A stretch of DNA of 64,000 nt from Muribaculaceae bacterium (GTDB lineage Bacteria > Bacteroidota > Bacteroidia > Bacteroidales > Muribaculaceae): the NCBI GenBank assembly GCA_910573745.1, contig CAJSYI010000013.1, positions 1 to 64,000 of the forward strand. The letters run 5' to 3'. A model generated the notes under the pieces. The model searched no databases. It had not been told where the DNA came from and was given only the letters and a program-made list of their open reading frames with translations. Of this stretch, positions 1 to 64,000 are shown piece after piece; within the stretch, counting starts at the first letter, position 1, and each line of letters opens with the position of its first letter. The translations under genes were made by a program, and so were the position numbers.

Positions 1-106
1 AGAAGGCATGTCCATAGACGCTTCGTCCCTGCCGTCGGGGCTGTACGTGGTTGTCATGACCATTGACGGAACGGTGGTTGACAGCGTGAAATTCAACAAA
101 ATGTAA
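1..106 (+). CDS. C-terminal end of a secreted protein with T9SS-like sorting tail (partial)
   Basis: Only the last 34 codons are present, in frame from base 2 to the TAA at 104-106. The residues include LPSGLYVVV followed by a DG turn and end KFNKM. This is the pattern of a Por-type C-terminal sorting domain: a short beta segment, a G-Y-V strand, then a terminal basic strand. Such tails direct proteins through the type IX secretion system to the cell surface. The body of the protein lies outside the window, so its function cannot be stated. The next gene carries a similar tail. Confidence 0.6.
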   Translation, partial: EGMSIDASSLPSGLYVVVMTIDGTVVDSVKFNKM

Positions 107-123
107 AAAACGAGATATGATAA

Positions 124-153
124 GGAATCGGGAAATGCTGTTTTCCCGATTCC
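124..153 (+). terminator. Hairpin terminator after the first gene
   Basis: A perfect 12-bp stem (GGAATCGGGAAA against TTTCCCGATTCC) with a 6-base loop begins 18 bases after the stop codon. There is no strong T-run after it, so termination strength is uncertain. Confidence 0.6.
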
Positions 154-180
154 GATTGTCCAACACAAAAACTTAGAAAT

Positions 181-1419
181 ATGGAAATGAAGAGTTACAA
201 CAGACTGAGAACGACCCTGGCGGTGATGGCTGCGGCTTTTTTATGCCTCACTGCATACGCGGACGACGGCATATTCCTCGCAAAACCGGAAAAGGCGGGT
301 TCGTTGGCCGAGATTGTCGGTGAGAAGGCAAACGAGATAGATTCCCTGGCGGTAGAAGGGCCGTTGAACGAAGCGGACTTCAACACATTGTGGGAAATGG
401 GCTACAAAGGATGGCTCGAATACCTCGACCTTTCCAAGGCCAGCCCGGAAGGGGACAGGATCCCCGACAATGCCTTCTTCCACGAATATGAGCAGACAGA
501 AAAATCACATATATTCGGAGACAGGCTGATACCGTTGGCATACCTTAACACAGTCATACTTCCTCAAAACCTGAAAGAAATAGGTGAATACGCTTTCGCA
601 TGCACAAGAATCAAAAGCATAATGTTCCCCGAAAGCCTACAGAACATAGGAGCCTGGAGCTTCTACAGGTGCCCGGCACTTGAAGGCAAAATCACTTTTC
701 CCGGGAACATTCCGGAACTGAAAGAATACTCTTTTGCGGAATGCCCGAAAATCGAAGAAGTAGAAATACCAAGTTCTGTGCGATGCATCTGGGGCTTTTG
801 CTTCGACAGATGCCACAGTCTTAAGAAAGTGGACTTTTCCGAAGGTCTTGATCACATCTCTTTCTACGCATTCAGGGAAACGAGGCTTGAAACGCTTATT
901 CTACCCAAGACATTCGGCACCATGCACGACGGGGCGTTCGCCGACGTTACAACACTGAAAAGCATCTACAGCCTCAACCCCAACGCTCCGTGGGCTGTAA
1001 CAGAAGCCTTAAACGGAGTAAAAGGTGCCGGCAATATGCGGGAAACAGACTATTCATTCACAGGCACACCGACCGACATTCCGGTTTACATTCCTGTCGG
1101 ATCCCTGTCATCATATAAGTCCGGAAACGGTTGGGACAGGTTCACCAACCTCATAGAATGCGAAGACCTGCCGGAACTCCCCCATTCCGGAATCGAGGAA
1201 ATGTCAGCTTATGAAGAAAACATAGCCGATGCCTCAATAAGCGTCAGGAACGGCAGACTGATTATAGAAAGCGGGGCTGACCTCGGTTTCACTGTCCACA
1301 CGCCCGACGGAACAAGAATCGCGAGCGGAAAGACAAAGGCCGGGACAGCAAGCATAGTGTTGCCGGAAGGCGTCTATCTCGTACGCGCCGGCAAGACTGC
1401 ATCCAAAGTTTTAATCTGA
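181..1419 (+). CDS. BspA-like leucine-rich repeat secreted protein
   Basis: The 412-residue protein starts with a signal peptide (basic start, hydrophobic core about residues 14-26, likely cleavage after AYA). Residues about 110-260 hold irregular LRR_5/BspA-type repeats of the form LP..L..IG.YAF. The last 60 residues (ISVRNGRLIIES to the terminal KVLI) form a Por-type sorting tail, indicating T9SS export and surface attachment. Proteins of this family commonly bind host or bacterial surface ligands; the ligand here is unknown. The gene stands alone between two hairpins and converges on a metallopeptidase gene. No TAnnTTTG box was seen upstream. Confidence 0.8.
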   Translation: MEMKSYNRLRTTLAVMAAAFLCLTAYADDGIFLAKPEKAGSLAEIVGEKANEIDSLAVEGPLNEADFNTLWEMGYKGWLEYLDLSKASPEGDRIPDNAFFHEYEQTEKSHIFGDRLIPLAYLNTVILPQNLKEIGEYAFACTRIKSIMFPESLQNIGAWSFYRCPALEGKITFPGNIPELKEYSFAECPKIEEVEIPSSVRCIWGFCFDRCHSLKKVDFSEGLDHISFYAFRETRLETLILPKTFGTMHDGAFADVTTLKSIYSLNPNAPWAVTEALNGVKGAGNMRETDYSFTGTPTDIPVYIPVGSLSSYKSGNGWDRFTNLIECEDLPELPHSGIEEMSAYEENIADASISVRNGRLIIESGADLGFTVHTPDGTRIASGKTKAGTASIVLPEGVYLVRAGKTASKVLI

Positions 1420-1438
1420 AGCAAATCTACAAGCAAAT

Positions 1439-1472
1439 CAAGAACCCGTAATCAGACGATTCCGGGTTCTTG
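1439..1472. terminator. Bidirectional terminator between convergent genes
   Basis: CAAGAACCCG pairs with CGGGTTCTTG, with extra AATC/GATT pairing inside. It sits exactly between the stop codons of two convergent genes and can serve both. Confidence 0.75.
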
Positions 1473-1476
1473 TAAT

Positions 1477-2343
1477 TCATAAGGCGGTATAATCGAGGGC
1501 AAACGTGTCGCCGTCAGAGACACGTCCGGTGGAAAGCCCTTTACGAAGCCACCGTCCGCGCTGGGCCGACGTTCCGTGGTTGAACGATTCAGGCACAGCA
1601 TAGCCTCTTGCCTTCTTTTGCAGATAATCATCGCCTATCTTGGAGGCAGCATCAAGAGCTTCCTCTATGTCGCCAGGCTCAAGGGACCGGAAACGCTTGT
1701 TGTCGTTGTGTGCCCACACACCTGCATAGAAGTCTGCCTGAAGCTCCAGACGGACACTTTCTTTGTTGGCACCAGCCTTGTCGAGCCTCGCCATACGTGA
1801 ATGGGCATTGTCGAGCGTGCCGAGCAGATGCTGCACATGGTGCCCTACTTCATGAGCTATCACGTAGGCATATGCGAAATCACCGTCAGCACCCAAATCC
1901 CGCCTCATATTACGGAAAAAGGACAAATCTATATAGACCGACTGATCGGCTGAACAGTAAAACGGGCCTACAGACGCATCGGCACCACCGCACGCACTCT
2001 GCACGGCACCGTCGTAAAGGACAAGCTTCGGCGGTTTGTATTCGAGGCCGTTCTCCCTGAATATCTCAGTCCACACGTCTTCCGTCCCGGCCAGAATCTG
2101 CCTTGAGAACAAGGCCAGCTCCTCATCTTCAGGAGTAGACACATATTCCTTCTGCGGCGCGCCACCCGTCATCAGCTGCCCGCCCTGCGAGCTTATGACA
2201 TCCAACGGATTGCCACCTGACACCCAGGCTATCAACGCCGCGATTATCAACGCGCCTATGCCTCCACCGGCTATTTTCATGCCGGTGCGCTTTCCGCGCC
2301 TGTCCTCAAAGTTGCTGCTCTGTCTTCTTCCGTCAAGTCTCAT
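1477..2343 (-). CDS. YpfJ-family neutral zinc metallopeptidase
   Basis: From the chosen start the protein has 288 residues. The N-terminus MRLDGRRQSSNFEDRRG is the usual start of this family; the frame stays open 33 codons upstream, but those codons look unconserved. A membrane helix follows (about residues 25-42, GGGIGALIIAALIAWV), then an extracytoplasmic domain with the zinc motif HEVGHHVQ, whose two His and one Glu are the expected metal and catalytic residues. A later acidic segment (ELQADFYAGVWAH) supplies the third ligand region typical of the family. Substrates are unknown. The gene is divergent from pyrB, about 100 bases apart, and convergent with the LRR gene. Confidence 0.85.
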   Translation of the reverse strand: MRLDGRRQSSNFEDRRGKRTGMKIAGGGIGALIIAALIAWVSGGNPLDVISSQGGQLMTGGAPQKEYVSTPEDEELALFSRQILAGTEDVWTEIFRENGLEYKPPKLVLYDGAVQSACGGADASVGPFYCSADQSVYIDLSFFRNMRRDLGADGDFAYAYVIAHEVGHHVQHLLGTLDNAHSRMARLDKAGANKESVRLELQADFYAGVWAHNDNKRFRSLEPGDIEEALDAASKIGDDYLQKKARGYAVPESFNHGTSAQRGRWLRKGLSTGRVSDGDTFALDYTAL

Positions 2344-2396
2344 AACTGTATAATAAACGGCAGGATGTTTTTGTTCTGAAGACCGTCCGGAAAGAC

Positions 2397-2427
2397 TTGC
2401 GCGATACAAGATTTTTTCGTAACTTTG
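2397..2427 (+). promoter_or_regulatory. pyrB promoter (-33 TTG, -7 TAACTTTG)
   Basis: TTG at 2397-2399 and TAACTTTG at 2420-2427 are 20 bases apart, as in the Bacteroidetes housekeeping promoter. The expected start of transcription is near 2433. A TTG codon at 2425 therefore lies inside the -7 box and cannot be the translation start. Confidence 0.75.
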
Positions 2428-2445
2428 TCGGTCAAAGAACAACCG

Positions 2446-3396
2446 ATGAATATGCCTACAAACGCAGATAACACGAATGCCCCACGCAGCATCGTCTCAA
2501 TCGCCGACCTCTCCAAAGAAGAGATTCTTTCACTAATACGCCTGGCCGCATATTTCGAAGAGCGCCCCAACAGCAAACTCCTCGACGGCAAGGTGGTGGC
2601 AACGCTTTTCTTCGAGCCTTCCACACGAACGCGGCTAAGCTTCGAGACCGCAGTCAACCGCCTCGGCGGACGAATCATAGGATTCTCCGACCCGGCTGCC
2701 ACCTCCACTTCCAAAGGAGAGACACTGAAAGACACCATAAAGATGGTGGCCAACTATGCCGACCTCATAGTGATGCGCCATTATCTCGAAGGAGCCGCCC
2801 GATATGCCTCGGAAATCACGGAAGTGCCGATAATCAATGCCGGAGACGGCGCGCACCAGCATCCTTCGCAGACAATGCTCGACCTCTACTCCATCTACAA
2901 GACACAGGACCGTCTTGACGACATAACCGTAACCATGGTGGGCGACCTCAAATACGGACGCACCGTGCACTCGCTCCTGATGGCCTTGAGCCATTTCCGC
3001 GCAAAGTTCAATTTCGTGGCCTGCGACGAGCTGAGAATGCCTGAAGAGTTCCGACTGTTCTGCGACCGCAACGGAATAGAATACCACGAATCGAAGGACT
3101 TCTCTCCGGAAGTCATTGCCGACACTGACATACTTTACATGACACGCGTGCAGCGCGAACGATTCACCGATCTTATGGAATATGAACGCGTGAAGGACCT
3201 CTACAACCTTGAGGCATCGATGCTCGACGCAGCCAAAGACTCCATGCGCGTGCTGCACCCGCTGCCGAGGGTAAACGAAATCGCCCAGGATGTGGACGAC
3301 AGTCCGAAAGCCTATTATTTCCAACAGGCAAAGAACGGACTCTACGCCCGCCAAGCCATGATATGCACCGCATTGGGAATGGACATAAGGATTTAG
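2446..3396 (+). CDS. pyrB: Aspartate carbamoyltransferase, catalytic subunit
   Basis: The enzyme condenses carbamoyl phosphate with L-aspartate in pyrimidine synthesis. The protein has about 316 residues. It shows the carbamoyl-phosphate motif [12 protein letters not shown], the HPSQTMLDL motif, and the aspartate-binding HPLPRVNEI near the C-terminus. Start: ATG 2446 is chosen (ATG 2452 also possible), because the longer reading from TTG 2425 begins inside the promoter. The leader would then be only about 13-19 bases. pyrI follows after 53 bases, which matches the dodecamer-forming PyrB-PyrI class regulated by nucleotides. The gap contains a solo end of repeat family A. Confidence 0.96.
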
Positions 3397-3420
3397 TCCG
3401 GGCAGGAATTCTTCTCCAAT

Positions 3421-3437
3421 ATTTTTGAACAGCCTCT
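3421..3437 (+). repeat. Solo terminal repeat of family A
   Basis: ATTTTTGAACAGCCTCT matches the right end of family A (ATTTTTAAACAGCCTCT) with one mismatch. No left end or body is present, so this is a relic of an insertion or excision within the pyrB-pyrI gap. Confidence 0.7.
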
Positions 3438-3449
3438 TAAACATAAAAC

Positions 3450-3911
3450 ATGGAATCTAAAAACAAAGAACTTGCAGTGGCCGCCCTGCGCAATGGCACT
3501 GTCATAGACCACATACCGTCCTCCGCACTCTTCAAGGCCGTAGACCTTCTGGGAATAGAAAAACTCGGAGTAAGCGTTACGATCGGCAACAACCTTGAAA
3601 GCAAACGCCTCGGCCACAAAGGCATAATAAAAGTTGCCGACACCGAGTTCCCGCCGGAAGTGCTCAGCCGCATAGCCATCATAGCCCCCTCGGCTGTAAT
3701 CAACACAATACGCGATTATGAAGTGGTCAAGAAAGAACCCGTCTCGTTGCCAGACGAAATAACGGGGCTGGTGGTCTGCGACAACCCGAAATGCGTCAGC
3801 CGCAACCAGCCAATTCCGTCGCGTTTCGAAGTCATTGACCGCGAAAACGTGGCTTTGCGCTGCCATTACTGCGAACATGAACTCCGGGGCGACGCCATAA
3901 TCCTGAAATAA
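3450..3911 (+). CDS. pyrI: Aspartate carbamoyltransferase, regulatory subunit
   Basis: This 153-residue protein binds effector nucleotides and zinc and joins the catalytic trimers into the allosteric holoenzyme. The N-terminal allosteric domain is typical (AALRNGTVIDHIPSS). The C-terminal zinc domain has all four cysteines: C110, C115, C138 and C141, in the CxxxxC and CxxC pattern. Its length matches the family. It follows pyrB in the same direction and is probably co-transcribed. The TAA stop ends on base 3911, which is also the first base of a family A repeat. Confidence 0.96.
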   Translation: MESKNKELAVAALRNGTVIDHIPSSALFKAVDLLGIEKLGVSVTIGNNLESKRLGHKGIIKVADTEFPPEVLSRIAIIAPSAVINTIRDYEVVKKEPVSLPDEITGLVVCDNPKCVSRNQPIPSRFEVIDRENVALRCHYCEHELRGDAIILK

Positions 3912-4221
3912 GAGGCTGTTTAAAAATCATTGTTAAACGCAGAGTGGTGGATTTTTTGTTAAGGCGCACTTTATGAGGAGGGAGCATATCGGGATATGTG
4001 ACCGACGATTAAATGCGGATTAACGGAAAAGACACCATTCAGACTGAAACATTAAATTCTTTCAAAGAGGCTTTCCAGTAATGCCTGCCGTCATTCCGGA
4101 ACCTTTGCGCGTCTTTATCCCTTCGGCTCAGTCCCATAGCCCGCTATGCTCCTTCGCTGCAGGGATAAATACATCACAAATCTTCCGGCTCTGCGTTAAC
4201 AAGCATTTTTAAACAGCCTCT
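3911..4221. repeat. Family A interspersed repeat, copy 1 (MITE-like)
   Basis: A 311-bp element bounded by near-perfect 26-bp inverted repeats starting AGAGGCTGTTTAAAAAT. It shares almost its whole length with copies at 44512-44771 and 56728-57037. Internal features include CATAGCCCGCTATG and a TATCCCTTCGGC/GCTGCAGGGATA hairpin. No protein is encoded and no clear target duplication is seen. It fills the 426-base gap after pyrI. Confidence 0.9.
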
Positions 4222-4283
4222 AAACCTGGGCGACGAATACAATTCTCCGTTCCTGAATAAACAGCTTCCGGGCATAGCCACAA

Positions 4284-4315
4284 TTTTGACGATAAGCGAT
4301 TCTTTCGTATCTTTG
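4284..4315 (+). promoter_or_regulatory. Promoter of the flavin reductase-like gene
   Basis: TTTTG at 4284-4288 and TATCTTTG at 4308-4315 are spaced by 19 bases. The ATG at 4338 would lie about 17 bases from the expected transcription start. Confidence 0.75.
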
Positions 4316-4337
4316 CAAGTGAAAAAACAATACTGAA

Positions 4338-4904
4338 ATGAAAGAAAGCTGGAAACCCGGAACCATGATCAATCCTCTGCCTGCAGTGCTCGTTACCTGC
4401 GGCGACACGCCAGAGAAATGGAACATGATAACCGTGGCCTGGACAGGCACGATATGCACCGACCCGGCAATGTGCTACATATCGGTGAGGCCGGAACGCG
4501 CATCATATCCGGTCATAGAGCGCACAATGGAATTCACCATCAACCTCACCACCGAGGAAATGGCTCGCGCCACCGACTGGGCCGGCGTGCGTTCCGGACG
4601 CGACTACGACAAATGGAAAGAGACCGGGCTAACTCCCATCCCCGGCGAAAAGGTGAAATCACCGACAATCGAAGAATCTCCGCTATCCATCGAATGCCGC
4701 GTCAAACGCATTGAACGTCTCGGAAGCCACTCCATGTTCATCGCCGAAGTCCTCGGCGTGAGGGCAGATTCCCGCTTCATTGACAAGGAAACAGGAAAGT
4801 TCGACCTCGAAAAGGCCGGACTGATAGCATACAGCCACGGCGCATACCACAAGCTCGGGCCGGCCATCGGCAAGTTCGGTTTTTCGGTGCAAAAACGGAA
4901 ATAG
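4338..4904 (+). CDS. Flavin reductase-like domain protein
   Basis: The 188-residue protein matches the FMN-binding split-barrel flavin reductase-like family: the N-terminal PGTMINPLPAVLVTCG, then NMITVAWTGTICTDPAMCYISVRPERASY, and the closing SHGAYHKLGPAIGKFGFSV. Relatives bind FMN and reduce flavin or act in small-molecule metabolism; the substrate cannot be told from sequence. It has no signal peptide, so it is cytoplasmic. It stands alone with its own promoter and a downstream hairpin. Confidence 0.85.
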   Translation: MKESWKPGTMINPLPAVLVTCGDTPEKWNMITVAWTGTICTDPAMCYISVRPERASYPVIERTMEFTINLTTEEMARATDWAGVRSGRDYDKWKETGLTPIPGEKVKSPTIEESPLSIECRVKRIERLGSHSMFIAEVLGVRADSRFIDKETGKFDLEKAGLIAYSHGAYHKLGPAIGKFGFSVQKRK

Positions 4905-4911
4905 CCCGCGT

Positions 4912-4944
4912 CCCATACGCCTGATACTGAAAATTCGGTATGGG
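4912..4944 (+). terminator. Terminator after the flavin reductase-like gene
   Basis: CCCATAC pairs with GTATGGG around a long loop. Flanking GCG/CGC adds imperfect pairing, and TTTTTT follows shortly after. Confidence 0.6.
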
Positions 4945-4973
4945 CGCACCGCTTTTTTACCCGACCGCAGGGA

Positions 4974-5004
4974 TTGCACGGACTTAAGAAAGGCAGTAAC
5001 TTTG
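4974..5004 (+). promoter_or_regulatory. Promoter of the hemerythrin/LuxR operon
   Basis: TTG at 4974-4976 and TAACTTTG at 4997-5004 are 20 bases apart. Transcription should start near 5010, giving a leader of about 140 bases before the ATG at 5151. Confidence 0.7.
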
Positions 5005-5061
5005 CAATGTGAAACCAATACATCACATAGTCATTTAGTTATTTAGAGTTAGATTTAAGTT

Positions 5062-5107
5062 AGGCGTTTTCTCCGTTACGGCGGCAACCGTAGCGGAGAT
5101 TGCGCCT
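5062..5107 (+). promoter_or_regulatory. Stem-loop in the leader of the hemerythrin operon
   Basis: TCTCCGTTACGG (5070-5081) pairs with CCGTAGCGGAGA (5088-5099) with one G-T pair. A 3-base internal loop extends it to AGGCG/CGCCT. The hairpin ends 43 bases before the start codon and has no T-run, so it looks like a leader structure rather than a terminator. Function unknown. Confidence 0.6.
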
Positions 5108-5150
5108 GACCACAAGTCTGCCAACCACACAACGCATAAACATCCGATTT

Positions 5151-5858
5151 ATGGAATCTGAATACCATTACTCCCCTGCGGAAAAGATGGCCACGCTCAT
5201 AGCCGACAACTACAGGCTGATACAAGTGATGACTCGCTTCGGAATACGGGTAGGCTTCGGCGACAAAACCGTAGCCGAAGTGTGCCGCGACCAGAACGTC
5301 GACTGCGGCACGTTCCTTTCTGTGGTCAATTTCGTGACAGACGGCTACACTCATGCCGACGTGGCCGGGCAAATATCCGTCGCAGCCCTTATGCATTATC
5401 TGAAACAGAGCCATATATATTTCCTCGACTATATGCTCCCTGCCATACGCAGAAAGCTGCTCGACGGCATCAGGATGCGCACGGACGACGTTTCGTTCCT
5501 CATTCTGAAGTTTTTCGACGAATACATGTCCCAGGTGCGGGGACATATGGAATACGAGGAAAAGACCGTGTTCCTGTACGTGGATTCGCTTCTCGGAGGA
5601 AGCCCGAAAGAAGGATTCAGCATATCAACGTACAGCGACCACCACGAAGAAGTGGCTTCGTCCCTCCACGAACTCAAAAGCATAATCATCAAATACGGGC
5701 CTGCCGATGCTGACGCCAACCTCCTCAACGACGCGCTCTACGACATATACCGTTGCGAAGAAGAACTTACAAGCCACTGCCTCGTGGAAGACGAGCTCCT
5801 CGTGCCTTCAATCGTAAGGCTCGAACAAGAGTCCGGCATAAAATCCCGCATGAAATGA
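5151..5858 (+). CDS. Hemerythrin-domain protein with ScdA-like N-terminus
   Basis: Starting at ATG 5151 (MESEYHYSPAEK) the protein has 235 residues. The first 65 resemble the DUF542/ScdA N-terminal domain of iron-sulfur repair (RIC) proteins (VAEVCRDQNVDC). The rest is a hemerythrin-like four-helix bundle with ligand-type residues in QSHIYFLDYML, GHMEYEEKTV, DHHEEV and SHCLVEDELL. Relatives bind a di-iron centre and respond to oxygen, NO or iron-sulfur damage. Its stop overlaps the start of the LuxR gene (ATGA), so the two are translationally coupled. It may sense or repair while its partner regulates (inference). Confidence 0.82.
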   Translation: MESEYHYSPAEKMATLIADNYRLIQVMTRFGIRVGFGDKTVAEVCRDQNVDCGTFLSVVNFVTDGYTHADVAGQISVAALMHYLKQSHIYFLDYMLPAIRRKLLDGIRMRTDDVSFLILKFFDEYMSQVRGHMEYEEKTVFLYVDSLLGGSPKEGFSISTYSDHHEEVASSLHELKSIIIKYGPADADANLLNDALYDIYRCEEELTSHCLVEDELLVPSIVRLEQESGIKSRMK

Positions 5859-6454
5859 ACCGAGACGAAAAGCTGCACATAGTGGTGGCAGAGACATCGC
5901 CGGTGATTTCCGCCGGACTGAGCTTCTGCCTCCGACGCCTGCCGGGAATACAGGCGCAGACACTGGAAGTGCATTCATACCCCGACCTGCTCGACTGCAT
6001 AAAAAGCACTCCGGCCGACATAGCCGTGGTCAATCCCACTTTCGGAGGCACATTCTCGCCACAGCACCTCCGCGAAGCCGCAGGCAACGACCTCAAGGTG
6101 GTCGCAATCGAAATCACCCCTCTCGACCGCCAGGCCCGGTCTCTCTACGACGAAACAATCTCCATAGTGGAAGACGTACCGTCGATGGTCTCCAAAATAC
6201 GCTCGCTCGCCTACTCGCCCGATGAAAACCCATCCGACAAGGAACCGCTGAGTCAACGCGAAAAGGAAATAATAGTACTCGTGGTGAAAGGCATGACCAA
6301 TAAGGAAATCGCCGAACGCCTTTTCCTGTCCGTCCACACGGTAATGACACATCGACGCAACATAGCCCGCAAGCTCGAAATACACAGCGCGACCGGACTT
6401 ACCATCTATGCCATAGTGAACCATCTTGTAGACCTGACCGAAATAAACCTATGA
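5855..6454 (+). CDS. LuxR-type regulator with degenerate receiver domain
   Basis: The 199-residue protein starts at ATG 5855, inside the stop of the hemerythrin gene. Residues about 5-120 look like a response-regulator receiver, but the acidic pair is A12-E13 and the phospho-acceptor position is N60 (IAVVNPTFGG). It is probably not controlled by ordinary aspartate phosphorylation. Residues about 130-185 form a clear LuxR helix-turn-helix (LSQREKEIIVLVVKGMTNKE, then SVHTVMTHRRNI). No histidine kinase is nearby. The coupling suggests that the di-iron protein provides the signal (inference). Confidence 0.85.
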   Translation: MNRDEKLHIVVAETSPVISAGLSFCLRRLPGIQAQTLEVHSYPDLLDCIKSTPADIAVVNPTFGGTFSPQHLREAAGNDLKVVAIEITPLDRQARSLYDETISIVEDVPSMVSKIRSLAYSPDENPSDKEPLSQREKEIIVLVVKGMTNKEIAERLFLSVHTVMTHRRNIARKLEIHSATGLTIYAIVNHLVDLTEINL

Positions 6455-6482
6455 CAGACAACCGGAAAGACCCGACCGACAA

Positions 6483-7568
6483 ATGATACAGTCCCTTCAA
6501 TCCCTCCGAGGAATATTTGCCATAATGGTTTTCCTGAGCCATTTCATCATCGCTCCCGACGGACAACGTGCATTTTACGCCGGAGGCACCATGGGAGTGG
6601 AATTCTTCATCGTCCTAAGCGGATTCGTGATGTGCGCAGGATACGGCAAAGCCGCCACGGGTCCCGGCTTCAGGTTCGGGAGATTCATGCTGCGGCGGCT
6701 CATAAGGCTTTGGCCACTTCATCTCGGATGCCTCATGCTTTGGATGGCCATCCACCGCCAAGAATTGTCTGGCATTATGCCCGACCTCTCTGTCAACGCA
6801 CTTATGCTCCAGCCATGGTTCCCGATTGACAAATTCTATTATTCGGGCAACACGCCGTCATGGTGCCTCGGAGTGTTCATGCTCCTTTACACCACATTCC
6901 CTTGGCTCGTCAGGCATCTTACACGCAATCCGCGCCGCTTCATAACGGCATTCCTATGCATCTGGGCCGCCTACATCGTCTATCTCATAGCCATCCCGTC
7001 AGTCCCATCCGTACCGGAAGAGACGGAAGTGTGGCTGACAAGGATATTTCCGCCTCTCCGACTGCTCGACTTCATTATGGGCATGATACTCTGGAGATGC
7101 TACACATCGATGCAGCAGGGGAAGCTGCACTTGAAGATGAAGAACCTCGGAGGGGCAGCCAAGACATCGGTCGAGGCTGTCCCGCTGGCACTTCTGGCCG
7201 TGGCGTCCGTGGCATTCTACCATCTGCCGATAAAATGGGAAAGCACGGCCATATGGTGGCTGCCATCCGCCGCCGCCGTGACAGTCTACAGCCTATTCGA
7301 CAATGAAGGAGGACTCATAAGCCGCATTCTTGCGAGCCGCCCTCTGATAGCCTTCGGCAACGCCAGTTTCGTGTTCTACCTTTTCCATCAGATCGGGATA
7401 AACCTCTGCAACCGTCTGTACCACGAAATCGGCTTCACCGCCTCCCCTATTTGGCGGCTTGCCCCCACCCTTGCCATCATAACAATCCTGAGCATGCTGA
7501 TTTCCAGATATATCGACACACCTACGGGCAATTATCTGAAACGCCGCCTATCCAATGGAAAAGCATAA
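6483..7568 (+). CDS. Acyltransferase 3 family membrane protein
   Basis: The 361-residue multi-spanning membrane protein has the acyltransferase-3 signature: MIQSLQSLRGIFAIMVFLSH with the catalytic-type His, followed by GVEFFIVLSGFVM and an R-x-x-R-L-x-P-L-type segment (RRLIRLWPLHLG). About ten hydrophobic helices are visible. Such enzymes O-acylate cell-surface sugars, peptidoglycan or lipids; the acceptor here is unknown. It begins 28 bases after the LuxR gene and may be read through from it. The following 180 bases carry only the guaB promoter. Confidence 0.85.
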   Translation: MIQSLQSLRGIFAIMVFLSHFIIAPDGQRAFYAGGTMGVEFFIVLSGFVMCAGYGKAATGPGFRFGRFMLRRLIRLWPLHLGCLMLWMAIHRQELSGIMPDLSVNALMLQPWFPIDKFYYSGNTPSWCLGVFMLLYTTFPWLVRHLTRNPRRFITAFLCIWAAYIVYLIAIPSVPSVPEETEVWLTRIFPPLRLLDFIMGMILWRCYTSMQQGKLHLKMKNLGGAAKTSVEAVPLALLAVASVAFYHLPIKWESTAIWWLPSAAAVTVYSLFDNEGGLISRILASRPLIAFGNASFVFYLFHQIGINLCNRLYHEIGFTASPIWRLAPTLAIITILSMLISRYIDTPTGNYLKRRLSNGKA

Positions 7569-7693
7569 GGCAATCTGTGGCGATTGAAATCGGCCCGACT
7601 GAATCACGCGGCAAGCAAAGCTTCTCATCCCGCGTCGCAAAAGTGCCGTTTTTTGGCCCTACCGGATTTTTCGGCAATTCTGAGCGGAAAAAC

Positions 7694-7724
7694 TTGGCGG
7701 ATACGGATGAAATTTGTAATTTTG
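7694..7724 (+). promoter_or_regulatory. guaB promoter
   Basis: TTG at 7694-7696 and TAATTTTG at 7717-7724 are 20 bases apart. The leader to ATG 7750 would be about 20 bases. Confidence 0.7.
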
Positions 7725-7734
7725 CATGCAATAA

Positions 7735-9221
<1,487 letters not shown>

Positions 9222-9222
<1 letters not shown>

Positions 9223-9498
9223 GAGTGCGTTTGGAATTTTTCTTCAGGATTTTTTATGGATGATTTCGGAACGGATTCGCGCATGCAGGCGAGGGAGTGC
9301 AGCGGGCTGCATGACCGGGTCAAAGGCGTGAAGACGGCCGAAAGACCCATAAAGGCACACCCAGGAACATTTCACGGCATTTTCACGTCCTTTCCGGTCT
9401 TTCACTCGTTGCATAGCCCGCTATGCGCCTCGTTCCAAGGCCCGGAAAGCCCTGTAAAACTGCCTGTAAAAATCAGAATAAAAATTCAAACACACTCT
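9222..9498. repeat. Family B interspersed repeat, copy 1
   Basis: A 277-bp element with imperfect terminal inverted repeats (AGAGTGCGTTTGGAATTTTT on the left, AAAATTCAAACACACTCT on the right). It matches 26296-26573 in reverse orientation and 57910-58063 in part. It contains GCATAGCCCGCTATGC, nearly the same palindrome as family A. A short extra terminus (AAGAGTGCGTCAGGC) follows directly. It encodes no recognisable protein. Confidence 0.9.
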
Positions 9499-9541
9499 AA
9501 GAGTGCGTCAGGCTTCAGACAACCATATCAGACAAAACTCG

Positions 9542-9569
9542 TTGGAATGCGGCATTCACCGCATTCCAA
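9542..9569 (+). terminator. Terminator of guaB, beyond the family B repeat
   Basis: Perfect 11-bp stem TTGGAATGCGG/CCGCATTCCAA, 6-base loop, then TGTTTTA. It ends only 22 bases before the start codon of the next gene, leaving little room for a separate promoter. Confidence 0.75.
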
Positions 9570-9591
9570 TGTTTTATGAAAACCACCCACA

Positions 9592-10302
9592 ATGGACAAG
9601 ACACTCATCACAATCTGCGCACGGGGAGGTTCAAAAGGGATTCCCGGCAAGAACATAAAGCCTGTTGGAGACAAACCGCTTATAACATATACCGTTGAAG
9701 CGGCACAGAAGTTTGCCGAAACTCACGGGGCGGACATAGCTTTGTCTACCGACAGCGACGAGATACGCGAAGCGGCGTCGAAAGCCGGCCTCAACACCGA
9801 CTACAACCGTCCTGATTTCCTCGCCAACGACACATGCGGCAAGGTGGATGCCATAAAAGACGCGGTCAGGTTTTATGAAAAAGTCAATGGGATACGCTAC
9901 GCCTTCGTGATAGACCTCGACGTTACATCTCCCATACGCACACAGGAAGACATCGAGAAATGTCTTGACGAGCTACGGAGAAATGACAAGGCTTTGACGA
10001 TATTCAGCGTGAACCCGTGCGCCCGCAACCCCTACTTCAACATGGTAGAGCGCAAAGAAAACGGCTTCTTCAGCGTAGTGTGCCAAGGGAGGTTCGACTC
10101 ACGTCAGACCGCACCTAAGGTATACGACATGAACGCTTCCATATACGTCTACCGGCGCGAAGCCCTTGACGCAGAGCATCCGCGTGCCGTTACCGACCGT
10201 TCGCTCGTGTATGTCATGGACCACGTCTGCTTCGACCTAGACGAGCCTGCCGACTACGATTACCTTGAATACCTGATCACATCAGGGAAAATCAGAATCT
10301 GA
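9592..10302 (+). CDS. Acylneuraminate-type cytidylyltransferase
   Basis: The 236-residue protein belongs to the CMP-sugar synthetase family (CMP-Neu5Ac, CMP-legionaminate or CMP-Kdo type). It has the nucleotide-binding start ICARGGSKGIPGKNIKPVGDKP, STDSDEI, and DLDVTSPIRTQEDIE. These enzymes activate a nonulosonate or related sugar with CTP. It opens a three-gene unit with a Gfo/Idh oxidoreductase 2 bases downstream and an SDR overlapping that. The set resembles PtmB, PtmF and PtmA of Campylobacter, but no nonulosonate synthase is present nearby, so the sugar remains unknown. Confidence 0.85.
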   Translation: MDKTLITICARGGSKGIPGKNIKPVGDKPLITYTVEAAQKFAETHGADIALSTDSDEIREAASKAGLNTDYNRPDFLANDTCGKVDAIKDAVRFYEKVNGIRYAFVIDLDVTSPIRTQEDIEKCLDELRRNDKALTIFSVNPCARNPYFNMVERKENGFFSVVCQGRFDSRQTAPKVYDMNASIYVYRREALDAEHPRAVTDRSLVYVMDHVCFDLDEPADYDYLEYLITSGKIRI

Positions 10303-10304
10303 CA

Positions 10305-11240
10305 GTGAACATACTCATAGTCGGTCTCGGTTCCATAGCCCGAAAACACATCCTGGCAATAAGGCGCAACGGCAGCCACCGCATATCCGCATTGAGATCC
10401 GGCCCCAACCCACGGCACAAGGAAGACGGGGTGGAAGACATCTTTTCCATCGAAGAGGCAGGAGACAAGGACTTAGACTTTGCCATAATATCCAACCCCA
10501 CCTCAGAGCATGCCGCCGCGATTGAAAAGCTGCTTCCGCTGCGTATCCCGCTTTTCATAGAGAAACCGGTGGTGGCGGATGTCCGCAGCGGGCAGGCTCT
10601 GGCGAAAAAAATAAGCGATGCGGGAATATTGACATATGTGGGCTGCAACCTCCGTTTCCTCGGATGCCTGAGATTCTTGAAAGAATACCTTGAAAGACAT
10701 CCGGACAGGAGAATCAACGAAGCAAACGTATACTGCGGCTCAGACCTGCGGACATGGCGTCCAGGCACAGACTACAGGCAAGGCTACAGCGCACGTCCCG
10801 AACTCGGAGGAGGCGTGAACATCGACCTCATCCACGACGTGGACTACACGCTATGGATGTTCGGTCAGCCGGAATACACGCGGAGCGTCTGCCGTTCTTC
10901 CTCGTCGCTGGGCATAGAAGCCTTCGACTACGCCAATTTCTGCCTCGTCTATCCCGGATTCTGCGCATCCGTGATTCTCAACTACTACAGGCCGGAATAC
11001 CGCCGGTCAATGGAAATAGTCTTCGACGATTCGGTAATGACCATCGACGTGGCAGGCAATACCGTGAAAGACAACGCCGGGAACGTCCTCTTCTCATCCG
11101 ACGAACGTATCCCCGACACATATTTTGCCCAAATGAACCATTTCATAAAACTTGTGGAGACCGGCACCACCCGTTGCAGCAACGATTTCGCCGCCGGGCT
11201 CTCCACCCTAAGGATATGCACAAATGAAGGATCTCGCTGA
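10305..11240 (+). CDS. Gfo/Idh/MocA-family oxidoreductase
   Basis: The gene starts with GTG at 10305, 2 bases after the previous stop. The 311-residue protein has the NAD(P)-binding start ILIVGLGSIARKH, the catalytic-type Lys in FIEKPV, and the family's HD motif (NIDLIHDVDY). Relatives oxidise or reduce sugar hydroxyl groups. The closest role by context is PtmF-like modification of an amino sugar (inference). Its end overlaps the start of the SDR gene by 17 bases, so the two are tightly coupled. Confidence 0.85.
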   Translation: MNILIVGLGSIARKHILAIRRNGSHRISALRSGPNPRHKEDGVEDIFSIEEAGDKDLDFAIISNPTSEHAAAIEKLLPLRIPLFIEKPVVADVRSGQALAKKISDAGILTYVGCNLRFLGCLRFLKEYLERHPDRRINEANVYCGSDLRTWRPGTDYRQGYSARPELGGGVNIDLIHDVDYTLWMFGQPEYTRSVCRSSSSLGIEAFDYANFCLVYPGFCASVILNYYRPEYRRSMEIVFDDSVMTIDVAGNTVKDNAGNVLFSSDERIPDTYFAQMNHFIKLVETGTTRCSNDFAAGLSTLRICTNEGSR

Positions 11241-11976
11241 CAAGACAGTAATCATAACCGGAGCAGACGGACTGATAGGAAAAGAGATAGCCCGCCAGTT
11301 CGCAGACCACGGATCAAAAACCGTATGCGCCGACATCGCTTTTCAGACATCAGTCATAGACGACAGGACGGCCTCGTTCCACCTCGACCTCACCGACACA
11401 AAGTCGATAGACGCCCTTATAGGCTTCACGCTTGAAAAGTTCGGACGGATCGACGGCTTGGTCAACGCCGCTTATCCTCACACCAAGGACTGGGGCCGGT
11501 ACAAATTCGAGGACACGCCTTTCGAGCATTGGGAAGAAAACGTGCGGATGCAGCTCAACCCGGTCTTCTACATCGACCGCGAAGCCGCAAAGGTCATGGA
11601 ACGGCAGAAATCCGGCTCCATCGTGAACTTCGGATCCATCTACGGAATCGTAGGCAACGACTTCACAATCTATGAAGCCTACAACGGCTCTTCGCCGGCC
11701 GAATACTGCGCCGTAAAGGGCGGTATAATCAATTTCACCCGTTATATGGCCTCTTGGCTCGGCAAATACGGCATACGCGCCAACTGCGTATGCCCCGGCG
11801 GAATATTCGACCATCAGCGCGAGGAATTCGTAAAGGCATACACTCACCGCTGCCCCATGAAACGCATGGGCAATCCCGACGACATCGCGCCCCTGTGCCT
11901 GTTCCTTGTCTCCGACGCCTCAAAATACATCACAGGCCAGACCATCGCCGCCGACGGAGGATGGACGGCAATCTGA
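11224..11976 (+). CDS. SDR-family oxidoreductase (PtmA-like)
   Basis: The 250-residue classical short-chain dehydrogenase has the cofactor motif TGADGLIGKEIA, the NAA-type segment (LVNAAYP), the catalytic Ser region (NFGSIYGIVGND) and YCAVKGG with the catalytic Tyr and Lys. The C-terminal TGQTIAADGGWTAI is typical. Sequence style and neighbours recall flagellin-modification protein PtmA of Campylobacter, here probably serving a surface glycan because no flagellar genes are present (inference). Confidence 0.85.
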   Translation: MKDLADKTVIITGADGLIGKEIARQFADHGSKTVCADIAFQTSVIDDRTASFHLDLTDTKSIDALIGFTLEKFGRIDGLVNAAYPHTKDWGRYKFEDTPFEHWEENVRMQLNPVFYIDREAAKVMERQKSGSIVNFGSIYGIVGNDFTIYEAYNGSSPAEYCAVKGGIINFTRYMASWLGKYGIRANCVCPGGIFDHQREEFVKAYTHRCPMKRMGNPDDIAPLCLFLVSDASKYITGQTIAADGGWTAI

Positions 11977-12096
11977 TTTTTATGGCTGAAAGACATAATT
12001 TTTCCAAACGGACCACGTTATCAATTTGGCGGAATCATACATATATACCCGTTCCGCCTGATTCACTGCAATAACAAATCAGACACTGACCCGAAT

Positions 12097-14022
12097 ATGA
12101 AAAAGCAACTTCTGGCAGGAAGCGCCATTGCCGCCGTGGCACTCGCATGGGCGGCAAAAGACCCTGTCCTAATGACTGTCAACGGCATCGACGTGCCGCT
12201 GTCGGAGTTTGAATACCTTTACCACAAAAACAGCCGCCAGCAGCTCGAACCGCAACCGCTCAGCGAATACGTAGAGATGTTCAAGCTCTACAAGATGAAG
12301 GTCGCCGACGCGCTCACCGACCGACTCGACACACTGCCGTCGTTCAAGAAAGAGATGGAGCAGTACAGGCAGGAGCTGGCGACACCGTATATGACCGACT
12401 CCGCGTATCTCTACACTTTCGTCGATGAAACTTTCGGATGGAGCAGCCAGGAAGCCGAGGCAAAGCACATAATGAAGTTCAAGAAACCGAAAGACCAGGC
12501 CTCGACCGCCGCCCTTATGGACTCGATCAGGACTGCGGCAGCCAACGGGGCTTCATGGACAGACCTCGCCGCCAAGTATTCCGACGACAAGTCTTCCGCA
12601 CAAAAAGAGGGAAGCATGGGATTCATAACAACGATGAAATTCCCCTATGCATTCGAAAAGGCCGTGTTCACCACGCCTGAAGGCCAAGTTTCTGAAATCA
12701 TAGAGACACCCAACACAATCCACATCATAATGGGCGGCAAGCGTCGCCCCGCACGCGGAAAAGTAACCGCATCGCATATACTCAAACTCGTCCCTGAAGG
12801 CTCATCGAAGGAAACCGAGGCGGCAGCCAAGCAGTTCATAGACAGCATATATGCAGTGGTGAAGGCCGACCCGGCCAGCTTCGGAGCCAATGCCCGCAAC
12901 AATTCCGACGACAAAGGTTCGGCTCGCCAAGACGGACTCCTTCCGGCTTTCGGCGCGGGCGAGATGGTGCCTGAATTCGACAACGCGGCCTTCGCGCTCG
13001 CCGACGGGGAAATCTCCGAACCCGTCCGTTCACGTTTCGGCTGGCACATCATAAAGCGCATATCCGGCCAACCGGCACCATCGCGCGACGAAATCAAACA
13101 GACCGTCCTGAGACAGATACAGAACCCTCAGGACCCCCGCTTCCGCCAGATTCTCGACCATCAGACCAAGACCCTGGCGGCAAAGCATAATGCCAAGATT
13201 GCGGAATCATCCTTCAAGGAGATGGAAGACTACATAGCAGCAAACGGCATCGACTCCGTGTTCTACGAAAGATTCAACACCGGAAAAGCAGCCCAGCATC
13301 CGGTATTGACAATCGGCAAGCAGGCCATCACTCGTGCTGAGCTGATGCAAGGGATGCACAACAGGCCCATCAACGACCCCAAAGTGGCCGCTACGCAATT
13401 TGACGCATACAAGGCATGGTTCATAAACAACCGCCTGAAAGATGCTGAAATGAACCGTCTCGAGAAAGATGAGCCAGACTACCGCAACCTCCTGAACGAA
13501 TACCGCGACGGAAGCCTCCTCTACGAAGCCAGCGTCCGCAAGGTATGGGACAAAGCATCAAAAGACACCGAAGGTCTGGAAGAATACTTCAACGCCCACC
13601 GTTCAGACTACAAATGGGACAAGCCCCATGCCAAAGGATATCTTGTCCAGGCTCTCAACGACAGCGTGGCCAATGAAATCAAAAAGCTGATGAACAACAC
13701 TCCGGCCGATTCGATGGTTTATAAAGTCCGCAAGGCGTTCAGCGGCAAAGTGCAGATCGACCATGTGTCGGCAGCCAAAGGCGAAAATGCGATGATTGAC
13801 TATCTTGTCTTCGACGGACACAAGGTGAGGCCACGCATTTCCAACTATTCGGCCATGTTCATGTTCAATCCACGCATAATCGACCAGCCGGAAGAGGCAG
13901 GAGACGTACGCGGACAGGTTACGACCGACTACCAGAACCTGCTTCAGGATCTTTGGCATGAAGAGCTGAAACGCAAATATCCGGTAAAGGTCAACCAGAA
14001 AGTGCTGAAAAAGGTAAAATGA
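12097..14022 (+). CDS. Periplasmic double-parvulin peptidyl-prolyl isomerase
   Basis: The 641-residue protein starts with a signal peptide (MKKQLLAGSAIAAVALAWAA). Two PpiC/parvulin domains follow at about residues 120-215 and 225-325; both show the AKHIMKF or ASHILKL start, the GSMGFI or GLLPAFGAGEMVPEFD core and a terminal FGWHIIK or NTIHIIMGG strand. The rest is a SurA-like helical chaperone region. It should aid folding and transport of outer-membrane proteins. It heads an envelope cluster with two further SurA-related genes, but a terminator and a new promoter separate it from them. Confidence 0.88.
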   Translation: MKKQLLAGSAIAAVALAWAAKDPVLMTVNGIDVPLSEFEYLYHKNSRQQLEPQPLSEYVEMFKLYKMKVADALTDRLDTLPSFKKEMEQYRQELATPYMTDSAYLYTFVDETFGWSSQEAEAKHIMKFKKPKDQASTAALMDSIRTAAANGASWTDLAAKYSDDKSSAQKEGSMGFITTMKFPYAFEKAVFTTPEGQVSEIIETPNTIHIIMGGKRRPARGKVTASHILKLVPEGSSKETEAAAKQFIDSIYAVVKADPASFGANARNNSDDKGSARQDGLLPAFGAGEMVPEFDNAAFALADGEISEPVRSRFGWHIIKRISGQPAPSRDEIKQTVLRQIQNPQDPRFRQILDHQTKTLAAKHNAKIAESSFKEMEDYIAANGIDSVFYERFNTGKAAQHPVLTIGKQAITRAELMQGMHNRPINDPKVAATQFDAYKAWFINNRLKDAEMNRLEKDEPDYRNLLNEYRDGSLLYEASVRKVWDKASKDTEGLEEYFNAHRSDYKWDKPHAKGYLVQALNDSVANEIKKLMNNTPADSMVYKVRKAFSGKVQIDHVSAAKGENAMIDYLVFDGHKVRPRISNYSAMFMFNPRIIDQPEEAGDVRGQVTTDYQNLLQDLWHEELKRKYPVKVNQKVLKKVK

Positions 14023-14045
14023 CGGCAGGCCGGTGAATCATAGAC

Positions 14046-14075
14046 GGGGACATCTCACTGACGGGAGATGTCCCC
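14046..14075 (+). terminator. Terminator after the double-parvulin gene
   Basis: Perfect 11-bp stem GGGGACATCTC/GAGATGTCCCC followed by GCTTT, starting 24 bases after the stop codon. Confidence 0.8.
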
Positions 14076-14206
14076 GCTTTCATTCTACGGCATACGGCCG
14101 AAAAGAATCCGCCCCAGAATCCTACATAAGGAATCTTGACGGAGAATCAAAAACGCACTCTCCAAAATAATGGAGCATACTTCCGCACTGTCTCAAAAAA
14201 AAGTTG

Positions 14207-14214
14207 TATCTTTG
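14207..14214 (+). promoter_or_regulatory. Promoter -7 box (TATCTTTG) with almost no leader
   Basis: TATCTTTG is a perfect -7 match, but the upstream -33 box is weak. Transcription would start near 14220, only about 4 bases before ATG 14224. Confidence 0.6.
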
Positions 14215-14223
14215 CAAGTTGAG

Positions 14224-15135
14224 ATGAAATGCCTTCGCTCCACATATGTCATCCTGATGCAGGTCATCATGGCTGCGGTCTTCGGCGCTTGCGGCGAACC
14301 GACGGCAGTGAAGCCCGACAATGACCGGGTTCTGCTGTCTGTGGGCGACTCCGCCCTGAGGCTGTCCAAGGTGGTGGCTCGCATTCCAGAAGGCCTTTCC
14401 GAGGCCGACAGCACCGCTCTCTTCAACTCCATCGTGGATGCATGGATACAGGACATGCTACTCACCAAAGTGGCCGCCGAGAACATCCCTGACATGGACA
14501 GGTTAGACCGCATGGTGGCTGATTACCGCAACAGACTGATAATGATGGAATACCGGAAGCGAATGAAAGAAGACTCCAGGAAATCAATATCAGATGCCGA
14601 GGTGAAAAGCTACTACGAGGCCCACGCCGACGACATGAGGCTCGAGCATCCGGTGATAAAGGGAATATACATCAAAGTCCCGTCAAACGCCGAAAGAATA
14701 GAGAACGTGCGCCAATGGGTGTTTTCCGCATCGAAGGAGAGCATAGACAAGCTTGAGAAATACGGACTCAAAGGGGCCATACAATACGACTGGTTTGCCG
14801 ACCGCTGGGTGGACTGGGAAATCGTGGCCGAGCAGATACCATACCGCTTCTACGATGCCGACGCGTTCGTGGAATCTACCGTGAATTTCGAGACAGAATA
14901 CAACGGCTCAACATATTTCCTCCACATCTCGGAATACCTGAAGTCGGGCGACGTGATGCCGTACTCATTCGCCACCGAACAGATACGGGAAATGATGTCG
15001 GAAAAATACAAACGCGATTCCGAATCCCGTCTGATGCAGTCGCTCTTCCGGAAGGCAATTGACGACGGCAGCCTGAAGGCAGAAGGCTTCGACCCCGTAG
15101 GCCACAGGATGAAACCGGAGATGCCGTCCAGATAA
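14224..15135 (+). CDS. SurA-related periplasmic lipoprotein without a recognisable active isomerase site
   Basis: Starting at ATG 14224 the protein has 303 residues, with a lipoprotein signal ending AAVFGAC. The frame is open for 18 codons more, but that part contains the promoter. Residues about 60-140 are helical as in SurA N-domains; about 145-260 look like a decayed parvulin fold (HPVIKGIYIKVP, then STYFLHISEYLKSGDVMP). It most likely acts as a chaperone or SurA partner in the periplasm. It precedes surA by about 50 bases and is probably co-transcribed with surA, the OstA-like gene and perhaps mutL. Confidence 0.75.
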   Translation: MKCLRSTYVILMQVIMAAVFGACGEPTAVKPDNDRVLLSVGDSALRLSKVVARIPEGLSEADSTALFNSIVDAWIQDMLLTKVAAENIPDMDRLDRMVADYRNRLIMMEYRKRMKEDSRKSISDAEVKSYYEAHADDMRLEHPVIKGIYIKVPSNAERIENVRQWVFSASKESIDKLEKYGLKGAIQYDWFADRWVDWEIVAEQIPYRFYDADAFVESTVNFETEYNGSTYFLHISEYLKSGDVMPYSFATEQIREMMSEKYKRDSESRLMQSLFRKAIDDGSLKAEGFDPVGHRMKPEMPSR

Positions 15136-15184
15136 AGCCCGACAAACCGAAAAAACATTGAATCATCTAAAAACAACGAACAAA

Positions 15185-16552
15185 GTGAAAATAAAGACAT
15201 TAGGCATTGCAGCAATGGCTCTGACCGCTGTCGCGGCTCTGGCCCAGACGAAAACCAACATCATCGACGAGGTGGCTTGGGTGGTGGGCGATGAAGCCAT
15301 TTTCCGTTCCGACGTCGAAGAGCATTACGCCCAGATGAGAAGCGAAGGCGACGTTCCGCAGGGAAACCCGTTCTGCATTATCCCTGAAAAGCTCGCTGTC
15401 GAGAAGCTATATCTCCATCAGGCAAAGCTCGACACCATTGAACCCCCGGCGGCTCAGGTAAGCAATGCGGTGGAAAAACGCATAAACTTCTTCATTGCCA
15501 ATCTCGGCTCACGCGAAAAGCTCGAAGAGTATTTCCGCAAACCGCTGCCGCAGCTCCGCGAGCAGCTGACGGAAGTGATGCAGACACAATACATCATCGA
15601 ACAGGTGCAGAGTTCCCTGACAAAAAACGTCAAGTCCACACCGGCCGACGTCAGAAAGTATTTCGACAGACTCCCGGAAGACAGCATCCCCTACGTGCCT
15701 ATGCAGGTGGAGGCTCAGATCATAACCATAAACCCTGTGATTCCCCAACAGGAGATTGAAGACGTGAAAGCTCGCCTGCGCGACTATTCCGACCGCGTCA
15801 ACCGTGGAGAAGCAGACTTCCATACCCTCGCCATAATGTACAGCGAAGACGGCTCTTCGATGCAGGGAGGAGAACTCGGATTCCGAAGCCGGGCCGACTT
15901 CGTGCCGGAATTCTCCGCCGTGGCGTTCAACCTATCCGACCCCAAGAAGGTGAGCCGCATCGTAGAGACTGAATACGGATTCCACATCATCCAGCTGATT
16001 GAGAAACGTGGCGACCAAGCCAACTTCCGACACATATTGCTCACGCCAAAAGTCAACTCACAAGACCTGTCAACAGCAGTGAACCGTCTCGACTCGCTGC
16101 GCAAGGAGATAGTGGCCGACAAGTTCTCGTTCGAGGAGGCAGCAAGGTTCATCTCGCAAGACAAGGACACCCGCAACAACAAGGGCATCATGGTCAACCA
16201 GAAGACGGGAAGCTCTCGTTTTGAAATGCAGGATCTTCCTCCGGAGGTGGCAAGGCACATCGAGACCATGAAAGAAGGCGACATATCTGAAGCATTCGTC
16301 ATGAAAGACCCTGCACGCAACAAGGACGTGGTGGCGGTCGTGAAGCTGTCCAAACGCATCGACGGCCACAGAGCCAACCTCAGCGATGACTTCAACCGCC
16401 TGAAAGAGATGTATGAGGCAAGCCGGAAGGACGAAATCATTCGCGATTGGGTGGAAAACAAGATCAAAAACACATACGTCAGGATAGAAGAGGGCTGGAA
16501 CGACTGCGACTTCCAGTACAAAGGCTGGGCCGGCTCTTCCGCCAGACGCTGA
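15185..16552 (+). CDS. surA: Periplasmic chaperone and peptidyl-prolyl isomerase SurA
   Basis: GTG 15185 is preferred over TTG 15158 because it gives a standard signal peptide (MKIKTLGIAAMALTAVAALA). The protein has 455 residues: an N-terminal chaperone domain (NIIDEVAWVVGDEAIFRSDV), then two parvulin domains (about 165-275 with LAIMYSEDGSSMQGGELGF and YGFHIIQLIEKRG; about 280-385, more divergent). It escorts outer-membrane beta-barrel proteins across the periplasm. The OstA-like gene starts 5 bases downstream, a functional link to outer-membrane assembly. Confidence 0.9.
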   Translation: MKIKTLGIAAMALTAVAALAQTKTNIIDEVAWVVGDEAIFRSDVEEHYAQMRSEGDVPQGNPFCIIPEKLAVEKLYLHQAKLDTIEPPAAQVSNAVEKRINFFIANLGSREKLEEYFRKPLPQLREQLTEVMQTQYIIEQVQSSLTKNVKSTPADVRKYFDRLPEDSIPYVPMQVEAQIITINPVIPQQEIEDVKARLRDYSDRVNRGEADFHTLAIMYSEDGSSMQGGELGFRSRADFVPEFSAVAFNLSDPKKVSRIVETEYGFHIIQLIEKRGDQANFRHILLTPKVNSQDLSTAVNRLDSLRKEIVADKFSFEEAARFISQDKDTRNNKGIMVNQKTGSSRFEMQDLPPEVARHIETMKEGDISEAFVMKDPARNKDVVAVVKLSKRIDGHRANLSDDFNRLKEMYEASRKDEIIRDWVENKIKNTYVRIEEGWNDCDFQYKGWAGSSARR

Positions 16553-16557
16553 ACAAT

Positions 16558-18558
16558 ATGCGCCCCACATCCAGGATATGCCCCATGCGGTGGCTCGCCG
16601 TCGCCGTGTTCGTCGCCGTCGCCGCAGCCACGATGTCTTCCGTGATTTCCGCCCAAAGCAAGAAAGCGAAAAAACAGGAACAGAATGAGTCATATACCCG
16701 CCCCAAGCCGACAAGGCCGATCCATCCCGAGATTCCTTCGGCCAACCGTTACCGCCAGGACAAGGTGTTTCTCGAACAGGCCGATTCGCTCTACCGCCGT
16801 GCCTATGACTCGGAGGAACACCAGATCGTGAAAGGCAACGTAAGATTCCGTCAGGGCGGGATGTGGATGTATTGCGATTCGGCATACTACTATCCAGAAA
16901 AAAACGCCCTCGACGCGTTCGGACACGTGAAGATGCAGCAGGGCGACACGCTTTTCGTATATGCCGACAAGCTGTTCTACAACGGCGACGAACGCCGCGC
17001 ACGCCTACGCTGCGGCCCTTCCGAGAAATCCGTAAGGCTGATAAACCGCGACGTGACACTGACCACCGATTCGCTCGACTATGACCTCGGAATGGAGCTG
17101 GGATGGTACGCTTACGGAGGAAAGATTGACGACCGGATAAATGTGCTGACGTCAATCTACGGCCAGTATTCTCCGGCCTCGAAAGATGCCGAGTTCTACC
17201 ACGACGTGGTGCTCGTCAACACACGGGACGGCTTCAGGATGCTCACCGACACTCTTCTCTACAATACCGGCACGCATACCGCAAACATCGTAAGCCCCAC
17301 GAGGATAATCGGAGAAAACGACACCATACTCACCAGGACAGGATGGTACAACACGGCAAGCGACGTGGCCGAACTGAATTCCCGATCCACGATAATACAC
17401 CGCGACTCGGCCGGCAACGTAACGACCCTCGAAGGAGACTCCATAATATATGACAAGGCCTCCCGGACAAGCCGCGCATATACCTACCGCGGCCCGGGCA
17501 AAGCACAGCAGCCTGTGGTTCTGACCGACACGGCCCACAAGACCACATTGATAGGAGGATTCGCGATGTACAACGACTCTACCAGGGAAGCCTTGTCAAC
17601 TGTATATCCCCTTCTGATGGAATATTCACGTCCTGACACGCTTTTCCTGCGTGCCGACACGATTCTCACATTCATCGAGTCCAGACTTGCATTCCCGCCG
17701 CTTTCTCCCGCAGATTCCCTGAAGGCCCGTCAGGCATCGGACTCCGCAGCTTCATCGCCCGTGGTGAGAGACAGTTCCGAGATGGTCTTGAAAGACTTCC
17801 ACGTGGCCCATGCTTTCCGCCGCGCACGGTTCTTCAACCAGGACCTGCAAGGAGTGGCCGACTCGATGGCATTCGTAGAACACGACTCAATCCTGTATAT
17901 GCACCGCAAACCCGTGGTCTGGAGCGGCGGCAGGCAGGTGTACGGCAACGAGATTCAGGTGCATTTCAACGATTCCTCGCCTGACTGGGCGCTCCTGCCT
18001 GACTTCGGCATGATGGGCGAACTAATCGAAGAGGACTTCTACAACCAGCTTTCAGGCCGCGAGATGAAGGCTTGGTTCGAGAACAAAGACATCCGCAGGC
18101 TCGACGTAAACGGAAACGTGCAGACAATTTTCCTGCCTCAGGACAATGACTCCACTTATTCGAGACTCGTCAACGCCGAAAGTTCGTTCCTGACAATGGA
18201 CATCAACGACCGGAAGCTCGAACACCTTAAGATGTGGCCGGAAGTCTCCGGATCCGTCACGCCTCTCTTCCTTGTCAAGTCCAGCCAGCATTTCCTGCCG
18301 GGATTCCAATGGTATGATGCCATCCGGCCGAAGCGCGAATGGTACGGCGACAGATGGCATTGGGCCGACGACCTCGGCGAGATATCCGAAGAGCTTGAGC
18401 AATACTTCGCCGCCCCGGCTGAAAACTCCCTTGGCAGGAGGTTTTCCTCCTCGCCTGCCTCTCCCGCCCCTCCGGCCACTGATGCTCCATCCCCAGACAC
18501 GGCCATCAGCACTTCCGCAGCACCGGCAGTCTACGAAAACCCCGTGCCGGAAGAATAG
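16558..18558 (+). CDS. OstA/LptA-like outer-membrane biogenesis protein
   Basis: The start ATG 16558 follows the surA stop by 5 bases; the frame is open further upstream only inside surA. The 666-residue protein has a signal peptide (hydrophobic about residues 10-30). Its N-terminal half consists of OstA-like beta strands (EHQIVKGNVRFRQGGMWMYC, then LDAFGHVKMQQGDTLFVYAD), the LptA/LptD-N fold that binds lipopolysaccharide. The C-terminus is rich in Ser, Ala and Pro. It probably takes part in moving LPS or other lipids to the outer membrane. Confidence 0.82.
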   Translation: MRPTSRICPMRWLAVAVFVAVAAATMSSVISAQSKKAKKQEQNESYTRPKPTRPIHPEIPSANRYRQDKVFLEQADSLYRRAYDSEEHQIVKGNVRFRQGGMWMYCDSAYYYPEKNALDAFGHVKMQQGDTLFVYADKLFYNGDERRARLRCGPSEKSVRLINRDVTLTTDSLDYDLGMELGWYAYGGKIDDRINVLTSIYGQYSPASKDAEFYHDVVLVNTRDGFRMLTDTLLYNTGTHTANIVSPTRIIGENDTILTRTGWYNTASDVAELNSRSTIIHRDSAGNVTTLEGDSIIYDKASRTSRAYTYRGPGKAQQPVVLTDTAHKTTLIGGFAMYNDSTREALSTVYPLLMEYSRPDTLFLRADTILTFIESRLAFPPLSPADSLKARQASDSAASSPVVRDSSEMVLKDFHVAHAFRRARFFNQDLQGVADSMAFVEHDSILYMHRKPVVWSGGRQVYGNEIQVHFNDSSPDWALLPDFGMMGELIEEDFYNQLSGREMKAWFENKDIRRLDVNGNVQTIFLPQDNDSTYSRLVNAESSFLTMDINDRKLEHLKMWPEVSGSVTPLFLVKSSQHFLPGFQWYDAIRPKREWYGDRWHWADDLGEISEELEQYFAAPAENSLGRRFSSSPASPAPPATDAPSPDTAISTSAAPAVYENPVPEE

Positions 18559-18597
18559 ATTTGTCTATGCATTGAACCAATGTTCATACTATAACAT

Positions 18598-20478
18598 ATG
18601 AGCGACATAATCCGACTCCTTCCCGACTCTGTGGCCAACCAGATTGCCGCAGGAGAAGTGATTCAGCGTCCGGCTTCAGTAATCAAAGAACTCGTGGAAA
18701 ACGCCGTAGATGCCGGTGCAACCGACATACGCATATTCATCCGCGACGCCGGACGCACGCTTATCCAGGTGGTTGACAACGGCAAAGGCATGACCGAAAC
18801 CGATGCCCGTATGGCTTTCGAACGCCACGCCACTTCAAAAATAGCGCAGGCCGACGACCTGTTCACGTTGCACACAATGGGATTCCGAGGGGAGGCTCTG
18901 CCTTCCATTTGCGCCATCGCACAGATTGAACTGAAGACCCGCACCGCCGACGACCAGATAGGAACCCGACTCGTGATAAACGCATCCAAAGTCGAGATGC
19001 AGGAACCGTCGCTATGCGAGCCTGGCTCCAACATAATGGTAAAGAACCTTTTCTTCAACGTGCCGGCCAGACGCAAGTTCCTGAAAAGCGACAGTGTGGA
19101 GACGGCCAACATCATGAGGGAATTCGAGCGGCTCGCGCTCGTGAACAACAACATAAGGCTGTCAATAGACCGCGACGGGAAAACGCTCGACCTGCGCCCG
19201 GGGTCGTTCAAGCAGAGAATAGCCGACATCTGGAAAAACAACATCAACCTGCAGTTGCTTCCCGTGGAAGTGGACACTTCGCTCGTCAAGATCAGCGGCT
19301 TCGTGTCGCGCCCGGAAAACGCCCGCAGGCGCAACGCCCTGCAGTATCTGATTGTAAACGGACGCAACATGCGGCATCCCTACTTCCACCGTGCCATCAT
19401 ATCATGCTACGAGTCGCTAATACCCTCCGACTCCCAGCCATGCTATTTCATAAAGTTCGATGTTGACCCGCAGACCATAGACGTCAACATACACCCCACA
19501 AAAAACGAAATCAAGTTCGAGAACGAACAGCAGATATGGCCAATACTCGTGGCCGCTGTCCGCGCCTCGCTCGGAAAATTCGCCGCCGTCCCATCGATCG
19601 ACTTCACCGACGAGGCTCTTCCGCTCGAGCCGCTAAGGAGCGGCGAGACTCCGTCCGCGCCCCAGATCGACCTTCCGGGAGGCTACAACCCGTTTGAACG
19701 GTATTCAACCCCCGAGCCGCCACGGTTCAATCCGGGTCTGCCCAAACGTTCCGCCCCGTCCCAGGCATATAAGCCCACAAGGCAGTCCGGCGACTGGGAA
19801 AGCCTCTACTCATCTTTCATGAAGCAGGCCGAAAAGACTGCGGTTGCCGCCCCTGCGCCGGAAGAGACCCAGCCTGCGCTCCCCATAGATATGGAATCGA
19901 GCACACCCATATGTGTGCAGTTCGCCCTGAAATACATAATAACGACATCAAGGGACGGCCTTCTCATAATAGACCAACACCGGGCCCACGCCAAAATTCT
20001 GTTCGAGGCATACGTCTCATCCTCTTTCTCGGCAGAAAACGCCTCGCAACAGGTGCTTTTCCCGGAAACGCTCACACTCGACCACGCGCAGCAGGCAACG
20101 CTCGAAGAAGTGCAGCAGGAGCTGGCGAGGCTCGGATTCGGGATTGAGCATATCGAGGGCAACTCCTGGCATATCACCGCAGTGCCTTCCGACATACGCG
20201 GCAGCGCGGCCGCCGAAACCGTAATCCGCATTCTCGACGCGGTCTCGGATGAGTCAGCCACATACGGAAAGGAAACGGTGCCTACGCTTGAGATGCGCCG
20301 ACGCATGGCGGCTGTCATGGCCCGTTCCGCTGCCATAAAACGCGGCGTAAAACTCTCCTCCACCGAGATGGAGCATCTCGTAAGCGACCTTTTCAGCCTC
20401 CCCGCCCCGGCACTTACCCCGGAGGGGAATCCTGTCTACAGGATAATAGAAACAATGCGGATAGAAAACCTGTTCTGA
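18598..20478 (+). CDS. mutL: DNA mismatch repair protein MutL
   Basis: The 626-residue protein has an intact GHKL ATPase: NAVDAGATDI, DNGKGM, HATSKI and GFRGEALPSI. The middle (about 330-430) is a Pro-rich linker and the C-terminal part is a dimerisation domain. The metal motif found in endonuclease-type MutL, DQHA(x2)E(x4)E, here reads DQHRAHAKILFE: the motif's Ala is Arg and its first Glu is Ala. Nicking activity is therefore doubtful. It is last in the envelope run, 39 bases after the OstA-like gene, and converges on the next gene. Confidence 0.96.
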   Translation: MSDIIRLLPDSVANQIAAGEVIQRPASVIKELVENAVDAGATDIRIFIRDAGRTLIQVVDNGKGMTETDARMAFERHATSKIAQADDLFTLHTMGFRGEALPSICAIAQIELKTRTADDQIGTRLVINASKVEMQEPSLCEPGSNIMVKNLFFNVPARRKFLKSDSVETANIMREFERLALVNNNIRLSIDRDGKTLDLRPGSFKQRIADIWKNNINLQLLPVEVDTSLVKISGFVSRPENARRRNALQYLIVNGRNMRHPYFHRAIISCYESLIPSDSQPCYFIKFDVDPQTIDVNIHPTKNEIKFENEQQIWPILVAAVRASLGKFAAVPSIDFTDEALPLEPLRSGETPSAPQIDLPGGYNPFERYSTPEPPRFNPGLPKRSAPSQAYKPTRQSGDWESLYSSFMKQAEKTAVAAPAPEETQPALPIDMESSTPICVQFALKYIITTSRDGLLIIDQHRAHAKILFEAYVSSSFSAENASQQVLFPETLTLDHAQQATLEEVQQELARLGFGIEHIEGNSWHITAVPSDIRGSAAAETVIRILDAVSDESATYGKETVPTLEMRRRMAAVMARSAAIKRGVKLSSTEMEHLVSDLFSLPAPALTPEGNPVYRIIETMRIENLF

Positions 20479-20563
20479 GAGTGTGTTTTTCCGTCCGCAC
20501 TGCATGTTACTGTCTGCCTGACACGCATCCCTGAAATAGCGCGTCCAAGCCGGTGCCTGTCGC

Positions 20564-21643
20564 CTAATACATCGGCGTGAAGCCTTTGTCCTTCTTAAGG
20601 CGGCCCGTGGCATCACCCACGTAACCCCCGCTCTTGGACGTATCAAGCTTCAAGACAGGGGAACCTTTTCTCAGATTGCACTTCTTCAAATCGACATAGA
20701 ATATGCCTTCATTGGTTACAATGTCGAAATAATACACCAAATCGCGCAGATTCGCATAAGACCGCCACTGGGTGGAAGAGATGTTGGGTTCGCCATCAAC
20801 CGTATAAGTATAGGGAACCGAACAAATGCCCATCACGCTCCTCAGTATAGAGACACCGAGGTTGCGGTCGCCCGTCTTCTCCACATGGTTCACGAAATAA
20901 TGTCCGCGCACACACCTGTCCGGACTGCTCACGGTTCCGGGCAACATGTTCTTTCCTCCGATTTTGTCCCAATATGATATGATTGCCTGCATCTGAGGCC
21001 AGTTGGGGTCATTAGTCATGGCACTGAGGTCGCCCTCATCGTATATCCTCACTTCACCGTGGTCGAACTCCAGAATCGCCGACTTGCCGCTCGCATCGGT
21101 GATTCCCCAATGCAGGGCGGAGACGGTGCCGCCGTCGAAAGTCGCCCCGCCGATATTGAAATCATGTCTTTTCAATACAGCTACCACCTCGTCGGTTGTC
21201 GAATTGAGATCCAAAAGCCAACCAACGAACATGGCCATCGACATCGGCGGACGGGATTTGGTGCTCTCGTTCTCATAGACCGTCCTCTTGCAGAAAAGCC
21301 CGTTGATGCAGAGTCCCTTCTCGTTCATCCCCTCGGTTATTCCGCCGTCATAGCCTACAGCATACACTGCCCCGTACTTAGACGTCCAGCGTATCGCGTC
21401 CGGACGGTCCGAACTCTGCTTCTCCATTCCCCGTGGATAGACATAGATATTAGTCGGAATCGGCGTCTTCCAGTCAAGCGAGCGTCCCACAATCCTCAGT
21501 GAGTCAAGTCCGGAATACACCACCCGCGAACATGCCTCGCTCTCCGCCGCAGCCAACCCCACGGCAAACAACGCCGCCACGGCTCCCGCCCGCAGACACG
21601 TAAATCTCTTTCTGCTGTCAAATCTCTTTATAATGCTTTTCAT
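20564..21643 (-). CDS. Secreted choloylglycine hydrolase-family Ntn enzyme
   Basis: The 359-residue protein has a signal peptide that ends directly before C38 (SEAC, then SRVVYSGLDS). Removal exposes this Cys as the N-terminal nucleophile. Arg54 and Asp57 (GRSLDW) match the conserved Arg and Asp of bile salt hydrolases and penicillin V acylases, as do the Asn in TNDPNW and the Arg in CVRGHYF. The family hydrolyses amide bonds of conjugated bile salts, penicillin V or N-acyl homoserine lactones. Sequence alone does not decide the substrate. A periplasmic or outer location is expected. It is transcribed alone. Confidence 0.88.
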   Translation of the reverse strand: MKSIIKRFDSRKRFTCLRAGAVAALFAVGLAAAESEACSRVVYSGLDSLRIVGRSLDWKTPIPTNIYVYPRGMEKQSSDRPDAIRWTSKYGAVYAVGYDGGITEGMNEKGLCINGLFCKRTVYENESTKSRPPMSMAMFVGWLLDLNSTTDEVVAVLKRHDFNIGGATFDGGTVSALHWGITDASGKSAILEFDHGEVRIYDEGDLSAMTNDPNWPQMQAIISYWDKIGGKNMLPGTVSSPDRCVRGHYFVNHVEKTGDRNLGVSILRSVMGICSVPYTYTVDGEPNISSTQWRSYANLRDLVYYFDIVTNEGIFYVDLKKCNLRKGSPVLKLDTSKSGGYVGDATGRLKKDKGFTPMY

Positions 21644-21655
21644 GACCCGAATTAT

Positions 21656-21705
21656 TATAGTGTGTTTGGATTCTTATTATGTTTCTTACAGGCAGTTTTA
21701 TCATC
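21656..21705. repeat. Fragment of family B repeat
   Basis: AGTGTGTTTGGATTCTTATT followed by ACAGGCAGTTTTA keeps the order and spacing of one end of family B (compare 26297-26340), with several changes. The rest of the element is missing. Confidence 0.55.
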
Positions 21706-21792
21706 AGCACATACCAGATGTCCAAGACACGACCGCCTTACACCTTACGCATAAAGAACAGACACCTCAGGACAAATGTTCACATAAGACAA

Positions 21793-21822
21793 TCGGGCGG
21801 AAGCCTTGCGACTTCCGCCCGA
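21793..21822 (-). terminator. Terminator of the 457-residue secreted protein gene
   Basis: Perfect 11-bp stem TCGGGCGGAAG/CTTCCGCCCGA located about 60 bases past the stop of the minus-strand gene. Confidence 0.75.
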
Positions 21823-21884
21823 AATATTTTCAGTTTGAATCGGTTACTTCATCCGGAGATTGACTTCTCCGCCATGAAGAATGA

Positions 21885-23258
21885 TTACATAACAACCTTT
21901 ACAACATTGTTGCCCTGCTTCTTGATTACGAGCTGGCCTTCAGCCGGGTTGGCGATTTCCATACCCTGCATGTTGTAGTACTTAACAGGAGCATCAGCAT
22001 TCTCCATCTCCACGCCATTGATGCCGCTCAGGTCAGGCATAATAAATTTGCTGACCATCCAATCGATTCTATCTTGTTCCGAGTTAACCCAGTAGACAGA
22101 TGCCAAAGGAGACATTTCGTAACCGAAATAGAGATTTATGAACTCAACCGTACGTGTTGCCTTATTGTACGTAGACAAAGGAGCGCCTGCAGAAGCATAA
22201 TCAGCTACGATTTCATCAAACGACTGTCCGTCATACCAATGGAGCTGACCTTCTACATTGTAGGGATATCCCATCTGCGGGTCGGGTTCAGGGTTGGGAT
22301 CAGTCTGCGACGGCTGGGCCATATCGACATAGTAACCGCAAGGTACGAACGGACGCACTGCTACGCAGTTCGGATTCTCTACGCTGAATACGATATAACC
22401 GTCACGAGGCATGCCGTCTGCATTTTGGTAGCTTTCGAGCTCAGTCCAATAATCGCTCTTATACGGATTTACAATGGCATACAGATTGTTGTCTTTTGCA
22501 TTGCAGAGAACATCAACGTCTTCAGTTGTGAAGCCTTGCACGCTGTTGAAGAACTGTGACTGGAACCATCCGTCGGTGAATTGGCCTTTACCTACAGGAA
22601 TCCATTCAGATTCCACAAAGTCAAGATAGTCATATCTTTTGATGGATACGTACTTACCGACCCACATAAAACTGAAGTCATCAAGAGTAGTATCGTCAAA
22701 GATATACGAGAAGACAACATTCTCAGGGAATTCGATTGTTCCATCTTCCATGATCACGCCTTCGGCATTATCAAGGAATTTATCCATAGTGATAGTGCCG
22801 TCAGAAGCAACGCTGCATTCCACGGCCTGGAACTTAAGCCATTTGCCATCACTTTCTCTATACAACACATTCTGAGCCGGAATCAGGAGCTTTGTATTGT
22901 CTGAACTCAAATTTGCCTTCATAGTGATGTCGCTATAAGGAAGACGGGTGATCTCGAGTTCTCCGGCATTCTCGCCCTTCATAAAGTAGGGAGCCAAACG
23001 ACCTTTCATCGGGTCGTTTTCGTAAATCTGGTCATAGAAGCCTTCATAGCCACCAACCAGATTCTCTACACCTGCCGCTTTCATCGGAGCGGCTTTGAGA
23101 GGACGATTGGAAACACGGTTTGAGATGCTGAGCTGTGATGCTGAGTACATCTCCTGCGCCTCAAGCGCTGACACGGTTTTGTCAGCTGTCTTGGTTACGG
23201 CTGTTGCCGAAAGGCTCATCGCCAAACCGGCAACGAAAAGTGCATAACTTTTCTTCAT
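21885..23258 (-). CDS. Secreted protein of unknown function with C-terminal sorting tail
   Basis: The 457-residue protein has a signal peptide (MKKSYALFVAGLAMSLSATA). No enzyme motif was recognised in its beta-rich body. The last 45 residues (VEMENADAPVKYYNMQGMEI, then a terminal NNVVKVVM) form the tail common in Bacteroidales surface proteins, with the YYNMQG turn, a proline and a basic strand. The neighbouring C10 peptidase has the same kind of tail (EEYYTLQGVKLANPVAGD), so both probably share an export route. It has its own promoter and terminator. Confidence 0.7.
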   Translation of the reverse strand: MKKSYALFVAGLAMSLSATAVTKTADKTVSALEAQEMYSASQLSISNRVSNRPLKAAPMKAAGVENLVGGYEGFYDQIYENDPMKGRLAPYFMKGENAGELEITRLPYSDITMKANLSSDNTKLLIPAQNVLYRESDGKWLKFQAVECSVASDGTITMDKFLDNAEGVIMEDGTIEFPENVVFSYIFDDTTLDDFSFMWVGKYVSIKRYDYLDFVESEWIPVGKGQFTDGWFQSQFFNSVQGFTTEDVDVLCNAKDNNLYAIVNPYKSDYWTELESYQNADGMPRDGYIVFSVENPNCVAVRPFVPCGYYVDMAQPSQTDPNPEPDPQMGYPYNVEGQLHWYDGQSFDEIVADYASAGAPLSTYNKATRTVEFINLYFGYEMSPLASVYWVNSEQDRIDWMVSKFIMPDLSGINGVEMENADAPVKYYNMQGMEIANPAEGQLVIKKQGNNVVKVVM

Positions 23259-23367
23259 TTGAGTTTGTTTTAGTTTAATATAGTGTTTTGATATGATAAG
23301 ACATCACATTTGGAGAAACAATGGTGAGAAAGCACCCTTATACGGTTTCCCGTCTATAATACAGATG

Positions 23368-23398
23368 CAAAGTTACAAATAAATTTCAACACATCAAA
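23368..23398 (-). promoter_or_regulatory. Promoter of the 457-residue secreted protein gene
   Basis: On the minus strand TTTG (23395-23398) and TAACTTTG (23368-23375) are 19 bases apart. The expected leader is about 100 bases. Confidence 0.75.
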
Positions 23399-23457
23399 TT
23401 TTATGAGTTTTTTTTGAGCATATTGTTCGGATTTTTTCTTTAATACCCTTAAAATTC

Positions 23458-23488
23458 CGTGTAACTGAATGTAAAAATCAGAATAAGG
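23458..23488. repeat. Small relic related to family B
   Basis: GTAACTGAATGTAAAAATCAG resembles the inner right part of family B (CTGCCTGTAAAAATCAGAATAA). No other part of the element is present. Confidence 0.4.
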
Positions 23489-23538
23489 GGCAGAGCAAAG
23501 ATTCCCGATAAGCTCTCAGTCAACGTTTCTTTCATAAC

Positions 23539-23572
23539 AAAAGGAGGAAGCTGATGATTGCTTCCTCCTTTT
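23539..23572 (-). terminator. Terminator of the C10 peptidase gene
   Basis: Perfect 13-bp stem AAAAGGAGGAAGC/GCTTCCTCCTTTT with an 8-base loop. A-T ends on both sides would allow termination from either direction. Confidence 0.85.
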
Positions 23573-23622
23573 ACTATTAAATGACATTGTCCGGAATCAA
23601 AAGCCGAAAACCATTCCAGTCA

Positions 23623-26076
23623 TCATTTCCAAACGCGTTTTTCAACCTTGTTGCCTTTGCGCACCAATATGATGTCGCCCGCAACCGGATTGGCCAACTT
23701 CACGCCCTGAAGAGTATAATACTCTTCAACGCCATCAGCGTCCATTTCCACATCGTCTATGCCAGAGCCATCGCCCTTGATAAAAGCGACCTGGGACAAA
23801 CGACTGAAACTTGAATTCACCGTATATTGGGCATAAAGGAAATACACCACATTATCTTCGGCATCCGGGAACTCGACATCTATTTCAACTTCCTTGCCCT
23901 CTTTTGCCGACAAGAACGGACGATCGGTATATATTTCATCCACGACCACCACCATTGTCTTAGGATTCGATGGATTCTGCTTATATATGCCTACTTTCAC
24001 TTCGCCGTCAAAATATCCTTTCGAAACTTCATATGAGAACTTATATGTAAATTTCGAAGTATCAAGCACCCTGTAAGCATTGAAGTTCATCCCCCCGGAT
24101 TCAAACGGGCCACGTTCACAACCGACTATGTCCGAACCCGTAAGACTGAGGGTGAGCTTTCCGCTTGGCGCGGGAAGCAGAGTTACATCAATGTCAATGC
24201 CCGGATAACGCTCGCCCGTCTGCTGATTGACAAGCACCAGGCGAAGAGGTGTTTCTTCCGCCACATATGCAGGAGTGCCTTTTTCAGTCATGAATTTAGT
24301 GACCCAGGCAACCTCTTCCGATTTCTTAGCGGAAAACGATATCATGTTAGTCTCACCGATGAACTTCTGTTCGCCCGACGGCGTCAGAAGCATCGGGGTG
24401 ACAGCCTCGGAAAGTTCGATATCGCTGTCATTCGATATAAGAGCTTTCAGACCGACATATTTTCCCGCGTAAAAGTCGCTTGTCACAGTCAAGCCTGAAA
24501 CCGTCAGGTGGTCGACGGGCACATTCTGCACAGAATACGCCCCTCCGCTGACTGTCAGCAAAACATAGTTCTTATAGCTCCATGGCACAAGAACCGGCAG
24601 CCATTGAGCCTCCTCATCGCCAATCTGCTTGGAGGCAAGGGTAACCTTGTATTTGCCGTCGGCCAAAGAAGGCAACACGACGTTCGGACTGACTTTCTCC
24701 GCAGGATAATAACTTGTCCCGGACAGGCTGATCTGGGTTATGCTTCCAAGAGCTCCTTGAACGTAAGAGACTTCTCCGGCCGTACCTTCGACAGGCTCTA
24801 TTATCGCACCGATATTCACTGAAATGCTGTGGTCTGAACCACTGGCCCACCCAAGGGGGTCGTAGTCGGTGGCACTGAAAGTCAATATATTGCCCGACAC
24901 GGTAGCAACCGTGGTTCCATATTGGAATAAACGGTCAGGATTGGGGGCTTCAGGAAGTCCCGTCGGAGGCTGAATACCGAAAATGGCATTTTGCTGATAA
25001 TTGAACCCCCCGGCGTATCCACCGATACCTTGCGCATCAGGATTCAAAGCATCAAGGGCATAATAGCCATCGCTCATGCCGCTCCAGCCCCAGTTGATGT
25101 GAAAATAGCCCTTGCCGTCATAGCCGTCGCACACGAAAGAGTGTCCGCCTTGCGAAGGGGACTGACCGTTGATAACCACCGGACCGACATCTTTAAGGTT
25201 GTCATAGACCATCTTGGTCCATTCGCTCGAAGAATAGATTACACGCTGATAATCGCGGCAATTGACGTCATAGTCAAAATAATTACGCAGGGCAGGAGCG
25301 ATGACACTTCCTACAGCGCCGGAAGCACTCGTACCATAGTTCATGGCCACAGAATATCCGCAAGCCTTCATAAGGTATGAAACCGCACTGGCCTGGGCAT
25401 CATTGTATTCCCCTGCAGAATAGACATCCAGCATATTGTCCCAATCAATCTTGAAAGCGGAAAGATTAAGCAGAAGGTCTTTGCTGAAGCCATCCGGCCG
25501 ATATCGAATCATACCGTCCCCTGCCTCCGGATACTTGTGATAATTCATCACCTGAGCCATTGACGTGGCCACACAGCCGGTATAGCAGCGCACTCCGTTC
25601 AGCTGCGGACAATCATTGTTGTAAGGAGCGTCCTGGTCCCATTTGGTCTTCATCAACGGAGCGATTGCAGTCCATTCTTCAGGAACGCTCGGGGCCCCTA
25701 CCGCCTGGCGGGCATTGTTTTCTATGGCCCATTCTATTTGACGGCCATACTCCCCGAGCCACCACTTCAGCTCAGGAGAGATGTTTTCGGCATCGACCGA
25801 CCCAGTATCGCTATAGCCCAAAACAGGGAATGCGACGTCATCGGCGCTCAAGATGGCATATCCTCCGCCAGGGGAATTGAACACATAAGCCGACGACACA
25901 CCTGATGGAGTCTCGGATATGTATACCGGCTCGGCAACAGCACTGATGCGCGCCGGCACATTCAACCTGCCTCCAGCCTTAGCTCTCTGCAGGGCCTGGG
26001 CGGGCGTCAGAGGAGCCGCACCGGCTGCAAAAGCCGCAGAAAGGGCTATCGACGTAAGAAAAATTTTGGTATTCAT
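23623..26076 (-). CDS. Secreted C10-family (streptopain-like) cysteine peptidase
   Basis: The 817-residue protein has a signal peptide (to about residue 20), a Spi-like propeptide (about 22-125) and a C10 catalytic domain. The nucleophile is C168 (GCVATSMAQVMNYHKYP) and the partner is H312 (GGHSFVCDGYD), followed by FHINWGWSG. Beta-sandwich regions fill about residues 390-770 and the protein ends with a T9SS-type tail (YYTLQGVKL). Family members are zymogens that degrade host or dietary proteins. It lies downstream of the SusC/SusD pair, separated by a repeat and a terminator. A variant promoter is seen upstream. Confidence 0.88.
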   Translation of the reverse strand: MNTKIFLTSIALSAAFAAGAAPLTPAQALQRAKAGGRLNVPARISAVAEPVYISETPSGVSSAYVFNSPGGGYAILSADDVAFPVLGYSDTGSVDAENISPELKWWLGEYGRQIEWAIENNARQAVGAPSVPEEWTAIAPLMKTKWDQDAPYNNDCPQLNGVRCYTGCVATSMAQVMNYHKYPEAGDGMIRYRPDGFSKDLLLNLSAFKIDWDNMLDVYSAGEYNDAQASAVSYLMKACGYSVAMNYGTSASGAVGSVIAPALRNYFDYDVNCRDYQRVIYSSSEWTKMVYDNLKDVGPVVINGQSPSQGGHSFVCDGYDGKGYFHINWGWSGMSDGYYALDALNPDAQGIGGYAGGFNYQQNAIFGIQPPTGLPEAPNPDRLFQYGTTVATVSGNILTFSATDYDPLGWASGSDHSISVNIGAIIEPVEGTAGEVSYVQGALGSITQISLSGTSYYPAEKVSPNVVLPSLADGKYKVTLASKQIGDEEAQWLPVLVPWSYKNYVLLTVSGGAYSVQNVPVDHLTVSGLTVTSDFYAGKYVGLKALISNDSDIELSEAVTPMLLTPSGEQKFIGETNMISFSAKKSEEVAWVTKFMTEKGTPAYVAEETPLRLVLVNQQTGERYPGIDIDVTLLPAPSGKLTLSLTGSDIVGCERGPFESGGMNFNAYRVLDTSKFTYKFSYEVSKGYFDGEVKVGIYKQNPSNPKTMVVVVDEIYTDRPFLSAKEGKEVEIDVEFPDAEDNVVYFLYAQYTVNSSFSRLSQVAFIKGDGSGIDDVEMDADGVEEYYTLQGVKLANPVAGDIILVRKGNKVEKRVWK

Positions 26077-26218
26077 TGTTATTGTTTGATGTTAATGTAC
26101 AACTGCCAATCAGACATGAAGCAAAAAAATGAAAAAACGGCCTCAAAGCCACGCAAGCCACCAGACAGACCAATGGTACAATAAAAACCGTAATTCACCC
26201 TCTACTCATAATCAGGTG

Positions 26219-26250
26219 CAAAGTAATAAAAAAAAATCGGTAAAAACAAA
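26219..26250 (-). promoter_or_regulatory. Possible promoter of the C10 peptidase gene
   Basis: Minus strand TTTG (26247-26250) and TTACTTTG (26219-26226) are 20 bases apart. The second base of the -7 box deviates from TAnnTTTG. The leader would be about 140 bases. Confidence 0.5.
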
Positions 26251-26295
26251 TCCCAATCCAACAAATCCAAGATATCGTCTAAAAAAATGCCACTA

Positions 26296-26573
26296 AGAGT
26301 GTGTTTGAATTTTTATTCTGATTTTTACAGGCAGTTTTACAGGGCTTTCCGAGCCTTGGAACGAGGCGCATAGCGGGCTATGCAACGAGTGAAAGGCCGG
26401 AAAGGACGTGAAAATGCCGTAGTGTGCCGTTCGAGTGTGCCTTTATGGGTCTTTCGGCCGTCTTCACGCCTTTGCCTCGGTCGTGCAGCCCGCTGCACTC
26501 CCTCGTCTGCATGCGCGAATCCGTCCCGAAATCCTCCATAAAAAATCCTGAAGAAAAATTCCAAACACACTCT
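26296..26573. repeat. Family B interspersed repeat, copy 2 (reverse orientation)
   Basis: A 278-bp full-length copy inverted relative to 9222-9498, with termini AGAGTGTGTTTGAATTTTT and CCAAACACACTCT. It lies between the SusD terminator and the C10 peptidase promoter region. Apparent open frames inside it are repeat-derived. Confidence 0.9.
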
Positions 26574-26579
26574 AAACAA

Positions 26580-26608
26580 AAAGCAGATGCCCAAAAGGCA
26601 TCTGCTTT
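26580..26608 (-). terminator. Terminator of the SusC/SusD operon
   Basis: Perfect 12-bp stem AAAGCAGATGCC/GGCATCTGCTTT with a 5-base loop, about 30 bases after the SusD stop on the minus strand. Confidence 0.85.
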
Positions 26609-26638
26609 GATATTCGAGTCAATTCAGGTTAAGAGTCT

Positions 26639-28435
26639 TCAATCAAGAAGAGACAAGTCCACTGCATTGTTGTAGCGGCTTTCTGAAAGCGGGAACGGCA
26701 TCTTCCAAGCCGACTTCTTGTTTACCGGGATTTCTCCGGAACGTTCACTTACCCAGTTGCCGCTGTTGGCGTCACCGGCTACCCATGCATTACGCACGAT
26801 AGGAAGGTTCCAGCGCTTGAAGTCGGTGAAATTCTGACCTTCTCCCCAAAGTTCGATACGGCGCGTCACCATGATTTCCTTGAACAGGGCATCACCGGTC
26901 TTCGTGCAGCTGTATCCTTCAATGCGCTTGGAGTTGAGCTCGTTCAGACAGCTCTGTGCAGTAGCCACATCATTATTGTGGTAAGCTGCCTCGGCTTCGG
27001 CGAGCAGCATCTCTGAAGCACGCATGAACGGATAGGTGGAAGCGCCGTATTGCGCTTTGGACAAGAACTTATACTGCGCACCGAACGGAGTCGTGGTAAG
27101 CGAAGCATATTTGCCTCCGGCTACAAGAATCGGACCGCTGGCACTCAAAGTATAGTAAGCGTGGTAGCCATTCTGCAAGGGTATATCGCTCAGGTTGCCT
27201 GTGAACACATCGTCAAGGTAATACTTCGAATAGAAGTATGCCGAATTGTAGAGACCCCACTTGCCATCGCGGCCTGCGCCGGATTTCTTGGAAGGACCGA
27301 ACGAAAGGTCGAGTTCCTTGGTGGCATCCACCAGAGACTTGGACCAGAAATCAGCCTCTTTCAGTTTTCCGGGGTTCCAAGAAGAATTTATGCTATTGAG
27401 CAAAGCCAACTTGTCGGGAGTCAGGAAGCACTTGCGACGAATGTCGTTCGGGTCGAGCTCACGATAAAGAGTCATATCGATTGCGCCGCCACCAAGCTGC
27501 CAGTTCTTGACATACAGTCCGTTGGCCGCAAAATGGCTGCCCCATGACCAATAGTAGACATCAGACTCCGTGGACGACGAAATCCACATAAAGTCATCAT
27601 TGTCTTCATAGAAACCGCCCAGATAAGTGGCGGCATCCATGATCACATAGCCCTCGCGTGCCTTGCGGGCCATTTCCTGAGCCTTCGGCCAGTCGTTCTT
27701 TGTAAGCGCAGTACGTGCATATACGCCATACGCGATGCTGAGATCCGGCTGGAATTTTGCCTCACGCTTTATGTTGGCACCCTGATACAGAGCTATTGCA
27801 TCGTCAAGATCCTTATAGATCATATCGAATGTCTGCGCCATTGTAGACAACGGAACATCTTTTACTTCGGGGTCAGTGCGGAGCACCAGGCAGTAGGACG
27901 AGCCGTTGTTGCTGTCCTCCCAGCGGGGAGCGAAGTACGTCAACAGCTTGGAATACCCATGTGCACGGAACGTCAAGGCCTGGGCCTTGATGAAGTCCCT
28001 CTCTGCCTGGGTGCCTTCTGCTTTATCGATGTCTGCCAGAACCTTGTTGGCCTGGTTTATGATGTTGTAGTAGAACATCCAAGGGCCGACAGCAATCAGG
28101 AGATTGCCGTTGTCCCAGCTTTCATGCTTAACGATATCAGCACCGAAAGCCGCACCGGCCAGTCCCGAGATGTAGTCCTGTCCCATTGCATCGTTACACC
28201 AGGTGTTGCACCAAGGCTCACCGTTGAACTGGTTCCATTCAGTACCTTGATACTGCGTGTACATTGACAGGCATATGCCGTTGATGGCAAGTGCCGCGCC
28301 TTCAGTAGTAGCGAAGACATCCTCCTGTGAAGGATTGGACTCCGGCTTCAAGTCCAGGTAATCGCTGGAGCAGCCAGAAAGAACTCCCAAAGCCGCTACC
28401 CCTACGAGGCCTTTAAAAAAATTATTTATTTTCAT
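26639..28435 (-). CDS. SusD/RagB-family nutrient-binding lipoprotein
   Basis: The 598-residue surface lipoprotein has the lipobox LSGC (C22) after MKINNFFKGLVGVAALGV. It shows the SusD layout: an N-terminal TPR-like helical part (LAINGICLSMYTQYQ, INQANKVLADID), TFRAHGYSKLLTYFAPRW, and a C-terminal segment (FMRASEMLLAEAEAAYH, then FTDFKRWNLP). It binds substrate over its SusC partner encoded 37 bases upstream. No glycoside hydrolase is nearby, so the ligand could be a peptide or a glycan. Confidence 0.93.
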   Translation of the reverse strand: MKINNFFKGLVGVAALGVLSGCSSDYLDLKPESNPSQEDVFATTEGAALAINGICLSMYTQYQGTEWNQFNGEPWCNTWCNDAMGQDYISGLAGAAFGADIVKHESWDNGNLLIAVGPWMFYYNIINQANKVLADIDKAEGTQAERDFIKAQALTFRAHGYSKLLTYFAPRWEDSNNGSSYCLVLRTDPEVKDVPLSTMAQTFDMIYKDLDDAIALYQGANIKREAKFQPDLSIAYGVYARTALTKNDWPKAQEMARKAREGYVIMDAATYLGGFYEDNDDFMWISSSTESDVYYWSWGSHFAANGLYVKNWQLGGGAIDMTLYRELDPNDIRRKCFLTPDKLALLNSINSSWNPGKLKEADFWSKSLVDATKELDLSFGPSKKSGAGRDGKWGLYNSAYFYSKYYLDDVFTGNLSDIPLQNGYHAYYTLSASGPILVAGGKYASLTTTPFGAQYKFLSKAQYGASTYPFMRASEMLLAEAEAAYHNNDVATAQSCLNELNSKRIEGYSCTKTGDALFKEIMVTRRIELWGEGQNFTDFKRWNLPIVRNAWVAGDANSGNWVSERSGEIPVNKKSAWKMPFPLSESRYNNAVDLSLLD

Positions 28436-28472
28436 ATCGAATTATCTTGATTTGCGTACCTAATTAGACTTC

Positions 28473-31400
28473 TTAGAACTTAGCTGTCAGCTGGAATGAG
28501 AAGACACGAGCCGGCACATAATATGCTCCCTGGCCGCCAGCACTGCTATACTGAGGGTTAAGACCCTTCTGACGAGTGATGATGAAGAGGTTGTCAACCG
28601 AGAAACCGAGATTCAGACCCTGCATGGAAAGAGCGTTAACCCATTTTTTGGGGAAATCATAGCTGACGTTCAGATTCTTCAGGGCAAGATAGTTGTTGCT
28701 GACCAACCAGCGGCTCGAGCTGGCATTGTTGTACTGGTCAAGCGTAGTGTCAACCGCAGGCACGCCGTTGGCGTTTACATCACCCGAATTGATGTGATAT
28801 ATGCCATTTACTTTCTCTCGTTCAACAGTTCCCTCTGGAGCGCCGTTCCAAGCATTGAGAATGTCTTTGTGGAGGGCACCCGGCGACTGAGCGTTGAGGC
28901 TCATCAGGTTGGCATAATTGCCGTTGTATGTCTTGCCGCCGAGGCTGTAAGTGAAGAGGAGGCCAAAGTTGATGCCTTTCCAAGAAAGAGTGGTGCCGAA
29001 AGAGCCGTAGACGGTCGGAAGAGCAGTGCCCATAAGTTTACGCTTCGCATAGGTCGTGCGGTCAGTATAAGCCACACCGTTTTCATCCTCAAAATAGTGT
29101 CCTGTGCTCTTTGCTTCAGCTATGGTCTTGTCATAAAGGTCTTGGTTGAACACGAACTTGCCTTCCGAGTTGTATTCGTACCATTCGGGAGATGAAGGAT
29201 TGATGTAGTACAACGAATTGCCTGTCAGTTCGTCCACACCTGCCCATTCATAGTTGAAGTGCTCATAAAGCGACTTGCCCTGGAAAAGGCCCTGTCCTAC
29301 GACATCGCGGCCGTTAGGCAGGCTGAGAATCTTGTTCTTCACAAAAGATGCGTCAAGCGAGAAGTTCCATCTCAGGTCGGCATTGCGAATGATGTCCACG
29401 CCGAACTGGAGTTCCCATCCACGGTTCGTCATCGTACACATATTCTGGGTGATTGAAGGAAGGCTGCCGGAATTCGCAAGCGTACCCTGCGAGAACGGGA
29501 GGGTCAACGGATAGAGCAGGTCTGAGTTGCGCTTGTCGAAGTAGCCGATAGTGAAGTTGAAGCGGTCATTGAAGAGCGAGCCTTCAAGAGCAATGTCAAG
29601 AGTCTTGGTGGCCTCCCATTTCAGATTCTGCACTCCGATTGAAGAGGGGAACAGTGTTCCATAACCATCATAGGTAAAGTACTGGTTGTAAAGCGTCAGA
29701 TACGTATATGCAGAAGCAGCCGCATCATTACCTACAGAACCATAAGCCGCACGCAGCTTCAGGTAGTTGAGCCAGTCTATGTTTTGCATAAACTTCTCTT
29801 TGGTGAGAATCCAGCTTGCACCTACCGACCAGAAAGTGCCCCAGCGGTTGTTCTTGGCAAAGCGGGAAGTACCGTCACGGCGGATTGAGACTTCACCGAA
29901 ATACTTCTGGTCATAGTTGTAACGTACACGACCGAGATATGATTCAGTGCGATAGGAAGCAGAAGCTTCAGAGTCAGCATCAAGGTTTCTGAAGTTGTTG
30001 AGCGAGATGTTGTCGGCAAGAAGCTGGCCAGACTTACGTTCAAAGTACTGCTTGTAACCGTACTGGTAGTTCTCATGGTCGAGCATCGCATCAACATGGT
30101 GCGCACCATATTCATGGCTCCATGTGAGAGTCTGCATAAACGTGTGAGAACCCTGGTTATAATTGATCAGGTCAAGACCACCGTTACCCTGCTGGGCACC
30201 GATGATGTTGTTCGCATATTCAGTGCCTGTCTGCTTGATGCGCGAAATGTTGCCGCGGACAGTGAATTCAAAACCGTAAGGGATTATGGCCGTACCGTAA
30301 ACAGAACCGCTGATGTTGTTGGTAGTGTAGTCTTTCTTGTCAAGACGCATTATCCAGGCTATGTTCGAACCCTTGTTAAGGCCGTCTATATTCCATACAG
30401 GGTTGCCATTCTCGTATTTTATGCTGCCGTCCTCTTCATGTGCATAATATGACTGGATGGGAGGATAGAACTGAGCCAAGAACGGGTTGGTAGTGGCACC
30501 AAGCTCCTCTGAGTTAGCATTTCCCTCTTCAGAATTCTGATAAGAGGCAGCAAGGTTCACGCCAACCTTCAAATAGCTTGTGGGCTGATAGTTTGCCACA
30601 ATACGGCCATTGAAACGCTCGAAGTCAGTGGCAAGCATATAGCCATTCTCCTTGAGGTAGCCAACAGAGGCAAAGACGTCAAACTTCTCAGTCGCGCCAG
30701 CAGCATTCAGATTGTACTCCTGACGATAACCGCTGCGTGATATGGCGTCCCACCAGTCGAGGTCAGTGTATCCAGGAAGAACCTGTCCCAGGATCTTGCC
30801 TTCCGGAGAGAAAAGCTCATTGCCGGGGAGGTTGTATATGTTGGTGTTGTTCACGAAGCCGTTGATGAAGTTCGGCGCAGAAGCAGCCAGCGCTTCCTCA
30901 TAAGACTTGAACGTCGTACCGGCGCTGTAGCGGCCACGTGCCCATCCGGAGAGAGCGGTCTCCATCCATTGGTCGGCATCAAGACGGTCATACTCGGGGA
31001 GCCCGCGGTTGTACATGCCCTGACGAACCTGGAGCGTAACATCCACCTTGCCCTGGCCCTTGGCACGCTTGGTGTTGATAAGGATGACGCCATTGGCACC
31101 ACGGTTACCATAAAGCGCGCAAGAAGCGGCGTCCTTGAGGACAGACATAGATTCTATATCAGAAGGGTTTATGTCGGAGATTGAACCGTCGAACACGATA
31201 CCGTCCACCACATAAAGAGGAGACTGTGCGGAAGAAGTGAACGAGTTAAATCCGCGTATACGGATAGAGGGAGCAGAACCGGGCTTGGACACGGAGTTGT
31301 TCACCTGCACACCGGGGGCATTACCCTCAAGAGCGGATGTAACAGAAGTGACAGGGCGGTCTTCGATTTCCTTGGCTCCGACCACGGCTACCGAACCCGT

Positions 31401-31748
31401 GAGGGACTCCTTGTTGGCCGTACCGTAGGCAACGACCACCACGTCGTCGAGCGAAGTGGAGGAGGACTCAAGGTAAACGGTCATCTTGTCGGCAAGGGTT
31501 ACGGTCTTTGACTTGTAGCCCACATAGGTGACAGTGGCCTGCTTCACGTTCTGCGGAACAGTAAGCGTGAAGTTGCCGTCAAGGTCTGCAGCCGCGCCCT
31601 GACCACCGCCTATCGGCATGATCGTGGCGCCAATGAGAGGCTCATTGTTGGCCGCGTCGAGAACGGTGCCGTGATATGTGCGGGTCTGGGCCGAAAGGCT
31701 CCAGGTGCACGCGATCACCGTCATCAGAATTAAAAACAGTTTTCTCAT
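28473..31748 (-). CDS. SusC/RagA-family TonB-dependent receptor
   Basis: The 1091-residue outer-membrane transporter has a signal peptide, a carboxypeptidase-D regulatory-like domain (about 23-105, GTVLDAANNEPLIGATI), the plug (about 115-235, DVVVVAYGT, then SIRIRGFNS and YGNRGANGVILI), a 22-strand-type barrel and a C-terminal aromatic-containing strand (VFSFQLTAKF). There is no extra N-terminal anti-sigma-interacting domain. It imports large ligands with TonB energy together with the SusD partner. The leader upstream is unusually long (about 280 bases). Confidence 0.95.
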   Translation of the reverse strand: MRKLFLILMTVIACTWSLSAQTRTYHGTVLDAANNEPLIGATIMPIGGGQGAAADLDGNFTLTVPQNVKQATVTYVGYKSKTVTLADKMTVYLESSSTSLDDVVVVAYGTANKESLTGSVAVVGAKEIEDRPVTSVTSALEGNAPGVQVNNSVSKPGSAPSIRIRGFNSFTSSAQSPLYVVDGIVFDGSISDINPSDIESMSVLKDAASCALYGNRGANGVILINTKRAKGQGKVDVTLQVRQGMYNRGLPEYDRLDADQWMETALSGWARGRYSAGTTFKSYEEALAASAPNFINGFVNNTNIYNLPGNELFSPEGKILGQVLPGYTDLDWWDAISRSGYRQEYNLNAAGATEKFDVFASVGYLKENGYMLATDFERFNGRIVANYQPTSYLKVGVNLAASYQNSEEGNANSEELGATTNPFLAQFYPPIQSYYAHEEDGSIKYENGNPVWNIDGLNKGSNIAWIMRLDKKDYTTNNISGSVYGTAIIPYGFEFTVRGNISRIKQTGTEYANNIIGAQQGNGGLDLINYNQGSHTFMQTLTWSHEYGAHHVDAMLDHENYQYGYKQYFERKSGQLLADNISLNNFRNLDADSEASASYRTESYLGRVRYNYDQKYFGEVSIRRDGTSRFAKNNRWGTFWSVGASWILTKEKFMQNIDWLNYLKLRAAYGSVGNDAAASAYTYLTLYNQYFTYDGYGTLFPSSIGVQNLKWEATKTLDIALEGSLFNDRFNFTIGYFDKRNSDLLYPLTLPFSQGTLANSGSLPSITQNMCTMTNRGWELQFGVDIIRNADLRWNFSLDASFVKNKILSLPNGRDVVGQGLFQGKSLYEHFNYEWAGVDELTGNSLYYINPSSPEWYEYNSEGKFVFNQDLYDKTIAEAKSTGHYFEDENGVAYTDRTTYAKRKLMGTALPTVYGSFGTTLSWKGINFGLLFTYSLGGKTYNGNYANLMSLNAQSPGALHKDILNAWNGAPEGTVEREKVNGIYHINSGDVNANGVPAVDTTLDQYNNASSSRWLVSNNYLALKNLNVSYDFPKKWVNALSMQGLNLGFSVDNLFIITRQKGLNPQYSSAGGQGAYYVPARVFSFQLTAKF

Positions 31749-32461
31749 ACTTAAAATAATTTAGACGTTTAATTATTTAGTTTTTCTCTTTTCATCATAG
31801 AGGAACCTTAAACACGGAACAGACCGCACACATCGACATAGCCTCTTCTTCGACCGCAAGCGATACTTGAAAACATCCGAGCTTCAGGCCGGGGACGCCT
31901 TAAAGGCCGCTTCGACGCGCAATCGCCGGAACGCAACACCGATTCCATTGATTTACAAGACTATAATGCCGACAATACGAAGTTTTCCGATGGTTTTAGA
32001 TTCGTGTCAGCCAGATTAACTCTAACTTAAAATTACGCAAATTTACTATTTTTAATTGATTGCTGCAACAAATCAGTAAATTTAACATTAAATTTTTGAG
32101 GATGCTCCGACTTTCAAGCCGCCTCAAACAAACAACCCGCAAATGCAATTATGGAATTTTGCCACAATATACATTCATAATACGAGCTTTGTCAACGAGT
32201 ACAGAGACATTATCCGGCACACCCCCTCACACGTTCTGACATTTTGCTATTTTAAGCCCGACCAAAGCATTCCAGCATCACGATTCTCTTGACATTAAAT
32301 CTGTCCGCTCCAAGGTCTTCGTGGAAATTTTAAGTTAATTCAGCCATTTATTTAACAATCAAATACACTCAAAACAACTTATGTCTACGCGGTTCCGCAT
32401 TTCAATTTAAACTCAATTCCACGATTGATGTCAAACATTAAAATGAAAAAAACGATTTCTC
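31749..32461. other. 713-base intergenic region between susC-like and RPGN genes
   Basis: This divergent gap is AT-rich toward 32040-32460. Apart from the susC-like promoter at 32038-32068, no gene, repeat-family member or strong hairpin was recognised. The 280 bases next to the SusC start would be transcribed as leader. Confidence 0.6.
32038..32068 (-). promoter_or_regulatory. Promoter of the susC/susD-like operon
   Basis: Minus strand TTG (32066-32068) and TAAATTTG (32038-32045) are 20 bases apart. The expected transcription start near 32031 leaves a leader of about 280 bases. Confidence 0.65.
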
Positions 32462-33304
32462 ATGAAAACGACAAGCAGAAAAATATCGTCGTGGCTAATG
32501 GCTGCAGCCCTGATTCTATCCGGTTCGGTTTTTCAGGATATGAGCGCACAGAACCACCGCACTTATCATAGCAGCACAGAACAATCCCGGCCGCAGAAAC
32601 CGACCGGAAAAAACAAACGCCCCGAAGGCAACAAAAATCACAACCGCCCGGGAAACGGCAAGCCGGGAAACAGACCCGGCAACAACGGCAACCACAACCG
32701 CCCGGGAAACAGGCCGGGCAACAGACCCGGAGGAAGCGTGCCTCGCCCCGGGACAGGCGGACATTTCCGTCCTGACCGTCCCCACAAACGGCCGCATCCG
32801 GCATACGGGCGTCCTCCCGGACATTTCGGACATTGGCGTCCGTTGCCACCTCCGCCGCCACGACCCGTATATTACCGTCCGGCATACGTGGCTCCGTCAA
32901 TCTCCACCGTACTCGGACTGACGTTCGGCACCTTGATAGACTACGGAATCCGTTCGCTTATGAATTCAGGATACAACGTGGCCGGTTATCAGGACAACGC
33001 CATCTTCATATCCAATGTCGGCATGATGGGATGCACATGGCCTCAGGCCACTTTATATTACGGCCCGGCAGGCATGAACGGAGCCATGTTCCAATACAGA
33101 TCGTCCTCTTTCGGAGCGTCCCCATATAATAAGGTGTACCTCCAGCTCTGCAACAGTTACGGAAATCCCGTAGAAACCAGATCTAACGGCAACATCCGAA
33201 GCGCGACATGGTGGGGCGGCGACGGCACAGGATACATAACACTGACAGCAGAAGGCTCCTACGGCAACTTCGACACCAGCCTCATCTACGGCAGACCAGA
33301 CTGA
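32462..33304 (+). CDS. Secreted basic protein with RPGN-type low-complexity repeats
   Basis: The 280-residue protein has a signal peptide (about residues 1-29, ending MSAQ). Residues about 40-130 are low-complexity and strongly basic, with repeated N-R-P-G-N, N-H-N-R-P-G and R-P-x-x-R-P units and a run of six prolines. Residues about 140-280 form a Gly- and Tyr-rich domain with a hydrophobic stretch (STVLGLTFGTLIDYGI) and a WWGGDGTGYITL segment. The basic part may bind the anionic cell surface or nucleic acid (inference). The gene is divergent from susC and ends at a bidirectional hairpin. Confidence 0.7.
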   Translation: MKTTSRKISSWLMAAALILSGSVFQDMSAQNHRTYHSSTEQSRPQKPTGKNKRPEGNKNHNRPGNGKPGNRPGNNGNHNRPGNRPGNRPGGSVPRPGTGGHFRPDRPHKRPHPAYGRPPGHFGHWRPLPPPPPRPVYYRPAYVAPSISTVLGLTFGTLIDYGIRSLMNSGYNVAGYQDNAIFISNVGMMGCTWPQATLYYGPAGMNGAMFQYRSSSFGASPYNKVYLQLCNSYGNPVETRSNGNIRSATWWGGDGTGYITLTAEGSYGNFDTSLIYGRPD

Positions 33305-33327
33305 AACTCCAACAGAACCACATGACA

Positions 33328-33362
33328 AAGCCAGCCACCGCGAAGAATGCGATGGCTGGCTT
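33328..33362. terminator. Bidirectional terminator
   Basis: AAGCCAGCCA pairs with TGGCTGGCTT, with further CGC/GCG pairing inside, between two convergent genes. Confidence 0.75.
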
Positions 33363-33392
33363 CATTTGACACAAATAAAGGAAAGCCTGCCT

Positions 33393-33917
33393 TCAGGGAC
33401 GCTCGACTATCAGAGGGTCGCCGTCAAGACCGACAAACGTCGTCGCCGGGAATTTCTCCTTCAGCTTCTTGACACACGCCGCGGCTTCGTCAAGTGAATC
33501 GAAACCGGCAGCGATGACGTAATAACGGTCTTTGCCGTCGAGCATAAGCCCTGCGTCCTTGAATCCCGAAGAACGCAAGTCGTCCACCTGCGCGCGGGCA
33601 TTGGTCGGCATCCTGTAACGCCCCACAGCCACACGGTAGCGTGCCTCAGGGTTTGCAAGCGGCTTACCACCATCGGCTGATTTCAGGAAATCAGTAATCA
33701 GTGCGTAACTGCGGTCTCCCACGTTCACTGTACGCGGCCCGTCGATGCTTATCACCCGGTGTCCCTCGGCACGCAGATCGCCGACCGACATTTCACGTTT
33801 CTTGAGAGCCGCATCATAAGCGGCACGGTAGTTCTTCTCCGTCGGCTTGCAGCCGCAAAGCACAGGCACCATCACTGCCGATGCAAGCGAAAAATATATG
33901 GCACGTCTATGTTTCAT
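33393..33917 (-). CDS. SPOR-domain lipoprotein
   Basis: The chosen start (33917, MKHRRAIYFSLASAVMV) gives 174 residues and a lipoprotein signal ending VLCGC; the 21 upstream codons in frame carry no signal. Residues about 90-170 have the SPOR pattern: YRVAVGRYRM, then a second half with DRYYVIAAGFDSLDEAAACV. SPOR domains bind denuded peptidoglycan at division sites. The first part (EKNYRAAYDAALKKRE) is a short helix. It is probably anchored in a membrane facing the periplasm. Confidence 0.8.
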   Translation of the reverse strand: MKHRRAIYFSLASAVMVPVLCGCKPTEKNYRAAYDAALKKREMSVGDLRAEGHRVISIDGPRTVNVGDRSYALITDFLKSADGGKPLANPEARYRVAVGRYRMPTNARAQVDDLRSSGFKDAGLMLDGKDRYYVIAAGFDSLDEAAACVKKLKEKFPATTFVGLDGDPLIVERP

Positions 33918-34112
33918 AGAATGTATTTTGAAAAATGATGGTCTGGCGTGGAGAAAGCGAGATGCGTACGCCATAATCAACAGCTACCTCAATGCCTGAG
34001 ACCACATATAATATGTAAACGTCTACCTTCTTCCATTATTTCAGGGCAAACGGACAACTGTCGCCACAGTCGTTGACGGAAACCATAAGAATCCATAACG
34101 GCTGAAGCCGAA

Positions 34113-34949
34113 TCATTCCATCACAGACTTGCCATCGTCGGCAATATCCGCCTTTTTCTCTTTGTGAGAGAAAGGTATGGTATAGATTGCAGAAAACGTG
34201 AACGATACGGGAGAGTCCGCACCATAGCCCGGAATGAACCATGGCTGCGAAGCGGAGCCGGGAGAAGTGTGGAACCTGAAATGGAACCTACCAGTCCAAC
34301 CGAGCGAGAAGCCTTTGACAATCTTGACCTTAACGCCCGCCAGAATCTCCCCATAGAAAGCCGACGCCTTCTGTCCGGAAATGGAGAACCGGTTTGTCTG
34401 GTTCCAGTAGCCGGAGTTTATGGTGATGTCCGTAATGTCGTATGAAAACGAGGAAAAGCCCGCTCTTACCCCAAGAAACGCCTGATAGTCAGGACTGGAC
34501 TTGTAAAGGAAATTGTAGTTCATCCCGACCTTGGCGTAGAACGACGGCTTTCCGGTATAAGTGAAGTTGCCGAGCTGCGGAGTGCTTTTTGCAAAGCCCA
34601 CACCAGCCTCCACCACAGGGAAAAACCAGTTGTGGAGCGACAAGTCGGCCCATACATCAAAGCTCGCATGCTTCTGCCCTGCGGCAAGCATGACTGCATC
34701 GAAGAAGTTCACGCCAAAACTCATTGAATTCAGCAACGGGTATTTGGGAGCGGACGACGGTTTCGCCACAGTGTCGGGTTCCGTAATGAATTCCACAGGT
34801 TCGTCAAGCCGGTTGCCGTGCTTGTCATAATAATGCAGCCGGGGCTTCTCCACCTTATTGTCGTCGGTCTCCACAGGCGTAACCTTCCGCTGAGCCATAA
34901 GGAGCAACGGCAGAAGAGACATTATGACCAAAATGCAGCGTCGCATCAT
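34113..34949 (-). CDS. DUF6048-type outer-membrane beta-barrel protein
   Basis: The 278-residue protein has a signal peptide (MMRRCILVIMSLLPLLLMAQ) and alternating beta strands rich in aromatic and Gly residues (SMSFGVNFFDAVML, EAGVGFAKSTPQ, FYAKVGMNYNFLYKSS), as in a small outer-membrane barrel. It resembles Bacteroidales DUF6048 proteins; the assignment is from recall, not a search. Its start overlaps the stop of the upstream DUF6452-type gene by 4 bases (ATGA), so the two are coupled. Function unknown. Confidence 0.7.
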   Translation of the reverse strand: MMRRCILVIMSLLPLLLMAQRKVTPVETDDNKVEKPRLHYYDKHGNRLDEPVEFITEPDTVAKPSSAPKYPLLNSMSFGVNFFDAVMLAAGQKHASFDVWADLSLHNWFFPVVEAGVGFAKSTPQLGNFTYTGKPSFYAKVGMNYNFLYKSSPDYQAFLGVRAGFSSFSYDITDITINSGYWNQTNRFSISGQKASAFYGEILAGVKVKIVKGFSLGWTGRFHFRFHTSPGSASQPWFIPGYGADSPVSFTFSAIYTIPFSHKEKKADIADDGKSVME

Positions 34950-35482
34950 CTACGTATCAATTGAGCCACGTCCTCCTCACCTGCACGGAAATATATGAAG
35001 ATGTTGGCACGGTTGGCATTTGTGATTCGTCCTTCAGGGCAGACCACGGAATCAATGAGGTTGCAAGTATGGTCTATTGCGACGTTGTCGTAGTAATAGA
35101 CGGCACCGCAGGCCGACGACACGAATTCAGGACGTATCCCGTAAGAAAAGGCAACGGTGTCGCGCAGCGTGCCTCCGGCAATCCCCTTCTTAAGATAATG
35201 AATCACGTATGACGTCCTTCCCTCGTCAATCCTGAACGGGAGGTAGCACTGTCCCACATTGCTTGCCGAGTCAAGAAGCAAACTGTCGCCGGGCGCGCCG
35301 ATTCCGTATACCGAAATGGAATCCAGGCTCACCGCCTCAGGTTCGGGCAAAGACGAGTAAAACTCAGCCAAAGGAAGAGAGTTCTTGTTGTCCTCGCATT
35401 CATCAGACGCACAAGACACCGCCGACACCGACACGACCGCCACTGTCCACAGCAAAAGAGGATATTTTGCGCGACACGACAT
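34946..35482 (-). CDS. DUF6452-type lipoprotein
   Basis: The 178-residue protein has a lipoprotein signal (MSCRAKYPLLLWTVAVVSVS, then AVSC). The mature part starts with an acidic, Cys-containing segment (ASDECEDN) and has beta-sheet character, including a Tyr triplet (AVYYYDNVAID). It resembles the DUF6452 family that accompanies DUF6048 in Bacteroidales. It is coupled to the DUF6048-type gene and its own start abuts the GT2 stop. A joint envelope role is likely but unproven. Confidence 0.65.
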   Translation of the reverse strand: MSCRAKYPLLLWTVAVVSVSAVSCASDECEDNKNSLPLAEFYSSLPEPEAVSLDSISVYGIGAPGDSLLLDSASNVGQCYLPFRIDEGRTSYVIHYLKKGIAGGTLRDTVAFSYGIRPEFVSSACGAVYYYDNVAIDHTCNLIDSVVCPEGRITNANRANIFIYFRAGEEDVAQLIRR

Positions 35483-36432
35483 CAGAATTCCTCGGCTATC
35501 AGATAATTGTTGCGCTCAGGGCTGTTGCGGTTGATAAGCTCCCCTATGAAACCGGAGAGGAAGAACTGAAGCCCCATTACCATACAAGCCAGAGAGAGAT
35601 AGAAATACACCGACTTGGTGGCATAGAAATGATACGTCTCCGACCCCATGCTTATGCACTTCAGAATCAACACCACCAGAATCGCGATGAATCCGACGAT
35701 GAACATAAGCGAACCGAGAAGCCCGAATAGATGCATAGGCTTGATTCCGAACCTGGTCTGGAACCAGAGCGTGCCGAGATCCAAATAACCGTTCACGAAA
35801 CGGTCGAGTCCGAATTTGGTTGTGCCGTATTTCCTGGCCTGATGCTGCACCACCTTCTCCCCTATCTTGGTGTATCCGGCATTCTTGGCAAGATAAGGTA
35901 TATAACGGTGCATGTCGCCGTAAACCTCGATATGCTTCACCACTGCATTGCGGTAAGCCTTCAGGCCGCAGTTGAAGTCATGCAGATTGTGGATTCCGCT
36001 CACTTTCCTTGCCGTGGCGTTGAAAAGCTTTGTAGGGATGGTCTTCGACAGCGGATCGTAACGTTTCTTCTTCCATCCGGAGACAAGATCGTATCCCTCG
36101 ACGGTAATCATACGGTAAAGCTCCGGAATCTCGTCGGGACTGTCCTGAAGGTCGGCGTCCATCGTAATCACCACATCACCCTGCGCACGGCGGAATCCCG
36201 TGTTGAGCGCAGGCGACTTGCCGTAATTGCGCGAAAAAGACACACCGTGAATGGCGGGGTCGGCCTCTGCGAGCGACTCAATCACACTCCATGAACCGTC
36301 GGTAGAACCGTCGTTGATGAACAATATCTCGTAGGAGAAACCGTTCGCTTTCATCACACGTTGAATCCACTGCGTGAGTTCGGGAAGCGACTCGGCTTCG
36401 TTGAAAAGCGGTATGACTATTGAAATGTCCAT
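35482..36432 (-). CDS. GT2 polyprenyl-phosphate glycosyltransferase (DPM/ArnC-like)
   Basis: The 316-residue protein has a GT-A catalytic domain at about 1-225: DISIVIPLFNEAESLPEL, NDGSTDGSW, MDADLQDSPDEIP with the metal-binding acidic residues, and HQARKYGTTKF. Two C-terminal membrane helices (about 235-260 and 270-300) follow. Such enzymes transfer a sugar from a nucleotide donor to undecaprenyl phosphate. It follows the DUF4199 gene by 21 bases, an order common in Bacteroidetes, so the pair probably forms an operon with the two small genes downstream. Confidence 0.9.
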   Translation of the reverse strand: MDISIVIPLFNEAESLPELTQWIQRVMKANGFSYEILFINDGSTDGSWSVIESLAEADPAIHGVSFSRNYGKSPALNTGFRRAQGDVVITMDADLQDSPDEIPELYRMITVEGYDLVSGWKKKRYDPLSKTIPTKLFNATARKVSGIHNLHDFNCGLKAYRNAVVKHIEVYGDMHRYIPYLAKNAGYTKIGEKVVQHQARKYGTTKFGLDRFVNGYLDLGTLWFQTRFGIKPMHLFGLLGSLMFIVGFIAILVVLILKCISMGSETYHFYATKSVYFYLSLACMVMGLQFFLSGFIGELINRNSPERNNYLIAEEF

Positions 36433-36453
36433 TTTAGTTTTGTCAGGAGAAGG

Positions 36454-37020
36454 TTATCTTTGTTGAGTGATCGAACGGCGCCCGCGCATCAATACCGTGG
36501 CCCGCGCCACCACTGCGGAAAGCACAGAGCCGGTAAAGGCCGAAAGCCAGCTCATAGACGCCACAAGCTCCATAGACGACGGCAGAAGACGGTTGTCAAC
36601 GGCTGCCTGCAGGACTTCAATCTGGTGCGAGAAATCCACGCCCGACGATGCCTGTGAAGCCACATTGAGGGCGGATATGGCATTGTCGAAATATGAGGCC
36701 ACGAACCCCGGCTCGACAAACACAAGATACATGGCCGAGAAGAAAGCGCATATCAACGTGGCGAATATCATAGAATATATCCCGAAAAGCCAAAGAGGGA
36801 AAAACGACATATACTCCTGATTCCCGGACGCCACACGGCGCATCAGCCGCCACAGCACAAACGGCGCGGCAACCAACGCCGGAAGCGCAAGCATTCCGGC
36901 CCCCGGCACCTTATTGGCCAAAAGCATCGACAACGCCACCACGATAAGCGGCAGGCTCATCAGAGGCCCTGCTTCCGCAGCGTATGCATACACGCTTTTA
37001 TGGTCGGCTTTCTGTTCCAT
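36454..37020 (-). CDS. DUF4199-type membrane protein
   Basis: The start at 37020 (MEQKADHKSVYAYAAEAGPL) gives 188 residues; 28 further codons in frame would run through the promoter and are rejected. Four hydrophobic helices are seen (about 20-37, 41-58, 72-100, 150-172). The family has no assigned function but commonly precedes this GT2 gene in Bacteroidetes. The start codon coincides with the expected transcription start, so the mRNA appears leaderless. Confidence 0.8.
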   Translation of the reverse strand: MEQKADHKSVYAYAAEAGPLMSLPLIVVALSMLLANKVPGAGMLALPALVAAPFVLWRLMRRVASGNQEYMSFFPLWLFGIYSMIFATLICAFFSAMYLVFVEPGFVASYFDNAISALNVASQASSGVDFSHQIEVLQAAVDNRLLPSSMELVASMSWLSAFTGSVLSAVVARATVLMRGRRSITQQR

Positions 37021-37025
37021 CGATG

Positions 37026-37056
37026 CAAATTTAGCTATAAAAGTCGGAAACGCAAA
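37026..37056 (-). promoter_or_regulatory. Promoter of the DUF4199-GT2 operon
   Basis: Minus strand TTTG (37053-37056) and TAAATTTG (37026-37033) are 19 bases apart. The expected transcription start (about 37019-37021) falls on the ATG of the gene. The promoter lies in the 43-base gap after bioB. Confidence 0.75.
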
Positions 37057-37063
37057 AAGTCCG

Positions 37064-38056
37064 TCAGAATTCGAGTCCGGCATCAGCGAAAAGACGGCGG
37101 TCATCGTCGATGCGGTTGCTGACCGTGGTAAGCATGTCGCCCATCAATGCGCCGTTGATGCCGCCGCGAAGCATCCGCAGCATCGACTCGCGGGAAAGGC
37201 GCAGACGGCCTCCTGCAAAACGAATCGTCTTTTTCGGGAGGATGAACCGGAAAACAGCCCCGGTGCGTATTATCTCATCCTCTGAAATCAACGGAGTGGA
37301 GGCGAGCGGCGTGCCGGGAATCGGGTTGAGGATGTTTATAGGCACAGAGTCCACATCAAGCTCCGCAAGCTCGAAAGCGAATTCTATGCGCTGCTCCATC
37401 GTCTCCCCCATACCGATTATGCCTCCGGAACACACGTCAAGCCCTGCCGCACGCGCCGCGCGTATAGTCGCACGCTTGTCCTCAGGCGTGTGGGACGAGC
37501 AAAGCGTCGGGAAAAACGATGAAGCGGTCTCCATATTGCAGTGATAACGCTTTACACCGGCATCGGCCAGCATCTTCATCTCTTCAAGCCCGACAAGCCC
37601 CATCGAGGCACAAAGATACAAACCGGTCTCATCGGACAGCCTGCGGAACATTTCGCAGAACCTGGGCATGTCCTTCTTCGGGACAGCCTTTCCGGAAGTC
37701 ACGAGCGAGAAGCGGTGGATACCGGCCTCCTGGTTTCTTCTTGCAGCCTCCATAAGCTCAGCCTCACCTATATAGTCGTAGACATCGCAGCCTGTATGGT
37801 GGCGCGAAGCCTGCGAACACCATTTGCAGTCTTCGGAGCAAAGCCCCGAACGCGCGTTGACTATCGAGCAAGAATCGACGGCATTGCCCGCAAACATCAT
37901 GCGGATACGGTCCGCCGCATCGCAAAGGGCGTCAATGTCGGACAGCCCGGCAAGGAACAGAGCGTCTTCCCTGCTTACGGCTTTCCCGCCGCAAACATAA
38001 GCCTCTATGCCTTCGAGCCGTCTGGAATCGGCGGAATCACTGCTATTGTAGTCCAT
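37064..38056 (-). CDS. bioB: Biotin synthase
   Basis: This radical-SAM enzyme inserts sulfur into dethiobiotin. The 330-residue protein has the radical-SAM cluster cysteines C73, C77 and C80 (CSEDCKWC). The segments ARSGLCSEDC, YHCNMETAS, CSGGIIGMGE and NILNPIPGTPL are characteristic of BioB and hold the conserved residues around the second [2Fe-2S] cluster. The C-terminal RFAGGRLRLSRE carries the conserved Arg. No other biotin gene lies in the window. Confidence 0.95.
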   Translation of the reverse strand: MDYNSSDSADSRRLEGIEAYVCGGKAVSREDALFLAGLSDIDALCDAADRIRMMFAGNAVDSCSIVNARSGLCSEDCKWCSQASRHHTGCDVYDYIGEAELMEAARRNQEAGIHRFSLVTSGKAVPKKDMPRFCEMFRRLSDETGLYLCASMGLVGLEEMKMLADAGVKRYHCNMETASSFFPTLCSSHTPEDKRATIRAARAAGLDVCSGGIIGMGETMEQRIEFAFELAELDVDSVPINILNPIPGTPLASTPLISEDEIIRTGAVFRFILPKKTIRFAGGRLRLSRESMLRMLRGGINGALMGDMLTTVSNRIDDDRRLFADAGLEF

Positions 38057-38074
38057 CGGAATAAAATGAAAAAC

Positions 38075-38100
38075 GGGCTTACGGCAGAAGCCATAAGCCC
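38075..38100 (-). terminator. Terminator of tRNA-His
   Basis: GGGCTTACGGC pairs with GCCATAAGCCC with one mismatch and a 4-base loop. On the minus strand it is followed by a T-rich run. It lies 20 bases beyond the tRNA 3' end. Confidence 0.8.
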
Positions 38101-38120
38101 AATCGAACTCTTAAAATCTG

Positions 38121-38196
38121 GGTGAAAGATGGGGCTCGAACCCACGACCTACGGAACCACAATCCGTCGCTCTAACCAACTGAGCTACATTCACCA
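38121..38196 (-). tRNA. tRNA-His(GTG)
   Basis: On the minus strand the sequence folds as a cloverleaf: acceptor GTGAATG/CTTTCAC, D arm GCTCAGTTGGTTAGAGC, anticodon loop TTGTGGT (anticodon GTG) and T arm GTGGG-TTCGAGC-CCCAT. An extra G at position -1 faces C73, the hallmark of tRNA-His. Position 6:67 is a T-T mismatch. CCA is not encoded. Confidence 0.95.
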
Positions 38197-38263
38197 TTTA
38201 TGCTTTCCCCAAACGAGCTTCCTTAAAAGGCTTCGCGGGGAGGCCTGCTTCGGAAAAGCGATG

Positions 38264-38295
38264 CAAAGTTACTGCCATTTTCTGAAACCGCCAAA
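38264..38295 (-). promoter_or_regulatory. Promoter of tRNA-His
   Basis: Minus strand TTTG (38292-38295) and TAACTTTG (38264-38271) are 20 bases apart, about 65 bases upstream of the mature tRNA. Confidence 0.7.
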
Positions 38296-38361
38296 TTTTC
38301 GGCGAAAAATCTTCAGAAAAATTTACCACACATAATTTATCCGCGCCCGGAAACATATAGA

Positions 38362-38393
38362 TTTTGCCCTCACACGGATTTTTTGTAATTTTG
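38362..38393 (+). promoter_or_regulatory. Promoter of the cvpA-suf operon
   Basis: TTTTG (38362-38366) and TAATTTTG (38386-38393) are 19 bases apart. The leader to ATG 38410 is about 11 bases. Confidence 0.75.
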
Positions 38394-38409
38394 CGGTTCG
38401 ACAAAGACG

Positions 38410-39075
38410 ATGCACGCAGCCGCTTTCCATATCATCGTGATTGCCGTCGCAGCGGTCGCCGTGGTGAGGGGATGGAGGCGCGGCCTGTCGGGACAGGCCG
38501 CATCTGTGCTCGGATTCGCATTCGGCACGGTCTGCGCCCACGTGATGGCTCCTTGGGCCGAAGCGGAGGTTGCCTCCTGGGGACTCATCGCCCCACACGA
38601 CTGCCGGGCGGCGTTTCTGACAGGGACTGTGGCCCGTTCAGGCACATATGCCGTTGTCTACACAGTTGCGAAGGCATTGACATCAATCATAGAAAGACTG
38701 CTGAAGCCTTTGGGCACAGGAATGCTCAACTCCATGGCCGGAAGCCTGTTCTGCCTTGCCGACTGGCTGATGTGGACGTCAATCGTCCTCAACCTGACCC
38801 TGTGCGCCAAGCCCGACTGCGGTCTGGAACGATGCGGCGACAACGGCGACGGGAACGTGGTGGCTGAAACCATGCTCTTTGCCCCGGCCCTTCTCGGAGG
38901 AGAAGACGTCTGCGACCTATGGCACAAATGCCGTCTGCGCGACGCCCGCCTGATTTCGGGAGTGAGCAAAGAGCCAGTGCCGTTTGTTGAATCAGAAGCG
39001 TCCATGCCGTCATCAAATGCGGCATGGAGAAAAAACGAAAATTTAGACTCTCAATACATAAGATGTTACGCGTAA
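38410..39075 (+). CDS. CvpA-like membrane protein
   Basis: The 221-residue protein has four hydrophobic helices (about 5-20, 28-48, 70-90, 108-128) and the CvpA pattern [20 protein letters not shown]. The C-terminal 85 residues are hydrophilic and Cys-rich, without recognisable features. CvpA family members are inner-membrane proteins of loosely defined function. In Bacteroidales the gene is often next to the suf operon. It overlaps sufC by 13 bases; usually sufB would stand between them, and it is absent here. Confidence 0.75.
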
Positions 39076-39824
39076 AAGACCTGCATGCCGAAATAGGCGG
39101 CAAAGAGATACTGAAAGGCATCAACCTGGAAATAAACCCGGGCGAGGTGCATGCCATCATGGGGCCCAACGGAAGCGGAAAGTCCACACTCTCGATGGTG
39201 CTCGCCGGAAACCCGGCCTATACCGTCACAGGCGGGGAGGCCGACTTCTGCGGCAAAGACCTGCTCGCCATGGAGCCGGAGGTCAGAAGCCACGAAGGGC
39301 TTTTCCTCGGATTCCAGTATCCTGTGGAAATCCCAGGCGTATCCATGATGAACTTCATGCGTGCGGCAGTCAACGCAAAGCGTGAGTATTTCGGCGAACA
39401 GCCGATGAGCGCGGCCGCATTCCTCAAGCTCATGCGCGAGAAACGCGCAATAGTGGAACTCGACAATAAGCTCGCCTCACGTTCGGTCAATGAGGGTTTC
39501 TCCGGAGGCGAGAAGAAGCGCAACGAGATTTTCCAGATGGCCGTCCTCGAGCCGAAGCTCTCAATTCTCGACGAGACAGACTCCGGACTCGACATAGACG
39601 CTCTGCGCATAGTGGCCGAAGGCGTGAACAAGCTGAAGACCGACAACAACGCCACCATCGTAATCACACACTACCAGCGCCTGCTCGACTACATCAAGCC
39701 CGACTTCGTGCATATTTTATACAAAGGACGCATCGTCATGACCGGAGGCCCGGAACTCGCGCTTGAGCTTGAAGAGCGCGGGTATGACTGGATCAAGGAG
39801 TCGGCAGACGCGGAAAACAAATGA
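39063..39824 (+). CDS. sufC: Fe-S cluster assembly ATPase SufC
   Basis: The start at 39063 ([13 protein letters not shown]) is the family's normal N-terminus and gives 253 residues; a start at 39024 would add 13 unconserved residues. It has Walker [10 protein letters not shown], the SufC-typical signature [10 protein letters not shown], Walker [13 protein letters not shown] and the switch His in ITHYQRLL. SufC drives the SufBCD scaffold for iron-sulfur cluster assembly. The gene overlaps CvpA upstream and sufD downstream (ATGA). Confidence 0.96.
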
Positions 39825-41188
39825 AAGGCCACGCAATGAACGCACTCCAACAATACATAGACCTCTACCGCGACCACGGCAGACTGCTCCGCGAAAAGAG
39901 CTGCGAAACGCTGAACGCGCCGCGAGAGAAGGCCTGTACCGACCTCCAAAACATGGCATTGCCGCGAAAAGGGAGCGAAAACTACGAACACACGGATCTT
40001 CAGGAGCTGCTGGCCCCTGACTATGCGCTGAACATAGCCCGCGTGCCGCTCGGAGTCAATCCGCAGGCCACGTTCCGCTGCGATGTCCCCAACCTGTCCA
40101 CGTCCCTTTTCATGCTCCTCAACGACGGATGGGCCGAAACCGACATCTCCAGGCGCAACCTCCCTGAAGGAGTAACCGTTGACAGCCTCGCCCATGCTGC
40201 CGCCACTATGCCGGAACTCGTAGGCAAATACTACAATAAGCTGGCCGACCCTGCCAACCCGCTGGCCGCGCTCAACACGATGCTTGCACAAGACGGCCTT
40301 TTCCTGCACATAAGAAAAGGCGTGAAGCTCGAGAAGCCCCTGCAACTGGTGGACATACTGCAATATGACGTGCCGCTCATGACCGTGAGGCGCATGCTTA
40401 TAGTAATAGAAGACGCCGCCGAAGGCAAACTCCTTATATGCGACCATACGCAGAACCCCGACGTCAAGCTCCTCAACCTCCAGACAATAGAGATATTCGC
40501 TGGCCGCAATTCCCATTTCGACCTCTACGACCTTGAAGAATCCACCGAGAACACCACACGTCTCTCCACTCTTTTCCTGCGCCAAGAAAGCGGAAGCAAC
40601 GTCCTAATCGACGGAATAACGCTATTCAACGGAACGACGCGCAACGAGTATTTCTGCTCTATGCCGGAGCCGGATGCCGAGCTGCATCTATACGGAATGG
40701 GCATAGAAGACCTTTCGCGCCGCCTCGACACGTATTCGCGCATCAGCCACGAGGCCGAAAGATGCCGGAGCAACGAGCTTTTCAAATATGTGGTGGACGA
40801 CTCGTCCACAGGCGCTTTCTCCGGCAGGATATACGTCGCCCCAGGTGCGCAGAAGACCGAAGCCTACCAGGCCAACCGCAACATCGTAGGCACTGACGAT
40901 GCCCGTATGTTCTCCAAGCCGCAGCTGGAGATATATGCCGACGACGTGAAGTGTTCCCACGGCACCGCCATAGGTCAGCTCGACGCATTGCAGGTGTTCT
41001 ACATGCGCACACGAGGGCTTTCCGAGTCCACGGCACGTATGCTCCTCAAACAGGCTTTCATGGCCGACGTCATAGAAGGCGTGCGGCTCCCGGCTCTCAA
41101 AGACCGCCTGCGTCAGCTTGTGGAAATGCGCTTCTCCGGAACGCAAGGCTCATGCTCCGCCTGCCACAACGAGGGATGCAGAATTTAG
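39821..41188 (+). CDS. sufD: Fe-S cluster assembly protein SufD
   Basis: The 455-residue protein starts at 39821 in an ATGA overlap with sufC (ATG 39836 is an alternative). Its C-terminal half carries the SufB/SufD beta-helix: [40 protein letters not shown] with the conserved pattern, and [20 protein letters not shown]. It ends with three Cys residues ([11 protein letters not shown]). It is clearly SufD by its operon place; SufB would be about 480 residues with a different N-terminus. No second SufB-like frame exists in the window. Confidence 0.93.
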
Positions 41189-41234
41189 AGCGTTACAGAC
41201 AACTCAGCAAGCACACGTGCAAAAGCAACCCCAA

Positions 41235-42449
41235 ATGATGGAAATCAACGAAATACGCCGACAGTTCCCGATTCTCGGCTCAAAGATAGGAAGCCGTCCG
41301 CTCGTGTATCTCGACAATACGGCCACGTCGCAGACACCGGCCTCGGTCGTGGAATGCATCACACATCTTTACGAACACACCAAGGCAAACGTGCACCGTG
41401 GCGTACACACGCTCTCGCAGGAAGCCACCGACCTTCAGGAGGCCACGCGCCGACGCGTCCGCGACTACATCAACGCCGCTTCGGAAGAAGAGATAGTCTT
41501 CACGCGAGGCACCACGGAGGCAATCAACCTTGTAGCGGCCTCATACGGCGGAGCGTTCTTCCACGACGGCGACGAGGTGGTACTGACCGTCATGGAGCAT
41601 CATGCCAACATTGTGCCGTGGCAGCTTCTCCAAGCAAGGCATAACATAAAACTGCGGGTGGTGGACATAGACGGATCCGGAAAGCTCGACATAGAGCAAT
41701 ACAGAAGCTATTTCAACGAACGAACCGTTTTTGCATCTTTCTGCCACGTCAGCAACGTATTGGGCACTGTCAATCCGGTGAAAGAGATGACGGATTACGC
41801 CCACGCCCACGGAGTGCCTGTGCTCATCGACGGCGCACAAGCATCGCCGCATCTCAGGATAGACATGCAGGACCTCGGAGCGGATTTCTATGTCTTCTCA
41901 TCCCACAAGATGTACGGCCCGACCGGCGTAGGTGTGCTCTACGGCCGCAAGGAACTGCTTGAAAAGATGCCGCCTTACCAAGGCGGAGGCGAAATGATAA
42001 AACATGTAAGCTTTGAACGCACCACCTTCGCCGACCTGCCGTTCAAGTTCGAGGCCGGAACGCCTGATTTCATCGACATCGCTGCATTCACCAAAGCCCT
42101 CGACTTCATCGAGAGCATCGGCATAGAGAACATCCATCGCCACGAAGAGGAACTGCTCTCCTACTGCACCGAAGAGATGATGAAGATTCCGGGAATGAGG
42201 ATTTTCGGCACCACGGCAGGCAAATCAGCCGTCATTTCATTCCTGGTCAACGACATACATCCTTACGACCTCGGCCTCCTGCTCGACAAGATGGGCATTG
42301 CCGTGCGCACCGGCCATCACTGCGCCCAGCCGCTGATGGAACGCTTCGGCATTCCCGGCACGGTGCGTGCCTCGTTCGCGGTCTACAACACGCGCGAAGA
42401 GGTGGATACGTTCATCGTTGCATTGAAAAAGGTCGTATCGATGTTCTGA
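41235..42449 (+). CDS. sufS: Cysteine desulfurase SufS
   Basis: The start at 41235 or 41238 gives about 404 residues, the normal size; the upstream open frame overlaps sufD and is not conserved. It has YLDNTATSQTP, the cofactor-binding His region (LTVMEHHANIVPW), the PLP lysine in FSSHKMYGPTG and the catalytic Cys in GHHCAQPLM, followed by RASFAVYNT. It removes sulfur from cysteine for the Suf scaffold. It closes the suf set; a GT2 gene follows after 42 bases. Confidence 0.95.
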   Translation: MMEINEIRRQFPILGSKIGSRPLVYLDNTATSQTPASVVECITHLYEHTKANVHRGVHTLSQEATDLQEATRRRVRDYINAASEEEIVFTRGTTEAINLVAASYGGAFFHDGDEVVLTVMEHHANIVPWQLLQARHNIKLRVVDIDGSGKLDIEQYRSYFNERTVFASFCHVSNVLGTVNPVKEMTDYAHAHGVPVLIDGAQASPHLRIDMQDLGADFYVFSSHKMYGPTGVGVLYGRKELLEKMPPYQGGGEMIKHVSFERTTFADLPFKFEAGTPDFIDIAAFTKALDFIESIGIENIHRHEEELLSYCTEEMMKIPGMRIFGTTAGKSAVISFLVNDIHPYDLGLLLDKMGIAVRTGHHCAQPLMERFGIPGTVRASFAVYNTREEVDTFIVALKKVVSMF

Positions 42450-42491
42450 AAGGCGGTGAAACGCGTGAACGCAAAAGAAACATAAAAGAAA

Positions 42492-43292
42492 ATGAAGACT
42501 TTGACAGTTTCACTTGTCATCTCCACCTACAACCGTCCCGATGCACTTGAAGCCTGTCTCGAAAGCGTGCGCCGCCAAAGCGTGCTGCCGATTGAAGTCA
42601 TCATAGCCGACGACGGCTCCACAGAAGAGACACGGCAGACGATAGAGCGTCTCGCCGGAGGCTTTCCCGTCCCGATTTTGCACGTATGGCAGGAAGACGA
42701 CGGATTCAGGCTTGCCAAAATCAGGAATCGCGCCATGGCCTGTGCCAAAGGAGAATACATAGTGCAGACCGACGGCGACATAGTGATGGCCAATGACTTC
42801 ATCGCCGACCATATCCGGCTGGCCCGCCGCAACAGCTACGCCAAAGGGGTGCGTGTAAGGCTTGAGAAAGAAATCAGCGACGCAATATGCCGCCAACCCC
42901 GGCGGAAATGTCCGACACTGTTTTCAAAAGGGCTTATGAACAGGCACAAGGCCTTGCGTTTCATTCCTCTGGCACATTGGTTCGCTTGTCATTTCAAGAA
43001 AGGCAAGGCTTACGGCTTAGGCTGCAATATGGCGTTCTTCAAAACCGACTTGTTGAAAGTCAACGGATACGACGAGGCATTTGAAGGATGGGGACGTGAA
43101 GACGACGACATAGCCCATCGATTGTACCGGGCAGGAGTTGCCATGCGCGACATACGTTTTGCAGCAGTATGCTTCCACCTTTGGCACAAAGAGAATTCCC
43201 GCGACGATATGAAAGAGAACATGCGACGATGCCGTGAACGCGACGAAACAGGCGTAATACGCGCCGAACGCGGCATAGACCAATACCTCTGA
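42492..43292 (+). CDS. GT2 glycosyltransferase with galactosyltransferase-like C-terminus
   Basis: The 266-residue soluble protein has a GT-A fold: SLVISTYNRPDALEACLESV, ADDGSTEETRQTIE, and the metal motif QTDGDIVM. The second half has the acceptor-side motif NGYDEAFEGWGREDDDIAHR seen in chondroitin-synthase-like and LPS glycosyltransferases. No membrane helix is seen. The acceptor is probably a surface glycan. It lies downstream of sufS and may be transcribed with it, although the functions are unrelated. Confidence 0.88.
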   Translation: MKTLTVSLVISTYNRPDALEACLESVRRQSVLPIEVIIADDGSTEETRQTIERLAGGFPVPILHVWQEDDGFRLAKIRNRAMACAKGEYIVQTDGDIVMANDFIADHIRLARRNSYAKGVRVRLEKEISDAICRQPRRKCPTLFSKGLMNRHKALRFIPLAHWFACHFKKGKAYGLGCNMAFFKTDLLKVNGYDEAFEGWGREDDDIAHRLYRAGVAMRDIRFAAVCFHLWHKENSRDDMKENMRRCRERDETGVIRAERGIDQYL

Positions 43293-43312
43293 ATAGGCCT
43301 TTATGAATGAAG

Positions 43313-43352
43313 ATCCGGCTTAGACTCGTAGAAACAAGAGACCAAGCCGGAT
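43313..43352. terminator. Bidirectional terminator
   Basis: ATCCGGCTT pairs with AAGCCGGAT, with adjacent AG/CT pairing, between convergent GT2 and prfB genes. Confidence 0.65.
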
Positions 43353-43382
43353 TCTGATATCCCGGATCTGAGACCAGATTCC

Positions 43383-44498
43383 TTATTCCGATGTGCCGGC
43401 GAATTCCATCAGATAAGCCTTTATGAACTCGTCGATGTCGCCGTCCATCACTCCGCCCACGTCGGAGGTCTGGTAGTTGGTGCGATGATCCTTCACGCGG
43501 CGGTCGTCAAAGACATAGCTGCGGATCTGGCTTCCCCACTCGATTTTCTTCTTTCCAGCCTCCACCTTGGCCTGTTCGGCCATACGGTGCTGCAGCTCTT
43601 TGTCATAGAGGATGGACTTAAGCTGACGCATGGCGTTCTCCTTGTTCTTGGGCTGATCTCGAGTCTCGGTGTTCTCAATGAGGATTTCCTCCTCCTCGCC
43701 CGTGTAAGGATCCTTGAACTGGTAGCGGAGGCGCACGCCCGACTCCACCTTGTTGACGTTCTGGCCGCCTGCGCCGCCGCTCCGGAAAGTGTCCCAGCTT
43801 ACAGCTGCAGGGTCAACGTGAATCTCAATGGTGTCATCGACCAGCGGGGTTACGAACACCGACGCGAAAGACGTCATACGCTTTCCCTGGGCATTGTAAG
43901 GGCTGACGCGTACGAGACGGTGCACACCGTTTTCGCTTTTCAGATAACCGTAGGCATAATCGCCTTCGACATTTACAGTAACGGATTTTATGCCAGCGTC
44001 ATCTCCCTCAAGAAGCTGCGCTATGGAAGTCTTGTAGCCATGTCCCTCTGCCCAACGCAGATAGAGGCGCATAAGCATCTGCGCCCAGTCCTGGCTCTCA
44101 GTTCCGCCAGCTCCCGAATTTATTTTCAGCACCACGCCGAGCTTGTCCTCCTCGCGGCGGAGCATATTGCGAAGCTCAAGTTTCTCGACAGACTGAATGA
44201 GCGATGCGTACTGAGCATCGACCTCCTCCTCAGTTACAAGCCCTTCCTTTACGAAATCGAAGGCAAGCTCAAGCTCCTCCACCTGTTTTTCAAGTGCGGT
44301 ATATGAGTCTATCCAGAAATGGAGTTCCTTTATTTTGCGCATCTGGGCTTCAGCCTTTGTGCGGTCGTCCCAGAAATCGGCCACATGCGTGCGCAGTTCC
44401 TCCTCCTCCACCTCGATTTTCTTCGATTCGATGTCAAGGTAATGGCTGAGTGATTCCGTGCGTCGTTGCACTTCCTTAAGTTGGTCGGGCGTTACCAT
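43383..44498 (-). CDS. prfB: Peptide chain release factor 2
   Basis: RF2 reads UGA and UAA stop codons. The protein has 371 residues from ATG 44498 (MVTPDQLKEVQRR). It has the hydrolysis motif GGQ in RSGGAGGQNVNKVESGVRL. At the codon-recognition position it has SPY instead of the SPF of E. coli. The programmed frameshift of many prfB genes (CTT TGA C) is absent: here the region reads CTT GAC in frame (HYLDIES). The frame is open upstream to 44588, but those 30 codons come almost entirely from a family A repeat and are not part of the protein. Confidence 0.95.
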   Translation of the reverse strand: MVTPDQLKEVQRRTESLSHYLDIESKKIEVEEEELRTHVADFWDDRTKAEAQMRKIKELHFWIDSYTALEKQVEELELAFDFVKEGLVTEEEVDAQYASLIQSVEKLELRNMLRREEDKLGVVLKINSGAGGTESQDWAQMLMRLYLRWAEGHGYKTSIAQLLEGDDAGIKSVTVNVEGDYAYGYLKSENGVHRLVRVSPYNAQGKRMTSFASVFVTPLVDDTIEIHVDPAAVSWDTFRSGGAGGQNVNKVESGVRLRYQFKDPYTGEEEEILIENTETRDQPKNKENAMRQLKSILYDKELQHRMAEQAKVEAGKKKIEWGSQIRSYVFDDRRVKDHRTNYQTSDVGGVMDGDIDEFIKAYLMEFAGTSE

Positions 44499-44511
44499 GT
44501 CTCTGATATTT

Positions 44512-44771
44512 AGAGGCTGTTTAAAAATCATTGTTAAACGCAGAGTGGTGGATTTTTTGTTAAGGCGCACTTTATTAGGAGGGAGCATATCGGGATATGT
44601 GACCGACGATTAAAGTGCGGATTAACGGAAAAGACACCATTCAGACTGAAACATTAAATTCGTTTAAAGAGACTTTGCAGGAATGCCTGCCGCCATTCCG
44701 GAATCTTTGCGCGTCTTTATCCATCACAAACCTTCCGGCTCTGCGTTAACAAGCATTTTTAAACAGCCTCT
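44512..44771. repeat. Family A interspersed repeat, copy 2 (internal hairpin missing)
   Basis: A 260-bp copy with intact terminal inverted repeats. Compared with copies 1 and 3 it lacks about 50 bases containing the CCCTTCGGC...GCTGAAGGG hairpin and CATAGCCCGCTATG. It lies 13 bases upstream of the prfB start, between that start and the prfB promoter. Confidence 0.9.
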
Positions 44772-44788
44772 TAAATCGAAATTCGGTG

Positions 44789-44820
44789 CAAAGTTAATGA
44801 ATTTCCCTCGAAAGGCCAAA
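44789..44820 (-). promoter_or_regulatory. prfB promoter, upstream of the repeat
   Basis: Minus strand TTTG (44817-44820) and TAACTTTG (44789-44796) are 20 bases apart. Transcription from about 44783 would run through the whole family A copy, giving a leader of about 285 bases. Confidence 0.7.
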
Positions 44821-44834
44821 AACGCACAACCCGG

Positions 44835-44866
44835 TTTGGCCGTCTGATGGTTTTTGCGTATTTTTG
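44835..44866 (+). promoter_or_regulatory. Promoter of the exonuclease gene
   Basis: TTTG (44835-44838) and TATTTTTG (44859-44866) are 20 bases apart. The leader to ATG 44891 is about 18 bases. It is back to back with the prfB promoter. Confidence 0.7.
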
Positions 44867-44890
44867 CATACTTAAAACTTTACGCAAACC

Positions 44891-45793
44891 ATGTCTGATT
44901 ACGGATACATCTGTCTCGACACTGAATTCATCAACAACATCTCTATCATAGAACTCTCGGTCTTCTCTATCGCAGACCGGGAGCTGTACCATCGGCTCTT
45001 CCGCCCGGCCCGCAACCTGAAATGGACTGCGCCGCCCGACAAACTGAAAATCACGCCTGAGATGGTGGCCAACGAGCCGACTTTCCGCGAAATGCTCTCT
45101 GAAATCCAGCCTATGTTCGACCAAGCACGGTTCATAATCGGATATGCCATAGACAACGACATCAAGATGCTTGCAAAAGAGGGAGTGAAACGGCTGGAAC
45201 GCATACAGACAATCGAAGTGCGCGACCTCTACTGGCTCGTCAGAGGACGCTCCGAAGGCGTAGACCTTTACGGAGTCCCCAGCCTTCTGTCCATAACCAA
45301 CTCCCTCGGAATGGCATTCGAGGAAGGCGAGGCGCATTTCGCATCTTCCGACACCCGCGCGACACTCTTCTGTTTCCACAAGCTTATGGAAGCATTCTGC
45401 GCAGGCATAGGGCTGGCCTACGACCCCGCCTGTCCCGACGAGGCCATTGCCGCTTTCTTCAGAGAATTAGACATCGCCAGACGCCAATACCTCCGCGAAC
45501 AGGCACACGGCTACGCATATCTCTTCAAGACCGAACGCGGCTACAAATACAAAGTGTCGCGCACTCTGCCGGAACGCCCCGCCGAGATATGCGTAGAAGT
45601 AGCCGACCGCTCCCTTGCCGACTACGACATCATGAAACAGTTCGCGAGACGCGCCGTTCCGGGCGACAAGGGCGTTTTCAAGCTAAAAGGCTCCGACCTT
45701 GACTTCTTCCGCAGCTACACCAACGTCTACGACGAAGACAACGCCGAAATGCTCCGCAAGCTCATGCGCTTCAAAGGCCGCCTGTCATTCTGA
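44891..45793 (+). CDS. DEDDh-type 3'-5' exonuclease
   Basis: The 300-residue protein has an RNase T/DnaQ-like domain at about 5-175: Exo I CLDTEF with Asp and Glu, Exo II in IIGYAIDNDIKML, and Exo III HFASSDTRATL with His and Asp five residues apart, as in DEDDh enzymes. The C-terminal 120 residues are family-specific (KTERGYKYKVSRTLPERPAE). It acts on DNA or RNA 3' ends; the substrate cannot be told. It is divergent from prfB and 45 bases before the MsrAB gene. Confidence 0.85.
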   Translation: MSDYGYICLDTEFINNISIIELSVFSIADRELYHRLFRPARNLKWTAPPDKLKITPEMVANEPTFREMLSEIQPMFDQARFIIGYAIDNDIKMLAKEGVKRLERIQTIEVRDLYWLVRGRSEGVDLYGVPSLLSITNSLGMAFEEGEAHFASSDTRATLFCFHKLMEAFCAGIGLAYDPACPDEAIAAFFRELDIARRQYLREQAHGYAYLFKTERGYKYKVSRTLPERPAEICVEVADRSLADYDIMKQFARRAVPGDKGVFKLKGSDLDFFRSYTNVYDEDNAEMLRKLMRFKGRLSF

Positions 45794-45838
45794 CCACTGT
45801 CCGGAACCTTTCGGGGCGTGTATGCGTTGGAAGTTCAG

Positions 45839-46933
45839 ATGATTGACACACGGTTACGAAATACACGCTTCATTGCCGCGTTCCTCGCGGCTGCGACAAT
45901 GCTCTTTGCATTGTCGGCATGTGCCGTGCCGGCAAAAAACCAAACCACCGATGATATGAACACAAAAGAGATATTTCTTGCAGGAGGATGCTTTTGGGGC
46001 ACCCAGCATTTCTTTTCCATGGTCCACGGTGTGGACACGACCCAGACCGGATATGCCAACAGCATCGTGCCCGACCCGACATACCGGCAAGTCTGCACTG
46101 GACGCACCGATGCGGCGGAAACCGTGCGGGTGGTCTACAATCCAGATTCCGTGTCGCTTCCGTTCCTTCTCGACCTTTTCTATAAGACTATAGATCCGAC
46201 AAGCGTAGACAGACAAGGCAACGATGTAGGGTCGCAATACCGTACAGGGATTTTCTATACCGACAAATCTGACTTGCCTGTAATAGAAAAGTCTATCAAG
46301 GAGTTAAGCCTAAGATATACTGAGCCTATCGCAATCGAGGTTGATGAGCTCAAAAACTTCTATCCTGCCGAAGATTATCATCAGGACTATCTTGACAAGA
46401 ATCCCGGAGGCTATTGCCACATCAATCCGGCTCTTTTCAAAATCGCCAGAGAAGCCCGCGACACTGCCACAATCAGTCTTCGGTCGCGCTACCGCAAGCC
46501 CAGCGACGAAGAGCTACGAAACCGTCTTTCCGGCCTGCAATACGACGTAACGCAGAATTCGGCCACCGAACGACCTTTCTTCAATGAATATGACCGTGAG
46601 TTCCGCCCTGGGATCTATGTGGACATCACCACTGGACAACCGCTCTTCCTGTCTACCGACAAGTTCGATTCCGGCTGCGGGTGGCCTGCATTCAGCAAAC
46701 CGATAGATTCCGCCTTTCTGACCGAAACTGCGGACAATTCCCACGGAATGACACGTACGGAGGTGCGTTCATCAATAGGAGACGCACATCTCGGACACGT
46801 GTTCCCCGACGGGCCTGAGGAGACCGGAGGCCTGCGCTATTGCATCAACTCGGCATCACTGCGTTTCATCCCGAAGGATGATATGGCCAACGAAGGATAC
46901 GCAGAGTTCCTGCCCCTCCTGAAAAACCAATAA
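45839..46933 (+). CDS. msrAB: Fused methionine sulfoxide reductase MsrA-MsrB lipoprotein
   Basis: The start at ATG 45839 gives 364 residues with a lipoprotein signal ending ALSAC; GTG 45818 would add 7 residues before it. MsrA (about 45-200) has the catalytic Cys in GGCFWG and [18 protein letters not shown]. MsrB (about 215-355) has [27 protein letters not shown] and the resolving Cys region [14 protein letters not shown]. MsrB lacks the usual zinc CxxC pairs. It repairs oxidised methionine (S and R forms) in periplasmic proteins. Confidence 0.94.
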
Positions 46934-46934
46934 C

Positions 46935-47080
46935 CTGGTATCCGTGAATTTTGAAGAACCACACAATCCACATTTACCGTATTGCAGAATAACCAACAAT
47001 GGTCGGTCTGGTATCCGTGAATTTTGAAGAACCACACAATCCACATTTACCGTATTGCAGAATAACCAACAATGGTCGGT
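46935..47080. repeat. Family C repeats 1 and 2: perfect 73-bp tandem duplication
   Basis: Two identical 73-bp units (46935-47007 and 47008-47080) begin CTGGTATCCGTGAATTTTGA and end ATGGTCGGT. Each contains GAAGAACCACAC. In reverse complement they match the copies at 47689-47750, 47764-47823 and 51217-51284. Confidence 0.9.
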
Positions 47081-47200
47081 GTGGTTCTTGTGGATTTTTT
47101 AACAATCAAATAAACCTTTCTTGTGTAAATCGATGTGGTTCTTGTGAATTTTTAATAACCACGGGAACCAGAAAATGGTCGATGTGGTTCTTGAAATCGG
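47081..47200. repeat. Degenerate family C pieces
   Basis: Three copies of the core GTGTGGTTCTTG or ATGTGGTTCTTG followed by an A/T-rich tail occur near 47080, 47134 and 47180. They face the core in the tandem units, so GAAGAACCACAC and GTGTGGTTCTT can pair into long hairpins. Confidence 0.6.
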
Positions 47201-47238
47201 ATTTTTGTGAAACAGCATAAAATATCGGAAATATTTCC

Positions 47239-47246
47239 TAACTTTG
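47239..47246 (+). promoter_or_regulatory. -7 box (TAACTTTG) before the GxxExxY gene
   Basis: A perfect -7 box lies 18 bases before ATG 47265. No -33 box was found at the right distance. Confidence 0.5.
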
Positions 47247-47264
47247 TAATTATTCTTTTTTGTT

Positions 47265-47633
47265 ATGAAAGATTTGATATACAAAGTAAAAGGATGTTGC
47301 TTAGACATACATCGGGTTCTCGGCCCCGGTTTGTTTGAAAAAGTCTACCAAACAGCCTTGGTTTACGAATTGCGGCAGTCTGGATTCAATATCAAGACAG
47401 AAGTCAAAATTCCGATTATATACAAAGGAATCAAGATTGACGAAGGTTTCCGCGCTGACATCATTGTTGATGACAATCTCATAGTCGAATTAAAAGCAAT
47501 AGAAAGCATAAACCCAATACACCATGTCCAATTAAAGACATATATGGCTCTCTCCGGCATTCCGATGGGGCTGCTTGTCAACTTCAACACGGCCAACCTG
47601 TTCAAAGACGGCATTTATTCTTGGCATCTATAG
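47265..47633 (+). CDS. GxxExxY protein, PD-(D/E)XK nuclease superfamily
   Basis: The 122-residue protein shows the naming motif at G22-E25-Y28 (GPGLFEKVYQ). A PD-(D/E)XK-like core follows: D65 (GFRADIIVDD), then E75 and K77 (LIVELKAIE), with a closing helix (HHVQLKTYMALSG) and the strand GLLVNFN. It is the usual size for the family, whose biological role is not established; the fold suggests a nuclease. The gene is AT-richer than its neighbours. It lies between oppositely oriented family C repeats and 218 bases upstream of the AlbA_2 gene, suggesting a mobile or repeat-associated cassette (inference). Confidence 0.88.
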   Translation: MKDLIYKVKGCCLDIHRVLGPGLFEKVYQTALVYELRQSGFNIKTEVKIPIIYKGIKIDEGFRADIIVDDNLIVELKAIESINPIHHVQLKTYMALSGIPMGLLVNFNTANLFKDGIYSWHL

Positions 47634-47688
47634 CTACTATGCAGACAACCACTGTCTCCGTAGTTTTAAAAAATCCACATAAACCACA

Positions 47689-47823
47689 CCGACCATTTAT
47701 AGATTTACTCAAGTTATGGTAATCGTGGTTCGTGTGGTTCTCAAAAATACACAGAAACAACATCGACCACTGTTGGTTAGCCTGAAATACGATAATCGTG
47801 GTTCGTGTGGTTATTCAAAATAC
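47689..47823. repeat. Family C repeats 3 and 4
   Basis: Two diverged units (47689-47750 and 47764-47823) each begin GACCA and end with CGTGGTTCGTGTGGTT and an A/T-rich tail. They are inverted relative to the tandem units at 46935-47080, so the GxxExxY gene is enclosed by inverted copies. Confidence 0.8.
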
Positions 47824-47851
47824 ATTTATTAACATCATAAACTAATTTATC

Positions 47852-50800
47852 ATGAAGTATGAAATCGGCAAAGAGTACATTTTCGGCTCCAAAGAATTTA
47901 TCGCATCGCGAGAGACCGGGAAACTTTATTTCATTATCGGCGAAAACGGATCAGGGCAGACTTATAAGGTTACGCCCTTCGATTTCCAGATTTCCGACAT
48001 ACCTGACCAGATTGTCTGCGTATACAAAGAAAACGACCGTTTCGAGCAGACACTGGGAAGTGTCCTGAATAAAATTTACAGAGTCGGGGATATATATGAA
48101 TTCAAAGTGCTTCGCAACAACCCCATGTCCCTTACATTGAGGGACGAGCTCAATGGAATCACACACAACCGAATCTCACTTCCGAAGACGCGGCTTAGCC
48201 GTTTCGACAAGATTGCATGCAGCGTGGCTGCAATAGACGGGGACATACTTCAGCTCGAATATCTCGGCTCACGCAACAGAAAGTCCAACGACTTCTTTTC
48301 ACCCGATGACCTGTTGCGGTTCGACTATCTGAAAGACAAGCCGTGGACGAGGGTTGCGCCACGCATCATGCAGAGCGTGGCATTGGCCGAAGCCCGTGAA
48401 TCCATCGACGCCGGAGAATCCGAATGGCTTCTTATTGCCGTCAACTCCATTCTGCGCTACATACCCCAATGGCTAAGCGAGGCACCCGGCCGTCGCCGCA
48501 TATGGCTCAAGCGCACAGCTGAAGCCTTGCGTGCCGTGGCAGAAGGCAGCAGATACATAATGACCTTCCCCAAAAAGAGCGGACGTGGCTACAAGGCACG
48601 TGAACGTCTGGCCGCAGCCATACAGCAATTCGAGAACTATTACGCAGCCGCCAGGCTCGTTGTCCAGGGCGATGCCGAAGAGATGATAGAACAGACGCTC
48701 CAAGCCATGCGCGAATCGGGATGGATCTACAAACCGTTTGAACGGATGGGCGTAATGATGGGCATACTGAGCATCGCGCCTCAGTATTCACACAGCCACA
48801 TCTCCGAAATATTTGAAGTGATCAAGACTCGAAGGCTCAACCCTAAGTTCCTGAGCATGTTCGGCGACTCTTTCCGGGGAATGCTAAAAGACTATATCGA
48901 GAACCGCCGCGCACTCCTCAACGCATCCGACCGCACATCGATGCGAGAACTCGCCGAGGCCATAGCAATCGAACTCCTGCTTACTGCCGACGGTGAATTC
49001 GACCTCTGGGACAGCCATCGTGGACTATTATATGTGATTTCAGCCATAATCTCAGGAAAAACCGACGGACAGGCCACGTCAATGGCTCTTCGTTCGTTTG
49101 CCGGAATCAACGACACTCCTCTGGAATTCGGATGGGACGACCTCGCAGAAATCAACCGCGTATGCTATCATCTTCTCGACCATCAGGACGCACCCCACTG
49201 CTCCGAAAGCGCGGTATTCGAGGGAGAGGACGTGAGAATACGCATAGCCGACAAGAAGATAACCCTCTCTCCCGCATGGCTCGACTCTGAAATGAAACCC
49301 GTCTTCAAGCGCAACGTGGCGGGCAACATACAGTTCTGCCTGCGTCTGCCGTCGCGACTGAACCAGAACACCGAAACGGCAGACATCAACCTAACACGCC
49401 ACCATCTGCTCTGGAACGAGATTTCCACCGGTCTGCATGAAAAAGGGATGCCAGTGCATCAGCTGAAGACATACAACGGACTGAGGGTGAATTCGGAAGT
49501 CGAGATAATAGTTACCGGACAATGCCCAGACAACAAGTTCAGCTTCGAATGCGTAATTCTCGGCGACGAAAACGAAGCCGCCGGTGTGCTGCCCATCACT
49601 GAAATAGTGCCTTATCCGGTAGGAATAACAAACGCGCAAGACATATTCTGCGACGACGGAAAGGCGATGGTGCTCGATGCGGTGGTCAACGACATACTCC
49701 CGGACGGACGTTTCGCGCTATCCATGAAGAAGTTCGTGATGGAGCAGAACGCAGCCGACGCACGCAAAGACCTCGAAGACAGCATTGAGGTGCTGGCGAT
49801 GATATCCGACCTTCGCGGCACACAATACAAGGCCACCTCGGACGAGGGCTTCGGGCTCCTCATCTCCAAAAACGAGGCCCAGCTCGAAATGAACGACCTC
49901 ATATACGTGAGAATAAACAATGTAAACCATCGCCATTCAGATCAGAAACTATACATAAACGCCAATTTCCTGGAAAAGGCCAACCCTGCGGAAGACAGCG
50001 AACTCGCCGAAATAGCTGATCTCAACAATCTGGACTTCGCCCGCAAATGCCTGCACGAACTGCTCAAGTTCCTGTCAAACGACCGCCGACACGAACAGAT
50101 TCCTGAACCTGAGGCGGAGGAACCAGACAACGAATCCGACGACGAAGAAGAGACCCTGTATCTACGCCCCGAGGCCGTGGCCGACATATCAATGCTTCTC
50201 GAACAATGCGCGGAAATACACCGTTCCGACCTCGTAGGATGCTACACCGACCTTGCCGCAGCCAAAGTCCTCAGCGAAGCCGTAGGAGACGGCATACGTT
50301 CGGCCACGCTTGCTCTGAAGATGCGTCTACAGGAAAAGCTGTCAAGATTCGCAAAAGACGGCCGTCTCGACCTGGTGGAAACACGAGGCCTGCTCGAAGA
50401 GTGCCGAAAGTCAAAGGTCATGACGCACGACATGGCCGCCAAGATGAAAATAGTGGGAATCCTTGCCGGACTCGACAACCAGGCATTCCTCGACCGCACC
50501 GTAAGCCGTGCCGAAGCGGCCAAAGACGAACACATCTCACGCCTGCGCTCCCTTGTCGGCGCCTACAACATGCTCGAAGGTCTCGGAATAGCCAAAGTGC
50601 GTGCCGAAATCAAAGAAGAAATCTTCTCGCTCCTTAAACTGCCTTTGCCGCGCATCGACAAAAACCGCCTCAGCGTGAGCGAAGACATGTATCATGAGTT
50701 CAAGACATCGCTGATATATCCGGCCGACAACAACATGCGTGCCGACGACAGGAAACAAGGAGAAGTCATAGTGCAGACCATAGCCTCGTTCCTGAACTCT

Positions 50801-51181
50801 GACGGAGGAATACTGTATATCGGAGTGGACAATGCGGGATATCCGAAGGGACTCGACGGAGACTTCCGGTTCCTCTCCCACGGAGCCGACAACTACGACA
50901 TACGTGAGGTTCAGGACAAATACAACCTTATGCTACAGTATCATCTGCGACGCCTGATAGGAGTTACCGTAGACGGTCTTTCCCTCTTCCCCGACTTCAT
51001 ACGCATTGAATACGAACAGATAGACAACATATGGATATGCCGCGTGATAGTAAGTCCTTTCGAAGGCACTGTGCTCTTCAAAGACAAGCGCCTCTTCATA
51101 CGAAAAGAAGGGGAAAAGAACGAAATCAAAGACCCGAAGGAATACCGCCGATTCATCGAACGCAGAAAATCCTCCAAATGA
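47852..51181 (+). CDS. Large protein with S1-like segments and Schlafen-type AlbA_2 domain
   Basis: The 1109-residue cytoplasmic protein has no membrane helix. Residues about 1-150 and 530-640 have S1/OB-like patterns (VNSEVEIIVTGQCP, AAGVLPITEIVPYP, DGRFALSMKKF). Most of 160-470 is helical. An acidic linker lies at about 751-770. Residues about 940-1085 form an AlbA_2 domain: E944 and E949-F-K951 (SEDMYHEFKTS), IASFLNSDGGILYIGVDNAG and a C-terminal RLFIRKEGEKNEI. The acidic/Lys pattern resembles the Schlafen nuclease core. An RNA-binding or RNA-cleaving role is inference. It lies between family C repeats and just after the GxxExxY gene. Confidence 0.72.
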   Translation: MKYEIGKEYIFGSKEFIASRETGKLYFIIGENGSGQTYKVTPFDFQISDIPDQIVCVYKENDRFEQTLGSVLNKIYRVGDIYEFKVLRNNPMSLTLRDELNGITHNRISLPKTRLSRFDKIACSVAAIDGDILQLEYLGSRNRKSNDFFSPDDLLRFDYLKDKPWTRVAPRIMQSVALAEARESIDAGESEWLLIAVNSILRYIPQWLSEAPGRRRIWLKRTAEALRAVAEGSRYIMTFPKKSGRGYKARERLAAAIQQFENYYAAARLVVQGDAEEMIEQTLQAMRESGWIYKPFERMGVMMGILSIAPQYSHSHISEIFEVIKTRRLNPKFLSMFGDSFRGMLKDYIENRRALLNASDRTSMRELAEAIAIELLLTADGEFDLWDSHRGLLYVISAIISGKTDGQATSMALRSFAGINDTPLEFGWDDLAEINRVCYHLLDHQDAPHCSESAVFEGEDVRIRIADKKITLSPAWLDSEMKPVFKRNVAGNIQFCLRLPSRLNQNTETADINLTRHHLLWNEISTGLHEKGMPVHQLKTYNGLRVNSEVEIIVTGQCPDNKFSFECVILGDENEAAGVLPITEIVPYPVGITNAQDIFCDDGKAMVLDAVVNDILPDGRFALSMKKFVMEQNAADARKDLEDSIEVLAMISDLRGTQYKATSDEGFGLLISKNEAQLEMNDLIYVRINNVNHRHSDQKLYINANFLEKANPAEDSELAEIADLNNLDFARKCLHELLKFLSNDRRHEQIPEPEAEEPDNESDDEEETLYLRPEAVADISMLLEQCAEIHRSDLVGCYTDLAAAKVLSEAVGDGIRSATLALKMRLQEKLSRFAKDGRLDLVETRGLLEECRKSKVMTHDMAAKMKIVGILAGLDNQAFLDRTVSRAEAAKDEHISRLRSLVGAYNMLEGLGIAKVRAEIKEEIFSLLKLPLPRIDKNRLSVSEDMYHEFKTSLIYPADNNMRADDRKQGEVIVQTIASFLNSDGGILYIGVDNAGYPKGLDGDFRFLSHGADNYDIREVQDKYNLMLQYHLRRLIGVTVDGLSLFPDFIRIEYEQIDNIWICRVIVSPFEGTVLFKDKRLFIRKEGEKNEIKDPKEYRRFIERRKSSK

Positions 51182-51216
51182 CAATGTTTTAAAACCCACA
51201 GTTTTAAAATCCACGG

Positions 51217-51284
51217 CGACCACATAAACCATCCTTTGGTTAGCCTGTAATTCGGCCCCCGTGGTTCGTGTGGTTCTCCAAAAC
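51217..51284. repeat. Family C repeat 5, right border of the cassette
   Basis: GACCACATAAACC, then TTGGTTAGCCTGTAATTCGG and CGTGGTTCGTGTGGTTCTCC match units 3 and 4 in the same orientation and units 1 and 2 in inverse orientation. It lies 36 bases after the AlbA_2 gene stop. Confidence 0.8.
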
Positions 51285-51285
51285 A

Positions 51286-51312
51286 CAGGGCGCGACCGGA
51301 AGTCGCGCCCTG
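51286..51312. terminator. Bidirectional terminator
   Basis: Perfect 11-bp GC-rich stem CAGGGCGCGAC/GTCGCGCCCTG with a 5-base loop, between convergent AlbA_2 and tricorn-like genes. Confidence 0.8.
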
Positions 51313-51335
51313 CAATTCAATTATATGCAAGCTTC

Positions 51336-54300
51336 TTATTTGTTGTCAAGCTTACGGAGGAGGTGCTTCACCGCTCCTTCAATCTGTGCATCGCGTCCGC
51401 GAAGCTCGTCAGCCGGATCATTGTAAATCAGCACATCGGGATTCAGCTGATTGTTCTCCAATGGTTTCCCGTTCATATCGGAACTTGTAACCTGCGGAAT
51501 TCCGAACCTGATTTCGGGATCAATCTGGTTCTCCCACCATACTGCGGTCATCGTGCCAGGCACCGGCGCACCCACCACGTCCCCGATACCGAGAGTCTGA
51601 TAAGTGTACGGGCTACCGTGTGCATCGGAATAGTTGCCTTCATTGACAAGCATCACAGACGGTTTCGTCCACTGCGAGAACGGCTCAGAACCGATGTATC
51701 GTCCGCGTGGAGTGAATCGCACATATTCCTTTCCGCTCAAGAGAATGGCCAGGTCATTGTGAAGCCAGCCGCCGCCATTGAAACGCGTATCAACAATCAC
51801 GGCCTCACGGTTGCGGTATTTGCCCAGAAGCTCGTCATACACAGTACGGTATGACGGACTGTTCATGCCTTCCACATGAACGTATGCGATGCGTCCCTCC
51901 GAGAGAGAATCCACCATAGCCTGGTTGCGGTCAACCCATCGCTGATAGAGCATATTATGCACCTGACCGTAACTGAGAGGCTTGACTGTGGCGAACGCGG
52001 TCTTTCCGTCGGCCTTCTTCACCTCAAGGCGCACCTTGCGTCCGGCTTTCCCTTCGAGCAGCGAGTAATACTCCTTTCCGGCCTCTATCTTTTTGCCGTC
52101 GATGGAAAGTATGATGTCGCCTACGGACATCCCGGCCTTTTTGGAAGCAAGCGGGCTGCGGGGGAGGATTTCGGCTATCTTAAGACCGTCGCCCTTATAG
52201 GTTTCATCGAAAAACGCACCGAGGTCGGCAGTCGAAAGCTGTGCCCATCCTGCAGGAGCCGATGCACCGGTGTGGGAAGCGTTCAGCTCACCGAGAATCT
52301 CGCTAAGCAAAATAGCGAAGTCGCGGTTGTTGTCGATATAAGGAAGGAACTCACGGTAATGATTGCCATAATATTCCCAGTCCACCCCATGGAGGTCAGC
52401 GTCATAGAACTTGTCATTTACCTGACGGAGCATATGGTCAAAGATATATTCACGCTCAAGCGACGGCTTGCGGTCGTATTCGGCCTCAAACTCAACATTC
52501 TCGATGTCGCCTTTGGCAAGATTGATCTTCTGGACACCTTTGCTGGAGATGACGAACAGGTTCTCACCCTTCTTGTCGGCAGCCATACCGCCGCTCACCC
52601 CTTTGAGAAGGACTTTGGTGTCGCCTTTCTTCGTGTCGCGGACAAGGAGGTTGGAGCCGCCCTCGGTGGCGTTGGCCACATAGTAGAACTTGTCTCCTTT
52701 CGGGGAAAGGAAATAGTCGCCGACAAAAGCGGAGCTTCCGGTCAGGCGGCGGGTGCGGTATTTGCGGTTGTCAAGATCGAATTCAAGAGCTTTGACCTCA
52801 TCCTTCTTGTCAGCCTCTTTCTTGGATTTCTTATCTTTCTTCCCTTTCTCGGAACCGGCCTTCTTCTCATCCTCGGCCTTCTTTTCCTTTTCGGCAAGAG
52901 CGGCTTCTTCCTCAGTCATCATGAAATTGTCCCATGCGTCCTGATTGAGAGCCATGAAAACGATGTCGTCCTGATTGCCCCACGAGCCTTGGCTCTTCAT
53001 ACCGTATTTTGAAGTGGCATAGGTGATTGCATTGCCGTCGAGTGCCCATTTCGCATCCCCGTCGGAAAATCCGCTTTCGGTAAGGTCGATGACTTCCGAA
53101 CCGTCAGCCTTTACGAGGGCGATGTCGGTATTGTTCCATCCTCCCTCGCCTATATATGTGGCCAGAAGCCAATTGCTGTCCGGACTCCATTCAAACGACA
53201 CATCGCCGTCAACATATGAATAGTTGTACTTGCCGTCGAGAGCCGTGTTGACTTTCTTGCTCTTCACGTCAATCACACGCAGTTCCGTGCGGTTTTCAAG
53301 GAAAGCGACCTTCTTGCCGTCGGGAGAGAAATCCGGCTGCTGGGCTGCTGTGGCGCATTTGTAGAGCGTCTCCTCGACGATGTCCGTGGCATATGCGAAA
53401 CGCTTCTCTTCGGGGTCTTTTATCGTGGCCGTGAAGAGCTGCCAGTATCCGTCGCGGTCGCTGTCATAGACAAGAGTGCGGCCGTCAGGCGAGAATGCCA
53501 CACAACGCTCCTGCGCCGGAGTGTTCGTGATGCGCTTGGTGGTCTTGTACTTTGTATCGGTAACGTAGATGTCGCCTCGGAGCACTATAGCCACTTCGTC
53601 GCCCGAAGGGGAGACAGCCATCGAAGTCGCCCCGGAACTTACGTATTTCTTCACGAGGTCGTTGTCATATTCATCAGCTATTATGGACACATCAAGCTTC
53701 TGAGGCTGTGAGCCTTCACGCATCGTGTAGATGTCTCCGTCCCAGCTGAATGCCAAAGTCCCGTCGGCAGCGGCGGAAAGCGAACGCACCGGATGGCGGT
53801 CGAAGTCCGTGAGCTGCGTCTTGCTCTTTCCGTCTGCTGAAGACTTGTAGACGTTGAGCGTGCCGTCCTGCTCGCTGATGAAATAGAACGAATTGCCGTC
53901 GGCAGCCCATACCGGATTGAGGTCGTGGCCGTTGAAGTCGGTGAGCTTGGAGAATCTGCCTCCGTCGTACATCCAGATGTCCGACGTTCCCGACGAACGC
54001 TCATGCTTGCGGTAAAGGTTCTCATATCCCTTGCGGTCTTGGTAGAGCATCCGGCCTTTGGAATCTACGCTTGCGGCAGACATAGGGACGGAAAGGTAAA
54101 GTTCGGGACGCATTCCGGGCTGCGAGACATCGACCATATATGTCTGCGTCAGCCAAGGCCCGCGGCTCGTATGCCTCGACGGCGCTATGGACGCCGTGAA
54201 AAGGAGATGGTCTGCATCGACAAAAGCAATCGGGGTCTCATGCGTTGAATTGGTAGTGATTCTCACCGGAGTGCCTCCTGCAGCGTCGGTTATGAAGATG

Positions 54301-54581
54301 TCGTCAGAGCCTTCACGGTTGCTGCGGAAAGCGATTTTCTTTCCGTCGGGACTCCAGACGGGCGCCGACTCGTAGGCTGCATTGGAAGTGAGCTGCATTG
54401 CCCTTCCGCCTTTTACAGGCACCGTGAAGATGTCTCCTTTGTAGGTGAAGGCCACAGTGGATCCGTCGGGCGAGATGGCCACGTCGCGCAGCCATCTGGG
54501 AGCCGAAGCCGGAGCGGCAAAGGCACACAGCGACGAAAGGCCGACAGCCGCTAACATAGCGCGGTTTTTGATATTCATCAT
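51336..54581 (-). CDS. Tricorn-like S41 protease
   Basis: The 1081-residue protein has a signal peptide (to about residue 25, CAFAAPASA), so it is periplasmic or secreted. Residues about 30-520 hold PD40/WD40-like propeller repeats (VWSPDGKKIAFRSNREGSDD, FSPDGRTLVYDSDRDGYWQL). A Lys/Glu-rich insert follows at about 560-600. A PDZ domain (about 755-840, KAGMSVGDIILSIDGKKI) precedes the S41 domain with VDTRFNGGGW and the catalytic Ser in NEGNYSDAHG. Tricorn-type proteases cut peptides into small fragments; this one probably degrades imported or periplasmic peptides. Confidence 0.9.
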   Translation of the reverse strand: MMNIKNRAMLAAVGLSSLCAFAAPASAPRWLRDVAISPDGSTVAFTYKGDIFTVPVKGGRAMQLTSNAAYESAPVWSPDGKKIAFRSNREGSDDIFITDAAGGTPVRITTNSTHETPIAFVDADHLLFTASIAPSRHTSRGPWLTQTYMVDVSQPGMRPELYLSVPMSAASVDSKGRMLYQDRKGYENLYRKHERSSGTSDIWMYDGGRFSKLTDFNGHDLNPVWAADGNSFYFISEQDGTLNVYKSSADGKSKTQLTDFDRHPVRSLSAAADGTLAFSWDGDIYTMREGSQPQKLDVSIIADEYDNDLVKKYVSSGATSMAVSPSGDEVAIVLRGDIYVTDTKYKTTKRITNTPAQERCVAFSPDGRTLVYDSDRDGYWQLFTATIKDPEEKRFAYATDIVEETLYKCATAAQQPDFSPDGKKVAFLENRTELRVIDVKSKKVNTALDGKYNYSYVDGDVSFEWSPDSNWLLATYIGEGGWNNTDIALVKADGSEVIDLTESGFSDGDAKWALDGNAITYATSKYGMKSQGSWGNQDDIVFMALNQDAWDNFMMTEEEAALAEKEKKAEDEKKAGSEKGKKDKKSKKEADKKDEVKALEFDLDNRKYRTRRLTGSSAFVGDYFLSPKGDKFYYVANATEGGSNLLVRDTKKGDTKVLLKGVSGGMAADKKGENLFVISSKGVQKINLAKGDIENVEFEAEYDRKPSLEREYIFDHMLRQVNDKFYDADLHGVDWEYYGNHYREFLPYIDNNRDFAILLSEILGELNASHTGASAPAGWAQLSTADLGAFFDETYKGDGLKIAEILPRSPLASKKAGMSVGDIILSIDGKKIEAGKEYYSLLEGKAGRKVRLEVKKADGKTAFATVKPLSYGQVHNMLYQRWVDRNQAMVDSLSEGRIAYVHVEGMNSPSYRTVYDELLGKYRNREAVIVDTRFNGGGWLHNDLAILLSGKEYVRFTPRGRYIGSEPFSQWTKPSVMLVNEGNYSDAHGSPYTYQTLGIGDVVGAPVPGTMTAVWWENQIDPEIRFGIPQVTSSDMNGKPLENNQLNPDVLIYNDPADELRGRDAQIEGAVKHLLRKLDNK

Positions 54582-54655
54582 AATGTGTTTTGTTAGTTTT
54601 CGGGTATAACGTTATACGGTTAAAAACGCGTTTTATGTCGCGAATTTAGCAAAAA

Positions 54656-54679
54656 AATCCCTGTCTTGCAACAGGGATT
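54656..54679 (-). terminator. Terminator of the SDR gene
   Basis: AATCCCTGT pairs with ACAGGGATT with a 6-base loop; a run of seven A residues before it gives a T-run on the minus strand. Confidence 0.75.
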
Positions 54680-54712
54680 GAAATCACAGCCTTATTTCCA
54701 GCCATCCGCGGC

Positions 54713-55492
54713 TTAAGAATCATATATGGCAGCCCGGTCTGGAAGCGGAAGATCCGGCTCGGAAACCTTGATTTTTGCCTTGACCCACAGGCAGTCTGGA
54801 ATCATCTTCCATGCTGCGGCCAGCAATCCCCACCGCAAGTCGATATAGGCCACCCGCCTGCGCTTGACTATTGCGCGGATTATCTGCGGCAGCGCGTGTT
54901 CGAGCGTCATCTCCATCGGATATTCAGTTCCGGGGAGCAGCAAGGGCGTGCGAATCCATCCGGGCCTTATGTCTGTAAACGCGATTCCTGCATTTTCGGC
55001 ATTGGCGAGCTGTTCAAGCGCGACAAGATAAGTCTGGGCGCATTTCTTGCTGGCTGAATATGCTGACAGACGTCCTATGCCGTTGGTGCCGGCCACAGAA
55101 GTCACGGCGGCTATCTGCCCCTTGATTCCCTTTTCACGGAAATATCTGTAAGCGGCACACGTCATACGTGCGAATCCTCCGGCATTGGTCTGTATGATAC
55201 GCACCTCACGCTCCGGGTCGAGCGTGAGGTTCTCATAGCCTATTCCAGCCACATGGAAATATATGTCCATTCCGCCAAGGCGTTCCACCAATTCTCGAAG
55301 CTGACCCACGGCTTCAGGCTTCGTTACGTCTATCGAAGCATACTCCACAAAATCAGGATACGTGTTTTTCAGGTCTTTGAGCGTTTCCGTACGGCGTGCC
55401 GCAAGCCCCACACGGACACCGCGCGAAGCGAAAGCCTTTGCCACGGCAAGCCCGATTCCCGACGACGCACCCATTATGACTACTCTTTTCAT
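54713..55492 (-). CDS. SDR-family NAD(P)-dependent oxidoreductase
   Basis: The 259-residue classical SDR has the cofactor site MGASSGIGLAVAKAFASRGV (the RR at 36-37 suggests NADP), the catalytic Ser in VTSVAGTNGIG and the YSASKK box with Tyr and Lys. The C-terminal helix about 225-245 (RWGLLAAAWKMIPDCLWVKA) is long and partly hydrophobic, as in membrane-associated SDRs. The substrate is unknown. It is transcribed in the same direction as the tricorn-like gene but with its own terminator. Confidence 0.88.
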   Translation of the reverse strand: MKRVVIMGASSGIGLAVAKAFASRGVRVGLAARRTETLKDLKNTYPDFVEYASIDVTKPEAVGQLRELVERLGGMDIYFHVAGIGYENLTLDPEREVRIIQTNAGGFARMTCAAYRYFREKGIKGQIAAVTSVAGTNGIGRLSAYSASKKCAQTYLVALEQLANAENAGIAFTDIRPGWIRTPLLLPGTEYPMEMTLEHALPQIIRAIVKRRRVAYIDLRWGLLAAAWKMIPDCLWVKAKIKVSEPDLPLPDRAAIYDS

Positions 55493-55941
55493 ATAATTTG
55501 GAATTTATTTGTTGGATTGATTTTATTCAGCCTTCCTGAATGTATAACAATCCTGGCTCGATTAAGGCCATAGGCATAAACGACGCGACCGGATTGTTCC
55601 GACATCCCCCACGACTTCCTACTCCCTCATCCTTACCAAACCAAAGACATACAGCCAAATAAAAAAGAAAGAAATCTGACCTGCGTGTACAGGCAAAACG
55701 CCCATCTCGCCGTACTCGCTCACATCTGAGGCAACTTCTAAGCCCGCGCAGAATACAACGCCTCCCATACGATAAACTCAACGAAGTCCTCTAAATCATC
55801 ATAAATGGGAATTTATGAATACTCGCCAATGAGTTAAAAGAGACATTGGTGGCTTGTTTAAGTAAATTTTTCTCGCTCACGTGTAACTATTCACTTAACT
55901 TTTCGTCTAATAAGAAAAACTTCAAATATAAACCACCATAA
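55493..55941. other. Intergenic region, no gene recognised
   Basis: About 450 bases between the SDR start and a small membrane protein gene. An 84-codon frame on the minus strand (55527-55781) lacks any recognisable pattern. The AT-rich end (55800-55941) may hold the promoter of the small gene, but no clear TAnnTTTG box with a -33 element was found. Confidence 0.5.
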
Positions 55942-56109
55942 ATGAAAAATTGGCTTGTATACGCAATAATTGCAGTAGTTGCATTCCTTATGTATTGGGG
56001 TTGCGACAAGTTGCAAATTCTGAAGTCGAAGCCCTTACGCATCTTCGTCGTTCTTCTCATTTCTTCCGTAATCTGCTGGGTTATTTATGACCTTCTTATC
56101 TCTACTTAA
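55942..56109 (+). CDS. Small 55-residue membrane protein
   Basis: The frame from ATG 55942 to TAA 56107-56109 encodes 55 residues with two hydrophobic helices (about 4-19 and 33-54) joined by a basic loop (DKLQILKSKPLR). This is the layout of a two-pass small membrane protein. Codon use is AT-rich compared with neighbours, hinting at acquisition with the nearby integrase remnant. Its last bases overlap the end of that remnant on the other strand. No function can be assigned. Confidence 0.55.
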   Translation: MKNWLVYAIIAVVAFLMYWGCDKLQILKSKPLRIFVVLLISSVICWVIYDLLIST

Positions 56110-56495
56110 TAAAGTGTCAAATTCGAAGAGAGCCAACACTCATGCACCGGCATATCGCGGCCCTGTGGATATTTGTTGGTCGTGGCCACGCCTGTATGCC
56201 GGGCCTGATCACGGGCTATGACAATCCCGGCGGCGTTTGCAAGATCCCGGATGCCGGAATCCTTAAGGCTGTAGAACCGATATTCGTCGCCCCAATTCAG
56301 AGCCTTGCGGACTTTTTTCCACCATCGGCGGAATATCTCGCTGCTTGGCTTTGTCATGCAAGTCCGCATCTTGTCGCCGAAGATATAACACTGGCTCGGA
56401 TGGCGGAAGAGATCTATGTCGAGCATCAGTTTAAGGACTTCGTCATTGAGTCCCACCTTTCCGTCTCGTTTGTTCTCGCCGTCCTGATTCCGTCC
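56106..56495 (-). pseudogene. Remnant of a tyrosine recombinase (integrase)
   Basis: Only the C-terminal catalytic part is left, read on the minus strand. It contains GKVGLNDEVLKLMLDIDLF, FYSLKDSGIRDLANAAGIVI and ARDQARHTGVATTNKY with the R-H-x-x-x and terminal Tyr pattern. A normal integrase has about 300-400 residues; the N-terminal core-binding domain is missing and the end (after DMPVHE) is altered. GTG 56456 could start a 116-residue product, but function is unlikely. It lies just downstream of tRNA-Ser, a common integration target, and marks a decayed island. Confidence 0.75.
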
Positions 56496-56509
56496 GGACT
56501 TAAACTTAA

Positions 56510-56541
56510 AAATCCTTATAACCGTTTGATTATAAGGATTT
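56510..56541 (-). terminator. Terminator of tRNA-Ser
   Basis: Perfect 12-bp AT-rich stem AAATCCTTATAA/TTATAAGGATTT with an 8-base loop, 14 bases beyond the tRNA 3' end. Confidence 0.7.
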
Positions 56542-56554
56542 CAATCGTTTATTG

Positions 56555-56639
56555 CGGAAAGAGAGGGATTCGAACCCCCGGAGGTGTGACCCTCAACGGT
56601 TTTCAAGACCGCCGCATTCGACCACTCTGCCATCTTTCC
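56555..56639 (-). tRNA. tRNA-Ser(TGA)
   Basis: An 85-base class II tRNA on the minus strand: acceptor GGAAAGA/TCTTTCC with discriminator G73, anticodon loop CTTGAAA (anticodon TGA), a long variable arm (GAGGGTCACACCTC) and T arm GGGGG-TTCGAAT-CCCTC. CCA is not encoded. The integrase remnant lies directly downstream. Confidence 0.96.
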
Positions 56640-56662
56640 GGGTCCGTTGCGATTTGCGACTG

Positions 56663-56693
56663 CAAAGTTAACCATTGTTTTTGGATTGTGCAA
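56663..56693 (-). promoter_or_regulatory. Promoter of tRNA-Ser
   Basis: Minus strand TTG (56691-56693) and TAACTTTG (56663-56670) are 20 bases apart, about 24 bases upstream of the tRNA. Confidence 0.7.
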
Positions 56694-56727
56694 TACTTTG
56701 ATGCGCTTTGCGGTGTTTTTTTGATTA

Positions 56728-57037
56728 AGAGGCTGTTTAAAAATCATTGTTAAACGCAGAGTGGTGGATTTTTTGTTAAGGCGCACTTTATGAGGAGGGA
56801 GCATATCGGGATATGTGACCGACGATTAAATGCGGATTAACGGAAAGGCACCATTCTGACTGAAACATTAAATTCTTTTAAAGAGGCTTTGTGGTAATGC
56901 CTGCCGTCATTCCGGAATCTTTGCGCGTCTTTATCCCTTCGGCTCAGTCCCATAGCCCGCTATGCTCCTTCGCTGAAGGGATAAATCCATCACAAATCTT
57001 CCGGCTCTGCGTTAACAAGCATTTTTTAACAGCCTCT
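56728..57037. repeat. Family A interspersed repeat, copy 3
   Basis: A 310-bp full-length copy, very close in sequence to copy 1 and in the same orientation, with the internal hairpin intact. It lies between tRNA-Ser and the OmpA-like gene, 57 bases before that gene's start, and may affect its expression. Confidence 0.9.
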
Positions 57038-57094
57038 AAACTTTAGTCGGTTTATAAGGTTCTTATTATAAAAACAACCCAAAACATACTGATT

Positions 57095-57853
57095 ATGGAA
57101 AGAAAACACTTGATGCGAGGGACGTTGGCATCCCTGCTTTGCGTCGGCCTACTCGCCGGTGGCGGCTGCAGCTCGATAAAGAACACTTGGAACGGAATGA
57201 CACAGACCGGACAGGGAGCGACGGCCGGAGGTGCGGCGGGAGCAGCCGTGGGCGCAGGTGTCGGCGCGCTTATCGGCGGCGGCAAAGGCACTTGGATAGG
57301 CGCGCTGGTGGGCAGCGCACTCGGCGCAGGGACGGGAGCCTTGGTAGGCAACAGCATGGACAAGCAGAAGAAAGCCCTTGAACAGGAACTCGCTTCGGTC
57401 AAAGAACTCGCCTCCCAAAAGGACACCACCTACATTGTCCAGACGGTCAAGGACAGCAACAACCTGGATGCAATCAAGCTGATGATGGGCAATTCGGTGC
57501 TGTTCCCGACAAGCTCCTACAAGCTTTCGGTCGCGGCGCAGGCGGCTCTCGTCAAGGTGGCCTACAACCTCAAGCAGTATCCTGAAACGGACGTTACCGT
57601 GCTTGGATACACCGACAATACCGGCGGCGAGGCCCTCAACCAAAAGCTTTCTCAGGAGCGTGCGCAAAGCGTAGTGGATTTCCTTGAGGCACAAGGCATA
57701 CCGGCTTCGCGTCTGAAAGCGAAAGGAATGGGATGGAACGACCCCATCGTGTCTAACGCTACAGCCGAAGGACGCGCACAGAACCGCCGCGTGGAAATAA
57801 TCATCACGGCCAACAAGCAGATGATCGAGAACGCCGAGCAGAAAGCCGGTTGA
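57095..57853 (+). CDS. OmpA-family lipoprotein with glycine zipper
   Basis: The 252-residue protein has a lipoprotein signal ending LLAGGGC. Residues about 40-90 are a Gly/Ala-rich zipper (GGAAGAAVGAGVGALIGGGK) of the kind that inserts in membranes. A short coiled region follows, then an OmpA C-terminal domain (about 130-240): VLGYTDNTGGEALNQKLSQE, RAQSVVDFLEAQGI and GRAQNRRVEIII with the conserved Asp and Arg that bind peptidoglycan. It should tether the outer membrane to the cell wall. Confidence 0.92.
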   Translation: MERKHLMRGTLASLLCVGLLAGGGCSSIKNTWNGMTQTGQGATAGGAAGAAVGAGVGALIGGGKGTWIGALVGSALGAGTGALVGNSMDKQKKALEQELASVKELASQKDTTYIVQTVKDSNNLDAIKLMMGNSVLFPTSSYKLSVAAQAALVKVAYNLKQYPETDVTVLGYTDNTGGEALNQKLSQERAQSVVDFLEAQGIPASRLKAKGMGWNDPIVSNATAEGRAQNRRVEIIITANKQMIENAEQKAG

Positions 57854-57880
57854 CAACGCCAAGGAATTTGCGGAAAAATC

Positions 57881-57907
57881 GGAGGCAGCCATCCGCAGGC
57901 TGCCTCC
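57881..57907 (+). terminator. Terminator of the OmpA-family gene
   Basis: Perfect 10-bp stem GGAGGCAGCC/GGCTGCCTCC with a 7-base loop, directly before a family B copy. Confidence 0.8.
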
Positions 57908-57909
57908 TT

Positions 57910-58063
57910 AGAGCGTGTTTGGAATTTTTCTTCAGGATTTTTATGGAGGATTTCGGGACGGATTCGCGCATGCAGGCGAGGGAGTGCAGCGGGCTGAATG
58001 ACCGGGGCAAAGGCACGAAGACACTCGAAAGACCCATAAAGGCACACTCTGGGACATTTCACG
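57910..58063. repeat. Family B interspersed repeat, truncated copy 3
   Basis: The first 154 bases follow copy 1 closely (AGAGCGTGTTTGGAATTTTT to GGGACATTTCACG). The right half is missing and sequence of a broken TPR gene begins at once. Confidence 0.85.
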
Positions 58064-58065
58064 AT

Positions 58066-58669
58066 TACCTTGAAGCCCTTGCGGGTGTTGCCGGCCTTGA
58101 CGTCGAGCTAGCCACTGGCCTTGTGGCCCGCGACTGTTCGAAATATTTGCGCGCTGCGGCCACGTCGTTGAGGTTTATGCTGACTCCGACGAGGTTCTGC
58201 AGGAGTCTGTAAGACTGCCCTTTCTCATAGTCCATAAACATATTGTAGACTTTGCACATGTTTTTGTAAAGTACGGCCAGACAGGCTGCTCTTCGGCGGC
58301 TTCGCTGAGCTTCAGGCCTGCCACGGAGAACCTCAGTGCGTTGGAATAGTTGCCCTTGGCGTAGTGGATGTCTCCGGCATGGAAGTTTGCTTCCACGTGG
58401 AGTTTCATTCCACGGGCCGAACCGTCCTTTGCCGGGCGTGAAGCCGCCATCATATACAGCACTATGGCCTCGTCTTCTTGCCCTGTCTTCATCAGCGAAT
58501 CGGCGGCAGAAATCAGTTTTGCCGTAGGCCAGGAGTGCCGGTCGTTCTCCATAGATTCAAATCTGCCCTGCTTCGCTTTCATCGACAGGGCAATGAGGGT
58601 CATTATGGCAAATACAACATAGGCTGAAAAGTATCTTGGAAACGCACATAAGCGGATGCGCAGCCGCAT
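58066..58669 (-). pseudogene. Broken TPR-type protein gene
   Basis: Two frames on the minus strand belong together. The first (from about 58669, MRLRIRLCAFPRYFSAYVVF) has a membrane helix and TPR-like helices (MKTGQEDEAIVLYMMAAS, HYAKGNYSNALRFSVAGLKL). After EQPVWPYF near 58278 the frame is lost. The second frame continues with YKNMCKVYNMFMDYEKGQSY and LQNLVGVSINLNDVAAARKY. The end is cut at the family B copy. The intact ancestor was probably a TPR membrane regulator, a type common in Bacteroidales (inference). Confidence 0.65.
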
Positions 58670-58692
58670 CAAAGCGTGTCTGTAATATGGAA

Positions 58693-58733
58693 AAACACCC
58701 ATAAACAGGCTTTTATGCCTCTTATAGGTGTTT
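58693..58733 (-). terminator. Terminator of tRNA-Pro
   Basis: AAACACC pairs with GGTGTTT, then ATAA/TTAT and AGGC/GCCT pair inside; five T residues follow on the minus strand. Confidence 0.65.
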
Positions 58734-58742
58734 CGCCCCAAG

Positions 58743-58817
58743 TCGGGGTGGCGAGATTCGAACTCGCGACCCCCTGCTCCCAAAGCAGGTGCGCTAACCG
58801 GACTGCGCTACGCCCCG
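58743..58817 (-). tRNA. tRNA-Pro(TGG)
   Basis: On the minus strand: acceptor CGGGGCG/CACCCCG with A73, D arm GCGCAGTCCGGTTAGCGC, anticodon loop TTTGGGA (anticodon TGG) and T arm GCGAG-TTCGAAT-CTCGC. Position 6:67 is a C-A mismatch. CCA is not encoded. Confidence 0.96.
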
Positions 58818-58857
58818 GACTTTATGTCGCCGCAGTCATTTCCTTATTGCGACGGTG

Positions 58858-58888
58858 CAAAGTTAGTGATTTTTCCCGTAACAACAAA
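58858..58888 (-). promoter_or_regulatory. Promoter of tRNA-Pro
   Basis: Minus strand TTTG (58885-58888) and TAACTTTG (58858-58865) are 19 bases apart, about 40 bases before the tRNA. Confidence 0.75.
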
Positions 58889-58920
58889 AAGAAATATCAT
58901 CGAATTTGACAATACGCTGG

Positions 58921-59181
58921 CTACCAGACATAATACGGATAAAGCGTGAATGCCGTGAACTCGCCTATAGTGCAGATGGCCATTATCCATAGCGCAATCC
59001 AAATGATGGACAGCCAGAGTCCTGCCCATGCGAATCCGCGCGGCCTGTAAGACAACCCTACGCAGGAAAGCGCTGTACCGATCGCCCATAACAGACCTCC
59101 CAAATAGGGAAGCCACCCCAACAGGAAGGCGAGGAGGGCAAAGACGAAGCCCCAAAGGCCGACTGAATTTGTGCGTGCCAT
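58921..59181 (-). CDS. Small three-helix membrane protein
   Basis: The start at 59181 (MARTNSVGLWGFVFALLAFL) gives 86 residues; ATG 59187 would add two. Three hydrophobic helices are visible (about 8-22, 26-44, 51-70), with the small-residue pattern of DUF4190-like proteins. It ends with aromatics (LYPYYVW). The gene follows the PH-like protein gene by about 60 bases in the same direction and may be co-transcribed. Function unknown. Confidence 0.65.
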   Translation of the reverse strand: MARTNSVGLWGFVFALLAFLLGWLPYLGGLLWAIGTALSCVGLSYRPRGFAWAGLWLSIIWIALWIMAICTIGEFTAFTLYPYYVW

Positions 59182-59242
59182 GATCATATGTGTTTTTGAT
59201 TCTGTGTTTAATTTGAAACGCTGCCATGGCCGCATTGGTTTG

Positions 59243-59725
59243 TCATTCGTCGACTCTTTCTTTCACGGCGACTGCCAATTCATTCGCATCTCGGCATCCG
59301 AGAATATAATTCCGGCCGTCTTTGAGCATCAGCAGGAACCGCTGGGACTTGTCGCCATAATAAGCGAAGCATTTCCCTATGCAGGGCGAACGGAACCATC
59401 CCCAGTATCCCATAAATCCGCCGCTACCGCAAACTCTTGACAATGGCAAGTCCTTACTGACCGCCCGCACTTCCCTGATTTCCGACAGGGGAATTCGTTT
59501 TACCCAAAAGCTGCGGCAGACGCAAAGCTCTTTGTCGTCGAGAGAGAGACTCATCGGGGCGTAGAAAAGCGCCATAAGCATCAACAAGACGACTACGGAG
59601 ACGAAAAGCGCTACGCCCAACGTTTCCAGACGAGGATATCCCACAAAGACCATACAGACCAGCATAACCGCTATAGCCAGCGTTATTGCGAACGCCGCCC
59701 CGCTCATATCAACCCTCTTTTTCAT
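59243..59725 (-). CDS. Membrane protein with bacterial PH-like domain
   Basis: The start at 59725 (MKKRVDMSGAAFAITLAIAV) gives 160 residues; 59737 is an alternative. Two membrane helices lie at about 8-30 and 36-58. The C-terminal domain (LDDKELCVCRSFWVKRIPLS, then a long segment ending LMLKDGRNYILGCRD) resembles bacterial PH domains of the type that follow two helices. No enzymatic motif is seen. Confidence 0.65.
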   Translation of the reverse strand: MKKRVDMSGAAFAITLAIAVMLVCMVFVGYPRLETLGVALFVSVVVLLMLMALFYAPMSLSLDDKELCVCRSFWVKRIPLSEIREVRAVSKDLPLSRVCGSGGFMGYWGWFRSPCIGKCFAYYGDKSQRFLLMLKDGRNYILGCRDANELAVAVKERVDE

Positions 59726-59851
59726 AATATACGGCATCTTGTTTTATGTTAAACATTTGTATAGATTTGAAAGACTGATTACTGATTCATCACGTTCCAG
59801 CTCATATGTCGAACAACGATGGCTGGTTTGGCTGTCAGTCTGTCCATAGAG

Positions 59852-59882
59852 CAAAGTTACAAAAAGAAAAGCACCCGGCAAA
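59852..59882 (-). promoter_or_regulatory. Promoter of the PH-like gene, overlapping the guaA terminator
   Basis: Minus strand TTTG (59879-59882) and TAACTTTG (59852-59859) are 19 bases apart. The -33 box lies in the loop of the guaA terminator hairpin. The leader is about 120 bases. Confidence 0.65.
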
Positions 59883-59899
59883 ATTTTTGCGAGGTGCTT
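59869..59899 (-). terminator. Terminator of guaA
   Basis: AAGCACC pairs with GGTGCTT; GCAAAA/TTTTTGC can extend the pairing within the loop. It lies about 65 bases after the guaA stop. Confidence 0.65.
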
Positions 59900-59962
59900 C
59901 TTGTAAGTTTCAAGTCGCAGGTCAGCGGCGCAAGCGAGTCAGCGGTCTGGCTGCCCACAAGC

Positions 59963-61486
59963 TCATTCCCACTCGATTGTGGACGGCGGTTTTGAGGAGA
60001 TGTCGTAGACCACGCGGTTCACTCCACGCACCTTGCGGATGATGGCGTTGGAGACTTCGGCCAGGAATTCATGCGGAAGCGGCGTCCACGTGGCTGTCAT
60101 GCCGTCGGTGGAGTTGACCGCACGCAAAGCGACCACGTTTTCATATGTGCGCTCGTCGCCCATCACGCCCACGCTCCGTATCGGGGTCAGAATCGTACCT
60201 GCCTGCCATACCTTGTCGTAAAGGTCCCAGTCGCGCAGGCCCTGGATGTAGATGTGGTCGGTTTCCTGAAGTATGCGCACTTTCTCAGGCGTCACTTCCC
60301 CGAGTATGCGCACCCCGAGGCCCGGGCCCGGGAAAGGATGGCGGCCTATAAGCTTGGGCGAGATGCCGAGTTCGCGGCCTACGCGGCGCACTTCGTCTTT
60401 GAAAAGGAGTCGCAGAGGCTCAACAAGCCTGAGGTTCATCTTTTCAGGCAGTCCGCCCACGTTGTGGTGGCTCTTGATGACCATACCGGTGATGGAAAGG
60501 GACTCAATCACATCGGGATAGATGGTGCCTTGGGCAAGCCACTTGATGTCTTTGAGCTTGTGCGCTTCACGGTCGAATATGTCGATGAAGCCCTTGCCTA
60601 TCACTTTGCGTTTCTGTTCGGGATCGACAACTCCGGCAAGGTTGGAATAGAAATGCTCTTTGGCATCGACTCCTACCACGTTGAGCCCCATACCTTCGTA
60701 GTCGGCAAGCACGTCTTCGAATTCGTGATAGCGAAGAAGCCCGTTGTCCACGAATATGCAGGTGAGACGGTCGCCTATGGCACGGTTGAGGAGAACTGCG
60801 GCCACAGTCGAGTCCACGCCTCCAGAAAGGGCAAGCACCACTTTGTCGTCGCCGAGCTTCTCTCGCAGCTGGGCCACGGTGGACTCTATGAAGGACGCCG
60901 GCGTCCAGTCCTGCTTCGAACCGCATATCCCGACCACAAAGTTGCCTAAAACCTTAAGGCCGTCTTCGCTGTGGTACACCTCAGGATGGAACTGCACGCC
61001 CCAAGTCTCTTCCCCGGCGATGCGGAATGCCGCATTGCGCACGTCGGCGGTTGAGCCGACGTTGACGAAATCCTGCGGGGTAGCCGTGATAGAGTCGCCA
61101 TGGCTCATCCATACCACGGAATTGTCGCGGACCCCCTGCATCAGCGGGTCGGCCGCATCGTGCCACACAAGCTCCGCCTTTCCGTATTCACGAGAATCAG
61201 CCGATTCCACGGTTCCACCGGATGTCTTGGCGAGATACTGTGCGCCATAGCATATTCCGAGCAGCGGCCAGCGGCGGCGGATTCCGGACAGGTCTATCTG
61301 GAGAGCCTTCGGGTCATTGACCGAATAAGGGCTTCCGGAAAGCACCACGCCGATGATTCCTGAGTCGTCGGCAGGGAATTTGTTGTAGGGATAAATCTCG
61401 CAATACGTGTTCAGCTCACGTATACGCCTTGCAATAAGCTGCGTATACTGCGAACCGAAGTCGAGAATTATGATTTTTTCCTGCAT
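59963..61486 (-). CDS. guaA: GMP synthase (glutamine-hydrolysing)
   Basis: It converts XMP to GMP using glutamine and ATP. The 507-residue protein has the class I glutamine amidotransferase domain (about 1-190) with the nucleophile in [10 protein letters not shown] and the His/Glu in [13 protein letters not shown]. The ATP-pyrophosphatase domain has [12 protein letters not shown]. The C-terminal dimerisation domain ([15 protein letters not shown]) ends [13 protein letters not shown], a normal GuaA end. Length is standard. The product of guaB at 7750-9222 supplies its substrate. Confidence 0.97.
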
Positions 61487-61566
61487 ATATCAGTTATTTA
61501 GCTTTTATGTCTTTTTGAGTCCGGCTACACTCCCCGTCGAGGCGAGGCGAAGCCGAACTGAATCTT

Positions 61567-63930
61567 TCATTTCATTTTCTCAAGCCTGGATGCATCCCCC
61601 ACGAACCACACGAGATCCCCGGCACGCAGCACGGTAGAAGGTTCAGGCTGGATATATTCATCTTCTCCACGGAGTATCTTGACAATCATGGCATAATAGT
61701 CTCGGCGTATGCGGGTCTGACCGAGCGGCTTGTCGATTATAGGCGAGTCAGGAGTGAGACACAGGCTTCTGAGCACCACTTCAGGCTGCTCCTTCGGAGC
61801 TGCCTGGAAATAAGCCTTCTCGTCGCGCTCAAGGTCATCGCTCAGCCGTTTTATCTGGTCATCGGTTCCTATGATGCCGAGCATGTCTCCGGGGAATATG
61901 CGCTCGTTTTTGGAAGGCAAAGCCATTATCCTCTGTCCGCGCTGGATGCTCGATATGCTCACCCCGTAATTCTCCCTAAGACCCGAATCTATAAGCTTGT
62001 CGCCCACAAAAGGACTGTAGGGGCCTACTTCTATGTATGCCTGATGCATATCGTCCACGAGATTGTTGTTGAGCCCCAGCCGGGTATTCTCGCGGATGTT
62101 GAGATTGTCGAGGAAACGGCGTTCCATTGCCGTATACCGTGCCTTGAGCTTGCGGGAAGCGAAAATCATTATGAAGACAAAACAGCATACCCCGGCTATC
62201 CATCCTGTCGTGGAACCGTATGCCACAGAAAGGAAATACACTATGAAAAGGAGCGTGAGTATGTAGCGTATTATCCTTATGGCCACCGAAGGGACATCGT
62301 ATTGCCGCTGTCCGCCGTCAGCCGACGGAGAACTGAAACACAACGCGCCGAGAAACGGGAGCATCACCAGAAGCGTGGCACAAGTGGCGATAAGATGCCC
62401 CCATGCCGGGATGTATGCAATAAGCAGCGGATAAAGCAGCATCCGGCTTATGAGCATTATAGCAACCAGTATCACCGAATACAGAAGCATGCGCCAGGCG
62501 TTGCGGCCCACTGCGGCCTTCCATGCGCTGCGGGCCTCGTTGGCATCAATCTCCTGTTTCGAGTAGCGTGAAATCAGGAAATCCAGACCTTTGGGAAGAT
62601 GCCGGGCCACAAAGCCATAGGCCGGATCGGCAAACTTTATGAAATACGGCGTAGTGAAGATGGTAATCACCGACACCGCCACGATAATCGGATACAGGGA
62701 CGCCTGAAGCACACCGAGACCCATGCCGAGCGAGGCTATGATGAAAGAGAATTCTCCTATCTGCGTCAGTGTGAAGCCGCTCTCTATGGCCACCCTCAGG
62801 GTCTGTCCCGTAACGAGCATGCCGAGCGTGCCGAAAACTATCATACCGGCTATGACCACTGCCGCAAGAAGAAGTATCTCGCTCCAATACGTAGTAAGCA
62901 CTCCGGGATCCACCATCATTCCCACTGAAATGAAAAAGACAGCCCCGAAGAGGTTCTTCACAGGCTGCACCACTTTCTCCATCCTCTCTGCCGCCATCGT
63001 CCCGGCCAGAATCGACCCCATGACGAAAGCCCCAAGTTCAAGGGAGAAGCCGCAAATCACCGAAAAGACGGCCATCGAGAAGCAAAGCCCCATCGAAACT
63101 ATAAGCAGCGTCTCTTCGTTCAGGTAGCTTCGGAGACGGTTCAGACCCGAAGGGAGAAGATAGACCCCGACCACGAACCATATTATCAGGAAAAAGGCGA
63201 GCTTCCCTACACTGTAAAGCAGTTCCGACCCCTCGACGTTGCCCATCGCCAACGAGGACAACAACACGAGCATAAGCACGGCAAAAAGGTCTTCGATTAT
63301 CAGGACTGCAAGCACGAGCGACGCAAACTTCTTCTGTTTGAGTCCCAAATCGGTGAGAGCCTTCAATATGATTGTGGTCGAAGACATGGATATCATGCCT
63401 CCAAGGAAGATGCAGTTGATGAAGTTCATGTCAAGCAGCTTCCCTACACCGAAGCCTGCCAGCACCATTCCCGTAATGATTATCAGAGCCGTAACTATGG
63501 CAGAACTTCCCGACCGCAATAGCTTCTTGAACGAGAACTCCAGCCCGAGCGTGAACATAAGCACCACGATTCCGAGGTCTGCCCAGAAATCTATGTTCTC
63601 GAGATTGGAAATCGAAGGCAGATAGACGAACTTCGGACTGGCGAGGAAACCTGCGAGGATGTAGCCGAGCACCACCGGCTGCTTGAGCTTCTTGAAAAGG
63701 AGCGTTACCACGGCTCCGAGAAGGAGCACCCAGGCGAGGTCGGCGATAAGCCCGTTGGTATGGCTCTCCGCATCGGCGGTCTCCTCCCTGCCTGCATCAG
63801 CGTTGATTTCAGTGAAAGCCGCCGCTTCAAGCTGAGACGCGGCGGGCTGGGCCATGGCATCGAAGCCGGCCGCCATCGGAAGCGATGCAGCGAGAAGGGT
63901 TTTGAGATGGAATCGACTCTTTTCGGTCAT
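61567..63930 (-). CDS. CPA2-family cation:proton antiporter with two TrkA-C domains
   Basis: The start at 63930 (MTEKSRFHLKTLLAASLPMA) gives 787 residues; 17 more codons in frame are not conserved in style. After an unusual Ala-rich, signal-like N-terminus (about 1-55) come about 12 membrane helices of the Na+/H+ exchanger domain (LKQPVVLGYILAGFLASPKF, LGIVVLMFTLGLEFSFKKLL). A second helical part (about 490-590) follows, then two RCK_C/TrkA-C domains (about 610-700 and 705-785). No TrkA-N NAD-binding domain is seen. It probably exchanges K+ or Na+ for H+. Confidence 0.88.
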   Translation of the reverse strand: MTEKSRFHLKTLLAASLPMAAGFDAMAQPAASQLEAAAFTEINADAGREETADAESHTNGLIADLAWVLLLGAVVTLLFKKLKQPVVLGYILAGFLASPKFVYLPSISNLENIDFWADLGIVVLMFTLGLEFSFKKLLRSGSSAIVTALIIITGMVLAGFGVGKLLDMNFINCIFLGGMISMSSTTIILKALTDLGLKQKKFASLVLAVLIIEDLFAVLMLVLLSSLAMGNVEGSELLYSVGKLAFFLIIWFVVGVYLLPSGLNRLRSYLNEETLLIVSMGLCFSMAVFSVICGFSLELGAFVMGSILAGTMAAERMEKVVQPVKNLFGAVFFISVGMMVDPGVLTTYWSEILLLAAVVIAGMIVFGTLGMLVTGQTLRVAIESGFTLTQIGEFSFIIASLGMGLGVLQASLYPIIVAVSVITIFTTPYFIKFADPAYGFVARHLPKGLDFLISRYSKQEIDANEARSAWKAAVGRNAWRMLLYSVILVAIMLISRMLLYPLLIAYIPAWGHLIATCATLLVMLPFLGALCFSSPSADGGQRQYDVPSVAIRIIRYILTLLFIVYFLSVAYGSTTGWIAGVCCFVFIMIFASRKLKARYTAMERRFLDNLNIRENTRLGLNNNLVDDMHQAYIEVGPYSPFVGDKLIDSGLRENYGVSISSIQRGQRIMALPSKNERIFPGDMLGIIGTDDQIKRLSDDLERDEKAYFQAAPKEQPEVVLRSLCLTPDSPIIDKPLGQTRIRRDYYAMIVKILRGEDEYIQPEPSTVLRAGDLVWFVGDASRLEKMK

Positions 63931-64000
63931 ATATATTGTTTCGGTCGAAAACGAATAAGAAAAAGGGGCTGTCCGCCACATTCGCGTAACGCGAGTGCAA

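Follow-up and report, generated by a model that had tools for sequence, protein, structure and literature searches.

Insertion sequences place a gene between terminal inverted repeats and, together with MITEs, include short gene-less derivatives. Free-standing homing endonucleases are encoded by nuclease genes located between conserved genes, with one site being occupied repeatedly. REPIN/RAYT systems comprise inverted doublets of short ends that are hairpin-like, intergenic and tied to a particular gene; several groups may share one genome and tandem arrays occur (PMC3116915, in the excerpts available). Partial texts also describe a MITE derived from IS982 in Cardinium (PMC9769881) and the 23S rRNA IVS with an S23 gene, an element of approximately 0.4-0.5 kb that holds one small gene and is horizontally acquired (PMC4990558). 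Within the open literature searched, a scope outside which most subscription journals lie, GxxExxY is named in only two papers, both times in passing, no mention of PDDEXK_3 was found, and the matches listed include no description of a link between GxxExxY genes and repeats.

The window analysed here, a 64,000-nt stretch of a Muribaculaceae genome, contains a GxxExxY nuclease gene (47265-47633, + strand; 122 aa) set between inverted repeat arms. Its resident left neighbour is the methionine sulfoxide reductase gene msrAB (45818-46933, + strand). Repeat comparison within the window places two units of 73 nt directly behind msrAB (46935-47007 and 47008-47080, both - strand); they are 100% identical, and the copies on the right run inverted to them. 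The outer left arm (46945-47054, 110 nt) is 78% complementary to the outer right arm (47715-47824), which consists of two units each with CGTGGTTCGTGTGGTT, and the inner left arm (47071-47102, 32 nt) is 94% complementary to its inverted partner, the inner right arm (47666-47697). Extra degenerate word copies on the left (47125-47193) were recognized as direct-repeat matches; like the arms, they carry no strand. Two repeat units lie at approximately 47660-47824, between the GxxExxY and AlbA_2 (Schlafen-type) genes, and repeat matching adds a gene-less unit behind the latter (51196-51288, + strand). As single strands, the window units fold weakly (z -0.05, -2.0, -0.9 and -2.0, with the unit behind the AlbA_2 gene at -2.0).

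An earlier note on this DNA counted five repeat units, all of which are present, while partial copies at approximately 47071-47193 went uncounted. It also described the repeat as confined to this locus within the window, which is true at up to three mismatches to CGTGGTTCGTGTGGTT: all six matches fall at the GxxExxY locus, against 0.58 expected, and 0 of 100 shuffles gave six. Across the genome, the window repeat has 13 matches at up to one mismatch, ten of them on other contigs (three on C2, one on C11 and six on C21). GxxExxY matches are found on C13 and C33 only, so that the repeat does occur apart from the genes, one of the outcomes that the note had itself named as refuting its proposal. 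The window copy of the element is degenerate, and a clear TTAACC end is absent from it. On balance, the GxxExxY gene and its inverted repeat arms (approximately 46935-47826) probably constitute a single small mobile unit, belonging to a class that is widespread.

The AlbA_2 gene (47852-51181, + strand; 1109 aa) is placed outside this element by its element-free orthologues. The same note had paired the nuclease with the Schlafen-type protein as a cassette, one RNA/DNA-targeting defence module. In this one genome the two genes are indeed adjacent with repeats around both, but AlbA_2 orthologues are found next to msrAB in G004 (57% identity, 143 nt behind msrAB) and G033 (56%, 107 nt), genomes from which a GxxExxY match is absent, and the GxxExxY genes inspected at other loci have different neighbours. 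The cassette is therefore highly implausible, and the AlbA_2 gene is a resident neighbour. As judged from these gene orders, the GxxExxY gene was inserted here together with its inverted repeats, and the AlbA_2 gene is unrelated. The C-terminal domain assigned to the 1109-aa protein was recovered (SLFN_AlbA_2, residues 944-1092, E 9.9e-11), the S1-like segments were unconfirmed, and searches against Pfam and NCBIfam returned no further family.

Phage, plasmid or viral carriage of GxxExxY was considered and rejected, with few or no matches in those records. With one GxxExxY query, no match was obtained at E 1e-3 among 50,697 phage records, and eight were obtained at E 1e-5 among 72,556 plasmid records; no sign of the defence-like role once suggested was seen in these counts. 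Plasmid match H2 also encodes thrA and radA and is apparently chromosomal. A GxxExxY protein is listed for an algal virus in the accessible part of one report (PMC12085832). Among viral contigs, 32 stretches fit the patterns of one narrow query and none is a relative.

RecB/Cas4-like PD-(D/E)XK nucleases combine D, ExK and QxxxY motifs in a restriction-endonuclease-like fold. The window protein, correctly named from its letters as a 122-residue GxxExxY protein, matches TIGR04256 (E 2.4e-40; 137.5 bits against a curated cut-off of 35) and PF13366 PDDEXK_3 (E 2.1e-39). Its conserved residues are E25, D65, E75, K77, Q89 and Y93; the last five are invariant in 54 fairly close sequences, and a more varied set of 21 retains E75 throughout, with D65, K77, Q89 and Y93 at least 90% conserved. 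The solved fold closest to its AF2 model (pLDDT 94.8) is 4ic1, the Cas4-type nuclease SSO0001, with Foldseek returning no match at E 0.001 or better. The best sequence match is also 4ic1, though weak (E 0.038; 21-25% identity), and SSO0001 is longer, at approximately 200 aa as against 122. By its motifs and modelled fold, the GxxExxY protein is a putative minimal RecB/Cas4-type PD-(D/E)XK nuclease.

Inverted flanks recur at GxxExxY genes elsewhere. From at least 580 GxxExxY loci the best 80 were taken, a set weighted to close relatives of three proteins. Flanks pair as inverted repeats (score at least 30) in 47 of the 69 loci tested, eight without full flanks and three with N runs having been left out. 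The same score is reached by 9 of 69 cross-locus pairs, a control that compares like with like, and by 2 of 120 shifted same-contig windows, which here, as in the end-motif and S23 tests, are probably mostly coding where GxxExxY flanks are partly intergenic. The other 22 loci fall below the arm score, and direct orientation reaches it in 19 of 69. The left end motif TAACCRCRR occurs at 41 of 80 loci (4 of 272 control windows) and the right end motif YYGYGGTTA at 38 of 80 (3 of 272), and GGTTAA often closes the arms. GxxExxY elements thus have terminal inverted repeats, as insertion sequences and MITEs do, and share with them a gene between inverted ends plus short gene-less forms. Unlike them, they are without a known transposase domain. 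No target-site duplication was found in comparisons with empty alleles, which were wholly different or too diverged.

Each arm repeats a short word at set spacings (word-2-word-5-word-2-word in 111 of 160 flanks, chosen by end motif), the spelling of which varies between elements and is shared within one. Over the 73 of the 80 loci used, left and right word profiles lie 1.945 apart, compared with 3.352 +/- 0.122 after shuffling. Within four many-copy genomes (29 of 30 loci taken from the 52 GxxExxY matches listed), an element's own flanks score at least 26 in 24 of 29 cases, as against 18 of 184 comparisons with flanks taken from the genome's other copies, and the own flank is the best match in 19 of 29. 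Protein identity correlates there with arm similarity across all pairs (r 0.685; 0 of 3000 permutations); r falls to 0.351 (127 of 3000) once two near-identical copy pairs are removed, indicating that the within-genome link rests largely on those pairs. The repeat type is thus tied to its own gene, as in REPIN/RAYT systems, more weakly within genomes when near-identical copies are set aside. The ends themselves differ, being patterned word arrays in place of single REP palindromes.

Long inverted arms would also be expected of an RNA-level element, with arms pairing in the transcript, as in the 23S rRNA IVS excised by RNase III, or forming the RNA antitoxin of a type III toxin-antitoxin system; S23 genes, parallel in pattern, are known from the 23S rRNA IVS element (PMC4990558, in part). 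Such a role appears improbable, since coding-strand arm mismatches in 68 elements comprise 115 G-U and 135 A-C, with G-U favoured in 18 elements and A-C in 35. An A-C excess on the coding strand is a G-U excess on the opposite one, so that pairing in an antisense RNA would be compatible with these counts. The GxxExxY element resembles the IVS in its small size, single small gene and horizontal acquisition; it differs in its protein family, in the position of the loci examined between protein genes and in mismatches that give no pointer to coding-strand pairing.

Element ends are also dispersed without the gene, which is present in 127 of 197 Bacteroidia genomes. A pattern that catches CTTTGYG-type words only gave 910 end matches in the 197 genomes and 107 in the backward control. 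At least three matches occur in 44 of the 127 genomes with a GxxExxY gene and in 5 of the 70 without, kinship being ignored. Gene-less inverted doublets of approximately 100 nt are scattered through many genomes, some in tandem arrays, and one such unit, L191, has a single-strand fold of z -5.9. Among the matches listed, neighbouring ends form nine outward pairs and one inward pair in seven genomes; in the remaining genomes listed, no end neighbours within 160 nt were seen by eye. Dispersed intergenic inverted doublets of this kind are a further likeness to REPIN/RAYT systems.

The site behind radA in Bacteroides is occupied by a GxxExxY element in 16 of 30 species and empty in 14; among 99 genomes of the genus, at least 16 have it occupied. 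Trees were built from 28 of 30 loci retrieved (all but G542 and G535) and two further loci, the 'host' tree resting on two flanking genes only. Word type, assigned by eye, changes once on the nuclease tree and five times on the flanking-gene tree. In tests of groups named once the trees had been seen, the word clade is rejected by the flanking-gene data (AU 1.7e-65), and three sister pairs from the flank tree are rejected in turn by the data for the nuclease. The joint exchange of gene and repeats at this site is well supported by these trees, and would distinguish the element from REPIN/RAYT systems in that its gene appears to be gained, lost and exchanged along with its repeats. The alternative raised in the earlier note, a mobile module or a nuclease-tied repeat family, gains from the same pattern, with gene and repeats present, absent and exchanged jointly and words that track nuclease clade. 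Arm-like remnants are visible in two of the 14 empty gaps (G546 and G156).

Between G510, which has the element, and G543, which does not, the whole gap is swapped; the final 375 nt of radA are identical, and on the other side the first approximately 225 nt are 0.91-0.96 alike, lower than the sequence beyond. As the gap is swapped entire and not simply interrupted, recombination or homing would fit as well. A free-standing homing endonuclease would cut an allele lacking the element, within the flanking genes or close to them; repair would copy in the whole gap, and the arms would be regulatory or protective. The gap swap and the less-alike 225 nt, which look like the trace of a copied tract, are consistent with this, as are a gene between conserved genes, the occupation of a single site in no fewer than 16 of the 99 genomes and conflicting nuclease and flank trees. 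Homing is nonetheless unlikely, leaving unexplained both the same word on the two arms and the scattered gene-less doublets, features that set the element apart from free-standing homing endonucleases. Alternatively, the words could be an operator array, bound by the GxxExxY protein to control its own gene or those of the host and spread passively by homologous recombination. Regular spacing and agreement of words within an element would suit operators, but a nuclease tree at odds with that of the immediate flanks and abundant gene-less doublets, which require an amplifier, make this reading quite improbable.

The interpretation we prefer, with modest confidence, is a mobile system akin to REPIN/RAYT, with a PD-(D/E)XK nuclease (PF13366/TIGR04256) in place of the Y1 HUH transposase. 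The GxxExxY nuclease would be the mover of the element, binding its own words at both ends and cutting at those sites, perhaps on hairpins of exposed single strands; host repair or replication would then paste or copy the unit, mostly into intergenic gaps. The gene-less doublets would be moved by the same enzyme, much like the role proposed for RAYTs in moving REPINs. No excision product or transposition of GxxExxY elements was seen. More tentatively, and with rather less than an even chance, the elements may form a new class of mobile DNA, in which the GxxExxY nuclease is the sole encoded mobility enzyme, the end code has fixed spacing, and a re-spelled word is re-learned by the nuclease. Many mutually blind families could then coexist in one genome, each with gene-less followers, and S23 genes, with their 7-nt period, would make up a second system, independent of the first but working on the same principle.

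The apparent joint movement of the gene and its repeats is a hint that bacterial chromosomes contain a class of mobile DNA that has drawn little notice. If GxxExxY genes do belong to a mobile element, dispersed Bacteroidota repeats gain one explanation. A small nuclease tracking changing repeat words would, if this is true, offer a naturally occurring experiment on DNA recognition, and the system would stand beside REPIN/RAYT as an independent case in which to ask why repeats of this kind are retained in genomes. Look-alike elements outside Bacteroidota were observed as single examples from other phyla. Genes for four-helix-bundle (S23) proteins display a parallel flank pattern with a period of 7 nt.

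The GxxExxY protein gene of the window (47265-47633; TIGR04256, E 2.4e-40; PF13366, E 2.1e-39) is enclosed by an outer pair of inverted arms of 110 nt (46945-47054 and 47715-47824; 78% complementary) and an inner pair of 32 nt (47071-47102 and 47666-47697; 94% complementary), gene and arms together forming the element. A large ORF with a terminal SLFN_AlbA_2 domain (residues 944-1092) follows at 47852-51181, with an extra repeat unit downstream of it (~51196-51288). Profile matches and a repeat search bear out the earlier note's description of both ORFs and the surrounding repeats, as well as the confinement of the repeat to this locus within the window: the core repeat has six matches at up to three mismatches (0.58 expected), all six of them at the GxxExxY locus. 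Single-strand folding of the window's own units is weak (z -0.05 to -2.0), indicating that this element is a worn copy. The proposed pairing of the nuclease with the Schlafen-type protein did not hold. Orthologues of the AlbA_2 gene in genomes G004 and G033 (57% and 56% identity) lie directly behind msrAB, at gaps of 143 and 107 nt compared with 918 nt in the window, and both genomes lack a GxxExxY match; the large gene is a neighbour of the element, not its partner. Its family is diverse (further members at L082-L100): within the genus, 37 of 61 genomes have a match, and many of these matches sit in frames of 1100-1440 codons.

In the window's own genome (G000), 10 of the repeat's 13 matches at up to one mismatch lie outside the locus, on contigs C2, C11 and C21, and are arranged as arrays on C2 and C21, whereas the only two GxxExxY matches are on C13 and C33. 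The C33 copy (16863-17189; L042) shares 61% protein identity with that of the window, and its repeat words are quite unlike the window's, being of the GGGGACTACGG type. One array (L048; C21, 8000-18000) carries the window repeat six times at ~101 nt spacing without a GxxExxY gene; it sits between two genes named by eye, one ABC-F-like and the other a transposase-like ORF.

This anatomy recurs widely. Among the best 80 of at least 580 loci from a public genome scan, 69 were usable for comparing 500 nt on each side as inverted repeats; 47 of these scored at least 30, against 2 of 120 shifted windows from the same contigs, 9 of 69 flank pairs drawn across loci and 19 of 69 loci in direct orientation. 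The motif TAACCRCRR occurs in 41/80 left flanks (4/272 control windows) and YYGYGGTTA in 38/80 right flanks (3/272). In 111 of 160 flanks, chosen for the end motif, a short word that is spelt differently between elements (e.g. CTTTGCG, CTTTGTG, CTCTGCG, CTTCGTG, CTCCGTG) stands four times in the arm, with 2, 5 and 2 nt between successive copies, and is followed by GGTTAA; autocorrelation of flanks is modestly higher for lags including 9, 12 and 21. A reading of the arms as coding-strand RNA is not favoured, since among arm mismatches G-U is retained no more often than A-C (115 vs 135). Going by record titles, similar single examples occur beyond Bacteroidota in Anaerolineae (L181), Planctomycetota (L153) and a cyanobacterium (L180); the right arm of an Acidobacteria example (L182) is not clear. 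For an algal virus, PMC12085832 lists a GxxExxY protein with the genes of replication and repair; the family is thus not limited to bacterial chromosomes.

The words agree within elements. Across 73 of the 80 loci, the left-right distance between word profiles is 1.945 within an element against 3.352 when shuffled (sd 0.122; 0/2000 as low), and word distance grows with protein distance (r 0.294; 0/2000 permutations as high). As kinship and base composition could contribute to this agreement, four genomes with many copies were examined internally. An element's own flanks score at least 26 in 24 of 29 cases, compared with 18 of 184 pairings of flanks from different copies within one genome, and the own pair is the best in its genome for 19 of 29. 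These scores support well that each copy has private words. Within-genome protein identity also correlates with flank similarity (r 0.685; 0/3000 permutations), falling to r 0.351 (127/3000) once two near-identical copy pairs are removed, and the sharing of words by close proteins within one genome is accordingly only weakly indicated.

Element ends also occur without the gene, as inverted doublets of ~100 nt. A GxxExxY gene is found in 127 of 197 Bacteroidia genomes at E 0.001 (125 above cut-off). Across the 197, an end pattern covering one word type only gives 910 matches against 107 backward. At least three end matches are present in 44/127 genomes with the gene and 5/70 without (Fisher 1.1e-5, uncorrected for kinship). 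Among 109 matches listed for seven genomes, neighbouring ends within 160 nt point outward nine times, 70-90 nt apart, and inward once; 14 share a direction, and nine of these have a spacing of 125-155 nt, like that of tandem arrays. One such unit (L191) folds as a single strand (z -5.9), is not found behind the corresponding gene in G599, G618 and G620, and has more copies elsewhere in its own genome. Genome G112, which lacks a GxxExxY match, has 56 end matches (C4, C5, C10), some in 151-nt tandem arrays; these may be relics or reflect a different driver.

Exchange of the element can be followed at one site, behind radA. In Bacteroides finegoldii (L220), a clear element occupies the interval to the next gene, 478 nt in total, and a GxxExxY gene is present at this site in at least 16 of 99 genomes of G116's genus, a set that includes a genome (G592) 98% identical to the L220 record. 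Of 30 aligned species, 16 have the gene and 14 do not (gaps of 4-90 nt); the arm-like stretch is absent from 12 of these 14 gaps, and G546 and G156 retain a remnant of it. G510 carries the element and G543 lacks it; their radA genes end in 375 identical nt, yet the gap is exchanged entire (476 vs 81 nt), and the sequence beyond is 0.91-0.96 alike for ~225 nt and 1.0 thereafter. The nuclease tree conflicts with that of the two flanking genes: nuclease data reject three well-supported flank-tree sister pairs (AU 1.6e-50, 4.5e-17 and 3.5e-5), and the word clade is incompatible with the flank data (AU 1.7e-65; the groups were defined only once the trees were known). Word type changes five times on the flank tree and once on the nuclease tree, and hence gene and words move jointly, separately from their flanks; presence or absence changes seven times. 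In one genome of a neighbouring genus (G220; L226), the same site holds a GxxExxY gene with different words again.

The simplest account fitting all results is a REPIN/RAYT-like system with another enzyme as driver, in which the nuclease would bind its own words and cut them, binding and cutting thereby moving units. Direct support extends to the unit, exchange at one site, word agreement and gene-less doublets. The main rival, homing into element-free alleles, could form part of the same mechanism. Among known systems, REPINs and RAYTs (PMC3116915) come closest, but GxxExxY elements fall outside their membership because the RAYT-defining tyrosine transposase is missing. A bolder reading, offered tentatively and leaning towards doubt, is that they constitute a new class of mobile element.

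Four-helix-bundle (S23) genes provide a parallel. TIGR02436 matches occur in 46 of 61 relatives, many of them weak and partial; 15 of 25 loci lie between inverted arms (score at least 30) against 0 of 50 shifted windows, and the flanks show a sharp 7-nt period (lag 7, 0.343 vs 0.258; 46 flanks, 23 loci). A local oddity is unlikely, given that two small protein families share this type of setting. Loci L053-L078 (e.g. L063, L069 and L078) display both inverted repeats and the 7-nt period. STRR are heptanucleotide repeats of cyanobacteria, to which these 7-nt-period repeats are possibly related. The S23 protein is familiar from an intervening sequence of 23S rRNA (PMC4990558). PMC5524665 lists a four-helix-bundle gene at one and the same position in two Flavobacterium columnare genomes, with guanylate kinase on one side and the nicotinate-nucleotide adenylyltransferase gene on the other; like the radA location of the GxxExxY element, this site is fixed.
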